The notes under the pieces are model-generated. The model did no database searches. It was not told the DNA's origin and saw only the letters and a program-made list of their open reading frames with translations. Shown in pieces: positions 1 to 64,000 of a stretch of 64,000 nt of DNA. The stretch comes from Metarhizium brunneum (lineage: Eukaryota > Ascomycota > Sordariomycetes > Hypocreales > Clavicipitaceae), in NCBI RefSeq assembly GCF_013426205.1, contig NC_089426.1, positions 930,001 through 994,000 of the forward strand. The letters run 5' to 3'. The first letter of the stretch is position 1; each line of letters begins with the position of its first letter. A program made the translations under genes and the position numbers.

Positions 1-1193
1 ACGCACGAGCCGTTTGCGGGATCAGAGCAAATCCCCATCATCGGCACCTGTGCCATGGTGCGCCGCCCTCCCCCATCCCCCAGCCTCAAGTACAAGTACT
101 CACGCGCGCGCAGGGCATCATGTACCTCGACATCCCCCTCGTCATGGGCATCCAGAGAATGTACCCCTGGTTCAGCAGGTGGTCGCCCATGATAGGCCTC
201 GTGCTGATGTGCGTCTCGCTGGCGGCCAGCTCCTTCTCTCAAAACGTCGGCCACCTCATCGTCACGCAGGGCGTCTTCTACGCCATCGGCGGCTCCATCT
301 CCTACTGCCCGTGCCTGCTGTACATGGACGAGTGGTTCGCCCGGCGCAAGGGCCTCGCCTACGGCATCATGTGGTCGGGCACGGGGCTGGCCGGCTTCTC
401 GCTGCCCCTGATCCTCGAGGTCTTCCTGCGCCGGTACGGCTTCCGCACGACGCTGCGCATCTGGGCCGTCGCGCTGCTCGTCCTGACCATGCCGCTCGCC
501 TTCTTCATCAAGCCCCGGCTGCCGCGCGCCGCCACGACGCACATCAAGCCCTTCAAGCTGGGGTTTGCGCTGACAAAGACGTTTATGCTGCATCAGGTTG
601 CCAACACCGTCCAGGGGCTGGGCTTCTTCCTGCCGGGCATCTATCTGCCCACGTATGCGAGATCCATCGGCGCGAGCAGCTTTACCTCTGCCTTGACGCT
701 GCTGCTCGTCAATGTTGCCTCGACAGTTGGCTGTGCCGTCATGGGCTCCCTGACTGATCATTTACATGTGACTACGTGTCTGATGATATCGGCCGCCGGC
801 GCGGGACTGGGTACGTTTTTGTTGTGGGGGTTCGCCACCTCCATCCCGGTCCTGTTTGTATTCTGCATTATCTACGGTCTGTTTGCGGGCCCGTACACGT
901 CGGCTTGGACGGGCATAATGAAGGACGTTGCTACCGAGATGGGCACCTACCGCGGCACCAGCGGGGGAAGCTCGTTTGACCCAACCATGGTTATTGGTGT
1001 CCTCTCCACGGGGAGAGGAATCGGGAACATCGTTTCGGGCCCCTTAAGCCAGGTCTTGGTCAAGGGCATGCCGTGGAAGGGAGAGGCCCTGGGCGGTTAC
1101 GGAACCGGCTACGGCCCTTTGATTGCATTTACGGGCGTAACGGCGGTTTTGAGCGGTGCGACATTTGTATGGCACCGCGTGGGATGGATGTAG
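1..1193 (+). CDS. MFS monocarboxylate-type transporter, 3' part
   Basis: This is the C-terminal part of a 12-TM major facilitator of the fungal monocarboxylate (MCT-like) group; the 5' end lies outside the window. Two exons are visible: <1..57 and 114..1193, separated by a 56-nt intron (GTGCGC at 58, CGCGCAG ending at 113). Joining them gives an open frame reading ...IIGTCAM-GIMYLDIPLV, 378 residues visible. Hydrophobic helices, the WFARRKG loop after the fourth or fifth helix and the RYGFRTTLRIW stretch fit the family. It should sit in the plasma membrane and carry a small carboxylate by proton symport, but the substrate cannot be read from sequence. It converges with the phosphoesterase gene, 276 bp between stops. 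Family call is firm; substrate is unknown. Confidence 0.85.
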   Translation, partial: ARAVCGIRANPHHRHLCHGAPPSPIPQPQVQVLTRAQGIMYLDIPLVMGIQRMYPWFSRWSPMIGLVLMCVSLAASSFSQNVGHLIVTQGVFYAIGGSISYCPCLLYMDEWFARRKGLAYGIMWSGTGLAGFSLPLILEVFLRRYGFRTTLRIWAVALLVLTMPLAFFIKPRLPRAATTHIKPFKLGFALTKTFMLHQVANTVQGLGFFLPGIYLPTYARSIGASSFTSALTLLLVNVASTVGCAVMGSLTDHLHVTTCLMISAAGAGLGTFLLWGFATSIPVLFVFCIIYGLFAGPYTSAWTGIMKDVATEMGTYRGTSGGSSFDPTMVIGVLSTGRGIGNIVSGPLSQVLVKGMPWKGEALGGYGTGYGPLIAFTGVTAVLSGATFVWHRVGWM

Positions 1194-1469
1194 GGCGATC
1201 AAGTATATCTGGGCATATCAAGGTACGATGCATTCTGTGCGGATGGTGGGATAAAAAGCTCGGTTTAGACAAAAATTCAAGAACATCTATTCATCAGTAC
1301 GCTGGACGGCCCCGTCTTTCGACGCTCCGATACGCTAGCTGTGCCGTGTACACCATGTTTGAGAATATTCAGTCTCGTCCATGTCCAGCCCTTGTCCAGC
1401 CACGTTGGCTTTAAACACCTCTAGGCAGAGTATACCAATAGCCTCACGCTGGGCTCCTGCCCAACCGAC

Positions 1470-2303
1470 TCAAATATCAACCGTCTTGTCGCCGTCAAAC
1501 CCCACGGCCGGTTCCAGCCTATACCCTCGCTGATTTGCCAAGAGGCGAATCGGCGGCACGGCCCCGAACGCATCCGGCCCCCGGTCCGCGAGAAAGTCGC
1601 AGTTGTAGTGCGTGTGCCCAAACGCCCACAAGACGACGCCCCTGTTGACAAAACACTCCTCCCGGGACAAGTCGGTCGAGAACCCGCACTTATACGACTC
1701 GTCCACAAACCGCGGATCAACCGCCCTCTCGTCCCTCGACGGACTCCAGTGCGTAAAGATGGCCATCCTGAAGGCGGCTTCGTGGCCCGACTCCTCCTCC
1801 AGCGAGACCACCGTGTCGTTCAGCCACTCCAGGTCGCGCACGTGCGCCCTATGATGATCGCTCATGTTCCCCTGCTTGGTTCGCAAAGACTGACTCGGGC
1901 GCTCCATCGGCCGGTCGTCACTCGTGCACCGGAGGCTGGAGAACAGGCTGCACCCCAGGATGAAGGTGTTTGTTTTTGGAATCTGGAACGCCCTCTTGTC
2001 CAGGAGGACGAACTCGCCGAGGAGGCTGCCGTCTTGTCTTGTGTCGTCCTCAAAGTCCGAGAGGATCTGGGTGACCTTGTCCCAGGTTGAGCCGTGTACC
2101 TCCTGGGCCCCGGGGACGAAGAAGACGATGCGGAACTTGCGGAGCTGCGCGCGCAGGAAGCCGAGGCACTTGTCCTGTTGTGTGTCGACGTTGCCAATGT
2201 CGCCGAGCAGAGCGAGGTATTTCGTCCTCGGCTCGATTATGAAATGCTCGTAATCGTCGTCTTCTTCCAGGTGAAGATCGGAAATGATTTGAATCGTTGT
2301 CAT
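1470..2303 (-). CDS. Calcineurin-like metallophosphoesterase with altered GNHE motif
   Basis: Single exon, 277 aa from the ATG at 2303, which places the first metal motif DLHLE at residues 9-13; the open frame upstream of it is Arg/Ser-rich and unlike the family. Metallophosphoesterase motifs in order are DLHLE, GDIG (34-37), a position where GNH(E/D) is expected, a THWSPS block and a C-terminal GHTH. In this protein the GNH(E/D) site reads GAQE (65-68). In the family the Asn ligates metal and the His is the general acid, so the protein may be catalytically impaired or use another residue. The change takes several bases, so a single sequencing error does not explain it. Probably a cytosolic phosphoesterase of unknown substrate. 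Confidence 0.8.
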   Translation of the reverse strand: MTTIQIISDLHLEEDDDYEHFIIEPRTKYLALLGDIGNVDTQQDKCLGFLRAQLRKFRIVFFVPGAQEVHGSTWDKVTQILSDFEDDTRQDGSLLGEFVLLDKRAFQIPKTNTFILGCSLFSSLRCTSDDRPMERPSQSLRTKQGNMSDHHRAHVRDLEWLNDTVVSLEEESGHEAAFRMAIFTHWSPSRDERAVDPRFVDESYKCGFSTDLSREECFVNRGVVLWAFGHTHYNCDFLADRGPDAFGAVPPIRLLANQRGYRLEPAVGFDGDKTVDI

Positions 2304-2832
2304 GGTGAAGTGTCTGCGGGCGCGGCTGGAGGGTCGTGATCGGGAGGTGCTGGTCGTGAAGTGCAGCAAGGGGTGATGGCATGTAACACCCGCTTTTGGA
2401 GATGTACCGCGCGGCTGTGTAGCTATGCTGGTGAGGATGCGTCGAGTATGGCTCCGGGATGGGGATATGGATTTATTTGCGCGGCTCAGAGGTTTCGCCT
2501 GTGCAGAATGGAGAAGGAGCAGAATCTGCCGTCTCCGCGACAACGTTCAAATGTTGGCGTTTCCAGCCGGAGCTGCGACTTGGAGTTTGTACACTGGGAA
2601 AGAGCAGCATGGAGGGATGGTCTGCGGCAGAATATATTCGCCTAAAAGAGTCCGGTAGACTACTATGCTGTGATGTATTACAGTATAGGGCATGATGGCC
2701 AGGTATCTGATCTGGTTCCATACTTTTTACCAACACCAGACTCAATTTATTCTTGTGTTGGGCATTGAACATGAATTGATGGCTATCTAGGTACCTAGGT
2801 AGATAAGCAGACCTCTCCTGTGCATACAGGCC
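2304..2832. other. Intergenic, no gene seen
   Basis: This 529-bp gap lies between the start of the phosphoesterase and the stop of the TauD-like gene. I see only a short TAGGTACCTAGGTA tract at 2788-2801, a simple palindromic repeat, and no convincing coding frame. Confidence 0.5.
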
Positions 2833-4121
2833 CTACTTTTGCAAACCAGCTCGTCTGGACGTGCTCTGCGGATCCAAGTATGGCTTCTCACCGAGTCCAA
2901 CAGCCCGGTTGCCAAATCGCTCCCCCTGACCGTCGTAGTCGAACGTGGCGGTGTGGAACACACTGCGGTTATCCCAGATGGCTGGAAGCAATATTGTCAG
3001 TGAGCCCTCGGTCATGTACTACATCTTGATGAGTGGGTGTAGGCAGCACACGTACCGATATCATTAGGGTTCTGCCACTTGAATCGAACCTGCAAATCGT
3101 GATTGTGGTACACCAGGTCCAGGAACCACTGCAGCAGGTTCTGGCTCTCTTCCTTGGTCACGCCATTAATGTGCGACACGTGTCCGCCGACGGGGAAAAT
3201 GCTCTTCCACCCGGTCACCGGGTTGGTTCGCACAACGGGGTGAATGGCCTTGAGCTCGCGGCCAACGTTTTCCGGAGCGCCGCGAGGCTTGTCGTATAGC
3301 TGGAAGCCTTGACGCTCGGCTACGGCACCGAAACCAGGCTGCTCAAAGGTTACAGTGAGGGTCTCGAGGAACTTTTGGTAGGGCTCACTGATCTTGTCGT
3401 AGATTTCGTATCCAGATGCCCAGAGCGTGTCTACCCGTCCCCAGTCCTAGTCAGTACATCAACTTTGTATTTGGACGACGGGGGTTAGTCGTAATCTTAC
3501 CACCGCCAGTCTTGGGGAGCTGCACGAGACGCAACGAGGTATAATCCGCGGGCACAGGCTCAAATGCAATGTCGCTGTGCCACTGGGCCGTCGATTGCTT
3601 CTTTGGGCTCAACGCCTCAGCCTCAGTGTTCTTGTAGTACTGTTGATGCTGGACGGAGCTGATGGTGCTAATCTCGGGGTCGCTGCCGCCGAGCTCGCGC
3701 TCAGAATTGAGAAGGGGATGAATGTGCAGACCGGACGTCTCCGGTCGTCCAGTCAGCTTGCCGAGTCTGAGGATCAATTCCTTCTGCAGATCATTGGTGA
3801 GGTCATCTTGTGCTCGGAAGAAGACGACTCCCCGCTCCGAGACTTTGAGCCGGGGCCGGTGTTAGGAACAAGATATCAGGGTGCCATGTGGGCGTCTTGG
3901 GACGTACTGGTGACGGCGAGGTCCCGAAGGAGTTCATCAGAATTAGGGGCATTAAGCAACTCAACCAGGTTCGCCTTTGGAAACTCGCGCCCAATGATGG
4001 GTGTGACGTCAAAGGACTCGAAGCTGTCCAGGTTGCCCTTGGCGCGAATGGGCTTTGCCGAGGGGATTGATTTGGTTTGGATGGGCAGCTGGACCGCTGG
4101 CTCAATGGTTGCCGGGGCCAT
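2833..4121 (-). CDS. TauD/TfdA-like Fe(II)/2-oxoglutarate dioxygenase
   Basis: Four exons on the minus strand, 4121..3908, 3842..3501, 3430..3056 and 2981..2833, give 359 aa with consistent phase; all three introns (65, 70 and 74 nt) start GTACGT or GTAAGA. The 2-His-1-carboxylate iron site is visible as WHSD (His160, Asp162) and a distal His320 in VFHTATFDYDG, with the 2-oxoglutarate Arg probably Arg332 or Arg336 in GERFGNR. The family hydroxylates taurine, alkyl sulfonates or aryloxy-alkanoates and frees sulfite or the alcohol; fungal members are often sulfur-scavenging. A sulfatase lies 22 kb away but they are not clustered. Likely cytosolic: no signal peptide. The substrate is not determinable here. 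Confidence 0.92.
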
Positions 4122-5188
4122 CTTGCAGGTTGATTCTCGAGGATGACTTCTTAAACGGATTGGGGAGTGCTAAAGGTTGTTCGGGCCGTCGAGTACTTGG
4201 CTGACCTGCGGCGTCCTTTTATATCTTACTCGACGAGTTTAAGCAAATACACACTCCGCCAATCCGCTATCAACAAGCACAAACTAGGAGGTGTCATGCA
4301 TGAAATTCCCCTCAATCTTCTCCAGTTGTTTCGCATCTTGGCCGCGCTCCATGAGCAGTTCGTGATGAAGCCCCCATTATGCGACATTCGCTAGCAATCA
4401 CGCCATCTCCTCAACACCACCTCACCAGGCGTATGCGACGGCCGTTATGACTCAACGATAGACAGCAGCAAGTTGTCCAATATGAAAGAAGATTATGAAT
4501 TACCAATGAAATACCCCCTGTTTGGTTCCCCAAAGCCCGCTTTTACCAGAATACCCTGTTTGAGTGCATTTGCTGCTCTGGCATGCCCATACGATAATAC
4601 TGTATGTAGGCCCCCCCGCGAGTTGAAACGAGCGCTAGTGGAGTTAGATCTTATCATCCACATATGGCGTTTATCAGAGAAAGCGCACTTTGCATCATGG
4701 CCGTTCCAATACCACGGGATGCCAACGGCGCCGTTTCGGCAGGTCGGCATGACGCCATTCCCAAGGATGAATGTTTCACTGCGGGCATGGAAGTCGCTTT
4801 CTCTGATAGGCCGCTACAATGTGACGCAAAAGGTATGCACCCATATCAGGGCTTTCGCTCTCTATAGTATAATATATTACAATATGTAGTATATACGACA
4901 ACACATCAGTGTGTATCAGATATATTAGTATATACTGCAGTATCTTGATATATTGTAGCATATAGTGCAAACTTGCGAACCAGTCAATATATTCGGCCAC
5001 AGAGGGTAACTCTTGAAACCCGTCCTTCACGTGGCGGCATTCCCTGTACATGGCGCCGACGTAACGTGCGGGCGTGATGTCGTCATGCCGTCTCGGAATG
5101 TCGCGGGCAAGACGAAACCTTCACGCACACCCAATCAGATGCATTGCATATGATATACACGCTGTCATCGCGAGATGCAGAGCCGATA
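4122..5188. other. Intergenic with AT-rich TA-repeat island
   Basis: About 1.07 kb without a convincing gene. Positions 4858-4980 are a TA/GTATA-rich stretch of low complexity, probably decayed repeat DNA. The short frames here show no family resemblance. Confidence 0.5.
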
Positions 5189-5482
5189 TCAACATGATGA
5201 GTCTTGCAGATGCCAAAGTCCGCCGGGGTTGGCTTCGTCCCTTGTCCGGGCAGGGCTAGCAAAACGGCAACATGGAGCGCAAGCATGATATGAAACCGTC
5301 GCCAGTAGATTATGCTTATTTGGCAACGATACTTTAGACGTCACGACACCGGAAGTAGGTAGACGCCAAGTTGGAAAGCCGCGCCATCGATTTTCCAGAC
5401 AGACCTCGTCCCTTGCCGTGCTCACGCCTCCAGTATTCAAGATGCCAACCGTGGCCAGTAGAGTGAGAGCCGACAAGGCCAT
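5189..5482 (-). CDS. Possible small secreted protein (weak)
   Basis: A 97-aa frame starts at the ATG at 5482. Its first 23 residues are a plausible signal peptide (hydrophobic core LSALTLLATVGIL, then STA). Five cysteines follow, including an HACAPCC cluster. The frame extends upstream to another ATG at 5629, which would bury the hydrophobic segment. I recognise no family, and a chance frame of this size is quite possible. Recorded only because of the signal-peptide-like start. Confidence 0.18.
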   Translation of the reverse strand: MALSALTLLATVGILNTGGVSTARDEVCLENRWRGFPTWRLPTSGVVTSKVSLPNKHNLLATVSYHACAPCCRFASPARTRDEANPGGLWHLQDSSC

Positions 5483-6904
5483 ACCAAGCACTTGGACGAC
5501 GTCTCTAAGCAATGTCCCGCATCTGGATGCGCCGTGGACGGAGAAGACATCCTTATTCAAACGGGGCAGTTTTTCTGCCAAAGATGCCCTTGCAACACAA
5601 GTGAGCAGCCGCGACGTCCTGCAGGGCATCAGAATTTCAAACTAATCAAAATAGCCGAGCGTCTTTGACGACCCAGACACGGCGGACAAGTGCCCCACGA
5701 CCAGATTGGTAGGGAGCACTTTCCAACGAGGAGGACGATGCTGACACAATATCCCAGGGAGAATCATCGCCGATTCGACCCCCTGTTCCGGTAGACGTGG
5801 CGTGAAGAATTCTGGATCGTCAGAAAATTGGACGTGTATGTTATGGTCTGGGCATGCATCATGTTCATGGCGCTGGAGCTGGACCGGGCCGTGCCAGACG
5901 GCGAATTGGTTTCGAGGGAGGAGCGGCTGGTTTAATGAAGTAGACCAATCTTCCCTCGTCGTGGCTTCTGATGCGCTGACTGCGCCTACAGGGAGGAAAA
6001 GATGGTGGTGAATCGTGTGCTGAGAGATGATTCGGACAAGAGCTCGATGCATAATCGAGAGCCGATTACACCAAAGCTGCTGTGGCAGAGCTTGCAAGGC
6101 TATCAATGGTCTCTGGAACTTGTCTCCCCCGGACAGCTTCCTTTGCACACGGGGGAGTTGTGCCTCTAATGTAGTTTGCAACAGGTCCTTGTATATCCTT
6201 GGATTGGTCTTGTTGATTCCCAGAACCCGCCGGCCCAATACCTCACACTGACCCTCAGGAGATTGGGTTTTGACGCATTTCACTCCCTCCGCAACACTCC
6301 ATGGTAAGTCTCTAGACGCTCGTTTTTCCCCGTCAAAAGAACCGCGCCGGTACGTTTTTGTTTCTTGGCCCGCAAGTCCGGACTCACGAGTCGCGATTTG
6401 CCACGACAAAGGATCAGGAACAAGAGGCTTGACTTCCGGTTCGATCACTGATCTTGGTTCCCGGGTAGGGCAATTTATCCAGAGCCAAGGGCACTTTTAG
6501 CCGCGCCGTGTAATTTTGCCGAAAAGCATCGAAATACGTCCTTGCTGCTCTTTCCTAGTATAGCAGCTCCGAGGGGCAATCTGGTTGGAAATGCCATCAA
6601 TTGGTGTGGTCAACGTTGGATGCGGAGGGGCTCCGCCCCCGCCCGGCGACGACGCGGCGAGAGTTGCCGTGTTTGGTCATTTCCACTGCTTCTCGATTCT
6701 CGCGGCGAGGGGCGCAGGGGACTTCCAGAGCCCTACTTAATGCTTGGCCGCTCTGGAGCAGACGTATTCTTGGTTTCACGGACCATGATTATTCTCAGTC
6801 TTGATTGCTTGCACAACCGTGTCTCCAGACCAGGTTGAGCCCACCGTTGCTGGCAGAATCAGCCGTTGATCGACTTGGCCAAAGGTATACGAGCCACCGT
6901 CGAG
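5483..6904. other. Intergenic, no supported gene
   Basis: A minus-strand frame is open from about 6448 to 5642 (268 codons). It begins with a GTG and contains no ATG for its first half, and its composition matches no family I know. It may be a decayed gene or chance. No promoter element was identified in front of the PhyH-like gene. Confidence 0.3.
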
Positions 6905-8107
6905 ATGGGCAGCGCACCACCCTTCCTCGGGCCATTTACGGACCCAAGCCAACCGCGGCTCTATTCCACGTCCGAGTCCCCGTCTCTGGACGTCTTCAAA
7001 ACCATTTGCTCGCAGCGAGCTACGAAAGCACAATACCCTCTTGCGGATTCCATCCTGCACAACATCCCCGTTTACACCCTCCCGCCATACAGTGCCCTCA
7101 CATTGGAAGGCAAGACAAGCCTCCAGAATGAATGGTACAGCATCCTCCTCCACGGCCCCGGTGTTTTCGTCACCAAAGGCCTCTACCGCGATCATACTCT
7201 CCTCAAGGACGTGAATGCCGTCTTTCACAGCATCATCGCCAACGAGAAGCAGACCACGGTCGGTCGCGGAGACCATTTCGCCGGGGCTGGCAAGAACGAC
7301 AGGATTTGGAACTCGTTCAGTAAGCATGGGCTTGCGGACCCGCCTTCATTCTTGAAGTACTACTCCAATCCGTACCTGGGTCTCATTGCGTCCTCGTGGC
7401 TGGGACCGGGATACAGAATCACGGCTCAAGTGAACAATGTCAAGCCGGGGGCGGCAGCGCAGGTCTCCCACAGAGACTACCACCTGGGCTTCATGTCTTC
7501 AGAGCCGTGTTCCCGGATCCCGCGAGCCATGCAGGTCGCCAGCCAGTGTCTCACGCTGCAGGGTGCTGTTGCCCATGTTGACGTCCCCGTGGAAAGCGGA
7601 CCGACTCGTCTGCTGCCCTACAGCCAGACCTTTGCGGAGGGATACATGGCGTATCGATTGCCCGAATTCAACGACTATTTTTTGCAGAACCACGTTGCTC
7701 TGCCGTTGGACGAGGGCGATGGCTTGTTCTTCAATCCGGCTCTGTTTCATGCCGCGGGCACTAACCAGTCCCGGGACATTCATAGGTTGGCCAACTTATT
7801 GCAGATTAGCAGTGCGTTTGGAAAGCCAATGGAGTCAGTTGATGCGATGCCTCTGGTGGAGGCTGTTTGGGACGAATTGCAGAGTTTGTTCAAGAGCAGA
7901 GGCGCTACAGACGCCGTCGAAGCCTTTGTTGCGGCGGTCGGGGAAGGGTACGCATTTCCTACCAATCTGGATCACAATCCGCCGCAGAATGAGAGCATGG
8001 CCCCGAAATCAGAGCAGGACGTTATTTGGGAGTCTCTGCGACAGGGTTGCGACAAGCAACAAGCCTTGGATGCACTGCGTGCGTACAGAACTGCCACGAG
8101 AGCTTGA
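6905..8107 (+). CDS. Phytanoyl-CoA dioxygenase (PhyH) family protein
   Basis: Single exon, 400 aa from the first in-frame ATG at 6905 (MGSAPPF). The iron site is SHRDYH (His189, Asp191), with the distal His282 in LFHAAGTN, followed by RDIHRLANLLQ carrying a candidate 2-oxoglutarate Arg. In the PhyH family these residues bind Fe(II) and 2-oxoglutarate for alpha-hydroxylation of acyl-CoA or of small secondary metabolites. A deep central domain and an extra C-terminal helical tail (about residues 300-400) are typical of large fungal members. No signal peptide, so cytosolic or peroxisomal; the C-terminus TRA is not a clear PTS1. It stands alone, with a GNAT gene converging 208 bp downstream. Substrate unknown. 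Confidence 0.88.
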   Translation: MGSAPPFLGPFTDPSQPRLYSTSESPSLDVFKTICSQRATKAQYPLADSILHNIPVYTLPPYSALTLEGKTSLQNEWYSILLHGPGVFVTKGLYRDHTLLKDVNAVFHSIIANEKQTTVGRGDHFAGAGKNDRIWNSFSKHGLADPPSFLKYYSNPYLGLIASSWLGPGYRITAQVNNVKPGAAAQVSHRDYHLGFMSSEPCSRIPRAMQVASQCLTLQGAVAHVDVPVESGPTRLLPYSQTFAEGYMAYRLPEFNDYFLQNHVALPLDEGDGLFFNPALFHAAGTNQSRDIHRLANLLQISSAFGKPMESVDAMPLVEAVWDELQSLFKSRGATDAVEAFVAAVGEGYAFPTNLDHNPPQNESMAPKSEQDVIWESLRQGCDKQQALDALRAYRTATRA

Positions 8108-8315
8108 AATAGTATGAATGAGGGTGTATTCGTGCGAGGCGTTGCTACTAGCGACTCGTCAAGTATCTAATCTTTCCAGACATTATAAAGACTTTGATAG
8201 CTATGTGTATTTCTTACGCGGTATAGACGACGAGTGTCGGCAATATGATATCCAACAGTGATGACCTGGGTAACCCTGTGCCCCAAACGTAATAGGTATC
8301 TGGTCAACGACTCTT

Positions 8316-9113
8316 TCAACCTGTAAAGTATCGCATGAGGGAGTCAAACAATGATCCACGTCGCTGTATCAACTGTGAATCTAGAACCATGGCTTTGATG
8401 AGAATATCCTCAGCCTCTGACTCTGCGGGAAGCGCTACGGGTCCTTCGTCGACGAAGCCGAGCCCCGAAAAGAGAATGTAGCCCCTAGACGCTGTTTGAA
8501 CACAAACTGAAGCATGCTTTTGCCTGGCCAAATTGATACCAGAGGTGCAAAGGGCTTTTCCATAGCCCTTTCTTTGGTAATCCGGTCTTGTGGCCAAGAG
8601 ATGGAGGAAAACGTAAGGAATATGGTTGGAGAAGTGTCTCCTTCTCCCGTCAACGGTGGCTTGGCAGAGGGCAGCGAGCTTGGCTGGAGCCTTGTCATCG
8701 AGCTGGCGGGTTGGCTGCGCGTTCACGGCTGCAACGGCTTCACAGGAACCGGTTAGCAGGGTATTTTGATCCGAGTCTTGATCAGATTGACAAGACGCAC
8801 CATTGCGCTGACCGGCACCCAGGCCTTGGCCAAGACCGGCTGAGGTGTCCCACACGGCAACGGAAACGACAATCGGCCCAGAGTGCACCTTGGCCTCGGT
8901 GGCAGAGATTTCGACGACCAAGACGAGCCAGGAATTTTTATTGGCCGGCTCCAGGTAGCTTCGAAGGATTGCCTCGCAGTATTCGATGTGGACAGCGTCA
9001 GCTTGGGCCATGCGCGGGAGGAATGCCTTCCAGGGCGCCTCGTTAGCCAGAGCCGACAAGACGATGCGGGCGACGGCGGGCACGTCGTCTACTGTAGCAG
9101 GCCGAATCTTCAT
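8316..9113 (-). CDS. GNAT-family N-acetyltransferase
   Basis: Single exon, 265 aa from the ATG at 9113 (MKIRPATVDDV), the usual first beta strand of GNAT proteins; the frame continues upstream without an ATG. The acetyl-CoA pyrophosphate loop is visible as RPDYQRKGYGKAL after the strand FLHLLAT, then CVQTASRGYILFSGLGF, the usual final motif. Residues from about 85 to 175 form a long low-homology insert between the N-terminal and CoA-binding parts, typical of fungal GNATs of unknown substrate. Cytosolic. Substrate could be an amine, an antibiotic or a polyamine; nothing in the context decides. Confidence 0.85.
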   Translation of the reverse strand: MKIRPATVDDVPAVARIVLSALANEAPWKAFLPRMAQADAVHIEYCEAILRSYLEPANKNSWLVLVVEISATEAKVHSGPIVVSVAVWDTSAGLGQGLGAGQRNGASCQSDQDSDQNTLLTGSCEAVAAVNAQPTRQLDDKAPAKLAALCQATVDGRRRHFSNHIPYVFLHLLATRPDYQRKGYGKALCTSGINLARQKHASVCVQTASRGYILFSGLGFVDEGPVALPAESEAEDILIKAMVLDSQLIQRRGSLFDSLMRYFTG

Positions 9114-12100
9114 GCTGATGTGGTTGAGGAACGGTGGCGAGGTGAAGAATGGCACCTGGGACGGCACGAATTCGAATCCGAAAGGAGAGCACCACCGAGA
9201 AGGGCCAAGCTCGGGCCTTAAATCACGACGGCCGCAATCTACGGCCCTCAATGGCACTGTGCCGATTGTTCTGTGTGCTTGCGCCTTGGAGGCCTTTCAC
9301 TGTGCCCAAGTGATGAGCATGGCCAGACGCATCAACTTGTCAAGTCGTGGTCCATCAGGTGAGGCCAAGCCCTGCAGGGAAACACAAGCCGGGCCTCGTC
9401 AGCTTCCCGGCCAATCACATAGCCACGGCTTTCCCCAGCAGCGGGGCGCAAATGGCAGGGCGAGTCCCTGCCATGTCCCTGTCACGGGACCCCCTATCCG
9501 GCCACGGCGCCACGTCGGCCAACGTTGATCTTGAAAGCAGATGTCCCTCTGTGCTGCGAGTTGACATCATCGTGCCTATTACTTCTGCCAAGTCATCTTT
9601 TTGCTAGGAAGAAATTTTAAGTTTATAGTATTAGAATAGGCGAGTTAGTTATATAAGAGTAAAATAGAAGAAATTTAATATATATATTTATTATATTATT
9701 ATAATAAGAAAAAGCTAGCTAATCACCAGGACTTATTAATAATATAATTAAGAGTTATACTTGGCTTAATTAATAATACTATATAATAAAAACAGACCAC
9801 ACACCCAAAGAGTACAACGAAGAGAGAACTAGCGTTCCAGCCCTTGCAACTCAGTTTTGGCCGACACTGTCGGTGACAACAGCCAATCAAGTGCTGTAAC
9901 GAGGCAGGCGACCCACCAGGAAGCCTTTGGTGGAAGAATAGTCCGTTGGCCTTCTGGTAAGACATGGGCACTTAACCGGTTAGGACCCACCCCCACAGTG
10001 CCGACGCCTCTGCCGTTGAACATCAACGAGAACAAATCCACCGCTGAGACATATTAGCCTTTGGTTCGACTGCATACTTCCGATGTATTGTTGCAGACGT
10101 TGCTGTCCAACTTTAAAATAAAACATCGCAACGCAAACCCCCACCCCACGCTCGGCTGCTGGAGTTAGCCAATAAAGTCCACAAGTTTCTGGTAGTGTTA
10201 ACTACCAGTCTCGAGTATAAGTTCCCGTGTTCCGCCGATCAACTGTTTTGGCTTCATCCCGTCTGCTGAAAAGCAGGGAGTTGGCAAGTGACATATGCCA
10301 TGGGTCGGGAGCCAGCGCTTACTTCCTTCGTCCATTGTTGCTGCCATTGGACATGCCGCATCACGGCGTGTAGTTCAGGGTCATGCCGCATCATCTGGTC
10401 ACGAACTGAATCGGGGGCGTCACCTAGCAAGTGAAATACAGTTTTTCCGATGGCCCACTCTGACAGCTGTTAGCAAATAACCTGACAGCTGGCCCCATAC
10501 ACTGATGTCACACATGGCTAAACATTCAGGGGAGATATTGTACGCGTCCCGCGGGATAGGCGGTGGATAAAAGGGAGAATGGTACGATTCGCTTACCATC
10601 GGCCGTATTGGCGGCGCTACTTTGAGCAAATCTTGGTGTCCAAGTCTTTTTATGCCCAGAATCGAGACTTTGCCGCCCCATGTCGTAACTCAGCTTTAAA
10701 TATAGCATACATATGTAGCCTTGTTAGTGGAGAGGTCATAGCCTTGAACGCGGCAGAAAACTGCATGGTAACTTTAGCATCTCCTCTGTGCACCGAAGCG
10801 GCGTGCACTCCGTCGGACCCCAGACACGTGATTCGAACACACGGATGCATTGGCCAGGCTTTTCTTCAAAGAGCTAGGACTATGGACGGTTCTCCCTATC
10901 CGAGTCATGGTTCCCACGGGACCTCTGCGGGAGTTCATCTATTGGGAGCTGTATGCATGAACGCTGTAACCCATCAGTTGATATTACTAACCTGATGGGG
11001 TCGGGGACTCGAAATGGGAATATGTTGTTTTCCACCACGCGCCCGGTAACCTTCAATTTTAACCTTTAATTTAGGCTTTCAATTTCGACCTTCAATTTGG
11101 GTCTTCCATTTTGACCTTCAAATTCAACCTTCATTTTGGGCCTTTCATTTCAGCCTTCAATTTGGGTCTTCCATTTTGACCTTCAATTTCAACCTGCAGT
11201 TTAGGCCTTCCATTTTAACCTTCAATTTATAAGTAAATATCACGAGTTCCACTCAATTACACGAAACTTACATAAGGGTGTGGCAGCCTGGATGTGTGTG
11301 TATCAAAGGTGGGCACGGGCCGATATGGGCTACAGCGTTCATGCATATGTACAGCTCCCGATGGACTCCAGAGCGGCACAGACATGTCTGGTCCTTTGAC
11401 ACGCCAGGTGGTTGATGTTCCTTTGGGGCCGGGTCGTTCTCTCTGTTGCACTTTAGGACCGTATGGGCAAGTCACCATTCTTCATAGCTTGCAACACCGG
11501 AATAAGCAGGTCTATTTGTGGCTGCAGCAGACGCGTTGTCGCCGTCTTTCGTGCAGTTTCATGCATCAGCCTACCAAGAATTTACGTCTACATGTTGGCC
11601 AGAATTTGTACAATACAATCCCTGAATCATTGTCAAAAAGATACTTAGCCCCGCTTCCCCCCGGAATACGTCAGCACAACTAGGGTATTATATTCTGGGC
11701 CTACTAGGCCTGATAGGTAGGCACAGGTGGATTAGCAGGGGATTATGCTCTCCTAAAAGGGACTTTATTGAATGTGAAAATACCGCTGTATTTATGTACC
11801 TATATGTAATTTAATATGCTGGGGCTACTTGACGTTTAATTGGTTTAACCTACCCATGTCAGGTATCTGCGTGACAATACTTCAGGGGTTATATTGTATT
11901 GACACAACTTTGACTCAGTAAGTGATGATTGACACGAGGATAGGCAGCAGACGGCAACATTAATATTGACAAGGTTCTTCAATGTTGCTGCCTATTAACG
12001 GGGCTGGATGCCTCAAGGCTGTGCATGTGGATAAACAACTGCCAAACAACGGCATTTGATCCGAGATGCTTACTTGTGCATAGTTGGGCAGCCTCAATAA

Positions 12101-12273
12101 TCAATCTGTTTTGGGCTGATGCCGCAGATTTTAGGCTTCCAGGAAAATTGATTGGTTGAGAGTGTGGAGGATTCGGGAGGATTCGGCGTGAGTACGTAGG
12201 ATTGACATTTCTAGGAGGAGATGACTGTTTCGATATCGAATGGGTATAAAGTGGTGAAGAAAGAAAGACATCT
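9114..12273. other. Gene-poor region with AT-rich relic
   Basis: About 3.2 kb with no supported gene. Positions roughly 9605-9800 are strongly AT-rich (runs such as taatatatatatttattat) and flank ordinary sequence abruptly, which suggests a decayed, possibly RIP-mutated, transposon fragment; no coding remnant is recognisable. A minisatellite is listed separately. Frames in 10.2-12.0 kb are short and without family resemblance. Confidence 0.5.
11047..11230. repeat. Minisatellite of about 13-nt units
   Basis: About fourteen imperfect copies of a unit close to accttcaatttgg occur head to tail, with a higher-order unit of about 26 nt (accttcaatttgggtcttccattttg is seen twice, starting near 11088 and 11154). 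Units vary from 11 to 15 nt. No protein repeat is encoded in any open frame, so it is non-coding tandem DNA. Confidence 0.85.
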
Positions 12274-12535
12274 CTTTCTGTTACACGGAAAAGGCCCAAC
12301 AGATCGTGAGGCCCAACAAAGGGGCCTCGCCGATACAGGACTTGTTAGTTGCACAGCTAGAACACGTGCCAGGGCAAGGACCATAGGCCCGGGCGTTCCT
12401 TTCATGTATATAAGGCGGTTATCCTTCTCTTCCTTTCCTGTAGCAACTCAGGACCTTTAACATCCTACAAGATTATTATTAAATTAAGCCCTTTATCGCT
12501 CCAAGCCTTCATAACTGAACCCTTGTCACACTTTC
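12274..12535 (+). mobile_element. Solo LTR with 5-bp target site duplication
   Basis: The element runs from TGTTACACGG at 12279 to CCTTGTCACA at 12530 (252 bp), with the TG...CA ends and near-inverted termini (TGTTACA/TGTCACA) of an LTR. It is flanked on both sides by the identical pentamer CTTTC (12274-12278 and 12531-12535), the duplication left by retrotransposon integration. No internal domain is present, so this is a solo LTR left by recombination. It contains a TATA box and a 7-bp hairpin (GAGGCCC...GGGCCTC at 12310-12330). Related pieces lie at 16.1, 29.6 and 60.6 kb. The AAA+ ATPase gene starts 75 bp after the second target repeat. Confidence 0.9.
12407..12415 (+). promoter_or_regulatory. 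TATA box inside the solo LTR
   Basis: TATATAAGG at 12407-12415 lies inside the LTR, 196 bp before the ATG of the ATPase gene in the same orientation. A start about 30 bp downstream would put the transcript start within the LTR, so the LTR may serve as the gene's promoter. This is inferred from position only. Confidence 0.55.
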
Positions 12536-12610
12536 CTTCTTCATTCCTTCTTCACCACAAATTCATTTTGTCTCTTGTCGGAACTGCAAAGCACAGTCAT
12601 TTAAATCACC

Positions 12611-14686
12611 ATGGCGCAACTATTCAAAAGTGACGACGAGTCATCCACCGTCATCATCCTACCCCAGACAGAGTCTGTTGATGACGATCCAATGGACGAT
12701 TCCACCTCCACAAGCAACAAGACAGAAGGAGATGAAGAGAAGGAGGTCCACCTCAAGGGCATGATGTCAGACAGCAAGACCCTGTTCGCCAAGTACGACG
12801 AACAGGGAAACCGATCTTGGTCGGACAGGAAGCCCGACGACTTCGAAGAGGCCGCCGAAGGAGAGGAGACGGAAAAGTTTGCCATCATCGTACGCAAACG
12901 TAAGTTGGATGACCATCTACACAAACCACACCGCGACTAATATTCCCCAGAAAAGCCCAAGGATGCGGATTCGACCAAGAATCTCGAAATCGACAGCATC
13001 ATCATCCAGTCGCCGCATCTGAAGAAGGTGCTTGGGGATGTATTCCGCGGGTATCCCGGAATTATGACCCGCTTGTCTCGGTTGAAGCTCAAAGCTCCAT
13101 TCGAGTGCTTCCTACACCGTTGGGAGCAATTCGAAGCTGCTCGGGATGCAGAAGGCCAGGATCCAACTGCCAAGGAGCACTTGGACCTGCTGTATGACAT
13201 TATGAAGGAGGAGCTAGGTGATATCATCAACCTTCGAAAGGACTACTTCAAGAACAAGAGCGTCACGTTTGACGACTTGTGGACCATTTTCCCGCCTGAT
13301 TGTACTGTGTTGGGTATCAAAGAGGGCAAGCCGGTGGCCGCGCTCTTCAAGCGTGGATCCTACCCTCAGACTCCATGCGGTCAAGAATATAACCTGGAAT
13401 GCAAGATCATCGACTGGGATGGTGTAAAGATGGGCTGGAGCTCGTTGAAACTGCAAATCCCTGCGTTTCTTGGCTTTGCCAACTTTTCCTCACTGCCCTG
13501 CTACCCAATCGAGTACTGTTCCAACCCGGAGGCGATCAAGGAAACGCTTCGTGAGAGGGGACGGCGCTTCGAAAGCCTCGCCGGGTTTTGCTACAGACAG
13601 CATGAGGGAGTGGCATTCTACCATCCCGAGCAAGATGCCGACAAGACATCTCGTGAGACGGTCCAGGGCCGCATCGTTGTCGACTGCGCAAATTGGCAGA
13701 AGAACAATCCCGACCATGCCCTCTGGCTGGATAACCTATCTCCCAGCGACGACAACAACAACAACGACGACGCAGACTCAGACGACGGCAGTCCCAACGG
13801 CAATAACTGCGCGTCCTCAAAGGCCGACTCGCAGCCACAAGCACCCCTGACACAGGACCAACTCATTTACACATCCCCCGTCGTGCGAGGCTACTCCCTC
13901 AGCTCCAAGCGCTGGATGGACTTCTTCGTCGACAACATAACCGACGTACAATTCGACGCCAATGCATTCAACTCGCTCGTCATGGACCCCGAAAAAAAAG
14001 AAGTCATCCTCGCCTTTGCCGAATCCCAAGCCCGCTTCAAAAACGCCTTCGACGACGTCATATCCGGCAAGGGCAAAGGCATAATCATGCTTCTCTGCGG
14101 CGGGCCCGGAACCGGCAAGACTCTCACAGCGGAATCTGTCGCCGAAGAGATGCGCGTGCCCATGTACTCGATGAGCGCAGGGGATCTCGGCAACGACGCC
14201 TACGAGGTAGAGGACAGCCTGGGCAAGATTCTCAAAATGGTGTCCAACTGGAATGCGGTGCTGCTGCTCGACGAGTGTGATGTGTTTCTCGAGGAGAGAA
14301 CGGCAGATAACATGGAGAGGAATAGGATCGTGGCCATCTTCCTCAGAATGCTAGAGTACTATGAGGGGATTTTGTTCCTGACCACGAACCGGGTCAAGCG
14401 GATGGATCCGGCGTTTCACTCGAGGATTCATATCACGATGGAGTATCCGCCGCTGGATGAGGAGGCGAGGGCGCAGGTTTGGAGGGCGTTTTTGGAGAGG
14501 TCCAGGGGCGAGGAGGGGCATGATGTTGCGGAGGGGGAGGTGAAGCGGTTGAGCGCGTTGGATGTGAATGGGAGGGTGATTAAGAATATGGTCAAGGCGG
14601 GGAGTTTGTTGGCGTTTCATAGGGGGGAGAGGTTGGGGTTTGGGCATTTGGCTACTGTTTTGAGGATGACGGGGCATTCTTTGTGA
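12611..14686 (+). CDS. AAA+ ATPase, DUF7025-type
   Basis: Two exons, 12611..12899 and 12951..14686, with a 51-nt intron (GTAAGT, branch CGACTAAT, CCCCAG) give 674 aa. The first 95 residues are acidic and low complexity; residues about 100-380 match the beta-rich region that precedes the ATPase in fungal DUF7025 proteins, with an acidic Asn/Asp-rich linker near 325. The AAA domain has Walker A GGPGTGKT (480-487, Lys486), Walker B LLLDECD (Asp537, Glu538), sensor-1 LFLTTNR and an arginine finger DPAFHSR, so it should hydrolyse ATP. No membrane segment or signal. Function of these proteins is unknown. The 5' region contains a solo LTR. The 3' part shows strong GGG/TTG bias. Confidence 0.92.
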
Positions 14687-15559
14687 TGGCCTGGGGAGAT
14701 TGTTGGATGAGAATAGCATAGATGTTATATTTGTTTGTGTGTTCGTGGTGGTGATGTTGTCGGTCATCATTATAACGAGCATGGAGATTGTGAAACACGT
14801 ATACTCATAGTCGTCTCCTTGAAATAGATATATATGACTATAACCACATGAAAAATATGGATTCCGTCACTCTTGTCCAGGTTTCAAAGCCTCGATTCTG
14901 GAAAACAGAGTGTAGGCTTTTTGGACGACCCCGTACTGTGACTTGGTGTGCGAAGGGCAAAGTCGTCGCAACGATACCCTTATTGCCCCAGCCAGAGCAA
15001 TGTTCGCGCCTGTTGCTATTATTTCCGATTTTATGCGGGGCCTGAGAGTGGCCTGCAGCATTAAGCTTGTTTGCGCCTCGCAACCTGGTTCACCGGCAGA
15101 GGCCGCTTGATGGGTCCGGATTTGCGCCAAGATCCCCAAGGAACACGGCCAGCATGAATTCCCTGACTCAACATGCGCCATGAAAGACCAAGAGTGGTCA
15201 TCAGAGGCCACGCAGGGGCTTCTATGTCTGGTATCAAAGTATATCTCATGGCAGAATACGAATTTCGTCAACGCCCCACATTCGACCTCGCATCAAAATA
15301 CAAACCATGAAGCGGCGCACGTCTTGGCCTGCTCACGATGCAGGCGCACTCACACATGTCACAGTGACGCGGTACAGCTCGGTGCAGCCTCGACATCCGA
15401 ATAGGCTAAACGGCCAACTCGTGACGGAAGCTTATATAAAAGGTGGCTGCTCAACCCCACCCGTCGCATTCAACTATACAAACAAGCAAACACCCCTCAG
15501 GGTCCGGCTCGACGCATCGCGCACATGGAACAAGATCAGAATACAAGGTCGCCTCAGCA
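14687..15559. other. Intergenic; 5' region of glyoxalase-like gene
   Basis: Short frames only, none resembling a family. The last 130 bp form the promoter and A/C-rich leader of the following gene. Confidence 0.5.
15433..15441 (+). promoter_or_regulatory. TATA box of glyoxalase-like gene
   Basis: TATATAAAA at 15433-15441 lies 127 bp before the ATG at 15560, followed by a C/A-rich leader (caactatacaaacaagcaaa) typical of fungal 5' UTRs. Confidence 0.6.
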
Positions 15560-15985
15560 ATGCCTCCAAAGCTAGGTCAGATTGTGGAAACGGTCCTCTA
15601 CACCTCGGACGTGGCCCGCCTGGCCAAATGGTACAGGGACATCATGGGCATCGTGCCCTTCCACGAGAACCCCCGAAGTGCCGGGTTCAGCCTGCCCAAT
15701 GACACGATACTGCTGCTGTTCGACCGCAACAAGACGAAGGAAGACAAGGTATTTCCCACGGGCGTCATTCCCAAGCACGGGACCGAGACTGGCCTTGGCC
15801 AGCACATGGCTTTTGCGTGCGCCTCCCATGACGAGCTCTCCCAGTGGGAGCGGCATTTCAAAAACAAAAATGTCGACATTATCGCAAAAATGAGTTGGGA
15901 GTTGGGCGGAAAGTCGGTCTACGTCAAGGATTGGGAGGGACATGTAATCGAGGTCATGACCAGAGGTGTCTGGCCGGTGTATTAA
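15560..15985 (+). CDS. Glyoxalase/bleomycin-resistance (VOC) fold protein
   Basis: Single exon of 141 aa. The ATG at 15560 (MPPKLGQIVETVLY) begins the first beta-alpha-beta unit; an upstream in-frame extension is unlike the family. It is a single VOC domain: ETVLYTSDVARLAKWYRDIMG, a paired strand with LLLFDRN, then GQHMAFA and, near the end, DWEGHVIEVM, whose His and Glu are the usual metal ligands. The family includes glyoxalase I, extradiol dioxygenases and drug-binding proteins; a metal-dependent lyase or isomerase is possible, but the substrate is unknown. Cytosolic. The region downstream carries LTR fragments. Confidence 0.88.
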   Translation: MPPKLGQIVETVLYTSDVARLAKWYRDIMGIVPFHENPRSAGFSLPNDTILLLFDRNKTKEDKVFPTGVIPKHGTETGLGQHMAFACASHDELSQWERHFKNKNVDIIAKMSWELGGKSVYVKDWEGHVIEVMTRGVWPVY

Positions 15986-16089
15986 CGAACCACTATCGTG
16001 TGCTCTTGGTGACTGGGCCTGAAGAGAATGGACTGTATGTATGATGACGTTTACTTTTTCTTATGAATCCCGAACCAGATTGGTCACTT

Positions 16090-16267
16090 TGTCCACTATT
16101 ACCATTCCGCCTCGTGACTGTAGCTCTCGTGTAACTGGCTATTTCCGTGTGACATGTGCCTAGGGCTCTTGCCCGGGCACGTGTTTAATCTGTGTAACTA
16201 ACAGGTCCTTTGTCGGTGAAGCCCCTTTGTTGGGCTTCACGATTTGTTGGGTCTTTTCTGTGAAACA
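16090..16267 (-). repeat. LTR fragments, inverted relative to the 12.3-kb LTR
   Basis: On the minus strand, 16267 down to about 16148 (TGTTTCACAGAAAAGACCC...) aligns with the first 115 bp of the LTR at 12279, differing mostly by G-to-A and C-to-T changes. The 3' half of the LTR is absent. Directly adjoining (about 16160-16090) is sequence resembling the second LTR-like repeat at 29606-29810 (ACACGGA...GCTACAGTCACG). The two together look like nested, truncated copies. They lie 105 bp beyond the glyoxalase-like stop codon. Confidence 0.7.
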
Positions 16268-16794
16268 CATATAAATAAATCATGGTCGATTGCGTGATCT
16301 AATAATGGCCGTACTTGCCCGAGCTATAAAATATGCAGAAAAATATTGTCATTATATTACGTCTGGTATGACTAAGGACGCTCGCAATGGGGTTGCCTTT
16401 TTTAACAGATCGAAAGCCACCTGGCGCTGGTAATGGCAAATATGACTGTTGTCATCTACAAGGCCAATAGATCATTTGACATTACATACTATCATACATC
16501 AAACGGAATTAGTTTTAAGCTGCCCAGGCACTATTTTATCGCCACGCCTAGCTCAGCACTCGCTCAGCAGGCTCGTTGCCTTTTCACAGTGCCCGGCTCA
16601 TCTACATCTGCGGCTATCGAGGAGCGTCGTGGTTCATAGATAAATGCAAAGCAGGAGTATTCAGTCCCCAGTCCGACGAGGGCATGCGCTTCATATTTAG
16701 TGCACCGGTGTATGGAATGTCTCCATGCCCCAACGACGTACTAACATTGATGCTTGATGTGGAATTGAGACTTTACTTGGCCTCAATATGCCGG
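16268..16794. other. Intergenic, no gene seen
   Basis: AT-rich 527-bp stretch between the LTR piece and the FluG stop codon. No supported coding frame or structured element. Confidence 0.5.
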
Positions 16795-19383
16795 TTAATA
16801 TCTGTCTATGATCCACTTTCTCCTGTCCTCTGTGCTCATGGATCTCATCAAATCCACTTCCGCTTCTTTCACGGCCACGTATCTTTCGACAACATCAGCG
16901 CCCAACAGATTTGTCAAATCCTCATCTTCACTGAGGGCGTTCAAAGCATCCTCGATGCTCCCGGGCAACTTCTTCTCAATACCCAACTGAAGCCGCTCGT
17001 CAGACGAAAGTAACGCAGGGTCCGTTGTGCAGTCACGCCAGGTAAGCCCCTTTCCCTTCTGAACACCATCGAGTCCTGCTAGAACAACCACCGCTGTGGC
17101 TATATACGGATTGGAAAGACCATCCACACACTTCAACTCCCAATGGCTGTTTTCGATCTTGCGAAGAGGCGCTTCGCGATTTTGTGTGCCCCATGCAACC
17201 CACGTACCTCCCGCCCAGACGCCGTTTCGAAGCCGTTCGTAGCTCACCATATTGCTACACGTGAAGGCGCATATAGCTCTCAGGTGAGACAAAACACCCG
17301 CATAGAATGATTCATATAGGCCTGCGTTGAGGTCATCTGACGCGATTGAAATGTGAGCATGGGCCGCGGTGCCGCACGCATTAGCTATCGGTTTGGGATG
17401 CAATGTCATCTTGTATCCACAGGCACTTGCGCAGCTTGCTATGACTTGCCGCGCAAAGATCAGAGTGTCCACGGCTTCCATTGCCCTGGCCTTGGGTAAG
17501 ATTATTTCGAATTGGCCTTTGGCACTTTCTGCGTGCAACATCTCGACGTATACCCCGGCGTGATCGAGTTGCTGTATTGCGGGCTCCAACACCTTCTCGA
17601 CTACCTCGTGGTCCATGGCTCCGACCGTTGACCAAGCGTGTCCGTCATTGCTATGATCGCTGTATCCCCCGTTGCCTGAGCGGCGAAGGAGCACAAGCTC
17701 AATCTCAAAGCCAAACCAAAGCTCGATATCCTGAAGGCGAGCAAGGCCCAAGGCCCTTTTCAACATGGTTCGAGGGCAGAGGTTGACGAGCGAGCCATCC
17801 TTTTCCTTGAAGTCGCACATTATTGTAATATGACCATCCCGTGGCCCATGATGGAGGGATGAAAAGTCTGGTTGCAGCCTAAATTCTCCAATTGCGCCGA
17901 CACCAGGAATCAAGACATCATTCTGAAGCACGCCAAGACACCCCTTGGTAACAGTGGCTGAGAGCGGCTGGTTGTTTTTTAGCGTGGACAAAACCTGTCG
18001 CGAAGGTATGACTCTCATTCTTGGAATACCCGTATAATCCACCCAACATAAGCGTATATAATGTGGCTTTTCGGCGTTGCTCAGGTATGTCAACAAGTGT
18101 TGCGACTCAACAGTAGCTGACGTTGCTCCGGAGGATGGCACACTTTCAGGTAGTTGGCTCCTCAACGTTAGACCGAGATTATAAATCTTATTAGAGGTAT
18201 TGAACAACATATCCTGGACCATGTGGGTGGCCTGTTTCCATGTGATGTCCCCCTTTTGCACCAATTTGCACAAGACTGTGTGAAACACCTCTCTCATTTG
18301 GACTATGGCGAGATAAAAAGTCTCGGGGAACCAATGACCATCGGTACTCCATATGATCTTTTCCCACGGACAGAGCTCCAGAATGTGGCGTACTATGCTT
18401 TCTTGCCCATCTCTGTTGACGAATGGGAAAACCTCGCCGATATCAGCATATACATTTTCATACATTGCTGCCATGTATCCTGCTTCCCGATCGAAGGGAT
18501 AGCCAGAATGCAGAAGAACAATTGGGACTGTTGGATATTGCCGTGCGAATTCTTGCAGATGCGCCGGAGAAGATCGTGTCAAGGTGAGATCATTATCACC
18601 GAGGCCGGTGTGGAATTGAATGGGCTTTTTGTGAACCGACTTGGAGTCCTGGATTAACTGAGCGAGGCGGTGGACGATGAATTCATTGAGCGCGCGATGA
18701 TTCAACCTCGTGAACCTCGTAGCGTTTGCTGACTGCCTTTGTGAGAAAATACTCGCAAACGCCACCCGCGCCTCAGACTCGCTGGCCCCGGATGCAATGT
18801 CAAGTCCCGTTCGATAGCAAATGACCGACTTGAAGCCGACAATGTCCGGGTTGGAAATTGCACCCCTAAGCTCGGCCTCGAAATCCGCAATGGCGTAGTC
18901 AAATGCTCTCGCAGCCGATGTCTGTGAGATGCACGCAAATTCTATAAATTTGGCGGCAACTTGCTCAATGCGGAGGATACGTTTGCTGGGGCTGGGGGCG
19001 AACTGGTCAAAGTAGCTGTAGGGTTCGACAGCTTGCTCATGATCCAAGCCATCATCGACAAGGATGCACTCGATACCAGAAAGGCATTTCCGAGTCCATT
19101 CGGCGTAGTCATGTCGTCGTTCTTTTGCGATGGCGGCCTCCACAGCGTCCCAAGTCGCGGCACATCCAAGTTGTTCCGAAAGCTGCTTGACGGCTCGAAT
19201 ATGGGCCAGGCTGGTTCGCGATGAGTCGAGTGCGTCGCCATGAGCTTCCGTCACAATGGTAAGCAGGGGATACTTGGCGATATGACTGCTTTTAAGCAGC
19301 GGATGTGCGTGGTTGTCAATAATCGGAGTCGAGAGTATTGACCGACGCAAGGCCTCGGCGCCAGCCTGAAAGCCTTGGTCCAT
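16795..19383 (-). CDS. fluG: FluG-type amidohydrolase/glutamine synthetase fusion
   Basis: One uninterrupted frame of 862 aa from the ATG at 19383 (MDQGFQAG), close to the 865 aa of Aspergillus FluG. The N-terminal half (about 1-400) is an amidohydrolase: the metal motif DNHAHP is near residue 23, with IQFHTGLGDND, LLHSGYPF and WSTDGHWFPE further on. The C-terminal half (about 430-862) is a type I glutamine synthetase: GFEIELVL, EMLHAESAKGQFE and KMTLHPKP are the Glu and His metal and substrate blocks. In Aspergillus FluG makes a diffusible signal that starts asexual sporulation. A single-exon gene of this length is unusual for a fungus but not unique. Family call is firm; the developmental role is inferred and several FluG-like paralogs exist in fungi. 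Confidence 0.92.
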   Translation of the reverse strand: MDQGFQAGAEALRRSILSTPIIDNHAHPLLKSSHIAKYPLLTIVTEAHGDALDSSRTSLAHIRAVKQLSEQLGCAATWDAVEAAIAKERRHDYAEWTRKCLSGIECILVDDGLDHEQAVEPYSYFDQFAPSPSKRILRIEQVAAKFIEFACISQTSAARAFDYAIADFEAELRGAISNPDIVGFKSVICYRTGLDIASGASESEARVAFASIFSQRQSANATRFTRLNHRALNEFIVHRLAQLIQDSKSVHKKPIQFHTGLGDNDLTLTRSSPAHLQEFARQYPTVPIVLLHSGYPFDREAGYMAAMYENVYADIGEVFPFVNRDGQESIVRHILELCPWEKIIWSTDGHWFPETFYLAIVQMREVFHTVLCKLVQKGDITWKQATHMVQDMLFNTSNKIYNLGLTLRSQLPESVPSSGATSATVESQHLLTYLSNAEKPHYIRLCWVDYTGIPRMRVIPSRQVLSTLKNNQPLSATVTKGCLGVLQNDVLIPGVGAIGEFRLQPDFSSLHHGPRDGHITIMCDFKEKDGSLVNLCPRTMLKRALGLARLQDIELWFGFEIELVLLRRSGNGGYSDHSNDGHAWSTVGAMDHEVVEKVLEPAIQQLDHAGVYVEMLHAESAKGQFEIILPKARAMEAVDTLIFARQVIASCASACGYKMTLHPKPIANACGTAAHAHISIASDDLNAGLYESFYAGVLSHLRAICAFTCSNMVSYERLRNGVWAGGTWVAWGTQNREAPLRKIENSHWELKCVDGLSNPYIATAVVVLAGLDGVQKGKGLTWRDCTTDPALLSSDERLQLGIEKKLPGSIEDALNALSEDEDLTNLLGADVVERYVAVKEAEVDLMRSMSTEDRRKWIIDRY

Positions 19384-22300
19384 TGTTGACTTTGCCACCG
19401 GTCATCAAGAGGAGCTTGTTTTGTGAAGATGCAACTTTGTCGTCGTCGGTCTTGTTGGGCACATTCTGGATTCGGGCTTTTCGCTTGTGGCAGCGGCTGC
19501 ATAATGGAAGGCCAGTCACGTCATTCTATTGTCCGATTAGGCAATGATCTGCATGGCCCAACCTCCTGCAATGGGTCGCTCCTTCCGCGACGCAACCCAA
19601 GCCCGATGTGTGAATCCCGCCATGTCTCTGGGATGATTCGTGCGACGGCATGAAGCTGGTACCAGGCGCCGATCGACCGTCAGCATCGCTGCCCAAATAC
19701 GCCGAGAGCTTGAACCAACGACTCGGCGACGTGGCGTGTGGTTTCAACGTTGGTGTCGCATAATAACGTAGGCATCGTGCCTGGCCGCTCGCCCAAACCA
19801 CCAGCCGGCATATACCGCAGCGCCCCATCTCTGCACTTTTGCATCCCTACACCAACATTGAACTCTCCGCCAGTTGCGTGTCCGCAGGTGGAAATGGAAC
19901 AAGACGTCAACTGATATCCTGAGCAAGGTCCATGGCTTCTTCTCACCGCCTCCATTGGACTGCCCCGACGGAGCGGACCTGCCAACCACTCAATCACGCT
20001 ATCAAAGAAATCCGACTTGTTCATTTGTTCCCATTGTCATACAGAGACGCAGTCAGGTTCCTCACCAACATCGTACCGCTCCACAAATGCTGTGACAATT
20101 CGAGAGGCTAATATCTGGCCCTTTCGTATGGAAGCTGTTCTAAAGCTTCTTGAACGGCCATGGCTCCGGAGAATTTTGGGCCACTTCAAGAGGCAGCTCT
20201 TGATGACAACGTCACATTTTTTTGTGGCCAACAGTCAATCAAGAAGAATGCCTTGTGGGCAGGTGGTCGAACTGCTGTTACACTATCAAACGAGACGTTG
20301 ACGGGCTCTACTTTTGGACCACATCGCATTGGTAGATTCTGTGCCGCAGCAAGTTTCTCAGTAGAGAGAGCTCCATTCAGTTCCGACATGCATGGAAACA
20401 AACTCTTGTCGCTTTCCGGCCATACGGTAGATACTATGCATACTACCCTACAGAATCAATGCCATCCTCAGTAGGATTTGTCTGCTTTCAACGTCCACAG
20501 GAACGCATGGGGCTTCACACGGGACTTGCAAGATTTTAGAAGAGGCTACACGGGAAATACATACTGTCCCGAAGAACGCCTGGAGGCGCTTTGGAAGACG
20601 CCAGTTGCCGACTGCGATGCATACCTGAAGCCCAGCTCAACTTTGCGTCCACCAGCCAATGAGACGAGGCCGCAAACAGGGCCGGGAGTTAATTTGTTCC
20701 AAGGGCCAATATCAGCAGTCATTTTCCGTGGCGTTTTGTTGACCAGAAACCCTCTCGGCGTCTCGTAGATCAGGTAGACGCTTGACTTGTCGACAAAAAC
20801 GAATACTCAACATAGCTGACGGGTTTCATCCAATCCTCTCAGGCACAGCATGGCTTTGGCTGCAGTTTGCGACCTCGTCTTGTTTACTAGGCAGGCATGG
20901 AAATGACCAGCTTTTATAGCTGTGCAATAAAATGCCCAAACATTAAAATAAAGCATCTGGCTAATTTGAATTGAACATTCTATAGGATTACTTTAGTTCC
21001 ACTGACATGATTGGAGTAAAAGCGTTGCCAATGCTGACCCAATCGCTAGAGGCGTGATCGAATGGAGCTATTCGTCGGTGCTCTTGTTCCGCAGCGCCAT
21101 GTTTACCCTGGCGGTGAAGTGAATGACCTCTCCAGCAACTAGAGTCAAGTGTGGCTGTGTGGTCTAGTCTCAGTACTCGTTCTTAGCCATCACCCTCTTA
21201 TTGATACGCTTGTTCTGCAGCGGAATGACTGCGGCCTGGACGAATATCGTCGTCCACGGCGGCAAGAGAGTCCAGCTGTCCAGTCTGGAGGCCACAGCTC
21301 CAGGTCCTCACCTAACATGAAGGCAGCCGAGTTGGGGTTTCTTTCGCCTGCGTCACGCTTAACCGATGCAATCCAACAAGGGGACAAACTAGTACTTGCG
21401 CCGTTCAGTAGGAGCGAGCCCTTGTTGAGTCTTCTGAGTTTTGGGTAGTTTACGTTGTACGCTCTAGACTCGTCCGCTCTCTTTCCTACACGGCAGTACG
21501 CAAAGCTGAACATGACCAAGATGAAACCAGAAATTTCTACACCATGATGCTATGCGATTTCTCCAGCAAATTCTCGATATAGGCTCCCCTAAGGACAACC
21601 AATCACATGGGGCTAATGGCCGGATTTGGTTGGTTTCTCGCATTGTCCAGTGGAAGGAATACTAAGCGGCCTATGTGTACGCATCCCTCTCTTCTATCGG
21701 TAGTATTGCCAGAGCATCTGGTGCCTTCTCGCCCTCAATTCCAAATCCTCATGCGCAGAGTCATACATGAGATGTGATACACGAGTATAACAGAATGTCG
21801 GGATACCTCCCTTGGCCAAATCATCTCAAAATTCGGTAATTTTGCCACTGCTATACTAAGTATAGAGTCGATTCATTATCGTTAGCTAGAGACGCTTCAC
21901 TTTTATACAGAAATAAAAAGAAATCCAACCGTCTGTATTGTTGCTGAGGCTTTCATTACCCATATGCCGCGTTAAGATGCCAAACTTCTGAAAGTTGGCT
22001 TATACCTATTGATGAACACCGTGGAGAATTGAAAAATAGCGACGGGGAATGCCCTGGTCCGTCAATTTGCAATATCCGTGTAAGAAAGCAAGCATCGAAG
22101 ACTCTGAAGAGTAGATGGTTTATTTCGGGGTAGGAGACAATGGCAAGGACGGTACATTTTACTGAAAATTGGCATATTAGCCATTTGCTCATATGAATTT
22201 ATAAAGAAGACAGTCTCAATAGGTGAGTTTATTTTCAATTTCTTCTTCGACGAATGGTTGTCTGCGGTTATTTTGCTGAATAGGCTGTTGGAAGGCGGCG

Positions 22301-23945
22301 TCTTCGCGGAAGGAGTAATGCAGTGGCATGTAATCAAGTTGGGGGTCCAAGACGCTCGGGACTCTTCACATACTTCAAGTATATAAACCAATAAAGCCAA
22401 CAGAGTAGAGCAATATGCAATAATACTCATTGTACTATATCATAATAACTCAAAAAACAAAGTTTTTTTCTGTTGCATAACCTTTAACCCTAATCCATGC
22501 TTTACCTCAAAGATATGACTTGCGGCTCAGACTTGGGTATTTGATAATCCCTTGTGACGACTGTACATAATCAAAAGGATGTGAACTTTACTTGTAAGAC
22601 GATGTAATGCGCTTACAAGCTGTGATGGGAATGGCGGATTTCCCTCCACCGTGGTTCTGTAGGCAGAGGCGACTTTTTGCCCCTGAGAGGGCGGCCAGAG
22701 AAGAGGAATCACAGAATTATGAAGCATTCTCCAGAGCTCATTACACCTTGTGATGTTGACACCCTTTTTTTTAAGTTGTATCGGTGTCGCCGCCGCTCTT
22801 CCCATCTTTCAATCCACAACATGCTACGTTTCCACTACTCGCTCGACGTTTAAACGCTTCCTGTAGTTTATCTAGATATTATCTTGATCCTCCATGCACC
22901 CCTGGAACGCGGAAACAATATCACACAGGGCATTGTCCAAAACCACCCCGCACAGTCCAATCTTTGAAGCTTTTGGGTCCGTGACTATTGGGGTGGCCGA
23001 TGAAACCTACTTTTTCTGCCTAGTTATCAGGAGCTAGGTGTCGGAAACACCGCCGGGTTGCGACAATCCACCCCTAGCCGCAAGTTTGTCAGCGGTCGTG
23101 CCGCAATAGGTTAACGAGACTTGACATTTGAACCATGACGGGCAGTAACTAGTTGGCATTGACCCATCTTTTCAATGGCTTCTAGTGCCGGCAGTTCATT
23201 CTATAGTGGGTTGATGGCAGAGACTAACCATCCAGCCTTACTGCAGGTCCCTAAACGGCAGATCCGAGCCTCTTCAATGTTGGGAAGGGGTGATATGGGA
23301 ACGGGGCTCTCGTGGAAGACATGGTAGTAGTCAACCCAAGACCAATCACATGACAATACGAGGACTGGTCCTATAACAGCCTTCATGCTCTCCTACAACG
23401 TGAATATGGATGCTCAGAGATGGTAATTCTGCTTCGTAGTCTAGCTGCGTCTCAACCCGGTGTTGACCGATGCTGTTGTCGACTCGGTGTCGCGTCCAGT
23501 ATGTGCGATAGCTAGTACTAGCACAAGTTGTACGGAGTAGACGGCGTGGCATCATGGGCCGTCTTGATTGGATACCAACCGTTTCTATGAGCAAAATAAT
23601 TGTACACTAGTGAGAAATAACCTTGCGGAGCAGGCGTAGGATCATGTTTGACAAGAAGCTTCGAATGACCATGTTGGACATTTGCGCTCGGAGTTTGCAG
23701 ATGCGGTCACTCCAGTCCCACTCGACTCGACTCTATTCGGTATCCGGACCCTGCCGGTTCTCGGTGGTGTAAGTAGAACGTGCTACGAGCCCATGACAAG
23801 TGCTCGAGAGTTTCTATCAATTCCATAAATAGGACCGTCATACCCGGTCATTAAAGACATCCAAGCTTCTACTTCTTTCACCAAAAACACCATTTCCCCA
23901 AACATACATTTCCACAAGGTTTCGGGTTTCCAAGAACACAGCAGC
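19384..23945. other. 4.5 kb without a supported gene
   Basis: Many short frames occur on both strands, but none over about 120 codons and none that I can match to a family. Part of 21.8-22.5 kb is AT-rich. I cannot exclude a short spliced gene or a long non-coding RNA; no hairpin, direct repeat or LTR-like end was seen. Confidence 0.4.
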
Positions 23946-24536
23946 ATGAAGTTCACCAACCTCCTGGCCTATCTCGTCGTCGGCGTCACCGCCGCAGTCG
24001 CTTCCCCCGTTCCCCAACCCGAGGCCGCCCTATCCAACCTTCCCAGCCTCAATGCCGCGCAAAGCGGTTACGCCAAATCAATCATTGCCAAGGCCAAGGC
24101 CGCTGGTGTCCAACGACACGGCTGCCAGGCCGCCATTGCCACTGGTCTCGTCGAGGTTTGTTACCAATCCGCCGTCTCCTAACCTTTAAGCCATGACAAT
24201 TCGCTGATAAATCTATAAATGCAATAGTCTAAGCTTCTTATGTACGCCAACAACGCGGTCCCGGCATCGTTGACGTATCGTCACGGCGCCATTAGCTCTG
24301 ACAACGACTCCGTTGGTATTTTCCAACAGCGCGCCTCCGTCTACAAGAACATTGCCTGCAGCATGGACGCCGGCTGTTCTGCGGGCCAGTTCTTTTCTCA
24401 GATGAAGCGCATCGGTGGCTGGCAGACTCTGAGCGTTGGCGCTCTGTGCCAAAAGATCCAGCAGTCTAGTTTCCCCGATCGCTATGAGAAGCAAGTTGCT
24501 GCTGCTGCGTCAATTTGCGCCGCTGGCGGCTTGTAA
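23946..24536 (+). CDS. Small secreted lysozyme-like protein, actinobacterial type
   Basis: Two exons, 23946..24155 and 24228..24536 (72-nt intron, donor GTTTGT, acceptor CAATAG), give 172 aa. It starts with a clear signal peptide (MKFTNLLAYLVVGVTAAVA, cleavage before SPVP), then a short propeptide-like stretch. The mature part has ATGLVESKLLMYANN, then SDNDSVGIFQQRA, then GGWQTLSVGALCQ and a C-terminal ICAAGGL. That order (Glu in a first helix, D(S/R)DSVGIFQQR, then the GW block) recalls lysozyme/transglycosylase-like domains of actinobacteria and their phages. The Glu in LVES would be the candidate acid. Four mature cysteines. Possibly targets bacterial walls. The enzymatic role is inferred. 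Confidence 0.75.
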
Positions 24537-24927
24537 ATAAAAAGGGGTCAGCTTGTACATGTATTTACATTCATAGAACGCTTTACTTGTCTATAAACAC
24601 GGAGATTTATCCAGTCCTAGCCTAGACTCTGCCAGACGATTCATTGATGCTTGTGAACCAATCTCTTGTCTCCCATAATCACCTTGGCAAATTTTGCGGA
24701 CAGGAATTGCAAATTGACCTCACAATAACCTAATTCGTGCGGGTTTCTGGGATGTAGCTCTTGCTTAGTATATCAGACAGTAGCTATGGGCGGAAAAGGC
24801 GTAGGAACGCTGATACAAAGCCTTGCTAGATAGAGCTGTCCGTGTAGTTGCTCAAGATTGTCTCAATAGTAGCTACATAATCATAGCAAGTAAACACCTT
24901 GCTCTATTTCTTCCATCTACTTCCCAA

Positions 24928-25498
24928 CTAGGCACGGTCGATACGAACGGCAAAGCATCCTGGCCGCGCGTAATGAACGTGGATATACTCGGCCTTTTCA
25001 TTTTCCATCATTTTGGCAGAGACGCGCATCAGTTCATCCCCCTGTACCACATCCGCACTCACTAAGCAGTGAGCCGAGTCAAAGCATCGGACAGAAATGA
25101 GCCGCCGGCGGAGTTGTTGGGGAAGCAGACCATCCGGCTTGTACGGCGCGCATTGCGGTGTTGAATGCACGAAAATAGGTCCCGTCTGTCTGTACGGGCT
25201 GTCGCCTAGCCACGGATCGTAAGGCGCAAGGAGCATGAAATCTCCCATCTTTCCGTCCTGTAGACAGCGGCGGCATGGAAAGGCATTCTCCCCGTCTACT
25301 TGGATTGTTTTGGTCAAGGATGAGGGCACGCTTTGGACGGCAAAAGGAGTGGGAAGTGCGCGCAGCTTCAGTGTTGGCGGAACGTTCTGCCTCGGGTCCT
25401 ATCCCCAATACGTTTGTGCGATTAGGCCTGGTCGCTGGGTTTACGGTAGGATTCAGAACGTGGCTTTCACTCACTTTATTTGAGTTGTTGATCGACAT
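24928..25498 (-). CDS. DUF1203 family protein
   Basis: Two exons, 25498..25475 and 25386..24928, with an 88-nt intron (GTGAGT, branch-like CCTAATC, GGCAG), give 160 aa. The first exon holds only eight codons (MSINNSNK). The frame then reads NVPPTLKLRALPTPF, followed by the family's conserved FPCRRCLQDG and DPWLGDSPYRQTGPIFVH. DUF1203 is widespread in bacteria and fungi with unknown function. The Cys pair in FPCRRC and later Cys residues are notable, though no metal site is established. No signal peptide or membrane segment, so probably cytosolic. Start choice rests on the splice, because the second exon lacks an ATG at its head. Confidence 0.8.
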
Positions 25499-25930
25499 CT
25501 GGCGCTCTGCTTGTGGAAGGGTTACTAGGTAGGATATTTTGGCGTGAGGAGCGGGCAGCGGGGAGAGGGGGATATATATAATGAGAACAACATGCCATGT
25601 AGAGTATGTTGCTTTATAACTAGGTGTGTGAGCTTATTGATCATGTACATCGTTTATTGCTGTTAAACTGACGAATGGCTGACGTTGCTGTTCTCAGCCG
25701 CAGATTGGTTGGGTTTAAGTCGGGCCCATCTTGCTCTTATAGTCCGGGAGGCTGATCTTTTAGAGCCAGCCATATGATTCAAACCCAAAACATATAGTAT
25801 ATACCCGGATTTAAAGGTCTCCTATATATGATTTTATTTACTATATATATACTGAGCCAAGTTACCTCGTTTAATTTGATAATAAATATCTCAAACCGCA
25901 GGTAGCTACACGAGGCAACAAGTGCCCAGT
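25499..25930. other. Intergenic, partly AT-rich
   Basis: About 430 bp; 25780-25890 is rich in TATATA runs. No gene or clear repeat seen. Confidence 0.5.
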
Positions 25931-28078
25931 TCAAGTCTCATCAGCCCACGTATTCTCAGACAGATATCTATCCCAGTCCACGTAGCCCACAGGCTCCAAC
26001 GCTCCCTCATATTCCGTAATGTACCCATTTACACATTCTGAAAAAGTCACCTTCTTCTGCTGATTGAAAAAAAAATCATCATATTTTGTATCCATGGCAT
26101 TGTCAAGCGAGCGGACGTTGTCTTTGGGATCAGGAAACAGCGTTTTCCAAGGCTCTCTACAGACTTTGCCCTTGCAGCTCTTGAGGGTGAGCAGCAGGGC
26201 GTCCAGACGAGCAGACAGGGCAGGTATGTCGTACCCCGAAGTCTCTTCCTCGCTTCCATACAAATTCGTCATTTGGTGTGGATCAGCCTTCATGTCGTAT
26301 AGCTGGTGCTCGTTGGTACACCAGACGCCGTACATGAAGTCGTGCTTGTCACCGACGAGACGGAGAGTCTTGTACGTGTTTTTTGAAAAAGCCCCCCGTA
26401 AGTTGCCAAATACTTCGCCCTCGAGGTAGCCCTGACCCCAGTATTCAATGTTGACGTGCTCGTTCTTGCGCACCGGGCGCCTTTGGTCTTCGGGCGTAAC
26501 TGCGATGGGGACGCCATCAAAGTCTTCGTGCAGAGGGATCCCTGCGAGTTTGAACAAAGTAGGGACAATGTCGGTGTGGGAGGTCGGGAAAGAGACCTCT
26601 TTGCCTGCGGCAATGCCGGGCCCGCGAATGATGAAGGGCACGTTGATGTCCTCTTCAATGTTGCACGTCTTTCCGGGGGGCAATCTATGCTGTCCGATGT
26701 GGTAGCCGTTGTCGCTGGTGTAGATGATGTATGTATTGGCAAGGACTTCTGGGACTTTCTCCAACACATCAACGATGCCGCCAACCAGCTCATCGACAGC
26801 CTGTAGTGTCTGCAACCGGGCGCGATAAAAATTATCGCTGTATTGGATTTGTGTAGAGGTCAATTGCGGAAGATTCTTTAGATAGTTGACATGGCCGGGC
26901 TATGACAGGTTCTCAGCATTGCGCAATCTCATCTGCGGGTTTCAACGTACTGTACTTGGATTGAAGCTTGGGGAGCGGGGAATCGAGACATTTGGAAATA
27001 GATGCTTATGTCGGTCGGCAGGAATCGGCGTCGTAAACCCCGTGTTGGCGTGAGGACCTATGGGCGTAACACCCAAGAAAAAAGGCTTGCCCGCAGCAAG
27101 GGCATTATCAAGGAACTCCAGAGATCTATTCGCAATGACGTCGGTGGAATACTGGCCCTTTATACTCCTGTACTCATTTTTGTCTAGGGCCATGATGGCA
27201 TCAAGATAGCTATACGTTCCAGGGTCAAGCAAGACTAACGATGCAAAACACGGTCAGTTGGGGATTTGAGCAAGCAGGGATTTGTGCCTGTAGACATGAC
27301 GCACAGTCAGAACGAGTCCATCCTTTGGCAAAGGGCTGGTTGTACGTGCGAGTACTGTGCTGATTCATGAGTTTTCCTGTGTAGTATGTGTTGTACCCGT
27401 AGCTCTGTAGCCACACGGGCAAATACGCCTCATTGAGCCCCTGTGTAGCAAATTTCGTGTATCCGCCTGCAAAACATCAAAGTTCAGTCAGTCTGACATA
27501 CGGTTCGCCGAATGATCCGTACACATGGATCGAAATTAAATGTGAGGAGCTCAGCAACTTATAGAACATACCATATGGCTGTTATTTACGTTGTTAATCA
27601 ATCTGCGGTGCAAGGATCAACGCCGACCAGAAAGGTCTGAAAGATTTAGACGTACCCATGACACATCGGTAACATTGGTGTTGTGAGCAGCCTTCCCCGT
27701 AAGAAGAGACACCCTTGACGGACAACACAATGCGACAGTGCAGAAATGTTTCTTAAACGTGGTGCCTTTGTCAATCAGCTGCCTTTGGACTATGTTCTGA
27801 TATTCGAGAGAGTTTAGGTGCAGATCTTGATCATCCGTCATAATGAAGATGAAGTTCGGCTTTGCAGTGCCATTTTGATGGTGATTTGTACCGTTGGCCA
27901 TGCGGAAAGCGAGGGCCAGAGCCGCAAGCAAGAACAATGGTATTGCCATCTTGTTCCAGATGCCTTGGGTGACTGGAAGTACTGGCGATGAAGGCGACGG
28001 TCGGGTTGTCGGTTGAGGACCAGCCGTGGCAACAGAGGGTTTCTCAGCCCTCTGGTTTGTGAGGAATTGAGGCATCAT
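25931..28078 (-). CDS. Sulfatase (type I, formylglycine)
   Basis: Five exons on the minus strand: 28078..27656, 27578..27572, 27466..27305, 27234..26951 and 26899..25931, 614 aa with consistent phase. Exon 2 has only 7 nt (CCATATG), needed to read TDVSW-PYGGYTKF. Start: ATG at 28078, but the ATG at 27949 (MAIPLFLLAALALAF) gives a cleaner signal peptide. The sulfatase hallmarks are DDQD (82-85, counted from 28078), the CCPSR motif whose first Cys (118) would become formylglycine, SDNGYHIGQHRLPPGKTC and HTDIVPTLF. The family hydrolyses sulfate esters; arylsulfatase-like or choline/sugar-sulfate substrates are possible. Likely secreted, with several NxS/T sites. A role in sulfur acquisition is an inference. 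Confidence 0.92.
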
Positions 28079-29605
28079 GGCGCAATGCTGCCGGCCGGGT
28101 ATCAAATGTCTTTATAAATCTTTGCCCGTTCCCCTAGCCTCACACTAGGCAGCTTGGGTCATGGTACGGTAATAAGGTCGACCGGCAATTGTTGAGGTAG
28201 TATTCGACCGGACATGAAGGAAAATACCTAATGCCCACGACTCGTTTGGACACGGCGTTTTGACCTTGGAGTTTCCCACGTTCGGTTGTCATGGTGTCAT
28301 CGCTCATGCATCTCGACAGAGGTTGTGGCCCACATAGTTTACCAAAAGAACCAATTATACGACATCTTTTCCTCATGACGTGGTGCGGTGGAACTATCGC
28401 GACATTCAGCTCATGTAGGCTTAATAACAAAGCGCTGCTGATCCCTTCCCGAGCCGACGCATTACCGATCTTCCGGTGTACTAAATGTATTTTGTCCTCT
28501 GCCGGGCCGGACCTGTCAGCGACCTCCCGATTACACTTGAGACTTTATCTATCATGTGATGGCTGCAATGGACTACCAGCCGACATTGATAGTTACATTG
28601 CATATGCCAACACTGACCATTACGTACTACTCTGCAGAGCCGGAAACAGAACAAAAGGCCCAAGGAAAATCCCTCCATGGGATCGTTAAGCGGAAAAAGT
28701 TGAAGAGGAAAAGGCCTGTTTGTGCAACCGGCCGGCGATCCCCCGCACGGAACGTCGGCAGGGATGACGTGGCATGCACGACGACTTGGTGTTTTCCGGA
28801 AGCTCTTGGACAATCCATCACTTGGCACAATGTCTAGTGCTCTGCATTCATGGCTTCCGGTTGTAATATGGAAGCAGCTTCCGAAGTGCTTGATACATCC
28901 GTTTCCTCAACAAGGGCTACTTACAAACGTGCTATAACTCTACTGCAGAAGACGTACCTGATAGCCAGCCGGAAAAATGCCAGGCGAGTGCAAGCTTGAG
29001 ATACTGGATCGATTGTGTCCGGGGCCGAGAACCGAGGGAACTTGTCTTTGCGGAAAAGCTCAAATTACGTACAGTCCAATCCTTAAAACAGACACCCAGT
29101 CCTAATATAACTTGGTAAATAGATACTACGCACATCAACAAGTTATGAGCCTGGGCTTGCGGCTAATAATAACATTGGCTATAATTTAATGCAAAGCCAA
29201 GTGCAAATACGTGACTTATATTCCAATAATCAGACCTATGATTTTTTCAACGAATCACATATGGCTGATGGCGGCAGCACTTTCTCGTTTCGTACCTTCA
29301 AGAGACAACTGAGTGTCCGATTGGGGTCGGACTACAATTCGTGACGTGTGCAAATAATCGTACGAGCCCGAGAGGCTTGTGATTTGTTACCTAGTTTCAT
29401 AACAGGCTCACGCGAAACGTCCTACTATAAACATGTCATAGGAGGATCCACGTTTATGGCTAGGGCTGGCGTGTGCAGGCAAAAACGAGAGCCGGTGGAA
29501 ATTCAGCGAGTGTAAGTGAGCAATAGCTCGCCGACGACGCAATGCTTACTTTCCACACGACCACAAGTGTTGCATTTAAGACCATCTTCTACTAGAGTTT
29601 ACATC
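28079..29605. other. Intergenic, no supported gene
   Basis: 1.5 kb upstream of the sulfatase. Several frames of 60-130 codons appear but lack family resemblance. Nothing structured noticed. Confidence 0.45.
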
Positions 29606-29810
29606 TGTGACAAGGACTCAAAGAGGGCTTGGAGCAATAGCTCAATTCAACTAATAACAGTCTTTGGTATCAAAGGTCCTTGGTTTTCCTCAAGGCCTTG
29701 AGGGCCCGAGGACGTCTATTTATACAAGAAGTCGGTGAGGGCCTTCTGCCCTAATCCCGTGACCGTAGCCCTTATGTAACCTTTTGACATTGGGCCATCT
29801 CCGTGTAACA
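29606..29810 (-). repeat. LTR-like repeat, copy at 29.6 kb
   Basis: On the minus strand this runs TGTTACACGGAGATGGCCCAATG... to ...CCTTGTCACA, sharing both ends with the solo LTR at 12279-12530 but with a different middle. It holds a TATAAATA box (minus strand, 29724-29717) and a 16-bp perfect palindrome, CCTCAAGGCCTTGAGG, near 29685-29703. A second copy lies at 60605-60797. Flanking pentamers (acatc and gctat) do not match, so the target duplication has been lost or the ends differ. Probably a solo LTR of a related retrotransposon family. Confidence 0.7.
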
Positions 29811-30091
29811 GCTATGGAGAGCCAAAGTGTACCGAAGTCGTCAAGGCCGAGGTGTTTATTGGCTGTCAGCTTGTCTGGGCCAAGGACTTTTCCATCGCCA
29901 AGGCCGATCCCCCCAAGACGCAGACATTTAGGGAGTTCCTGGGCTCGCAGTATATATATCAGACCTGTATGGCAGACGGTCCAAAGGGCCTAGAGGTCAC
30001 GCTTACTCTCAAGTATGGACGGGACAGCATGAGATTCTGCTCTGTAGAAGTGTTTGAGGTTGTGCCGCGGAACACTTCCCAGACACGTTAG
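29811..30091 (+). pseudogene. Gene remnant truncated by LTR-like repeat
   Basis: A frame of about 93 codons starts right at the end of the repeat (SYGEPKCTEVVKAEV...) and ends at 30091. It has a balanced composition with four cysteines and looks like the C-terminal part of a small protein; no ATG heads it and nothing coding is seen on the other side of the repeat. It may be the end of a gene split by insertion, or a last exon whose partners I missed. No family recognised. Confidence 0.35.
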
Positions 30092-30201
30092 AGAGCTTAA
30101 TAGTGTGGAGTATATTCACACGAATAGCAGATAATTTGAAGTAGTTGATGGGTATGGTCGTCAAAATATGTTGTTTCAGCCGTTGAGGGACTCACGTGAT
30201 C

Positions 30202-30229
30202 ATGTGCAGATGAAAAGCCATCTGCACAT
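30202..30229. promoter_or_regulatory. 11-bp perfect inverted repeat upstream of the P450 gene
   Basis: ATGTGCAGATG (30202-30212) and CATCTGCACAT (30219-30229) are perfect reverse complements around a six-base spacer. It lies 386 bp before the P450 ATG, next to a CACGTGAT box (30193-30200). Could be a binding site for a dimeric regulator; function unproven. Confidence 0.4.
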
Positions 30230-30614
30230 TCTTCTTCCTCTAGCCTTTTACCCAGGTTTTACAAGACGATCAGAATAGAGCACGATTTTACCATCCTTAT
30301 CTTTGCCCTAGCCTTTCCATACCAGCAGGCGGCTGGGGTCCGGGTCCGGGTCCGGTGTGGTCTGATCAAAACGAGGCTGAAAAACATGGAGAGGGCGACC
30401 GCTTCCATGCATGTAAACAATTGTGCGACCGTAATACGGTAATGGCGCAAACTAGGGCTTACTTCTCCTTTTCCTTCTTTCTTCCCCTCCTTCTTTGACC
30501 AATTTCTCTGTGTCTAGGCCATTCCTTGTACCCGAGCCACTGCTTCATGACGGCCGAATTTCACACCAATATTTGTCATCGGGAGCCATCATATCTCGCC
30601 CAAGCCATTGCGCG

Positions 30615-32510
30615 ATGCAATTCACGACCGCTGGACTTGTTTCCCGATGTGTCGCTGTCTTGGTATCGGTGATGGTAGTATGGCTGACCTGGAAGCGGCG
30701 TGTCCAGCAAGAGGTATGAGAAGCACAATCAAGAAAAGGCCATAGTACGCGTAATTGGCACTGACACTGCTCCCCATGACCATTGTAGGCCGAGAAGCGA
30801 TTTGCCTCTGAGCGTGGATGCCAACCGTTGCGGCCTTGGTCAGCCAAGTGGCCCTTGGGGCTAGACTTGCTGCTAAAGGCATTTACATACGCAAGGCGAG
30901 GGCAGATATTGCATTATTTTCTACAAGTAGTAGAGCAATCGGGAACCACTTTCCAGCAGAATTTGCTGGGTGGACGTGGCGTCAACACGGTTGACCCGGC
31001 CAATATTGAGGCTATCCTGTCCACCAATTTCAATGGTACCGACCATCCGTCACAAACAAAACATCCAAACATGTCGGGGCTGATGCCACAACCACAGATT
31101 ACAGCCTAGGATTGCGTGCCCCGAATTTTCAACCCGTGCTTGGCAGCGGTATATTCACACAGGATGGAGCGGCTTGGAGACACTCGCGGCAGCTGCTTCG
31201 GCCACAGTTTGCTTCAAACCGAGTGCACAATTTTGAACAGGTCAAAAAATGTGTCGCGCATCTTATCGAATCAATTCCTGGTGACGGAATAGTGGACCTC
31301 CAGCCTTTGTTTTTCAAGCTGACGTTCGATACAACCATGTTTTTGCTTTTTGGTAATTCCGTCAACAGCTCCGACTGGGGCCAAGTGGCTGGTCAGGAGT
31401 CCAAATTCGCGCAAGCATTCAATTTGTCGCAGGAATATTTGTCTCACCGCGGACGCTTGGGCCCATTCTACTGGCTGCTCAATGACAAGGCTTTCCGGGA
31501 TGCGTGCAAAACGTGCCACGATTTCATGGATAAAGGCATCGCCAAAGCGTTGGAGGCTTTTGCACAGACAGACCACGGAGGAAAAGGAGAGGATCGTGAC
31601 GCCGACACTTATGTGTTTGTGGAGGCTCTCATGCAGCAAACAAGAGATCCACGGGTTCTCCGGGACCAGTGCTTGAATGTTTTGCTTGCAGGACGCGACA
31701 CGACAGCGTGTTGTCTTCATTGGACATTGTATGGCGAATTCCATCACTGACATATGTTGAATACTGACTGTGGCAGTCGTCTTCTTGCTCGCCACCAGCA
31801 TATCCTCGATAAACTGCGCAGAGAAATTGACCACATATCGGGCTTGGGATCAAGCGCACCTCTGCCCACAAGGGAAGACCTGAGACGCATGTCATATCTC
31901 CAACTGGTCATCAAAGAAGGCATGCTATCGTCGCCCTGATCAGTCCTATTTTTGCTATTTCCGCTCACAATACCAAGATCCAGTCTAATGGAAAAATAGT
32001 CCTGCGTCTTTATCCGTCCGTACCCGTCAACTCGAGAGAGGCCATACGACTTACAACGTTGCCTGTAGGTGGCGGGCCCGACGGCAAGTCTCCGGTCCTC
32101 GTTAGGCCAGGCGAGGGAGTTGGGTACTGCGTTTATGCAATGCACCGCCGCAAAGACATCTACGGCCAGGACGCCGAGGAGTTTCGCCCTGAGCGTTGGG
32201 AAGGTGATTCTTTAAGAGATATTGGGTGGGCATATCTACCATTTAACGGAGGGCCGAGATTGTGCTTGGGTCGTAAGAAAAGTCCTCCCCAGAGCCGTGT
32301 TGTTTTTTCCGGCCCATGACTGACGAGACTTATCATGTAGAAGAGTTTGCTTTACTTGAAGTTGCATACACAGTGGCGCGATTGGTGCAGGTCTTCTCCA
32401 AAATCGAATTGCCGAGTGGAGAGAGGGAAGTCAAAGTCGGGCAAGAGAGACAAATTCTTACCTTGGTCGTCGCTAGTGCCGAAGGATGTGTAGTATCCTT
32501 GAAGGACTGA
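30615..32510 (+). CDS. Cytochrome P450, CYP52-like
   Basis: Six exons: 30615..30713, 30789..31035, 31098..31728, 31777..31919, 32000..32272 and 32341..32510, 520 aa, with consistent phase. A membrane anchor fills residues 1-27. The oxygen-binding I-helix motif AGRDTT precedes the fourth exon, ExxR is EVLR (Glu373, Arg376), then PERW, and the heme loop [10 protein letters not shown] has Cys462 as ligand. FNGGPR(I/L)CLG is characteristic of the CYP52 class of alkane and fatty-acid omega-hydroxylases, and 520 aa is the usual length. The fourth intron (31920-31999) starts with GC, not GT; no GT alternative keeps frame. ER membrane, needs a P450 reductase. It ends 192 bp from the stop of the ceramidase gene. 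Confidence 0.9.
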
Positions 32511-32702
32511 TGACAATACGTCGATCCTTTCGATGAAGCCCAGCTTTTTATCGAACCATCTGGGGAATGCTCAAACTCTTTTCGTTTCTTTTCTTCCCTA
32601 TCGGGGTGGGATCCATGTATGGACAATATTTTACGCAGTCTATGCGATGAAATCTTGTAAGATTTTCCAAGACAACCCTTAACAATTAACCCATCGCCAC
32701 TG

Positions 32703-33664
32703 TTACTTGTCCTTCTTCTCTAGGTATACCTCTTCTCGCATCTCTCTTGCTACATTCATGAATTGACTGGCCCCAATAGCCGTCAGAACATGCCACAAAC
32801 CATGGAACTCGAATAGCCAAGCCCAAGGCAGCCCGACTTGCCGTCTCACGGCTCGAAGCGTGGCACAATATTCCAGGTCGATATTCCATAGGACATAGCC
32901 AATCAGGCAAACGCCTATAGCTTTCCAGGTTCGCGAATTCCAATCACGACTTTTAGCCTTTGCAAACGGCGCCGGCTGGAGCCAATGGTATAGATACTGC
33001 GTGCGTAAGATAACCAGCAGTATCCCAGTTGCAAAAGCAATTACCTGGTAGATGATTCTTGGCGACTGGATGTAAAAGCCTGCAAAAGTGATAAAGACAA
33101 AAGCAAGGCCAATGGAAATGGATCGGGATCTTAAAGGTGACTGTCGTAGCGTGAGAGTGGCTTGTAGCATTGACCAGGTCAGGCCAAGCATTGAGAACTC
33201 ATCGGCGAATTCCAGTGTTTGACGGAGGCTCGCATGGAATAAGAAGGACCCAAAGCCTAAGCTCAAAAGCGAGATACTCATAAAATCCAGCTTTGGTGAT
33301 AACAACCCACGGCTTCCAGGGCCATACATGTATCGAAGAGCAAGATATACTAGTCAACAAGTCTTTTAGCGTCGGCATTTCCTTGGCTTGGGCATGATGG
33401 CACAGCTGGCTCGCTCACGCTGGTCAACCCGCGCCGAATGGAAAACGCACGTACCATACGCAAGATTCGTCAAGGAGTTCACAAATTCAGCCAAGAACCG
33501 CGTCAGAATGTAGTCCTCTTCACAGAAGCTGCCTGCAAGTCAGCACAAGGCTAGCGATTAATGTCTTCAGGAACGTCAATATACTTTGCGCGACTGTTGG
33601 GCGGGCCCCAAACTCCCGTCAGTGAATAGGGATCGCCGTCGTAACGGATATTGTGATGGCCCAT
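32703..33664 (-). CDS. Alkaline ceramidase
   Basis: Three exons, 33664..33585, 33528..33455 and 33349..32703, give 266 aa. The start MGHHNIRYDGDPYSLTGVWG leads into SRANFCEEDYILTRFLAEF, the family's N-terminal signature. About seven transmembrane helices follow. Zinc-site residues are in LFHASLRQTLEFADE and EFHGLWHV. In yeast YPC1/YDC1 this family cleaves (phyto)ceramide to sphingoid base and fatty acid in the ER. The neighbour is a P450 of the fatty-acid hydroxylase class, tail to tail, so the two could act on the same lipid, which is only an inference. Family call is solid. Confidence 0.9.
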
Positions 33665-35071
33665 GTCTAGATTTTCGTAAAGTGCAGTCGATACACTGGT
33701 GTCACGCGGCGCCGTTGCTGTGAAAGATGGAATCTTGAAATGGCTCTGGTTTGATGGCAGAAGACGACCAGGCGCGTCAATGGGTTGAGCGAGTCACCTG
33801 AGCGCCAGACCAAATTGACGATTTGACGAAAAAAAAGTACCAGACAGCTCCAGGGACATGTACGGAGCCGTTTGGTGTGGTGAATTTGCAGCTTGGCCCA
33901 GCCTCCACATCCAGCGGCGGGCGCGTATCCCCCCCCTTTTTGCCGTCCAACCAACAGTGCATCGACACATCCCTGCTGCAGTGACAGTCACAAACTGCCA
34001 CCGAGTCTGTCTTATGTAAGCTATTGACACCAAAAGTGGAGAACTCTCCTGGCAGTGCAGGCTCTCCATCTCTCTTTACCACACTTCGTTTCCTACGGTT
34101 TCGCGCAGCATTGATGTTTTCTCCATCCTTCTTTCGCCAATTAAGATGGGATCTATGCCACAAACTGGTTGAGGCGTGTTATGGCAGTATTTGAAACAAG
34201 GCATTGAGAGCAAGCAGGCGGGAATGGGGGTCATCTGCAGTACACCATGTTTGTTCAGCTCTGGTCACCCAGGTAAGCAACAGGCAGGGGGGATCTCTCC
34301 CAAGATTGGTGGCCGGATATGCAATTCATCGGGTGGCTGAGAAATTCGTTTTACGAAGGATTCGTCACGCGCATGCACAGAAAGGCTTCACCCGCGCTGT
34401 GGTTTGCTTTCCTCGAGATGGTCACTTCACTAGCGTGGAAACGATCTTGGTCAACCTCTTGTCGTCTAACATCTCCCGTCTGTACTCTTGGAGAACAGGA
34501 AATCGAAATCGAAATCGAAATTAAGATAGTAGGCGTGTTGTCAGGGTCGGCCCTTCAAGGAACATGGCGCTAGCTCATAGTGTGACGCTGGGGTTGCAGC
34601 GCAAGCCACCTCATAACTCAGAACATTGCTAAAAGTGCATCATTGGGAAGTGGAGATATTCTCGATATCGGCATAGTATCTACAAACGAACCCATCTGGT
34701 CCTTCTGGAGCTAAAAACCAGATGACTCGGGACAAGACATCGCATGGAAAGCTGAAGCGTATTCCAGCCTTCGCAGATAGGCTGAAATTGACTGGGGCTC
34801 AAGATTCTTCACCAGAAGAGCAGACATCATCTGCACATCTTACACCATGGTAGTACATGACCAGGCCCCTCCCTCACACCGGAATGGTTCCAGGACTCAG
34901 CCTCTATATATGTGCAGGAGCCAGGGAGGTGGCGTCGCCTCGAGACAGCAGACAAGGCTTCCACTCCCAAGACGAGACCCTCGAAGGCTGTCAGAGCTGG
35001 CCCGGATGACCAAGTGCAAGACAGCATCCTGACTAGATCTCTTGACTAGATCATGGCTTCCACTCTACACA
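33665..35071. other. Intergenic, with short GAAATC repeat
   Basis: 1.4 kb without a supported gene between the ceramidase start and the NLR start. A microsatellite of GAAATC x3 plus GAAATT lies at 34499-34522. The plus-strand frames around 34.2-34.6 kb show no family resemblance. Confidence 0.5.
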
Positions 35072-38000
35072 ATGGCGCAGTTAGATCCAGCAATCTACAC
35101 TATTGCATGGATTGCACCCCTTGAGATCGAGGCCATTTCAGCCCTGCATTTGCTCGATAATTCACATCATGGCCGATTTTCTCTCAGTCGCGGGGATGAT
35201 TACGTATTTCACGCTGGCGATGTATGCGGACATAATGTCGTCATCGCAACATTACCGGCTGGTCAGGAATATGGTACAGGATCAGCCGCGGCCTTGGCTG
35301 CCCAAGTCAAGAGGTTTTTCCCCAACCTTTGGTTTGGCTTACTTGTTGGTGTAGCCGCTGGGTTACCTCTTCTCTTTGGACCTGAACGACGCGACATCCG
35401 GCTCGGCGACGTAATAGTCGCGCTTCCCGAAGGTGACAGCGCAGGGTTATTCGCATACGATTTAGGGAAAGAATGCGCCGCAAAAGGCTTCCAACCCTTG
35501 CGATCTGGACATGTCCTTGCTGTAACAGAAACTGTCGTCAGGTCGGCCATCGGGAGTATCAAAATCCACGCGCCAAATGATACGGCCTTTTTTCTTCCGT
35601 TTTACCATGATATAAAGCACAGAGAGCATGCATCTGGGAATTTCATGGACCCTGGTCAGGATAATGACGTGTTTTACGACATGAACGAGCACGGAGTGCA
35701 CAGCGTAATTGCCCGAGAACCGCGGCCGAAGTCGAGACGTACTCGAGTCTGGTATGGGCCAATAGCCTCTGGAGAGAAGCTAATGAAGAACGCAGTGAAG
35801 CGCAATGAACTAAGGGATAGATATAAAGTTATCGGCATCGAGATGGAGGCTGCCGGGACAATGAATCGCATACCTGTGGGTGTTATCCGCGGGGTATGTG
35901 ATTATGGAGATGAGCGAAAAAACAAAGAATGGCAACCTTACGCAGCAGCCATGGCTGGAGCGTATGCCAAAGCCGTTTTGGCACAAATTGGACCCAAGAA
36001 CCTTCAGTCTGCAGCTGTATCCGAATCCAGCCAGGGTAGTTCCACCAGTCAGTCCTTGAAAGAAATCGTTCTGTGACAAAGCATAACACTGACTCAAGAA
36101 AAGTCATCAGGGACTTGCCCCAACCGAGTACAAAAAGTGACGGATATTCGGACGAGCCATGCAGGAACGAGTATTTCGAGACGCCGCAATCAGTGACCAG
36201 CCTCTTCACGGGCCGAGAAGATTTGCTTGATGATCTTTCCCGTACCTTTATCCAGTCAGGAAGCCCGAGAGCTGAGGCACAGCGCCGCTTTGTGGTCTAC
36301 GGACTAGGTGGTGCGGGAAAGACCCAATTCTGTTGCAAGTTTGCCGAAGAAAATCGCGACAGGTATGCGTAGAACTAGCCTGCTCTGAACTCTAATGTCC
36401 TAAATCTGACCAATGGAGCACCCAAAACAAGATTTTGGGGAATATTTTGGATCGACGCTAGCTCTGAGGAGAGAGTTGAAGACAGCTTTAAACACATAGC
36501 CGCTCTGGCCCTACTACCTCGAAACGCGAACGCTGCTCTACATTGGCTCTCAAAAGCGGACAAGAAATGGCTTCTTATTATCGATAATGCCAATGACTCG
36601 AGAATACCCTTGGAGAATTATTTCCCAAAGGGCAGATGTGGACACATTCTCATAGCGACACGCAATCCGGCACTGAAAATACACGGGAACACCGGACCAG
36701 AATTCTACAATGTCAGCGTGATGGGTTTCAAGGAGGCCAAGAGCCTGCTGCTGCGGTCTTCCGGCGTGCCTGCGCCATGGGCTCGTGATTCTGAGGATGA
36801 CGCAATGACGGTCACGAAAGCTTTAGGACTTCTGGCCTTGGCAATTGTGCAAGCAGGTGCAGCCATTCGCAGCGGTCTGTGTAAAATGAAGGACTACCTC
36901 AAGTTCTATCAGCGTAGTTTTGATAGACTTCGACCTACCAATCGCTCGAAAGGCCCAAGCAAGAACGAAATGGACGCATATGCAACTTGGGAGCTGAATT
37001 ACGAGCAGCTAGAGAAGAAGAATACTGAAGCATCTGAAGATGCCATCCAGTTACTCCAAGTCTTTGCTTTTTTCCACAGAGAAAACCTTTCGCCAGAGAT
37101 ATTTTCGAAGGCCTTACAAAACTTCAAGCTTGAAGTGGACCAGCAACAGAAAGAGTCTGGGGCTGAATGCAAGGCAACGACTTGGAAACAATGGTTTAGG
37201 GAAATGAGTGTTCTCGTCGTCGCTTTTTTGAAGAAAAACAGAGGGCCTCCCCCAATTCCACGTCTCCTCCGCGATGGTCGGCAATCTGGACGCCTCGAAG
37301 AGTGTGAGGATCGCATTCTTTATGCATTGAGAGAGCTGACTGATCTATCTCTGATAGAGCGAAACTCTCACAACGATACATATGTTATGCACCCAATCAT
37401 CCACATTTACGCTAGAGAACGGCCCAGGATGAAACTCGTAGACCAGGTACTTTGGGCCGACGTTGCTGGTATCGTCCTTGCGTCCTCTATCCTTCTGCCA
37501 CCGCTAGGAGTTGGAGAAGAGGTTGAAAAATTCCACATCAGCTTGCTTGCCCACATTGAGCAAGTCGAGCTTTGTCGCGACGACCTACGAGATAGGGTAT
37601 CGAAGAAGGAACCGTCTTGGACTTCTTGGTTAACCACTGCATCTACAATAAATATTGATTTGCTGCGAATGAAGGCCAAGTTTGCCTTTATTTATGCTAC
37701 TTGTGCCAAGTGGGATAAAGCAAGGTTATTGCTCGAAGAGGTCAAGATGATTTGCGATTCCGTCTTGGGCGCCCACGATCCTCGGTCAAGGAGAGCGACT
37801 CTTTTCCTCTCCGATGTGCTTGTGTACATGGATCGATCTATCGAAGCAGCAAGCTTGCAACAAGCATTACTCAAAACCTGCTCAGGATTCCTGGGCAAGG
37901 ACCATCCTGATACATTGAGGGTGATGAGCAAACTGGGAGGAACTCTCTGGCAACAAGGGCAGTATACTACAGCTCTAGATTTACAAAGAACAGCTGTTGC

Positions 38001-38820
38001 TGGCATGAGGGTGCAATTGACAGCAGAGCACCCCGATACGCTCGAGGCAATCGACAATCTTGGCCGAACCGTCTCCAAGTTCTGGGCACGCGACAACATT
38101 GAAGAGTCGCGTCAACTTCATACCGAAGCAATTGAAGGAATGACTAAGATACATGGGGCCGAGCATGAAAAGACACTGACCGCCAAAGAAAACTTGTGCA
38201 GGATCTTGGTTCTACTTGGCGGAGACTATTTCAACGTGGCCGACGGTTTAATGAACCATGTGCTTCAAACCCGCAAGACCAAGCTCGGAAAAGAACATCC
38301 GCAAACGCTTCTAGCAATGGCCAATTACTCAATTGTAAAGTGCGGCATCGGCGACTTTGATGCGGCAGAGAAACTGATATCGCTCGGCTTGCCTATTGCC
38401 GAGAGAAATCTGGGTGAGAACCACATCGGTGCCCTTTTTGGCCGTCAAATTCTAGCCTGCATACTTATGCAGCAAGACAGGCTGACTGAGGCGGAAGAGA
38501 TGTTGCGTCAAGTCACTGAAAAGCAGAAGAGTATGGAGTCGAGACGTGGAAACTATCACCCTGATCGACTGGGAGCACTTATTGATCTCGCTCGCTGCTG
38601 CTATTTACAAGGGAAAATTGCCGAAAGCATTAGAACCTGTGAGGAAGCGCTACAGGGTTTCACATCTATCAGCATCCAGGAACACCCTCTGGCATCATTG
38701 CTAAAAGCTGCCAGAGAGCAAATGCTGAGACAAGAGGGCCAGGCAAATGACAATGTGCAGGATGCTCCACAAGCTAACGTCATCTTCCCTGCTATATTCT
38801 TCAAGTTCCCAGAAGATTGA
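35072..38820 (+). CDS. PNP/NB-ARC/TPR NLR-like receptor, frame break after PNP domain
   Basis: Start at ATG 35072 (MAQLDPAIYTIAW). Residues 1 to about 320 are a phosphorylase/nucleosidase-type (PNP_UDP) domain ending GVCDYGDERKNKEWQPYAA. The reading frame then stops at 36074-36076, and a new frame starts with the ETPQSVTSLFTGRE lead-in of the NB-ARC: Walker A YGLGGAGKTQ (near 36300), Walker B WLLIIDNAND. A clean intron 36363-36431 lies within it. TPR repeats of kinesin-light-chain type follow (about 37690-38680). A splice with donor 36052 (GTCCTT, weak) and acceptor 36110 (CATCAG, CTGAC branch) would restore the frame; another option is 36017/36081. Otherwise the gene carries a frameshift. 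Fungal NLRs of this build act in allorecognition or stress sensing; the ligand is unknown. Confidence 0.85.
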
Positions 38821-40439
38821 TGAGCTTGAACGCATATTGAAACGACTCTTGATCTAGATGTTTTGGGTGGATTTGATTCATCGGGCAGTAAAGAGACATT
38901 GACTGGGAACTATTCAAGAACACCGATCCCCTTTCCGCCCTTTATTGTTCGGGCATTCATAACTATTTCTTATTCTGCTCAGTTTGCAAGGCGTCTGGAA
39001 TCCAGAATACAAGAATTAATAGCGGAATTGCCCATTTCTCCGAAATAGCATCCTTACAGTTATGACTCAAACCCAGCTTGTTATCCGGGTTGTTTTTAAT
39101 CATGGAGTTGTAAATGGTTGTCTGGTTGATGATGGAGAGAGAGTACAGTGTACTATTGGGAACTGTTTCACTGTAAACCAAGAACAAGAATGAGTTGGAC
39201 TAGATGAATTGACGCTTGTCTGGTATTCGCCAAAAGCCTCGAGGGCATTAACTGGTGGTGGTCTCTACCGTATTTGTTGGCAATTAAACTTTGGACCTGA
39301 CGATTGAAGATGTCATTCTCAGGGCATTCCGCTACGCGTTGGAAGCCAGCGAGCTGCGCCTGAAGTTTGTCATGTTTTTTAGGTCGTTGCATATAATTGC
39401 GAGCCGGCTTTTTACGGCCGTCTTCGAGGTCAGATTATTTCGTTTTACCAATACGGGCTCCATGGTTTCCCAACTCGCTTGGATCAGCCGATGCGTCCAG
39501 GCCAGGCGGTGTCAGTGAGCTCCTTGCTTTGACAACCGGATGGTCACCAAGAGTAGTCGCCGTGTGAAGTTGAGTTATCCGTTAGTCAAATGTAGTAGGT
39601 GTTCAGTAGACAATAAATCGTGAGTTTAGTCAAAGCCAGGGATCAACAGCAGTTGGGAAACGGGGTCTTGTGCATGTTGGTTGGACTTCCTTCAGGTCGT
39701 GGATCATGAGTCCGACATGCTCAGTACCTTGTTGTAGTCCTTGTGCACCAGTTAAACATGAGTGGAGGCTCCGAGTTCACCGTGGATTTGAGCACGACTA
39801 GGAATGTGTTGTCACCTGGTGGCCGGTCTGCCTTTGCGGCTCCAGCTTATAAACAATCGGGAGAATTTTATATCTTCTCAGTTTATGGACTCTAGATACG
39901 CAGGGTAGGCGTGTGTTCATGCAGAAACTTTGTACTTGCGGTACACCACCCCACAGAGTTGCTGTGCCTTTGTTGCTGCACTGCACACTACCAAAAGTAA
40001 CAGGGCATAAAGCAGACGAGGTTGGTACACGTCAACACAATCAGAGCCAACCTGAACTATATGCCCAGCAATTAGAACATGTTGTTTTCATGATGGCGCA
40101 ACACAAAATTTGGCCGTTGCTTGCACCGCCGCTTTGGCGTAGTGTTCGCCCTGGACACTTTCTTGGGCGAATCTCACTCTGCGGAACCAAATTCTATAAT
40201 TTATTGCAGGTAGACAAACAAATGATCAGTCAAGTTCAACACAGTCGCTGTAATAGCCATATCATCCTCTGCTTGCTGGTCTGCCTGCACCGCCAAGTCA
40301 AATTGACCCCCGACCACGTAAGCCGCGCATTCGGTCAGACATTTGGACCCAGGGCTGCGGCAGAAGGCAGCAAGTACAGACGCGATCTATACAAAACGAA
40401 GTGGTATCTTCTAAAGCAAGCCAACGCCCACTAATATGC
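38821..40439. other. Intergenic; one weak frame
   Basis: A plus-strand frame 39919-40434 (171 codons from ATG) ends 5 bp from the Ca2+-ATPase stop on the other strand. It has an uneven composition and no family I recognise, so I do not call it a gene. The rest holds nothing I can support. Confidence 0.35.
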
Positions 40440-43400
40440 CTACGCATCATTATGAGGCTCAACACGAGGCAGTCCCCCAACTCCCCCAGCCACCATGCCA
40501 ACCATGACCACCGACGGTGCACACACCGAGCCTCTTCTACTGCCAATAACGTCGGCATCTCGATTTTGAAGTAGCGGTGTTCTCTCATTATCAGAATGCC
40601 CTCTTTCGGATTCGACTCCAGAACTGGACCACCCCCAACCCCTTGACGAGGTGCGGATCAGGCGCCGCAGCCGGGAACTCCGTGGCTGCGTACACGTAAC
40701 TAGTTCGTAGCGGATGTGGTCAACCGTCGAAAGCCACGTTGCGTTGCTCGGCGTCGTCGAGGGCGATCGTTTGCGGAACCACGTTTGCCACGCCCTCGGT
40801 AGCCCGAATGCGCTTGCAACCACGTCGTCGGGAAGAAGTCGAAGCAAGACAGCAACAGGCATACACAGTGCGCCAAGAAATATCGAAATCATCCATTCCT
40901 TGACCGAAAGCGGCGTTGTTGAGAGTGCGATTCCACCAATGGTCACAATGAGAACCTGGCCCAGGATGATGATGATGTTGACAACAATGAAGTAGACATT
41001 TTTGTGCAGGCCCTCAAAAATGTTGAGCTTGTTGTCTAAACGGCGGTTGCTGCAGGTTGATTAGTACTACCATCTGCTGTTGGGTGAATTGAATGACTCA
41101 CTTGTATAGATTGAATAGCTGCATCCATACAAAGGTATTGAACACAAATGTCTCCAACGTAGCCGCCTCGTCTGACCTCACGAGCTTCAGAAGATCGGCC
41201 CCCTTGAAATCGAGTACGAACATGACGAGCAGTTGGTATATTGCCTGTCCGATAATCATCTTCCACCCGGTAATCGATATCATCGGCGTGGCTTTGGTAT
41301 CCGGGGCGCGCTGAAGGACAGAAGGATTTGCCGGGTCAGTCGCAAGCGCCAGCGCTGCTAGCGTGTCCATAATCAGGTTGATCCAAAGCAGTTGGGCAGG
41401 CGATATGATGGATTCGCCTGTGCCGCTGGACACAGATGATACGAATGTGAGGGTGACGGCGGTGATGTTTGCCGTGAGCTGAAACTACGCAAGCGTTTAG
41501 TTTTCACCATCTTGATGTCGGGACAGTCTGCAACCTACATGGAGGAACTTCTTCACTACGTCGTTAATACTCCTGCCCCACTCAATAGCGCTTACAATGG
41601 ATGAAAAGTTATCATCCATGAGAACGATGGACGATGCCTCCTTGGCGACGTCTGTGCCGGATATCCCCATCGAGAAGCCCACGTCTGCCGTCCGTAGTGC
41701 CGGCCCGTCATTTGTCCCATCGCCAGTGACGGCCACGGTCTCACCCAGCTCTTTGAGTCGCTGGACAAGTGTCTTCTTGTCCTCGGGGCTAGATCGAGCA
41801 AGAACCTGTAGTTTGGGGAGAAGATCGTACATCTCGGATGCAGACAGGTTTCTGAATTGGGACCCTTCCATGGCGATCCCGGAATCGGTTAAAATACCAC
41901 ATTCTCGCGCAATCGCGCGCGCAGTTTGGATGTTATCACCCGTAACCATTCGAACCGACACTCCTGCCTGGGCACATTGCGCTATGGCATTGGTAACTTC
42001 GGGTCTGAGAGGGTCATGAATCGCTAGCGTCCCCAGGAATGTCATGCCGGTAAGAAGTTGCTCCCACATCTCATCCTCGCTCGATGTGCTTGTTGGTGGC
42101 CAGCAGACAATATCCTTGTAGGCGAATCCGATGGTCCGTAGTGTAAGCCTTCCATAGGACTCGACGTTTTGGAGAAGAGATTGGTAGCGGTCAGGGGTGA
42201 GGGTTGCATCCTCCGTTAGCGGTAGGGTTGCATTATACAAGACTCGGTCGCATTTTCGCAAGATGACTTCAGGAGCACCTTTCAAGTACAGTCGGTGCAG
42301 GCCATTCGCTTGGAGGGCCACAGTAGCCATGTACTTTCTCCTAGAGTCGAACGGACAGGCCTGTACGATGTGCGTATTTGCCCGCTCCTCCTGCAATGGC
42401 TGCATACCCAGCCACGTTCTTGCAAAGGTGACAAGCGCGACTTCAGTGCTGGATCCAATAAAGGTCGCTATTCCATCTACTACCCCCTCTGATGCTGTCG
42501 AGTTCGTAGAGATTGACTGCATCAAGACGTCCCGAACTAGCGGATCGACCGACGACCGGAATCTAACGAGCGATGAGGAACTCCCTAGACCGGAGTAGCA
42601 CGGTTGATTACGCTCATCTGGAGAACTCGGATTCTCCTCCATTCCCTGGTGTCCCAGGTCATCAAACGAGCCGTCCAATCCAACACAGCCAGCTGCGACA
42701 GCCATTTTATTCATGGTAAGCGTTCCGGTTTTGTCAGAGCACACCACGGTTGCGTTGCCCATTGTTTCACACGCCGAGAGAACCCTGACCAGATTGTTGT
42801 CCTTGAGCATTCTTGTGACGCCGATTGCGAGAGCGAGAGTTACAGCTAGCGGTAGGCCTTCGGGAACGGCAACAACAATGATGCTTATTGATATCATGAA
42901 CACCCTGAGGAACATCTGCACAAGCTCAACAAAGGACCGGTCAGAGCCCGGTAGCTGAACGAGGATTTCGATGCCAAGGACTCCAAACAACAAAACAGAG
43001 ACGGTCACGCCGGCCACGGCTATCCTGTCCGCTATGTCACTCAGTTTCTTCTGCAACGGCGTGGCTTCCGTCCTCTCGGTAACGTCCATCTTGAGTCGGC
43101 CATACATGCTATTGACCCCAACTCCGGTGACCAAGTAGGTGCCCATTCCTTTCAAGACTTTGCTCCCAGAGATCATGAATGGGTCTATATCCTTGGCGAC
43201 CTCGCCAATGTCCAGTCTCGACAGCGCAGTATTCAAAGGCGTTTTGGTAATGTGATCCGATTCACCAGTGATGGACGACTCATCACACCGCACTGAGAAC
43301 CCCGTCACTAGCACGCCATCGGCCGGGATCACACTGCCGGCGGAGACGTGGAGAATATCGCCGACGAGTATGTCGAAAACAGATATTTCCGTACTCTTCC

Positions 43401-44118
43401 CAGAACGTATCGCTTCCACAACCCGGTCTTCGGTCTACGGCATGGTCAGAAATTGTTCCTAGCCATTCGCTGCGCCGTCGGCCATGGGACAAGACACACA
43501 TCCCGAGGCACAAAGGGGTAGCGATGATGTACGTACCTTTTTGACGAGACGGGCAAACTGCTTCTCTTTTTGGTAGTCGTTGACTGCCCCTGTTACTACA
43601 ACAATGAGAACGGCCGCCATGATGGTCAAGCTGTCCACCCACTCAATCCTCGGCTGCCCTGGCAGATGTGGTTGGAACAGAGCCTGATATACCCCGATGA
43701 ACAATGAGATGCCGGCGACAATACACAGCAGAACCAGGACCTTGTCGCTCAACGCAAGCATCATCAGCTCGAGGATGCCCTTTGTCTTCTTTGGCGGTAT
43801 CTTGTTGACACCGTATATCTCGACTCTACCTTGATGTGGCCCGTGTATCCCTTGCTCCAGTGACGGGCGGCCAGCATCAGACGATGATACGTCCTCACAC
43901 AGGCCGGCATGTAAATCAGTTTGCAAACCTTGAGCCAGGCCATTGAGTCCGCCGAGGGCCTCGAGCTCCGCTATGCTCTTGGAAGCAATGGTCCCGGCCA
44001 AGGCCTTTGGCGACAAAAGAAACGGCGCACCGCACGTGCTAGAATGGGACAGGCGCCGACTACTTGACCTGCCGTGGACGGCGAAGGTGCTGCAAGACGA
44101 GGCAGAGTAGGTCCTCAT
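40440..44118 (-). CDS. PMCA-type P-type Ca2+-ATPase (PMC1-like)
   Basis: Four exons: 44118..43537, 43434..41539, 41484..41102 and 41049..40440, with introns of 102, 54 and 52 nt, give 1156 aa. Domains in order: N-terminal extension, first TM pair after GILELMMLALSDKV, actuator loop with SSITGES (Thr250-Ser253), PEGLP (385-389) in the fourth helix, the phosphorylated Asp428 in CSDKTGTLT, TGDGTNDGPAL hinge and the C-terminal TM bundle with the PANPSVLQR loop. A long Arg/Ser-rich tail follows. The family moves Ca2+ out of the cytosol into vacuole or out of the cell. The start is the first in-frame ATG; sequence upstream looks coding-like (PVIDCADVDPDNTSATTISPVF), so a 5' exon may be missing. It heads a cluster of three Ca2+ exchangers. 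Confidence 0.9.
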
Positions 44119-45995
44119 GGCGGAGAAGACGGGTGAGATGGTCGTGGCCGACGTGTTGTCCGGGTCTACATCTGCGCAATCTATCACGGGTATCTGGAGA
44201 GCTGTTTGACGATCAGGTGTCCTGCCGGAAGACGAGGCAGACGGCGTTTGCAGATGGCTGTTTTGAACAACGACCTCGTCCTGATGGAGCGTTAGACGCC
44301 GTATGGACCAGGGCCGGCGCACAAACTTACAGCAGGATGTATTGCTATTGTAGGAGCTCTCTTCCGTGACGGAAATTCGGTCTCTGGTGATTGCTCGCCA
44401 TAGCTGCCAGCCAAGGGCAACATTGCACTCCTCCTGGTACGTCGAGCCGGCTACGCATCTGTCAGCTACCCAAGGGGTTGGTGACGGAAACAGAGGCCGC
44501 GACGGAGACTCATCCGAGGAGGCCCGGCTCTTTATTGGATCGATGCGCAGCTGATTGCGCAGAGGCGAAGACAGGGGCGGTGCTCGCGCATCGTGTCCAA
44601 GGTACTGGGGTGGCGTGACAAGTGCAAAAACAAGCACCAAGGGAGCAGTCGGTTAAGTGTGCAGGTATAAAAGGACATGGAAGGACCAGACGGAAGCGCG
44701 GAAGCTAAGTGGCATGGAGTAGAGACGAGGGGTCGGCGGCTCGTGGAGACGACGTCGACCAGTTGACCCTCAGCTCCGTTGCCCCCTCATGTGAACATTG
44801 GCTTCCCGTGGCCAAGTCAAATGACGAGGCGCCGTGGCTTGTCCTGGCCTACCGAGCGATGAACATGGCTGCCGTGAGGCCACTGAGCAAATCGGCAATG
44901 TCATGATTTCCACTTGACCTTTTTTTTTCGGCATGGCGCATGGTTGAAGGATCAACGACGCAGTCTGGCAAGGTCGCATCAATCGTCCCACAACGGCTTC
45001 GGCAGCAGGAACAGAGCTGCGAGTGATGAATTGTGGTTTCACCAGACACCCCCCGTCATTTACAACCAGACACCGGCAGCCCGGCACAAGGCCTGTAATA
45101 GCTGATCTCACAGCTGTGGAGTTTTGCTTGTGGCTGACAACTTCCGGCCCAATCTGGCCCCACAAGCCACTTATGATGAGGACGTCAACGACCGACCGGA
45201 CAGCTTCTGAACGGGTTGCGACCCATACTTCGGCAAGTGTGGGGACGAACGGGCTGCTGGACCTTCAATGTTGGGCAAGGCAGCATCGAATGGGTCAAGT
45301 CACAGGATGGAGTACGGCATAGCATAGTTGAGAGCTTAATACGCGGGGTGGCCCAAGTCAAAACCCCAGCCGCATGCCAGGTGCCTCTTTGGCCGCCTTC
45401 TACGGAGTATTCCATCAATGATCAATTGATCTGCATTGACCTCATGGACTCACCATGGAACCTTGGCTGCGGCCTGGAACCGAGTTGGTTGAGCGAAACC
45501 AACGCCGGCTCGAGCTATCCATAATTTAGCATTTCGCGCATCAAGCAATGTAACTCGCGGAAAACCCCTGGAACGCCTCGTTTTCCTTCACGGAGGAGAA
45601 TGTACAGAGTACGGAGTACCTTGCCAGAACAGCGCAGCTTCACACATGTCAACGGTGCACCTGTAACAGGCGTCGTGCTGCCTGGGCCGATGGTGGCTTA
45701 GACCTGCCGATGAGACAAGGATGGTCCGTCCATGTCGTCTGAAAAGCATTCATGGCCCATGTGCACCCGTCATCTGCGCCGTGACTGAACATTGAACTGC
45801 CAGCACTTGAGGCTTGGCCCGGCTGATTCCCGTCCAAGAGGTGAGCGGGACATAAGCCCCCAAGGACCGTGGCACGGCCACTCTACGCCAACCGTCTCCC
45901 AAGCTTTTGCCCGACGGGAACTGAGTTTTCTCGTGTCTGGTCCGGTGTATACATTTTCGAATCCACGGGCACAGCTCGCCAAGCCATAACGCAAA
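44119..45995. other. Divergent region between Ca2+-ATPase and first exchanger
   Basis: 1.9 kb shared 5' region; part (44119-44350) may be coding as an upstream extension of the ATPase. A GTGGCTGA at 45130-45137 partly resembles the calcineurin-responsive CrzA element; one partial match could be chance. No other gene is supported. Contains several short palindromic or simple runs but no LTR-like end. Confidence 0.4.
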
Positions 45996-47368
45996 ATGGA
46001 GACCAGCAACCGGCCGCAGCAGCCCGTATCGACAATCCGGCGGGCGGCCACGAGCACGCTGGCCCGGCTCTTCCATGCCGACTCGTTGCTGGTGTTTGTG
46101 CCGTTGGGCTTCGCGGCACACTGGGCGCGATGGCCAGACACGCTCGTCACGCTGAGCAATGTGCTTGCCATCATGCCTCTGTCGGCCCGTCTGTCCGACG
46201 CCTCCGACACCATGGGCGACAGATGGGGCAGCTTGATCGGCGGCCTGATCAACGCGACCTTTGGAAACACGGTCGAGCTAATTGTGAGTATATACGCAAC
46301 ACACATGGCGCATGAGAGCCTCGCGACTAAATTCACGACAGGTGGGCATCCTCGCCATCCTTCGACATGAGCCGCGGCTCGCGCAGTCCATGATGATTGG
46401 CAGCATCCTCTCCGACATTCTCCTGGTTCGTCAACGCCCGCGGGCGGCCTGATCTTGTTCTAACGACCACAGGTCCAAGGCTGCTGCTTCATCACGGCGG
46501 CCCGCGGCACCGGCGTGTTGAACGTCAACTCGGCCGTGGCCGACACCCTGTCCACCCTCATGATCATCACCACGGTGGCGCTTGTCCTCCCGGCGGCGCT
46601 GTACTCGACGTTTGCCGCCAAGTCGGGCGGCGAGAGAGACCTCGGCCGCATGGTGCTCAACTTTAGCCGCGCCACGGCCCTCGTGCTTCTCTGCGTCTAC
46701 GTCGCCTACCTGTACTTTCAACTCAAGACGCACTCGTCCATTTTTGTAGACGAAGACGAGGATGGAGAAGATGACGACCAGCACCATGATGTCTTGCCGT
46801 CTTCGTTGCCGCAGAGCCAGGCTGCTGCCGAGGAGGTTCCGCAGACGGATAGGCCCTCCATGGCAGATATTTCTGTCGCTGCGCTGACGCTGCTCGTGTC
46901 CGGGCTTCTCATCGCCAAATGCACGGCAAACTTTATGGATTCCTTGAATGGCACCTCGCGCGCCTTGAATATTTCCAAAACCTTCATCGCCATCATCATC
47001 ATGCCGCTTGCGAGCAACGCTTCGGAACTGGCACAGGTGGTGGCCGCCTCGAGGAATCAAAAGATTGACTTTGCCATTGGCGTCATTATCGGCAGCATCC
47101 TGCAGATATCGCTGTTTGTCTTGCCGTTGCTGGTGGTCGTGGGATGGATACTACGCCTACCCGTGGATCTCTACTTTGAGCCGTCGCAAACCTACATTCT
47201 TCTTTTGGCAGTCATCATGGTCAACCAAGTGCTCCAAGACAAGCATTATACTTTTTTACACGGGACATTGCTTATAGCAGTGTAAGATGTACCGATTTTC
47301 TGCGTAACAAGACACCGCTAATTTCCATCTCTAGCTACGTTGTCATCATGGCGGCTTACTTTACATGA
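45996..47368 (+). CDS. CAX-type Ca2+/H+ exchanger, copy 1
   Basis: Four exons: 45996..46283, 46342..46425, 46473..47281 and 47335..47368, introns of 58, 47 and 53 nt, 404 aa. About ten or eleven TM helices. Cation motif 1 reads GGLINATFGNTVELI at the end of exon 1; motif 2 is PLASNASELAQVV (47004-47042) with its Glu kept, followed by IDFAIGVIIGSILQISLF. An acidic loop (DEDEDGEDDDQHH) lies between the halves, as in VCX1-like proteins. It should exchange vacuolar H+ for cytosolic Ca2+. Of the three copies, this one keeps both acidic sites. It converges with copy 2, 41 bp between the stop codons. Substrate Ca2+ versus Mn2+ is not resolved. Confidence 0.92.
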
Positions 47369-47409
47369 CTGCTTCTAATCCCGATACATGCCGCGAATCT
47401 TGTCGACAC

Positions 47410-48995
47410 TCAAAAACGACGAATTCCCAAGGCAGATAGGCTGGTTTTGGTAACATCGGGTCGGACATATAACGCAATGGCAATAGATAGGTACCTAGTG
47501 GACATTCAATGTTAGCAAACCCCGGCGGCAGGCGTCGGCTTATTGCAAAGTACATACGTCCCCATGAGCATGATTCCTTCGAAATACGTCGTTTTTCCAT
47601 GCTGCACCAGGTACGTCATGGTCAAGATGGCCATCAAGAATATGACGGCTTCGAAAAGTCCAAAACTCAGTTTCATAGGCTCGCCCACCGCCCAGCCAAG
47701 CAGGACCAGCATAGGCAGGATGAAGAGCTCCGTGTCGAAAACGTTGGTCATGATGGAACGGATGGCAAAGTCGAGACGGCCCATGCCACTCGGCAACGCA
47801 TCGGGGCTGGATCGAGTGTGCCTGATGATGGTAACCGCCTTCATCAAGCTGCCGGCCTGGGGCACCACGACCAGCGCCACAAAGGACTCGGACACGCCCA
47901 GAGCCTTGGTAGCTCCAGCCAAGCTCCGTACCAGATAATAGCTACACAAGGCCGTGAGTGCAAGAGCCCCCAGACCCACGAGGGTCATGTTCACATGAGA
48001 TGGGCCAGATCCACGGCTCGACCCGGATACAGATGAGACGCCGGTACTGGTCCGGCTGAGACGGGGGGCGTTGGGGTTCCGGGGAAAGATGCGATTGTGC
48101 GTTCGGAAGCGAAACACAAGGTATGCCAGGAACAGGAACATTTGGACGAGGGACGTGGCGCGCGACAGAAACAGAGGGTCCCTGTTGACCTTGTCGGCGT
48201 GGTGCTTCTCCTCGACAGCCATGGCAATCACGGTCGGGATCGCGAGGCAAATGGAACCGCTCATGACGAGGGACGACATGATGGAGGTCCGGGTTCTGCT
48301 GAAGGGCTCCTTTTTCTTCCCGTAGCTAGCCACGAGAAAACTGAAGCCCAGCACCTGCGCAGTGGTCCTTTGGTCAGCAGCAGCCCGCGAGTTGGCACGA
48401 AGACGGAATGGGGCTCTGGGAGGCGCACAAAGAGGCAATATGTCAGAATACTTCCAATCATGATCCATTGCGCGAGCTGCGCTTTGCCCTGCAGCAAGGC
48501 GCACATGCCGAGCTAGAAACGCAGTAGAGTTAATCGACGAGAAAGCACACTGCCGGGTCCTCGCGTCCGTACCGTAAGTTCAGTAGCATTTCCAAAGACG
48601 GCGCGCAGCAGTCCGCCGAGCAGGGCGTAGTCGGCGGTAAATGCGAGAATGGTGTAGAGAACCAGGGCGGAAAGAGGCACGAGGGCGATAAAATTGAGGG
48701 CGAAGACGACGACGACGTGAAGACGCAGAAAGCCCGCCGCTATGCCCGCGGGAGCAAACACCAGCAGCGCCTTGGTCGGGCTGGAGTAGAGCTCCTGCAG
48801 CAGAGTCGCGATCTCTTGGTAATGCGTTTCTGTCCGCATCCGCAGAAACATGGACTGGGTCCTGGCGACGGGCGGTATCGACTCGTCTCTTCCAGGCGCC
48901 TCGGCGTCGTCTGCGGCTGCCCTGCCTTCGGCCATGGCGCGTCGTCGAGCTCGAATGCTTGCTGCGAGCTGTGGGTGGCTATCGGCGCCGGGCAT
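47410..48995 (-). CDS. CAX-type exchanger paralog, copy 2, second motif lost
   Basis: Four exons: 48995..48573, 48512..48429, 48354..47558 and 47494..47410, introns of 60, 74 and 63 nt, 462 aa from the ATG at 48995. Introns sit at the same places as in copies 1 and 3, and the second exon is again 84 nt. Motif 1 is GNATELT with LLRAVF before it in place of the usual L-I-N-A-T. Where motif 2 (GNAxEH) is expected it reads VVVPQAGSLMKAV, so the second conserved acid is gone; MGRLDFAIRSIMTN follows in place of the usual DLA-G-GSS-Q. Arg-rich N-terminus. Probably a membrane protein of the vacuole or related compartment; exchange activity is doubtful. Confidence 0.88.
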
Positions 48996-49565
48996 CGTTG
49001 GAGTGTTGACGCTATCTAGACTATCTCCAAGGACGACAAGCCAGTGCTTGGCGTTTATGGGGGGTTCGAGATGGAGCCTCAAGGGGCCATGGGCCGGCTC
49101 GACGGCCAATCTGACGTCTGGTCTGGTCAAGTGCAAAATGGCACGCTGATTGACCCTTTGTGACGTGGTCTGGCGGGGCGACGTGCTCGATGATCCAAAG
49201 CAGTCCGTCCATCATCTGCACGCCGTCACGGAACCTGGCCGCGTTTGTGAGACAGTGTAATTAATTCTTGACCCTGGCTGAGCAACTCTCAGCTTCCGGG
49301 TGACTGCAGCCAAAAGGTGCCGTTTGATCCAGTAACCCTGGCGACTTTTGCATAGCCACTGCAAGCTTGGGCGCATCAATCGATGACGGCTCCACCGAGG
49401 TTGGACATCAAAGCATCAATTGATGATGCATTTGCTCTGTCTGACCGGTGGTAGACTGGCAGTGCGCTTTGCTTTGTCCAACATTGAAGCAAGCACCGAG
49501 TAGTTGTGCCAGAGAGTGAGCCGTCTGGTCTCTCTGGGCCCTCAAAACACCCGCCAAGCATCACC
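48996..49565. other. Divergent promoter of exchanger copies 2 and 3
   Basis: 570 bp between two divergent ATGs, so both genes may share control. No obvious TATA box or calcineurin-responsive element was identified by eye. No gene within. Confidence 0.5.
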
Positions 49566-50954
49566 ATGAGTCCAGAGACGCAGAGCCCGAGGGACGACGA
49601 GACGCGGCCGCTGCTTGCCACCACGCAAAATGGCCAGGCCACGCGCCGAAAAGACCTACTGCAGAGCGCACGCAAAGAGGGCACGCACGCCTTGATGGCA
49701 GCCCTGACGTGCAGCTATTCCAACGTGCTGCTTCCCTGCGTGCCTCTGGGCCTCATGGCCGGCGGATGGGGATGGCCGCCGGCCGCCGTCTTCGTCCTCA
49801 ACTTCCTGGCCATGCTGCCGCTGGCTTCGATCCTCACCTTTGGAACCGAGCAGCTGGCTGCCATTGTAGGTTCCGTGGCCGGCGGCCTGATCAACGCCAC
49901 GTTTGGCAATGCAGTAGAAATGATTGTACGGTCCCCTCTGCCCGCGTCCACGCAAAACCATGTGCTCACCCTCACATAGGTGGGAATAAGTGCCTTGAGA
50001 GAGAATGAAATATCCATCGTCCAGTCGAGCATGATTGGAAGTATTCTGTCTTCTATTCTGCTGGTCAGTGAAACTCACCCTTCCGTCTTGTCGCTTTGCT
50101 CATCAAGGTTATAGATTCTCGGAACGTGTTTCCTGCTCGCTGGCCAGGGGAAGAAGTCAGTCGACATCAACGTCGACGTCGCTGGCGTTTTGACATCTCT
50201 CATGATTATATCCTGCGTATCGCTCATCATGCCCTCGGCGCTGCACATGTCGGACCCCAACCGTGGCGGCTCCAACGACCATCCCAGCGAGCACGTTTTG
50301 CTCCTGTCGCGCATCACCGCCGTCATACTGCTCTTGTTTTACCTCATTTACCTGTACTTTCAATCGGTCACGCACGCGGACCTGTTTAGCGAGGAGGAGG
50401 ACCAGCCTGAGGACAAGCTGCACGGCCTGTCCAGCAGCATCATCCTCGTGCTTGCCACTCTCGGCGTCTCCTTTTGCTCTGATGCGCTCGTCGATAGCGT
50501 CGATGGCTTCGTCGAAGCGCTAGGGGTCAGCAGAAGCTTCATTGGCCTCATTATTGTGCCGATTGTCGGCAACGCAGGGTGTCTGGTCGGGACGGTGCAG
50601 TGGTCGAGGTCGGATCGCGTCAATCTCGCCGTGTCCGTGATTGTCGGGGCGACGCTGCAGATTTCGCTCTTTGTCACGCCCTTTCTCATCGTGGTTGGCT
50701 GGATCATGGGCAAGCCCATGTCGCTGCAGTTTGACACGTTTGAGACGATTGTGTTGACCATGTCGACGCTGGTTGTGAACTGTATAGTGCACGATGGGTC
50801 GACGAATTACTTTGAGGGCTTGTTGCTGGTGAGCACGTAAGTGGTGCCGTTTATACCCGTTGACGTTTTGTATGATCTTCTAACTGTTTGTAGGTATGTG
50901 ATTATCGGTATAGCTTTTTTTGTTCATCCGGATGCGGTCGCAACTTCATCGTGA
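49566..50954 (+). CDS. CAX-type exchanger paralog, copy 3, second motif altered
   Basis: Four exons: 49566..49925, 49980..50063, 50115..50836 and 50894..50954, introns of 54, 51 and 57 nt, 408 aa. The second exon is again 84 nt, and the final intron falls in the same codon phase and place as in copies 1 and 2. Motif 1 is intact (GLINATFGNAVEMI). Motif 2 reads IVGNAGCLVGTV where GNAAEHVTAV is usual: the Glu is replaced by Cys, while the next block (VNLAVSVIVGATLQISLF) is conserved. An acidic loop (SEEEDQPEDKL) separates the halves. A membrane exchanger by fold; cation exchange may be weakened or altered. Confidence 0.9.
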
Positions 50955-51541
50955 CTAGGCATGTCTCCTCGGCGCTGGGGCTTGCTTTCGGATTTGAATT
51001 TGGTCAGCTTGATGCGGTATACTAGAAAATAAAGATGATTCGGCATTGGTTCTGTTTTTGCTACAAAGGTTGTCAGGGACTAGAGATGTCTGCGTTCAAT
51101 GTTGCTTTAGAAGCCTCGGGCCTCGGGCTGGCCGTTACCGACGCGGTGGCTTTGGCTCTTCTTTGCCTTTTAACCAAGCTGCGCTCCTATTTGGTTCAAT
51201 GTTACGATGGTAGGACAACGAATCGGGTGTTTAAACCGCTCATGGTGGTGCTTGCAACGATTTTTCTGGTTGCAAGCATTACCATTTGTAGCCCTTGCAG
51301 TGCACGACCAAACCCGATTCCTCGCCATATTCTTTTCTCCTCTGGAAATATTTGCTTTCTGGTCTAGGGGTATACATCTCACATGCATCTCAGACGGCCG
51401 CTTACGCCGCTGATGCATAACGCTATGCATCACGGTGTCATCAAGTCATTGCTGACGATTCACCGCCTTCCAAGGTCCTTGCTCATCTCATCACAACATT
51501 TCAATACCTCCTCTGGCCTTGATCGTTTACTTGGAGCTCCA
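50955..51541. other. Intergenic, no gene seen
   Basis: About 590 bp downstream of exchanger copy 3; short frames without family resemblance. Confidence 0.5.
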
Positions 51542-51897
51542 ATCATGTCTCCAGCTTTGGTTCATACACGGCAACCGCTGCGACTCGACACTAGCCGATC
51601 AACACTGGCCGTGGTCCAGACAAAAGGCATCCGGGACAGTCTGCGAAGGCTCTCGCCCAGCGAGACATTTGAGATTGAGACACTACACATCTTGGACAAC
51701 AAGGACAAGTCTACGGCCCTCTACGACTTTGGCCAAAAGAGCCTTGAACAGCCGAGTTGGAAGAGAAGCTGACGTCGGGCCAATTGGACATGGTCGTGCA
51801 TTGTCTCAAAGGTACGAAGCTCTACCGTCCCATTTTTGCCCAGAGCCAACGCCCGTCAGATATATCAAGGTCGATTCCCGGCTCGTGTGACCTCTGA
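51542..51897 (+). pseudogene. Possible degraded gene with a frameshift (weak)
   Basis: A frame containing SLRRLSPSETFEIETLHI and TALYDFGQKSLEQ (to about 51750) is followed, after a shift of one base, by ELEEKLTSGQLDMVVHCLKG up to the stop at 51895-51897. Both parts look like ordinary globular protein and would join smoothly. No family recognised. It may be a broken gene, a real frame with a missed intron, or chance. Confidence 0.25.
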
Positions 51898-52237
51898 CGA
51901 ATGATCAAGCCTCAGAATTGAGGTGGGATCTTGCCGCAGGGCTCATAGACGGGCTTTCGGACCTAGATAGATGGATGAATTGACATTTGTTAAGCAAATC
52001 ATCTCTTCCCGGTCAGGCTGCTTCGTCTTTGAGAAACGCCAACGAATGTTGTGACCGGATTTCGGAGCTCAGATGTCAAACCGGCCATCCCGTGCCGCTT
52101 CCCCGCTTACACGCCACAACATGGCCGACGAATCAATATCATGTCCATCTCTACAATGTAAGACTTGCTCAATACCTATAGTCCGCTTCGTCCATTTCCC
52201 CAAGAACAACTTTCCCATCTCGCAAACATATCTCCCA
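51898..52237. other. 5' region of the methyltransferase gene
   Basis: No gene; may contain an alternative start of the methyltransferase at 52073 (in frame, with extra residues MSNRPSRAASP...). Confidence 0.4.
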
Positions 52238-53192
52238 ATGGACAAAGCTACACTCGAGCCGGCGATGGAGACCGGCCCAGAAAAGGCCAAAACATCCTGG
52301 CAGGAATACGCCTATATCAAAGAATTGCCAGACGACATTGCGCCATTCAAAGAACTACTCCAGCAGTACAGCAAAGTCCCTCCGGACAAGGTTGACGAAT
52401 TACTTCTCCGCACCGTACGTCACACCCCAGCAATTGATGCGCAATGCCATGGCCGCCGCTGATACGACCCCCATCAATTGACAGCGAGACCGGCTCTGGG
52501 ACGTGGTCAACTATCCCTGCATCGGCCTCTGGGCCTTTACCAAGCTGCACAGCACCACAGACTCGCGCTTCGAAGCCGCCACGCAGCGACTCCTCGCCGA
52601 GGACCCCGTCGAGTCCGGCGGCACAAGGCCCGCCATCCTCGACATCGGCTGCTGCATCGGCCAGACCCTTCGCCACCTCGCCCACAAGGGCGTGCATCCC
52701 TCGCGCCTGTACGGGACAGACCTGCGCCCCGAGTTTATACGCATTGGAAACGAGCTCTTTGGGGACGAGCAGCGAGGGCTTACCTTTGTAGCGGGGGACG
52801 TGTTGAATGCCGACGACAGCAGCATGAAGGAACTAGATGGCAAGGTGACACTGATTCACGCCGCGTACTTTTTTCATCTTTTCACGTGGGACGACCAGGT
52901 CAGGATCGGCGAGCGCATGGTGCGCTTCCTGCAGCCGGGGACGAGCGACGCCGTCGTTTTCGGGAGGCACATTGGCACGCTGAGGCCCCGGGAGTTGGAG
53001 GTCCCGACCACACGTGCGTCCAGGTGCTACCTCCATGACGGGGAGAGTTTCCAGAGACTGTGGGATGAGGTGGGCAGCAGGACGGGCACGAGGTGGCGCG
53101 TGGAGGCGGAGATGGCGGACCGGCTGCACGTGCGGTTTCCGTTTTTTGGCGACGACGAGAAGTACATGTCCTTTGGGGTTTACCAGATATAA
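52238..53192 (+). CDS. Class I SAM-dependent methyltransferase
   Basis: Two exons, 52238..52414 and 52485..53192, with a 70-nt intron (GTACGT, TTGACAG), give 294 aa. Start chosen at MDKATLEPAMETG; in-frame ATGs at 52073 and 52124 would add up to 55 residues. The SAM-binding motif I is ILDIGCCIGQTLRHLA, followed by the acidic loop LYGTDLRPEFIRIG and LTFVAGDVLNADD, then the motif IV region VTLIHAAYFFHLFTWDDQ. This fold includes small-molecule O- or N-methyltransferases of fungal secondary metabolism. No synthase is adjacent, so the substrate is open. It converges with the oxoprolinase-like gene, 230 bp between stops. Confidence 0.88.
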
Positions 53193-53422
53193 TCTCAATG
53201 TAGTGTTTGGTATAGTATCCTAGTATAACATGTCTATATATTTTTTGAATTACGTGTGGCTGTAGCTTATAATTCTCGTCATGCACACACGCCGCTGTTT
53301 ACAAGTCTATTACATGACTATTCGCTTGCTCAAGTTTCAAGCGCTCATGGCATCTAGCGCGACGGTGATGTGAAACGGCTGATACCAGACCGTCACAATA
53401 AGGAATAGGCTTCCAACGTTGG

Positions 53423-56400
53423 TCACACGTTGAACTCGTCAATCACGCTCCGCGGCTCGGTGAACGGCACGCCGCCGTCCACCGGGGCCATGTTCAAGCC
53501 GAACCCTGCCGGGCCGCCAATGGCCATGGCCGCGTCCGTCTTCCACAGCGGGTGGGCAGGCAGGGCAATGACGCTGACGCGCAGGCCGAACCGCAGGTCC
53601 TGGGAGCCAATGGCCTCGCCGTCGTGGCCGAGAATGGAAATCAGCTCGGGCACGGTGGCGACGACCTGCTGCGATTCCGGGGCGCCCGCGTCGTCGCAGA
53701 GCGCCGCGTACAGGTACTCGTTCTGGAAGGGGATGATCATGTGGCCGTCGGGCTGGGCGGGCTTGGACTCGGCGTCGCGCTCGTCGGCGGCAAAGGGGGC
53801 CAGGACGACGGCGCCCATGGTGTAGCCGCCGTCGAGGTGGCGCTGGACGTCGACGATTTTGCCGGTGAAGAGGACTCTGCCGGCGCAGACGTCAAACTAG
53901 ACGGGGCCGTCGATGTTAGCTGGTGCCCCACGTGGTAGACTTCAAATTGTCATGAATCGGTCTGGACGTACAATGGCGTCCGTGTAGCTCGTCTTGGCTC
54001 GCCTGGCTTGGTGGACAGCCCGTCCCAGGTACCAGCTTTGGGAGAGCGTGTTGGGCACCGCGACGCTCTTTGCCATGGCGCCCGAGATGGGGTTTGTGCC
54101 GCAGGCGCAGCTGAGGCCGAGCTCTACGGCTGCGTTGCGGCAAATCGTCTCGAGGCGCTTTGCGCTGTCGACACCCTGGCGGACGAGTTAGCGACGGCCT
54201 TGGTCACTCATGTGTCTGGTGTATCGGGAGGTGCTCACCATGGCGACAACAGCGTTGCCGCGGGCGTCTGTGATGACGGCAGGCGTCATTTCGTGCCCGT
54301 ACACGCTGAATGTGACTTGGGGCGGCCGGTTAGCGTGCCGTGTAAACTTTGATGGTGATTATGCGAGGGACGCCAGTCTTACTATGATACATGGTTGGAT
54401 AGGCTCTCCCCATGCCGTCGCAATCCAGGACCGGAACGTCAAAGTAAGTGCCGACAGGAAGGGCGGAGAGGCCGTTTCCACCGCCGCTGGCTTCACGGTT
54501 AGTTTTTCACAGACTCACTAGCAATGGTAGGAATTGGGGGCGCCGAGAACGCACATCTCGTCGGCAAGAACGGCATCAAACGTCTCTATGTGCTGGATCC
54601 TGTTGACAGCCTTGATGGCATCCACGATTTCGTTGCCCGCAGCAATGCGTTCGTTGATCACGCTCGGGCTGCCATACCACGTGCCGAGGCATACAACAGC
54701 ATCGTCCCTCAACGACTTGGGAGAGATGATGCGCATCCGGCCCTTGTCATTGTTGCTCAGGCACTGCAGACTCTTCAAGTACTCGTAGTACGTTGGGCCG
54801 CCGCCGCCGGTGCCCAAGATGGCACACCCCGTCGAGATGAGTTCGAGGTCGATATCCGACGGGTACCAGGTGCCGCCTCGCACGTCCGGACGGTATGTGG
54901 CCAAGTCGACCCCCAGCGAAGGCTTGGTCGTCGGGTGGAGGGCATTCGGGACGCCGACCTTTTCGCCCTCGTCTTGCTCGTCATCGTGGCCGTTTGCCTC
55001 GTCGCCGCTCCCAGGCGCCTCGAACAAAGTCACGTCGTCGGGAATAGCTAGGGTCCCCACGGCCCGGACCTGGATCCGGATCGTCACCTGCGACATGTAC
55101 TGGAGCGGCATCTTGTTCACCTCGACAATCTTGACGTCGTCCGGCCGGGCCCCCTTGGCAATGGCCTGGTCAATGGCCCTTTGGCACGCCGCGGCAATCA
55201 CTGCCTTTTCATCCTTGCCCTCCAGGATCTCGACGGTGTCGACCTCGCCTGAGATTTTGCCAATGGCCGCGCCGACAGCGTTGGCCGCGCCCTGGTGGAT
55301 GGGCTCGATGCACTTGTCGACGCCGGCAATCTTCTCCGTCACCAGGATGGAGCCGCCGCCGACGAGGAGGACGTGCACCGGCGCCGTCGACACCTTCATC
55401 TTGTCGATGACGGTCTCGAGGAGCGCATTGATGCCCCTGCGGCCGCCCTCGCGAAGCTCAGCCGCCACGTCCTTGACCAGCGAGGCATCGCCGAGAGAAG
55501 CCCTGCCCTCGGCGACGACAATGTCGGTAGCGGTCAGCGTAGGACCCCCAAAGACCTTGGCCTGGGACAGCAGCTCGTGGCCTACGGATCCGGGGCCGAC
55601 GGACACGGACTGCGGCGCGTCCGGGTCAACTGTGACTATACTGCCGCCGCCCAGGCCAATCGAGACGACTTCGGGGATGGAAAAGGCGGTTCGGACACCC
55701 GCAACCTCCACAAACCCGGGGGCCTGACGTGGAAAGCCAGAGGGCAGAAGCGCGCAGACATCCGTGGTTGTGCCTCCAATGTCGACAACAAGAACCTGAG
55801 GCTCGACGGCGTCGTTGGCAGGAGCATCGCCAACACCGGGCAGCCCACAGGCATCGAGCTTCGACTCGACGCCATTCACCACCGGGCCCTTGCCGGCGCC
55901 ATGCCGATCCAGGCCGGCGAGAAAGGCCGCTCCGCTCATGCTGTTGGTCGGCCCGCTCGCAAAGGTCTTGATGGGAAAGTCCGCGGCGGTCTCGGCATCG
56001 ATGAGCGTGCCGTCATTTTGAGAAAGATACAGCGGGCAGGCCAGGCCGAGGCGGCCCACGGCGCGCTTGAAGCCGTTCTTGACCCGGTGCCCGGTCCGCA
56101 GGATAGCAGCGTTGAGGATAGTCGCGTTCTCCCGCTCCACGAACCCGGTCGGCCCAATGTCCTGCGAGCAGACGACGCGCAGGGCGGGCGCCTCGTCGCG
56201 GAGGATAGCCCTGCACCGCTTCTCATAGACGTCGTCGTGGTCCAGGGGGGAGAAGACGCCGACGACGGCCACGGCCCCGACGCCGGACGCGACAATGTCC
56301 CGGGCCGCCGCTCGAACCTGCTCCTCGCGCAGGGGCGCCATGTGGCGGCCGTCCATCTCGAGCCCCCCGTCGAGGTAGTAGGCGCCGCCGTCGAGGACGC

Positions 56401-56746
56401 CGTGCAGGCCGACGGGGAACCCGGAGAAGGGGGGGATCTGGCGCGTAAAGGGGCCGCAGAGCCTCACGACGGCGACGCGGTCGAGCCTGCGGGCGTCGGC
56501 CTCGATCAGCGCATTGATGAAGTGCGTCGTGCCGATGGTGACGCTGAGGACGCGGCGCTGGTCGACGGCGGAGGTCTTGAGGACGGCGGCGATGGCGGCC
56601 TCGATGCCGCTCGTGATGTCGGGCGTCGTGGGCGCCTTGTGCGAGGCGAGGACGCCGCGGGAGGGCTGGTTGAAGGCGTGGATGTCGAGGATGGCGGCGT
56701 CCGTGTTGGTGCCGCCGACGTCGACGCCGATGCGGTAGAGAGACAT
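53423..56746 (-). CDS. Hydantoinase/oxoprolinase-DUF917 fusion
   Basis: Five exons: 56746..54555, 54486..54383, 54315..54239, 54175..53972 and 53896..53423, introns of 63 to 75 nt, 1016 aa. N-terminal half: Hydant_A_N with GVDVGGTNTDAAILD, then the hydantoinase A ATPase fold with VLVVDIGGTTTDV and GLGGGSIV. After an acidic linker (GSGDEANGHDDEQDEGE) the C-terminal third is DUF917: LELISTGCAILGTGGGG, FDAVLADEIGGGNGLSA across the first splice, and DCDGMGRAYPTMYH. The two domains occur as a fusion in some fungi. The enzyme family hydrolyses ring amides such as hydantoin or 5-oxoproline with ATP; the natural substrate here is unknown. Cytosolic, GC-rich. A long antisense open frame is a by-product of its base composition. 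Confidence 0.92.
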
Positions 56747-58210
56747 GATGATGATGATGTCGGGGCCCAGACGATGCCGAGTGCAAGGCCAGGCGAACAG
56801 CAGGTTTGCGACGGAGCCATGACGCCCATATATAGACGATGATGGCACCGTCTGTTGCGATGCAGGGTTCGACGCATTGTGCCACGGGCCAAGCTAGCGC
56901 TCCACGGAATCATGAGCGCATACATGTATGTACGTGGGCCGCCGGGATCCAACGCATGGTTCACGACCTGGTGCGTGGAAGCAGCGGCAAACTAGAGACG
57001 GGCCGACACGTCTCGACGAGGCTTGGGGTTTGAGACATCGTGGCCTTGGGGGTTGGAGGGTTTCGGCCAACTTTGTCGGGCGGTTGACACCACGCCGGCT
57101 TGGGGACGACCCCATGTCTCAGATGCGTCTGGTAGCCCACGAGGGCGAGATGGAGGCCCGGCGAGCCGGTAAGGCAGGGGTGCCGGGTTGCATGCCTTGT
57201 TCCCTTCGAATTGCGTCAGAAAAAGTACGCCGACGCTCGGCATCAACCAGGATCAACTCCGCCGGGCCTCGGTGGAGATCGTGGATAACGTGCCAACATG
57301 GAATGGGCCATTTTATCGCTGTAAGCCACGTTCCCCGATGTCATGCCTTGATGCCAATTTGCAATGTTGATATTTGCCGACTGCATCGCGAGTAATTCGC
57401 AACGTCAAATATCAAAATACGACCTTCTCCACAGATATCCCGACGGCCATCTCCGCCTCGCTCACTCCACGGGCCAATCTTGACTGTAAACGTGACACGT
57501 TGGGCCGCAGTACATGGACGAGATTGCATGTACACCGTGACTTACATGATTACCAGTAATACGCAACTGTCTTGTTTGGCACATGATTTTGGGCCAACAC
57601 ACTGGCAACACCTGGTTCCACCATCTTGTCAGCGGCACATGTCGCACCGAAAGAGGAAGGGGGATCCTTGTTGAAGTAGATATGAAAGCCAAACCTTTCA
57701 TCCTCGCCGGGTTTCTGAGCTCATTGTCGCCAGGTTTGCGCTCCGTGTTGGTCCACCCATCAACATCAGAAAGGATCGACGGAAGGCATTGTGCTTTCAT
57801 TGCAAGGGGCCGCGACGTTTCCTTCGCCGAGGCGTGGTTTACAAAGAGTTCCCGGGGGCAGAGCTATATAAGCGAGCTGGACTTGCAAAGGCGCGCAGGT
57901 GGCATGATTTCCAATACTGGTACGGCATGGCGAGGTGCATTCGTCTTGGCCGTTGATGTGGCGCAAACTTAATTTGTGTGCTTCAATCTTGATTCACGTG
58001 CCCATGACGACCGTTGACGAGTTGTGACGATGGACAGCATGCCGCCCGACGTCTCTCCCTACGCCATGTACAAATGTCCATGTCGGCATTTAGTCGCCAA
58101 GGAAGCCGTTGAGATACAGGGCATGACTGCTCGCTGCGACCGCGTGCGCGTCACAACACCCTTGGATCTGCAATGTGCGTACCGGAGGCATCCCAGTCGA
58201 CGGACACAAC
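56747..58210. other. Intergenic; possible 5' exon of the next gene
   Basis: 1.46 kb with no firm gene. An ATG at 58030 begins MDSMPPDVSPYAMYK and could be a first exon of the glycosyltransferase gene; a splice from 58081 to 58197 would keep frame, but the donor is weak. The rest shows no family resemblance. Confidence 0.4.
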
Positions 58211-60569
58211 ATGACTTTCACGGTAACGTCTATTTCAACACCACACAAGACCTTACTCTCTCTGACATCATTTGAGACACGCTTCGTGGGCATCTCTGCA
58301 ACGCTCGACAACGAGCATAGCACGACACTTGCCCTTGCTTTCCGTGATGCCGTCCAACTTGTCGACTTCCACGTCACATACCTCAAGTTGACGAGCGCAA
58401 CCTCCATTACAGAGTATATTATCAAACGTCTCGAGTCGTACATGCACTTCTCCGATGCCAAAATCATCGCCGCCGGCCTCCCCAGCGCCATGGGCGACTT
58501 TTGCTCCACCTTGTGCTCACAACTATGGCTTCAACTCGACATCATTCCCTTTGTCATTACCGAGGAAAATTGGACGAGGACGCCATGGCGCGACAAGAAT
58601 GTTGACGAACAAGCGGATTCAATGGCCCGTAGGTGTATCATGTAGGCACCGTGGATTCTCTCCTTGAAAACAGCTTCAACGTGCCAAGCTAAAGTGTGAC
58701 CAAGGTGCTTTAACCCATCCTTGACGCCCGCGCTCCAAATCGGTTGGCATAGTTGCGTGGAGGTCGATGCGGGAGGCATCATTCGACTCTGCAGTCTGCA
58801 GGACTACCAAACGACCTGCTCGAGGGAGTCGTGGGATGTGCTCATGTTCTACGCGAACAAGCTGCGAGCTGCCGGGACAAAGATGGCCTTTTTTAGCGCC
58901 ACGCCGCAAGGAGGTGGTGTTGCGCTTATGCGACATGCGCTGGTGCGTCTTTCACGACTGCTCTCCGTTGACGTGAAGTGGTATGGTAAGCGCCTGTTCT
59001 GTCAAGTTCCAATTGCCTTGATATCGTCTCGCACATCGGCCGGCAAACATCCCAGACTAATACTTAAACGCCAGTCCCCAAGCCTCGACAGGCTGTTTTT
59101 CGCATTACCAAGAATATCCATAATATCCTGCAGGGCGTTGCTCGTCAAGACCAGCATGTCTCGGACGCAGAAAAGTCCGCCATCATTGACTGGATTACCG
59201 ACAATGCGAAGCGTTACTGGCTTTCCAACGGTGGGCCGCTGTGTAGGCCTGAACAAGGCGGTGCTGATATCATTGTTGTACGTTTTCTCAATTTCTTTTT
59301 GCTGACTTTGCCTTGTGTTGTTGTTGCCCAAGTATTGACGCTGCGGGTGTAGATTGACGATCCGCAAATGATTGGCTTGATACCGTTGATCAAGCACGTC
59401 TCGCCAAAACGACCGATACTCTTCCGCTCCCATATCCAAATCCGGAGTGATCTTATTGACAGCAATGAGCCTACGCAAGTGGGTGTTTGGGACTTTGTCT
59501 GGGATTTTGTCAAGAAGGCAGATGTTTTCCTCAGCCATCCCATTCCCGCATTTGTTCCTCGTGCCGTACCACGAGACAGAGTGGCCTACCTCCCCGCCAC
59601 TACGGACTGGCAAGTGTTGAGTTTTGCTGATAAAACAGTAGGTGAAATAGCTGACTGATTTGGTAACAGGCTGGATGGCTTGAACAAGACCTTGAACGCC
59701 TGGGACACTCAATACTACAAACAGGTCTTCAACACAGAGTGTCACTTGCATGACATGCCAGAGCTCGAATGGCCTGCTCGTAAGTCTGCAACCCGAATAA
59801 TATAGCCTGTGGCGTTAGATTGAACCTCTCTTAGGCCAATACATTATCCAAATCTCACGATTTGACCCCTCTAAAGGAATACTCACGGTGATTGATTCGT
59901 ATGCCGAGTTTCGGCGCCGACTCGATCAGACGGGTTTCGGTAGTCCCCCCCAGCTGGTTATGTAGGTAACCTGTCAGTCAGTGTGTGTACTAGGGGAATT
60001 CAAAGTTGCTGAGCTGCATATTCTACAGATGCGGCAACCCTTCGATCGACGATCCAGACGGCGTGGCGGCTTTCGACGAAACCACGGCGCATATCCACAC
60101 GAAATGCCGCCATTTAAAAAGGGACATCATCGTTGTCCGTCTCGAAGCCAATGACCAGCTGCTCAACATGCTCCTCCGGAATGCCCACGTGGTCCTGCAA
60201 CTGTCCACCGCGGAGGGATTCGAAATCAAGGTCTCGGAAGCGTTGCACGCAGGGCGCCCAATCATTGCAACAGCTGTCGGCGGTATCCCTCTACAAATCA
60301 ACCATGGGCTCAACGGCTATCTCGTCGACGCGGGAGATTGGCAGGCCGTGGCAACTCATTTGATGGAACTCTTTACCGATGTCGGGCTCTACAATGCATT
60401 GTCGGTCGCGGCTGCGGCGAAAACCGGACTGGGCGACCAGGTGAGCACCGTGGGGAATGCGATTGCCTGGTATTTTCTGGCGTGGAAGTTTGTTGTAGGT
60501 GGTGGAATGGAGGGTGGCGGAAGATGGGTGAGTGACATGGCGAGGGAAGAAGTAGAGAAACAGCTGTGA
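58211..60569 (+). CDS. CCG-9-like trehalose synthase-type glycosyltransferase (GT4 fold)
   Basis: Seven exons: 58211..58632, 58705..58985, 59075..59277, 59353..59609, 59670..59779, 59835..59961 and 60029..60569, 646 aa. The N-terminal part has FETRFVGISATLDNE and EENWTRTPWRDKNVDEQADSMARRC. Then PQGGGVALMRHALVRL, ADIIVIDDPQMIGLIPLI and RSHIQIRSDLI form the first Rossmann half; YIIQISRFDPSKGI starts the second, with the nucleotide-sugar block STAEGFEIKVSEALHAGRP. This matches the clock-controlled CCG-9/trehalose synthase proteins of filamentous fungi. The intron at 59610-59669 has a GC donor (GCAAGT), needed to keep DWLDGLNK. It is the first in-frame ATG; upstream extension is possible. Confidence 0.88.
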
Positions 60570-60604
60570 TCATGGAGGTTGTGTATCTTGCCATGGTCTA
60601 TATC

Positions 60605-60797
60605 TGTGACAAGGGCTTGGAGCCAATGACCCAACTAATCTATTAATAGTCTTTGGTATGACACGTCCTTGGTTTCCCTTGAGGCCTCGTTGACCAAAGA
60701 CGTCTTTGAATACAAGAAGTCGGTGAGGGACTTTGCCCTGGGTCTCGTGACCGTAGCCCTTTTGTAACCTTTGACGTTGGGCCATTGCCGCGTGGCA
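60605..60797 (-). repeat. LTR-like repeat, copy at 60.6 kb
   Basis: Aligns along most of its length with 29606-29810: both begin TGTGACAAGG...CTTGGAGC on the plus strand, share TAGTCTTTGGTAT, ACAAGAAGTCGGTGAGGG and CGTGACCGTAGCCCTT, and end near CCGTGTAACA or CCGCGTGGCA. It has small deletions and no matching flanking duplication. It starts 36 bp after the stop codon of the CCG-9-like gene. Confidence 0.7.
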
Positions 60798-61609
60798 ATG
60801 TTGATAATAGCATAGCGGGTTAAGACTATGTTTTGCCGCTGGCACTAGTACTGGTCCTGGTTGTTCATTTGCAAGTATTGCTTTTTGGTGGATTTTTTTA
60901 TTCGAGAAGCCGCGCTCAAGCACTGTAGAGTGAATATTGCTGGGAATTACCATGATTATGTCGTCGGCGTTGCATGGAGCTTGCAACGCCGAGAGTGGGC
61001 AAAAGGTATAAATTGATGTATATAGGGGTAATATCTATCCCCATATAAATCTATTAGAAGTTGAGTTGAGCAAGAATTCGTACTTCCCAAGTCGTTTGGG
61101 ACAAGGTTAAATGTATTCTAGCTAATATTGATTTCCTAGATGATTTAAAGATGCCCTATTCTGGATTCATAACTCTACCAGACGCTTCTTCAACTCGTGG
61201 AGGAATTCTGCTGCTACTGCCTAGGAATGCTAACATGAGCAGTCCACTAGTCACCAGACTCTTTATGCAACGCCGGCCACCTGCGCTAGCCATAGGTAGA
61301 GCAATGCGCAGCATGTAACAGCATGTCTTGAATCTTGAACGCTTGGACTCACACGAAGAGGTTATAATGTGCGCCTGCACTACGAGGCACAACCTAGGTA
61401 ACCAGACCAAGTATCTAGTTATGGCGCTATATTGCACGAAATTATACTATAGTAATATATTAAGTGATTAAAAACATTTTCAACAAAGCCAGGTCATCAT
61501 GTAAGATGTCTAGTCACACCGTGTTTTAGCCGCACCTATAGACCACATTAATATATACTTGAATATATTATCAAGTGCCCCTCGTCTCGTGGAATACATC
61601 AGCCCGGGC
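60798..61609. other. Intergenic, AT-rich, with a hairpin
   Basis: About 800 bp between two convergent genes. It holds a 10-bp perfect hairpin (next entry) and AT-rich stretches at 61000-61150 and 61430-61570 that look like decayed repeat DNA. No gene supported. Confidence 0.5.
60965..60991. other. 10-bp perfect inverted repeat (hairpin)
   Basis: CGGCGTTGCA (60965-60974) and TGCAACGCCG (60982-60991) are exact reverse complements around a seven-base loop. No poly-T tract follows at once. Could be a cruciform or mark the end of an old transposon. Confidence 0.5.
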
Positions 61610-64000
61610 TTAAACGCTACGAGACAAAGCCCGCTCGCTATCAACCACCTGCCTCTTGACCGCCAAAAAGCTATCCGGGCTAACAGAGATGGAACTGATG
61701 CCCGAGTCAACCAAAAACCTAGCCAGCTCCGGATGATCGCTCGGCGCCTGTCCGCAAATGCCAATCCTGCACCCCTTTTCCCGCGCCACGGCAATGACAC
61801 GGCCGAGCATCCACTTGACGGCCTCGTCCTCCTCGTCAAACAAATCCGCCAGCTCGCCCGAGTCGCGGTCCACCCCCAGCGTCAGCTGCGTCAGGTCGTT
61901 GGAGCCAATCGAGAAGCCGTCAAAGTGGTCGGCAAACTTGGCCGCGAGAATCACGTTGGACGGAATCTCGCACATGACGTAGACGAGCAGCCCCTTTTCG
62001 CCGCGGACCAGGCCGTTCTCCGCCATGACCTCCAAGACCATCTTGGCCTCGCGGACCGTCCGGCAAAAGGGGATCATGACGACGGCGTTGGTGAAGCCCA
62101 TGTGCTCCCGGAGCCGCCTGACGGCGCGGCACTCGAGCCCGAAGCCCTCCCTGTAGCGAGGCGAGTAGTACCGCGAGGCGCCGCGGAAGCCGAGCATGGG
62201 GTTCTCCTCGTCGGGCTCGAACTCGGCGCCGCCAACGAGCCCGGCGTACTCGTTGGTCTTGAAGTCGCTCATGCGGACAATCGCCGGCCGGGGGTACACG
62301 GCCGCGCAGAGCGTCGCCAGGCCCTGCGACAGCTTGTCGACAAAGTAGTCCGGCTTCTGGGCGTATCCCGCCGTGAGGGCGGCGATTTTGCTCCGTGCTT
62401 CTTCGTCCTTGAGCCGGTCAAAGTGGACGAGCGCCATGGGGTGAACCTGGATGGCGTTGCTGACGACAAACTCCATGCGCGCGAGGCCGATGCCGTCGCT
62501 TGGGAGGCGCCACCAGCGATACGCCGCGGCGGGATTGGCCAGGTTGAGCATGATCTTGGTCCTGGTCGCCGGCAGGCCGGACACGTCCAGGGTCTCGGTG
62601 GCGATGTCGGCCGCGCCGTCGTACACGAAGCCCGCCGTGCCCTCGGCGCAGGAAACCGTCACGTCCTGGCCGCTGTGCAGCACGTACGTGGCGTTTCCCG
62701 TGCCGACCACGGCCGGGAGGCCCAGCTCGCGGCTGACAATGGCGGCGTGCGAGGTGCGTCCGCCGTGGTCCGTGATGATGGCCGCCGCGCGCTTCATCAC
62801 GGGCACCCAGTCCGGGTCTGTCGTGCCGGTGACCAGGATGGAGTCGTCTACAAACTTGTCCAAGTCCCTGGAGCTTTCGACGAGGCAGAGCCTTCCGGAG
62901 ACGGCTGCGTCGCCGACCGAGAGGCCCGTGGCGAGGACGCGCCCCTTGCTGCGCACCTTGTATACCTTGAAGACGGCGGCGTCGCGGCCAGAGTGCACCG
63001 TCTCCGGCCGGGCCTGGACAACAAACAGCTCGCCCGTCACGCCGTCCTTGGCCCACTCCATGTCCATGGGCACGCGGTAGTGCTGCTCAATCGTGTACGC
63101 CCAGCGGGCGAGCTGCAGGATCTCCTGGTCGCCGAGGACGAAGGCGGCCTGCTCGGCCTTGGAGGTGCTGACGTTGCGCGTCGGAGCGCCCTTGTCCTTG
63201 TCGCCGTACACCATCTTGACGGCCTTGTCGCCGCGCTTCTTGTCGACGATCGGCACCAGGCTCCGGTCGACCAGGAATGGCTTGAAGACCTGGTACTCGT
63301 CCGGGTTGACGGTGCCCTGGACGACGTTCTCGCCCAGCCCCCACGCCGCGTTGATGAGCACCACCTTGTCGAAGCCGCTTTCCGTGTCGATGGAAAACAT
63401 GACGCCGGCGCCGCCCACGTCGGAGCGCACCATTTGCTGCACGCCGATCGAGAGCGCAACGCTCATGTGGTCGAACCCCCGGGTCTGGCGGTAGCTGATG
63501 GCGCGGTCGGTGAAGAGCGAGGCATAGCACCGCCGGCAGGCGTCCAGGAGGGCATCGCCTCCCGAGACGTTGAGATACGTCTCTTGCTGGCCGGCAAAGC
63601 TCGCCTCGGGCAAGTCTTCTGCCGTGGCGCTGGAGCGCACCGCGACGCCCAGGTTCTCCCGGTTGGTCTCGCCGCAGAGTTCGTGATACGCGGCCTTGAT
63701 GGCGGCGGCCGCGCTGCTGGGCCAGGTGCCGCCGAGGAAGAGGCTGCGAATCTTGTGGCCGGCCTCGCTGAGGGTCAGCTTGCCGTATTGCCATTCGGCT
63801 ATCAGTCTGGCGGCGTGTTGCTGGATGTCGTTTTTGCCCACGTACTGCCAGTACATGCGGGACGTTGTTGCGAATCCGGGCGGCACCTTGATTCCCCTGT
63901 TCGTCAGGGCGGTAATCATCTCGCCAATCGAGGAATTCTTCCCGCCGACCAGAGGACCATCTTGCCGTCGTACTTGGTCGAATCTGAGGATGAGTGGTTG
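61610..64000 (-). CDS. Phosphoenolpyruvate synthase, bacterial type, 5' end cut off
   Basis: Minus strand, open to the right edge; 796 aa visible without an intron. The visible N-terminus QPLILRFDQVRRQDGPLVGGKNSSIGEMI is close to the usual start, so perhaps only a short N-terminal part is missing. The ATP-grasp part follows with VAVRSSATAEDLPEASFAGQQ. The phosphohistidine domain has ITDHGGRTSHAAIVSRELG, where the His is phosphorylated. The C-terminal PEP-binding barrel has FSIGSNDLTQLTLGVDRD and GICGQAPSDHPE. The enzyme turns pyruvate and ATP to phosphoenolpyruvate, AMP and phosphate. This is a mainly prokaryotic family; a few fungi carry it. An intronless, GC-rich gene in an otherwise intron-rich window fits horizontal transfer, but that is an inference. 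Confidence 0.93.
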   Translation of the reverse strand, partial: QPLILRFDQVRRQDGPLVGGKNSSIGEMITALTNRGIKVPPGFATTSRMYWQYVGKNDIQQHAARLIAEWQYGKLTLSEAGHKIRSLFLGGTWPSSAAAAIKAAYHELCGETNRENLGVAVRSSATAEDLPEASFAGQQETYLNVSGGDALLDACRRCYASLFTDRAISYRQTRGFDHMSVALSIGVQQMVRSDVGGAGVMFSIDTESGFDKVVLINAAWGLGENVVQGTVNPDEYQVFKPFLVDRSLVPIVDKKRGDKAVKMVYGDKDKGAPTRNVSTSKAEQAAFVLGDQEILQLARWAYTIEQHYRVPMDMEWAKDGVTGELFVVQARPETVHSGRDAAVFKVYKVRSKGRVLATGLSVGDAAVSGRLCLVESSRDLDKFVDDSILVTGTTDPDWVPVMKRAAAIITDHGGRTSHAAIVSRELGLPAVVGTGNATYVLHSGQDVTVSCAEGTAGFVYDGAADIATETLDVSGLPATRTKIMLNLANPAAAYRWWRLPSDGIGLARMEFVVSNAIQVHPMALVHFDRLKDEEARSKIAALTAGYAQKPDYFVDKLSQGLATLCAAVYPRPAIVRMSDFKTNEYAGLVGGAEFEPDEENPMLGFRGASRYYSPRYREGFGLECRAVRRLREHMGFTNAVVMIPFCRTVREAKMVLEVMAENGLVRGEKGLLVYVMCEIPSNVILAAKFADHFDGFSIGSNDLTQLTLGVDRDSGELADLFDEEDEAVKWMLGRVIAVAREKGCRIGICGQAPSDHPELARFLVDSGISSISVSPDSFLAVKRQVVDSERALSRSV

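Follow-up and report, generated by a model that had tools for sequence, protein, structure and literature searches.

The window, a 64,000-nt stretch of Metarhizium brunneum DNA, contains at 40440-50953 four complete genes with intact frames in spliced models. One encodes a P2B (PMC-type) Ca2+-ATPase, and the other three belong to the VCX1/CAX family. The pump gene PMC (40440..44423, minus strand; exons 44423-44331, 44280-43537, 43434-41539, 41484-41102 and 41049-40440) encodes 1241 residues and diverges across a promoter region of 1572 bp (44424..45995) from CAX1 (copy 1; 45996..47367, plus strand; exons 45996-46283, 46342-46425, 46473-47281 and 47335-47367), which encodes a VCX1-family protein of 404 residues. 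CAX2 (copy 2; 47410..48995, minus strand; exons 48995-48573, 48512-48429, 48354-47558 and 47494-47410) encodes a VCX1-family protein of 462 residues; a 442-residue model with a downstream ATG as its start matches P0001, an annotated M. brunneum protein, at 100% identity. A second divergent promoter region of 570 bp (48996..49565) separates CAX2 from CAX3 (copy 3; 49566..50953, plus strand; exons 49566-49925, 49980-50063, 50115-50836 and 50894-50953), which encodes 408 residues of the same family. The spliced models bear out the layout described in the earlier note, with divergent PMC/CAX1 and CAX2/CAX3 pairs and a convergent CAX1/CAX2 pair, except that the gap between the convergent stop codons measures 42 bp (47368..47409) rather than 41. 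A genome-wide scan with PF01699 returned at least 20 stretches in the 37.8-Mb M. brunneum genome, which fall into 10 loci, including the three exchanger genes described here. Of the five P2B-like pumps that the genome has by similarity, one also lies at this locus.

The PMC protein differs from M. anisopliae P0206 at 14 of 1241 positions. Pfam P-type ATPase domains were found in a scan of a 1156-residue model, and the protein carries DKTGT, TGES, PEGLP, TGDGTNDGPAL and NLIMDT. These domains and catalytic motifs, with PMC pumps as the closest kin, place it in the P2B/PMC class, where it resembles the fungal PMC1/PmcA-C Ca2+-ATPases in both the P-type domain set and the catalytic motifs. In a tree of 34 rows (short search, midpoint root), a branch (20 of the 34 rows) with an SH-aLRT of 99 separates PMC from the four remaining PMC-type pumps that the genome encodes. 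The profile PF12424 had zero matches anywhere in the M. brunneum genome and is thus uninformative.

Each exchanger copy has two PF01699 stretches, scoring 131.4 bits for CAX1, 82.6 for CAX2 (as P0001) and 136.3 for CAX3 against the curated cut-off of 24.9, and phmmer comparison with Saccharomyces cerevisiae Vcx1 (PDB 4k1c) gave E values of 8.5e-68, 2.2e-51 and 4.2e-92, respectively. All three are VCX1-like in sequence and predicted fold; similar to Vcx1, a vacuolar Ca2+/H+ exchanger, they belong to the same family and have both alpha-repeats and the alpha-1 GNxxE. Among the sampled rows they fall into a single side clade within fungal VCX1 (support 100/99), which places the three paralogues as descendants of a single ancestor, and an 84-nt exon 2 is common to all of them. 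A recent tandem duplication is ruled out because their pairwise identity is 29-37%.

Compared to Vcx1, all three copies lack N133 and H303, and CAX2 in addition lacks S325, Q328 and E83. N133, invariant elsewhere, is gone from the whole side clade, and its replacement in CAX1 (N133D) supplies an additional acid. The alpha-1 glutamate (VCX1 E106) is retained as Glu in CAX1, CAX2 and CAX3. VCX1 E302 is the Ca2+-coordinating glutamate of the second alpha-repeat. Its position is occupied by Glu in each of 128 canonical relatives examined, and likewise in all 29 proteins of the CAX1 group (Glu309 in M. brunneum, codon 47025-47027, plus strand), whereas it is Lys in 29/29 proteins of the CAX2 group (Lys341 in the 462-residue numbering and Lys321 in the 442-residue model; codon 47839-47841, minus strand) and Cys in 14/14 of the CAX3 group (Cys304, codon 50580-50582, plus strand). 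The CAX2 group further has Asp at Q328 in 28/29 proteins and Asn at S325 in 29/29. According to the accessible text of PMC10227063, the YfkE equivalent of E302 is required for binding and transport. The alpha-2 glutamate is thus present in CAX1 and absent from CAX2 and CAX3, which, despite their family descent and fold, we do not file as Ca2+/H+ exchangers because this mechanistic signature fails. The earlier note had called all four proteins Ca2+ membrane transporters; the family membership stands for all of them, and the functional sense is not supported for CAX2 and CAX3, in which the Ca2+-binding Glu is Lys or Cys. Since E302 is replaced in these two and N133 is lost, two of the claimed “three CAX exchangers” probably fall outside the canonical Ca2+/H+ exchangers and instead transport an altered substrate or modulate CAX1.

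Linkage in related fungi, which the earlier note had set as a check, was found. Orthologues are linked in other Metarhizium species and in Ustilaginoidea, Conoideocrella, Tolypocladium, Beauveria and Pseudogymnoascus, as judged from locus tags and equal-sized contigs rather than DNA: the tags are consecutive or nearly so in U. virens, B. asiatica and Pseudogymnoascus, and the other species were assigned by equal-sized contigs. Moreover, a Talaromyces gene model fuses a CAX2-type exchanger with a PMC of the same clade, and a few species contradict conserved linkage. To judge from these records, the linkage of pump and exchangers is old.

The two shared promoters were scanned for the Crz1-type motifs GNGGCKCA, KGGCWGWG and GTGGCTGTG. 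Also scanned were the MoCRZ1 motifs CAC[AT]GCC, TTGNTTG and TAC[AC]GTA, as given in the accessible text of PMC2873923, with counts of 0, 3 and 0 in the PMC/CAX1 region and 1, 0 and 0 in the CAX2/CAX3 region, respectively. Neither promoter showed an excess of Crz1 motifs beyond counts that dinucleotide shuffles often reach, the lowest fractions of shuffles matching the count being 0.08 (one of the first three motifs) and 0.12 (TTGNTTG); the shuffles were run on slightly longer regions (44119-45995 and 48993-49565), and four motifs were recounted on the final regions. The calcineurin/Crz1 control proposed earlier therefore finds no support in the motif counts.

We propose that the locus is an ancient, partly conserved ion-handling cluster of filamentous ascomycetes in which the paralogue sites were then altered separately, an explanation that we consider reasonably probable; the cluster and altered-site readings taken together are very probable. 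The cluster would comprise a P2B Ca2+ pump belonging to a separate clade, next to three single-ancestor VCX1 paralogues, each with a transport site that would have changed along its own path. The pump and CAX1 would clear Ca2+, or a different divalent cation, from the cytosol; CAX1 would presumably do so by H+ exchange, with both glutamates retained and the extra acid N133D. By contrast, CAX2 (E302K, Q328D, S325N) and CAX3 (E302C) would be unable to run the canonical 2H+/Ca2+ cycle, and most likely act via the retained membrane domain. They may be partners that modulate CAX1 or exchangers of other ions, two readings that we rate about equal and regard as possible rather than probable. More doubtful is a three-part re-purposed toolkit around the pump, in which the CAX2 Lys, paired with Q328D, would act as a built-in cation in the Ca2+ site, CAX2 would have given up Ca2+ binding for another substrate such as phosphate or for gating of CAX1, and the CAX3 Cys would serve soft-metal handling or redox sensing; according to the accessible text of PMC10227063, the CAX protein YfkE co-transports phosphate beside its E302-equivalent residue.

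Were the locus an ordinary Ca2+-detoxification cluster under calcineurin/Crz1 co-regulation, all copies would be working Ca2+/H+ (or Mn2+/H+) exchangers in which the site changes are tolerated. The four genes are intact and of Ca2+-transport families, their linkage is conserved, and the CAX2 acid at Q328 (Asp in 28/29) might stand in for the lost one. However, E302 is Glu in 128/128 canonical relatives, its YfkE equivalent is needed for binding and transport (accessible text of PMC10227063), a Lys in a Ca2+ site is electrostatically unfavourable and Crz1 motifs are not enriched, and we consider this explanation unlikely. The linkage might instead be a mere leftover of tandem duplication, the genes being coupled neither in function nor in regulation, as the single ancestor, the common 84-nt exon 2 and the absence of a shared Crz1 motif signal would suggest. 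Yet an unrelated ATPase still adjoins the exchangers: the Pseudogymnoascus tags run consecutively, and in Talaromyces a single gene model covers pump and exchanger. The duplication is also old (29-37% identity), whereas passive linkage usually decays; we hold such a relic to be rather improbable.

It is very unlikely that CAX2 and CAX3 are degenerate pseudo-exchangers being lost under weak constraint only, although both miss an essential residue. In five of six species, conservation of CAX2 falls short of that of CAX1 by between 0.2 and 14 points, the widest gap being to Pseudogymnoascus (45% vs 59%), so relaxed constraint is conceivable for this copy. Several deposited CAX2 models also skip an exon, which look like annotation differences. 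Nevertheless, Metarhizium, Ustilaginoidea and Pseudogymnoascus all have deposited frames that contain both repeats and no stop, and in the comparisons that included every copy (to M. rileyi, U. virens and Pseudogymnoascus), CAX3 shows the highest conservation of the three. The replacements are moreover uniform (Lys 29/29 and Cys 14/14 at E302; Asp 28/29 at Q328; Asn 29/29 at S325), whereas decay would be expected to give mixed residues and broken frames. With residues uniform across each clade and frames unbroken, the pseudogene was set aside as the main reading.

Arabidopsis CAX1 and CAX3 both retain the two site glutamates, unlike CAX2 and CAX3 of M. brunneum. Beauveria bassiana and Trichoderma reesei are Hypocreales, like M. 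brunneum. For the modulating role in our proposal, the hetero-complexes of Arabidopsis CAX1 and CAX3 offer a precedent of paralogous CAX proteins modulating one another (accessible text of PMC5853972). B. bassiana (Vcx1A-E; PMC6997533) and T. reesei (seven homologues; PMC11677643) likewise possess several VCX1 paralogues, whose gene ids are not matched to the CAX groups, and the accessible texts of both papers mention neither linkage nor transport-site substitutions. Because deleting single Vcx1 homologues in Beauveria moderately reduced pathogenicity and affected the fungus slightly on high-Ca2+ media (accessible text of PMC6997533), all CAX copies may still affect Ca2+, with the caveat that the five Beauveria genes are not matched to the CAX groups. 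We found no report of linkage or site substitutions for fungal VCX1 paralogues in a literature that left subscription papers mostly uncovered, which does not establish absence from print. By sequence comparison, the new point is the transport-site replacement in the CAX2 and CAX3 clades. If true, it would be wrong to treat the “extra” VCX1 paralogues that filamentous fungi carry as redundant Ca2+/H+ exchangers, and two clades with a fixed replacement of the ion-site Glu would provide a natural experiment for the Ca2+/cation antiporter superfamily. The linked set would also allow pump, exchanger and altered exchangers to be tested jointly in M. brunneum, an insect pathogen used in biocontrol, as well as in Ustilaginoidea, the fungus of rice false smut.

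Four gene models were spliced by hand from the window, which spans bases 930001-994000 of contig C5 in the searched genome (37.8 Mb, 7 contigs) of Metarhizium brunneum (Hypocreales, Clavicipitaceae). They encode the P2B Ca2+-ATPase PMC (44423-40440, minus strand) and the VCX1-family proteins CAX1 (45996-47367, plus), CAX2 (48995-47410, minus) and CAX3 (49566-50953, plus). None of the four is disrupted. These models bear out the layout in the earlier note: PMC/CAX1 and CAX2/CAX3 are divergent, and CAX1/CAX2 are convergent. We count 42 bases between the stops of the convergent pair. The 442-residue CAX2 model is 100% identical to the deposited protein, which starts at an in-frame ATG 20 residues earlier, and 14 substitutions over 1241 positions separate the PMC model from a protein of M. 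anisopliae. The three exchangers have pairwise identities of 29-37%. Their exon 2 is 84 nt in each case, which indicates a common origin.

The glutamates E106 (alpha-1) and E302 (alpha-2) of Saccharomyces cerevisiae VCX1 are key for Ca2+ transport according to PMC10531375, whose numbering is used here, with N98 and N133 counted by us along it. Among 212 aligned proteins, the alpha-2 position is Glu in 165, Lys in 30, Cys in 14, and Arg, Asp or a gap in one each; these and the following counts refer to sequences, some near-identical, rather than independent events. Glu is found in 128/128 canonical rows, 29/29 rows of the CAX1 group and three CAX1-like rows from elsewhere. The CAX2 group has Lys in 29/29 (window CAX2 and the annotated P0001 being the same protein), and the CAX3 group has Cys in 14/14. 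Outside the groups are a Talaromyces row (Lys), P0028 (Arg, a broken gene model), P0080 (Asp) and P0076 (gap). Five CAX3 relatives, three from Aspergillus/Penicillium and one each from Talaromyces and Thozetella, retain Glu, and thus the Cys looks derived on the tree. The alpha-1 Glu is present in every covering row of all four groups, the alpha-1 stretch being missing from 13 of the 29 CAX2 rows. The position of N133 is Asn in 128/128 canonical rows, Asp in 29/29 of the CAX1 group, Ser in 14/14 of the CAX3 group, and Tyr (14) or Ala (1) in the 15 covering CAX2 rows. H303 is conserved in 116/128 canonical rows and missing from every cluster-clade row. Further changes in the CAX2 group are S325N (29/29), Q328D (28/29) and N98R (15/16 covering rows). 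“Three CAX exchangers” is therefore better described as one exchanger that has both glutamates and two proteins that resemble exchangers but whose ion site carries a fixed alteration. This argument is carried by the fixed residues, not by the divergence rate of CAX2 versus CAX1.

In a 69-row tree drawn from the 212 proteins, the CAX1, CAX2 and CAX3 groups form one clade (support 100/99), with the CAX1 and CAX2 groups as sisters (99/91); the rows were picked by similarity to the cluster exchangers, and adding a relative from outside this sample might yet disrupt the clade. Dropping the Talaromyces row, which sits on a long branch, gave a 57-row tree that concurs (100/99 and 99/93). The CAX3-like P0120 of Thozetella, a Sordariomycete, retains Glu at alpha-2. 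It falls outside the CAX3 group, in which Hypocreales are united with the Leotiomycete Pseudogymnoascus; this placement conflicts with species relations and may reflect hidden paralogy or transfer.

Across the whole genome, a profile search found at least 20 PF01699 stretches in total, a lower bound, which we grouped into 10 loci, three of them in the cluster. VCX1-type queries match five of the seven non-cluster loci (L017, L018, L020, L023 and, weakly, L022), with no match to L019 or L021. The VCX1-like L023 (G000:C4:3370000-3374500) reads FPLANVDYHPI at alpha-2, without the GNAAEH motif. Four further PMC-type pumps (L024, L025, L027 and L029) share 41-58% identity with the cluster PMC over their main stretches, with only 30% in one stretch at the end of L024. 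In a 34-row tree (short search, midpoint root), one branch with an SH-aLRT of 99 splits the cluster PMC and 19 others from these four. The PMC of Trichoderma cornu-damae (P0209, 72% identical) is placed between Conoideocrella and Metarhizium. Trichoderma belongs to Hypocreaceae, and such a position among Clavicipitaceae could mean horizontal transfer.

The cluster proposed in the earlier note is real, and older than could be known from the window. Linkage elsewhere was judged by locus tags and equal contig sizes within species rather than from DNA, and two of the match lists used comprise the best 120 matches. Close tags are carried by CAX2 and CAX1 (UVI_02015000 and UVI_02015010, also on same-sized contigs) and by CAX1 and CAX3 (UV8b_05920 and UV8b_05922) of Ustilaginoidea virens, by CAX3 and CAX1 of Beauveria asiatica (MY1884_007068 and MY1884_007069), and by PMC and CAX1 of Pseudogymnoascus VKM F-103 (V499_03662 and V499_03663). 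Smaller contigs of equal size hold CAX1 and CAX3 in Tolypocladium paradoxum (42671), CAX2 and CAX3 in M. robertsii (181458), PMC, CAX1 and CAX2 in Conoideocrella luteorostrata (279133), PMC and a CAX1-like gene in Acephala macrosclerotiorum (364610), PMC, CAX2 and CAX3 in M. rileyi (733892), and CAX1 and CAX2 in M. acridum (793928). Weaker evidence, from contigs >2 Mb, comes from M. album (PMC, CAX1, CAX2), M. anisopliae (PMC, CAX2, at two contig sizes), Trichoderma virens (CAX1, CAX3), Purpureocillium (PMC, CAX3) and Hirsutella (PMC, CAX1, CAX3). In Talaromyces atroroseus (Eurotiomycetes), the single 1600-residue model P0233 begins as a CAX2-type exchanger and continues into a complete PMC that belongs to the cluster clade; we read this as two neighbor genes merged by annotation, the alternative being a true fusion.

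Against linkage, however, the M. rileyi tags ED733_004458 and ED733_004511 are 53 apart, and the CAX1 of this species is given on a contig of another size than PMC, CAX2 and CAX3. Cordyceps militaris CAX1 and CAX3 are also given on contigs of differing size, possibly from different assemblies. The best 120 matches to the cluster PMC include none from Beauveria or Cordyceps, and the pump may be absent from the cluster there. The make-up of the cluster thus differs between species; all four genes are seen together only in the window.

We know of no Metarhizium Crz1 motif. The earlier note had suggested scanning the divergent promoters for CrzA motifs. MoCRZ1 motifs (PMC2873923), which are not Metarhizium's own, are in no excess in the shared promoter of PMC/CAX1 or CAX2/CAX3. 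Given the source of the motifs, this makes calcineurin control less likely only in part.

Adjoining the cluster, an NLR-like gene (35033-38820) has a PNP_UDP match too weak to reach the curated cut-off and, after it, TPR repeats and a DUF7779 match that is likewise weak. A Hydantoinase/oxoprolinase gene with an S-Me-THD domain lies at 54521-56893, with a methyltransferase gene nearby at 52482-53189.
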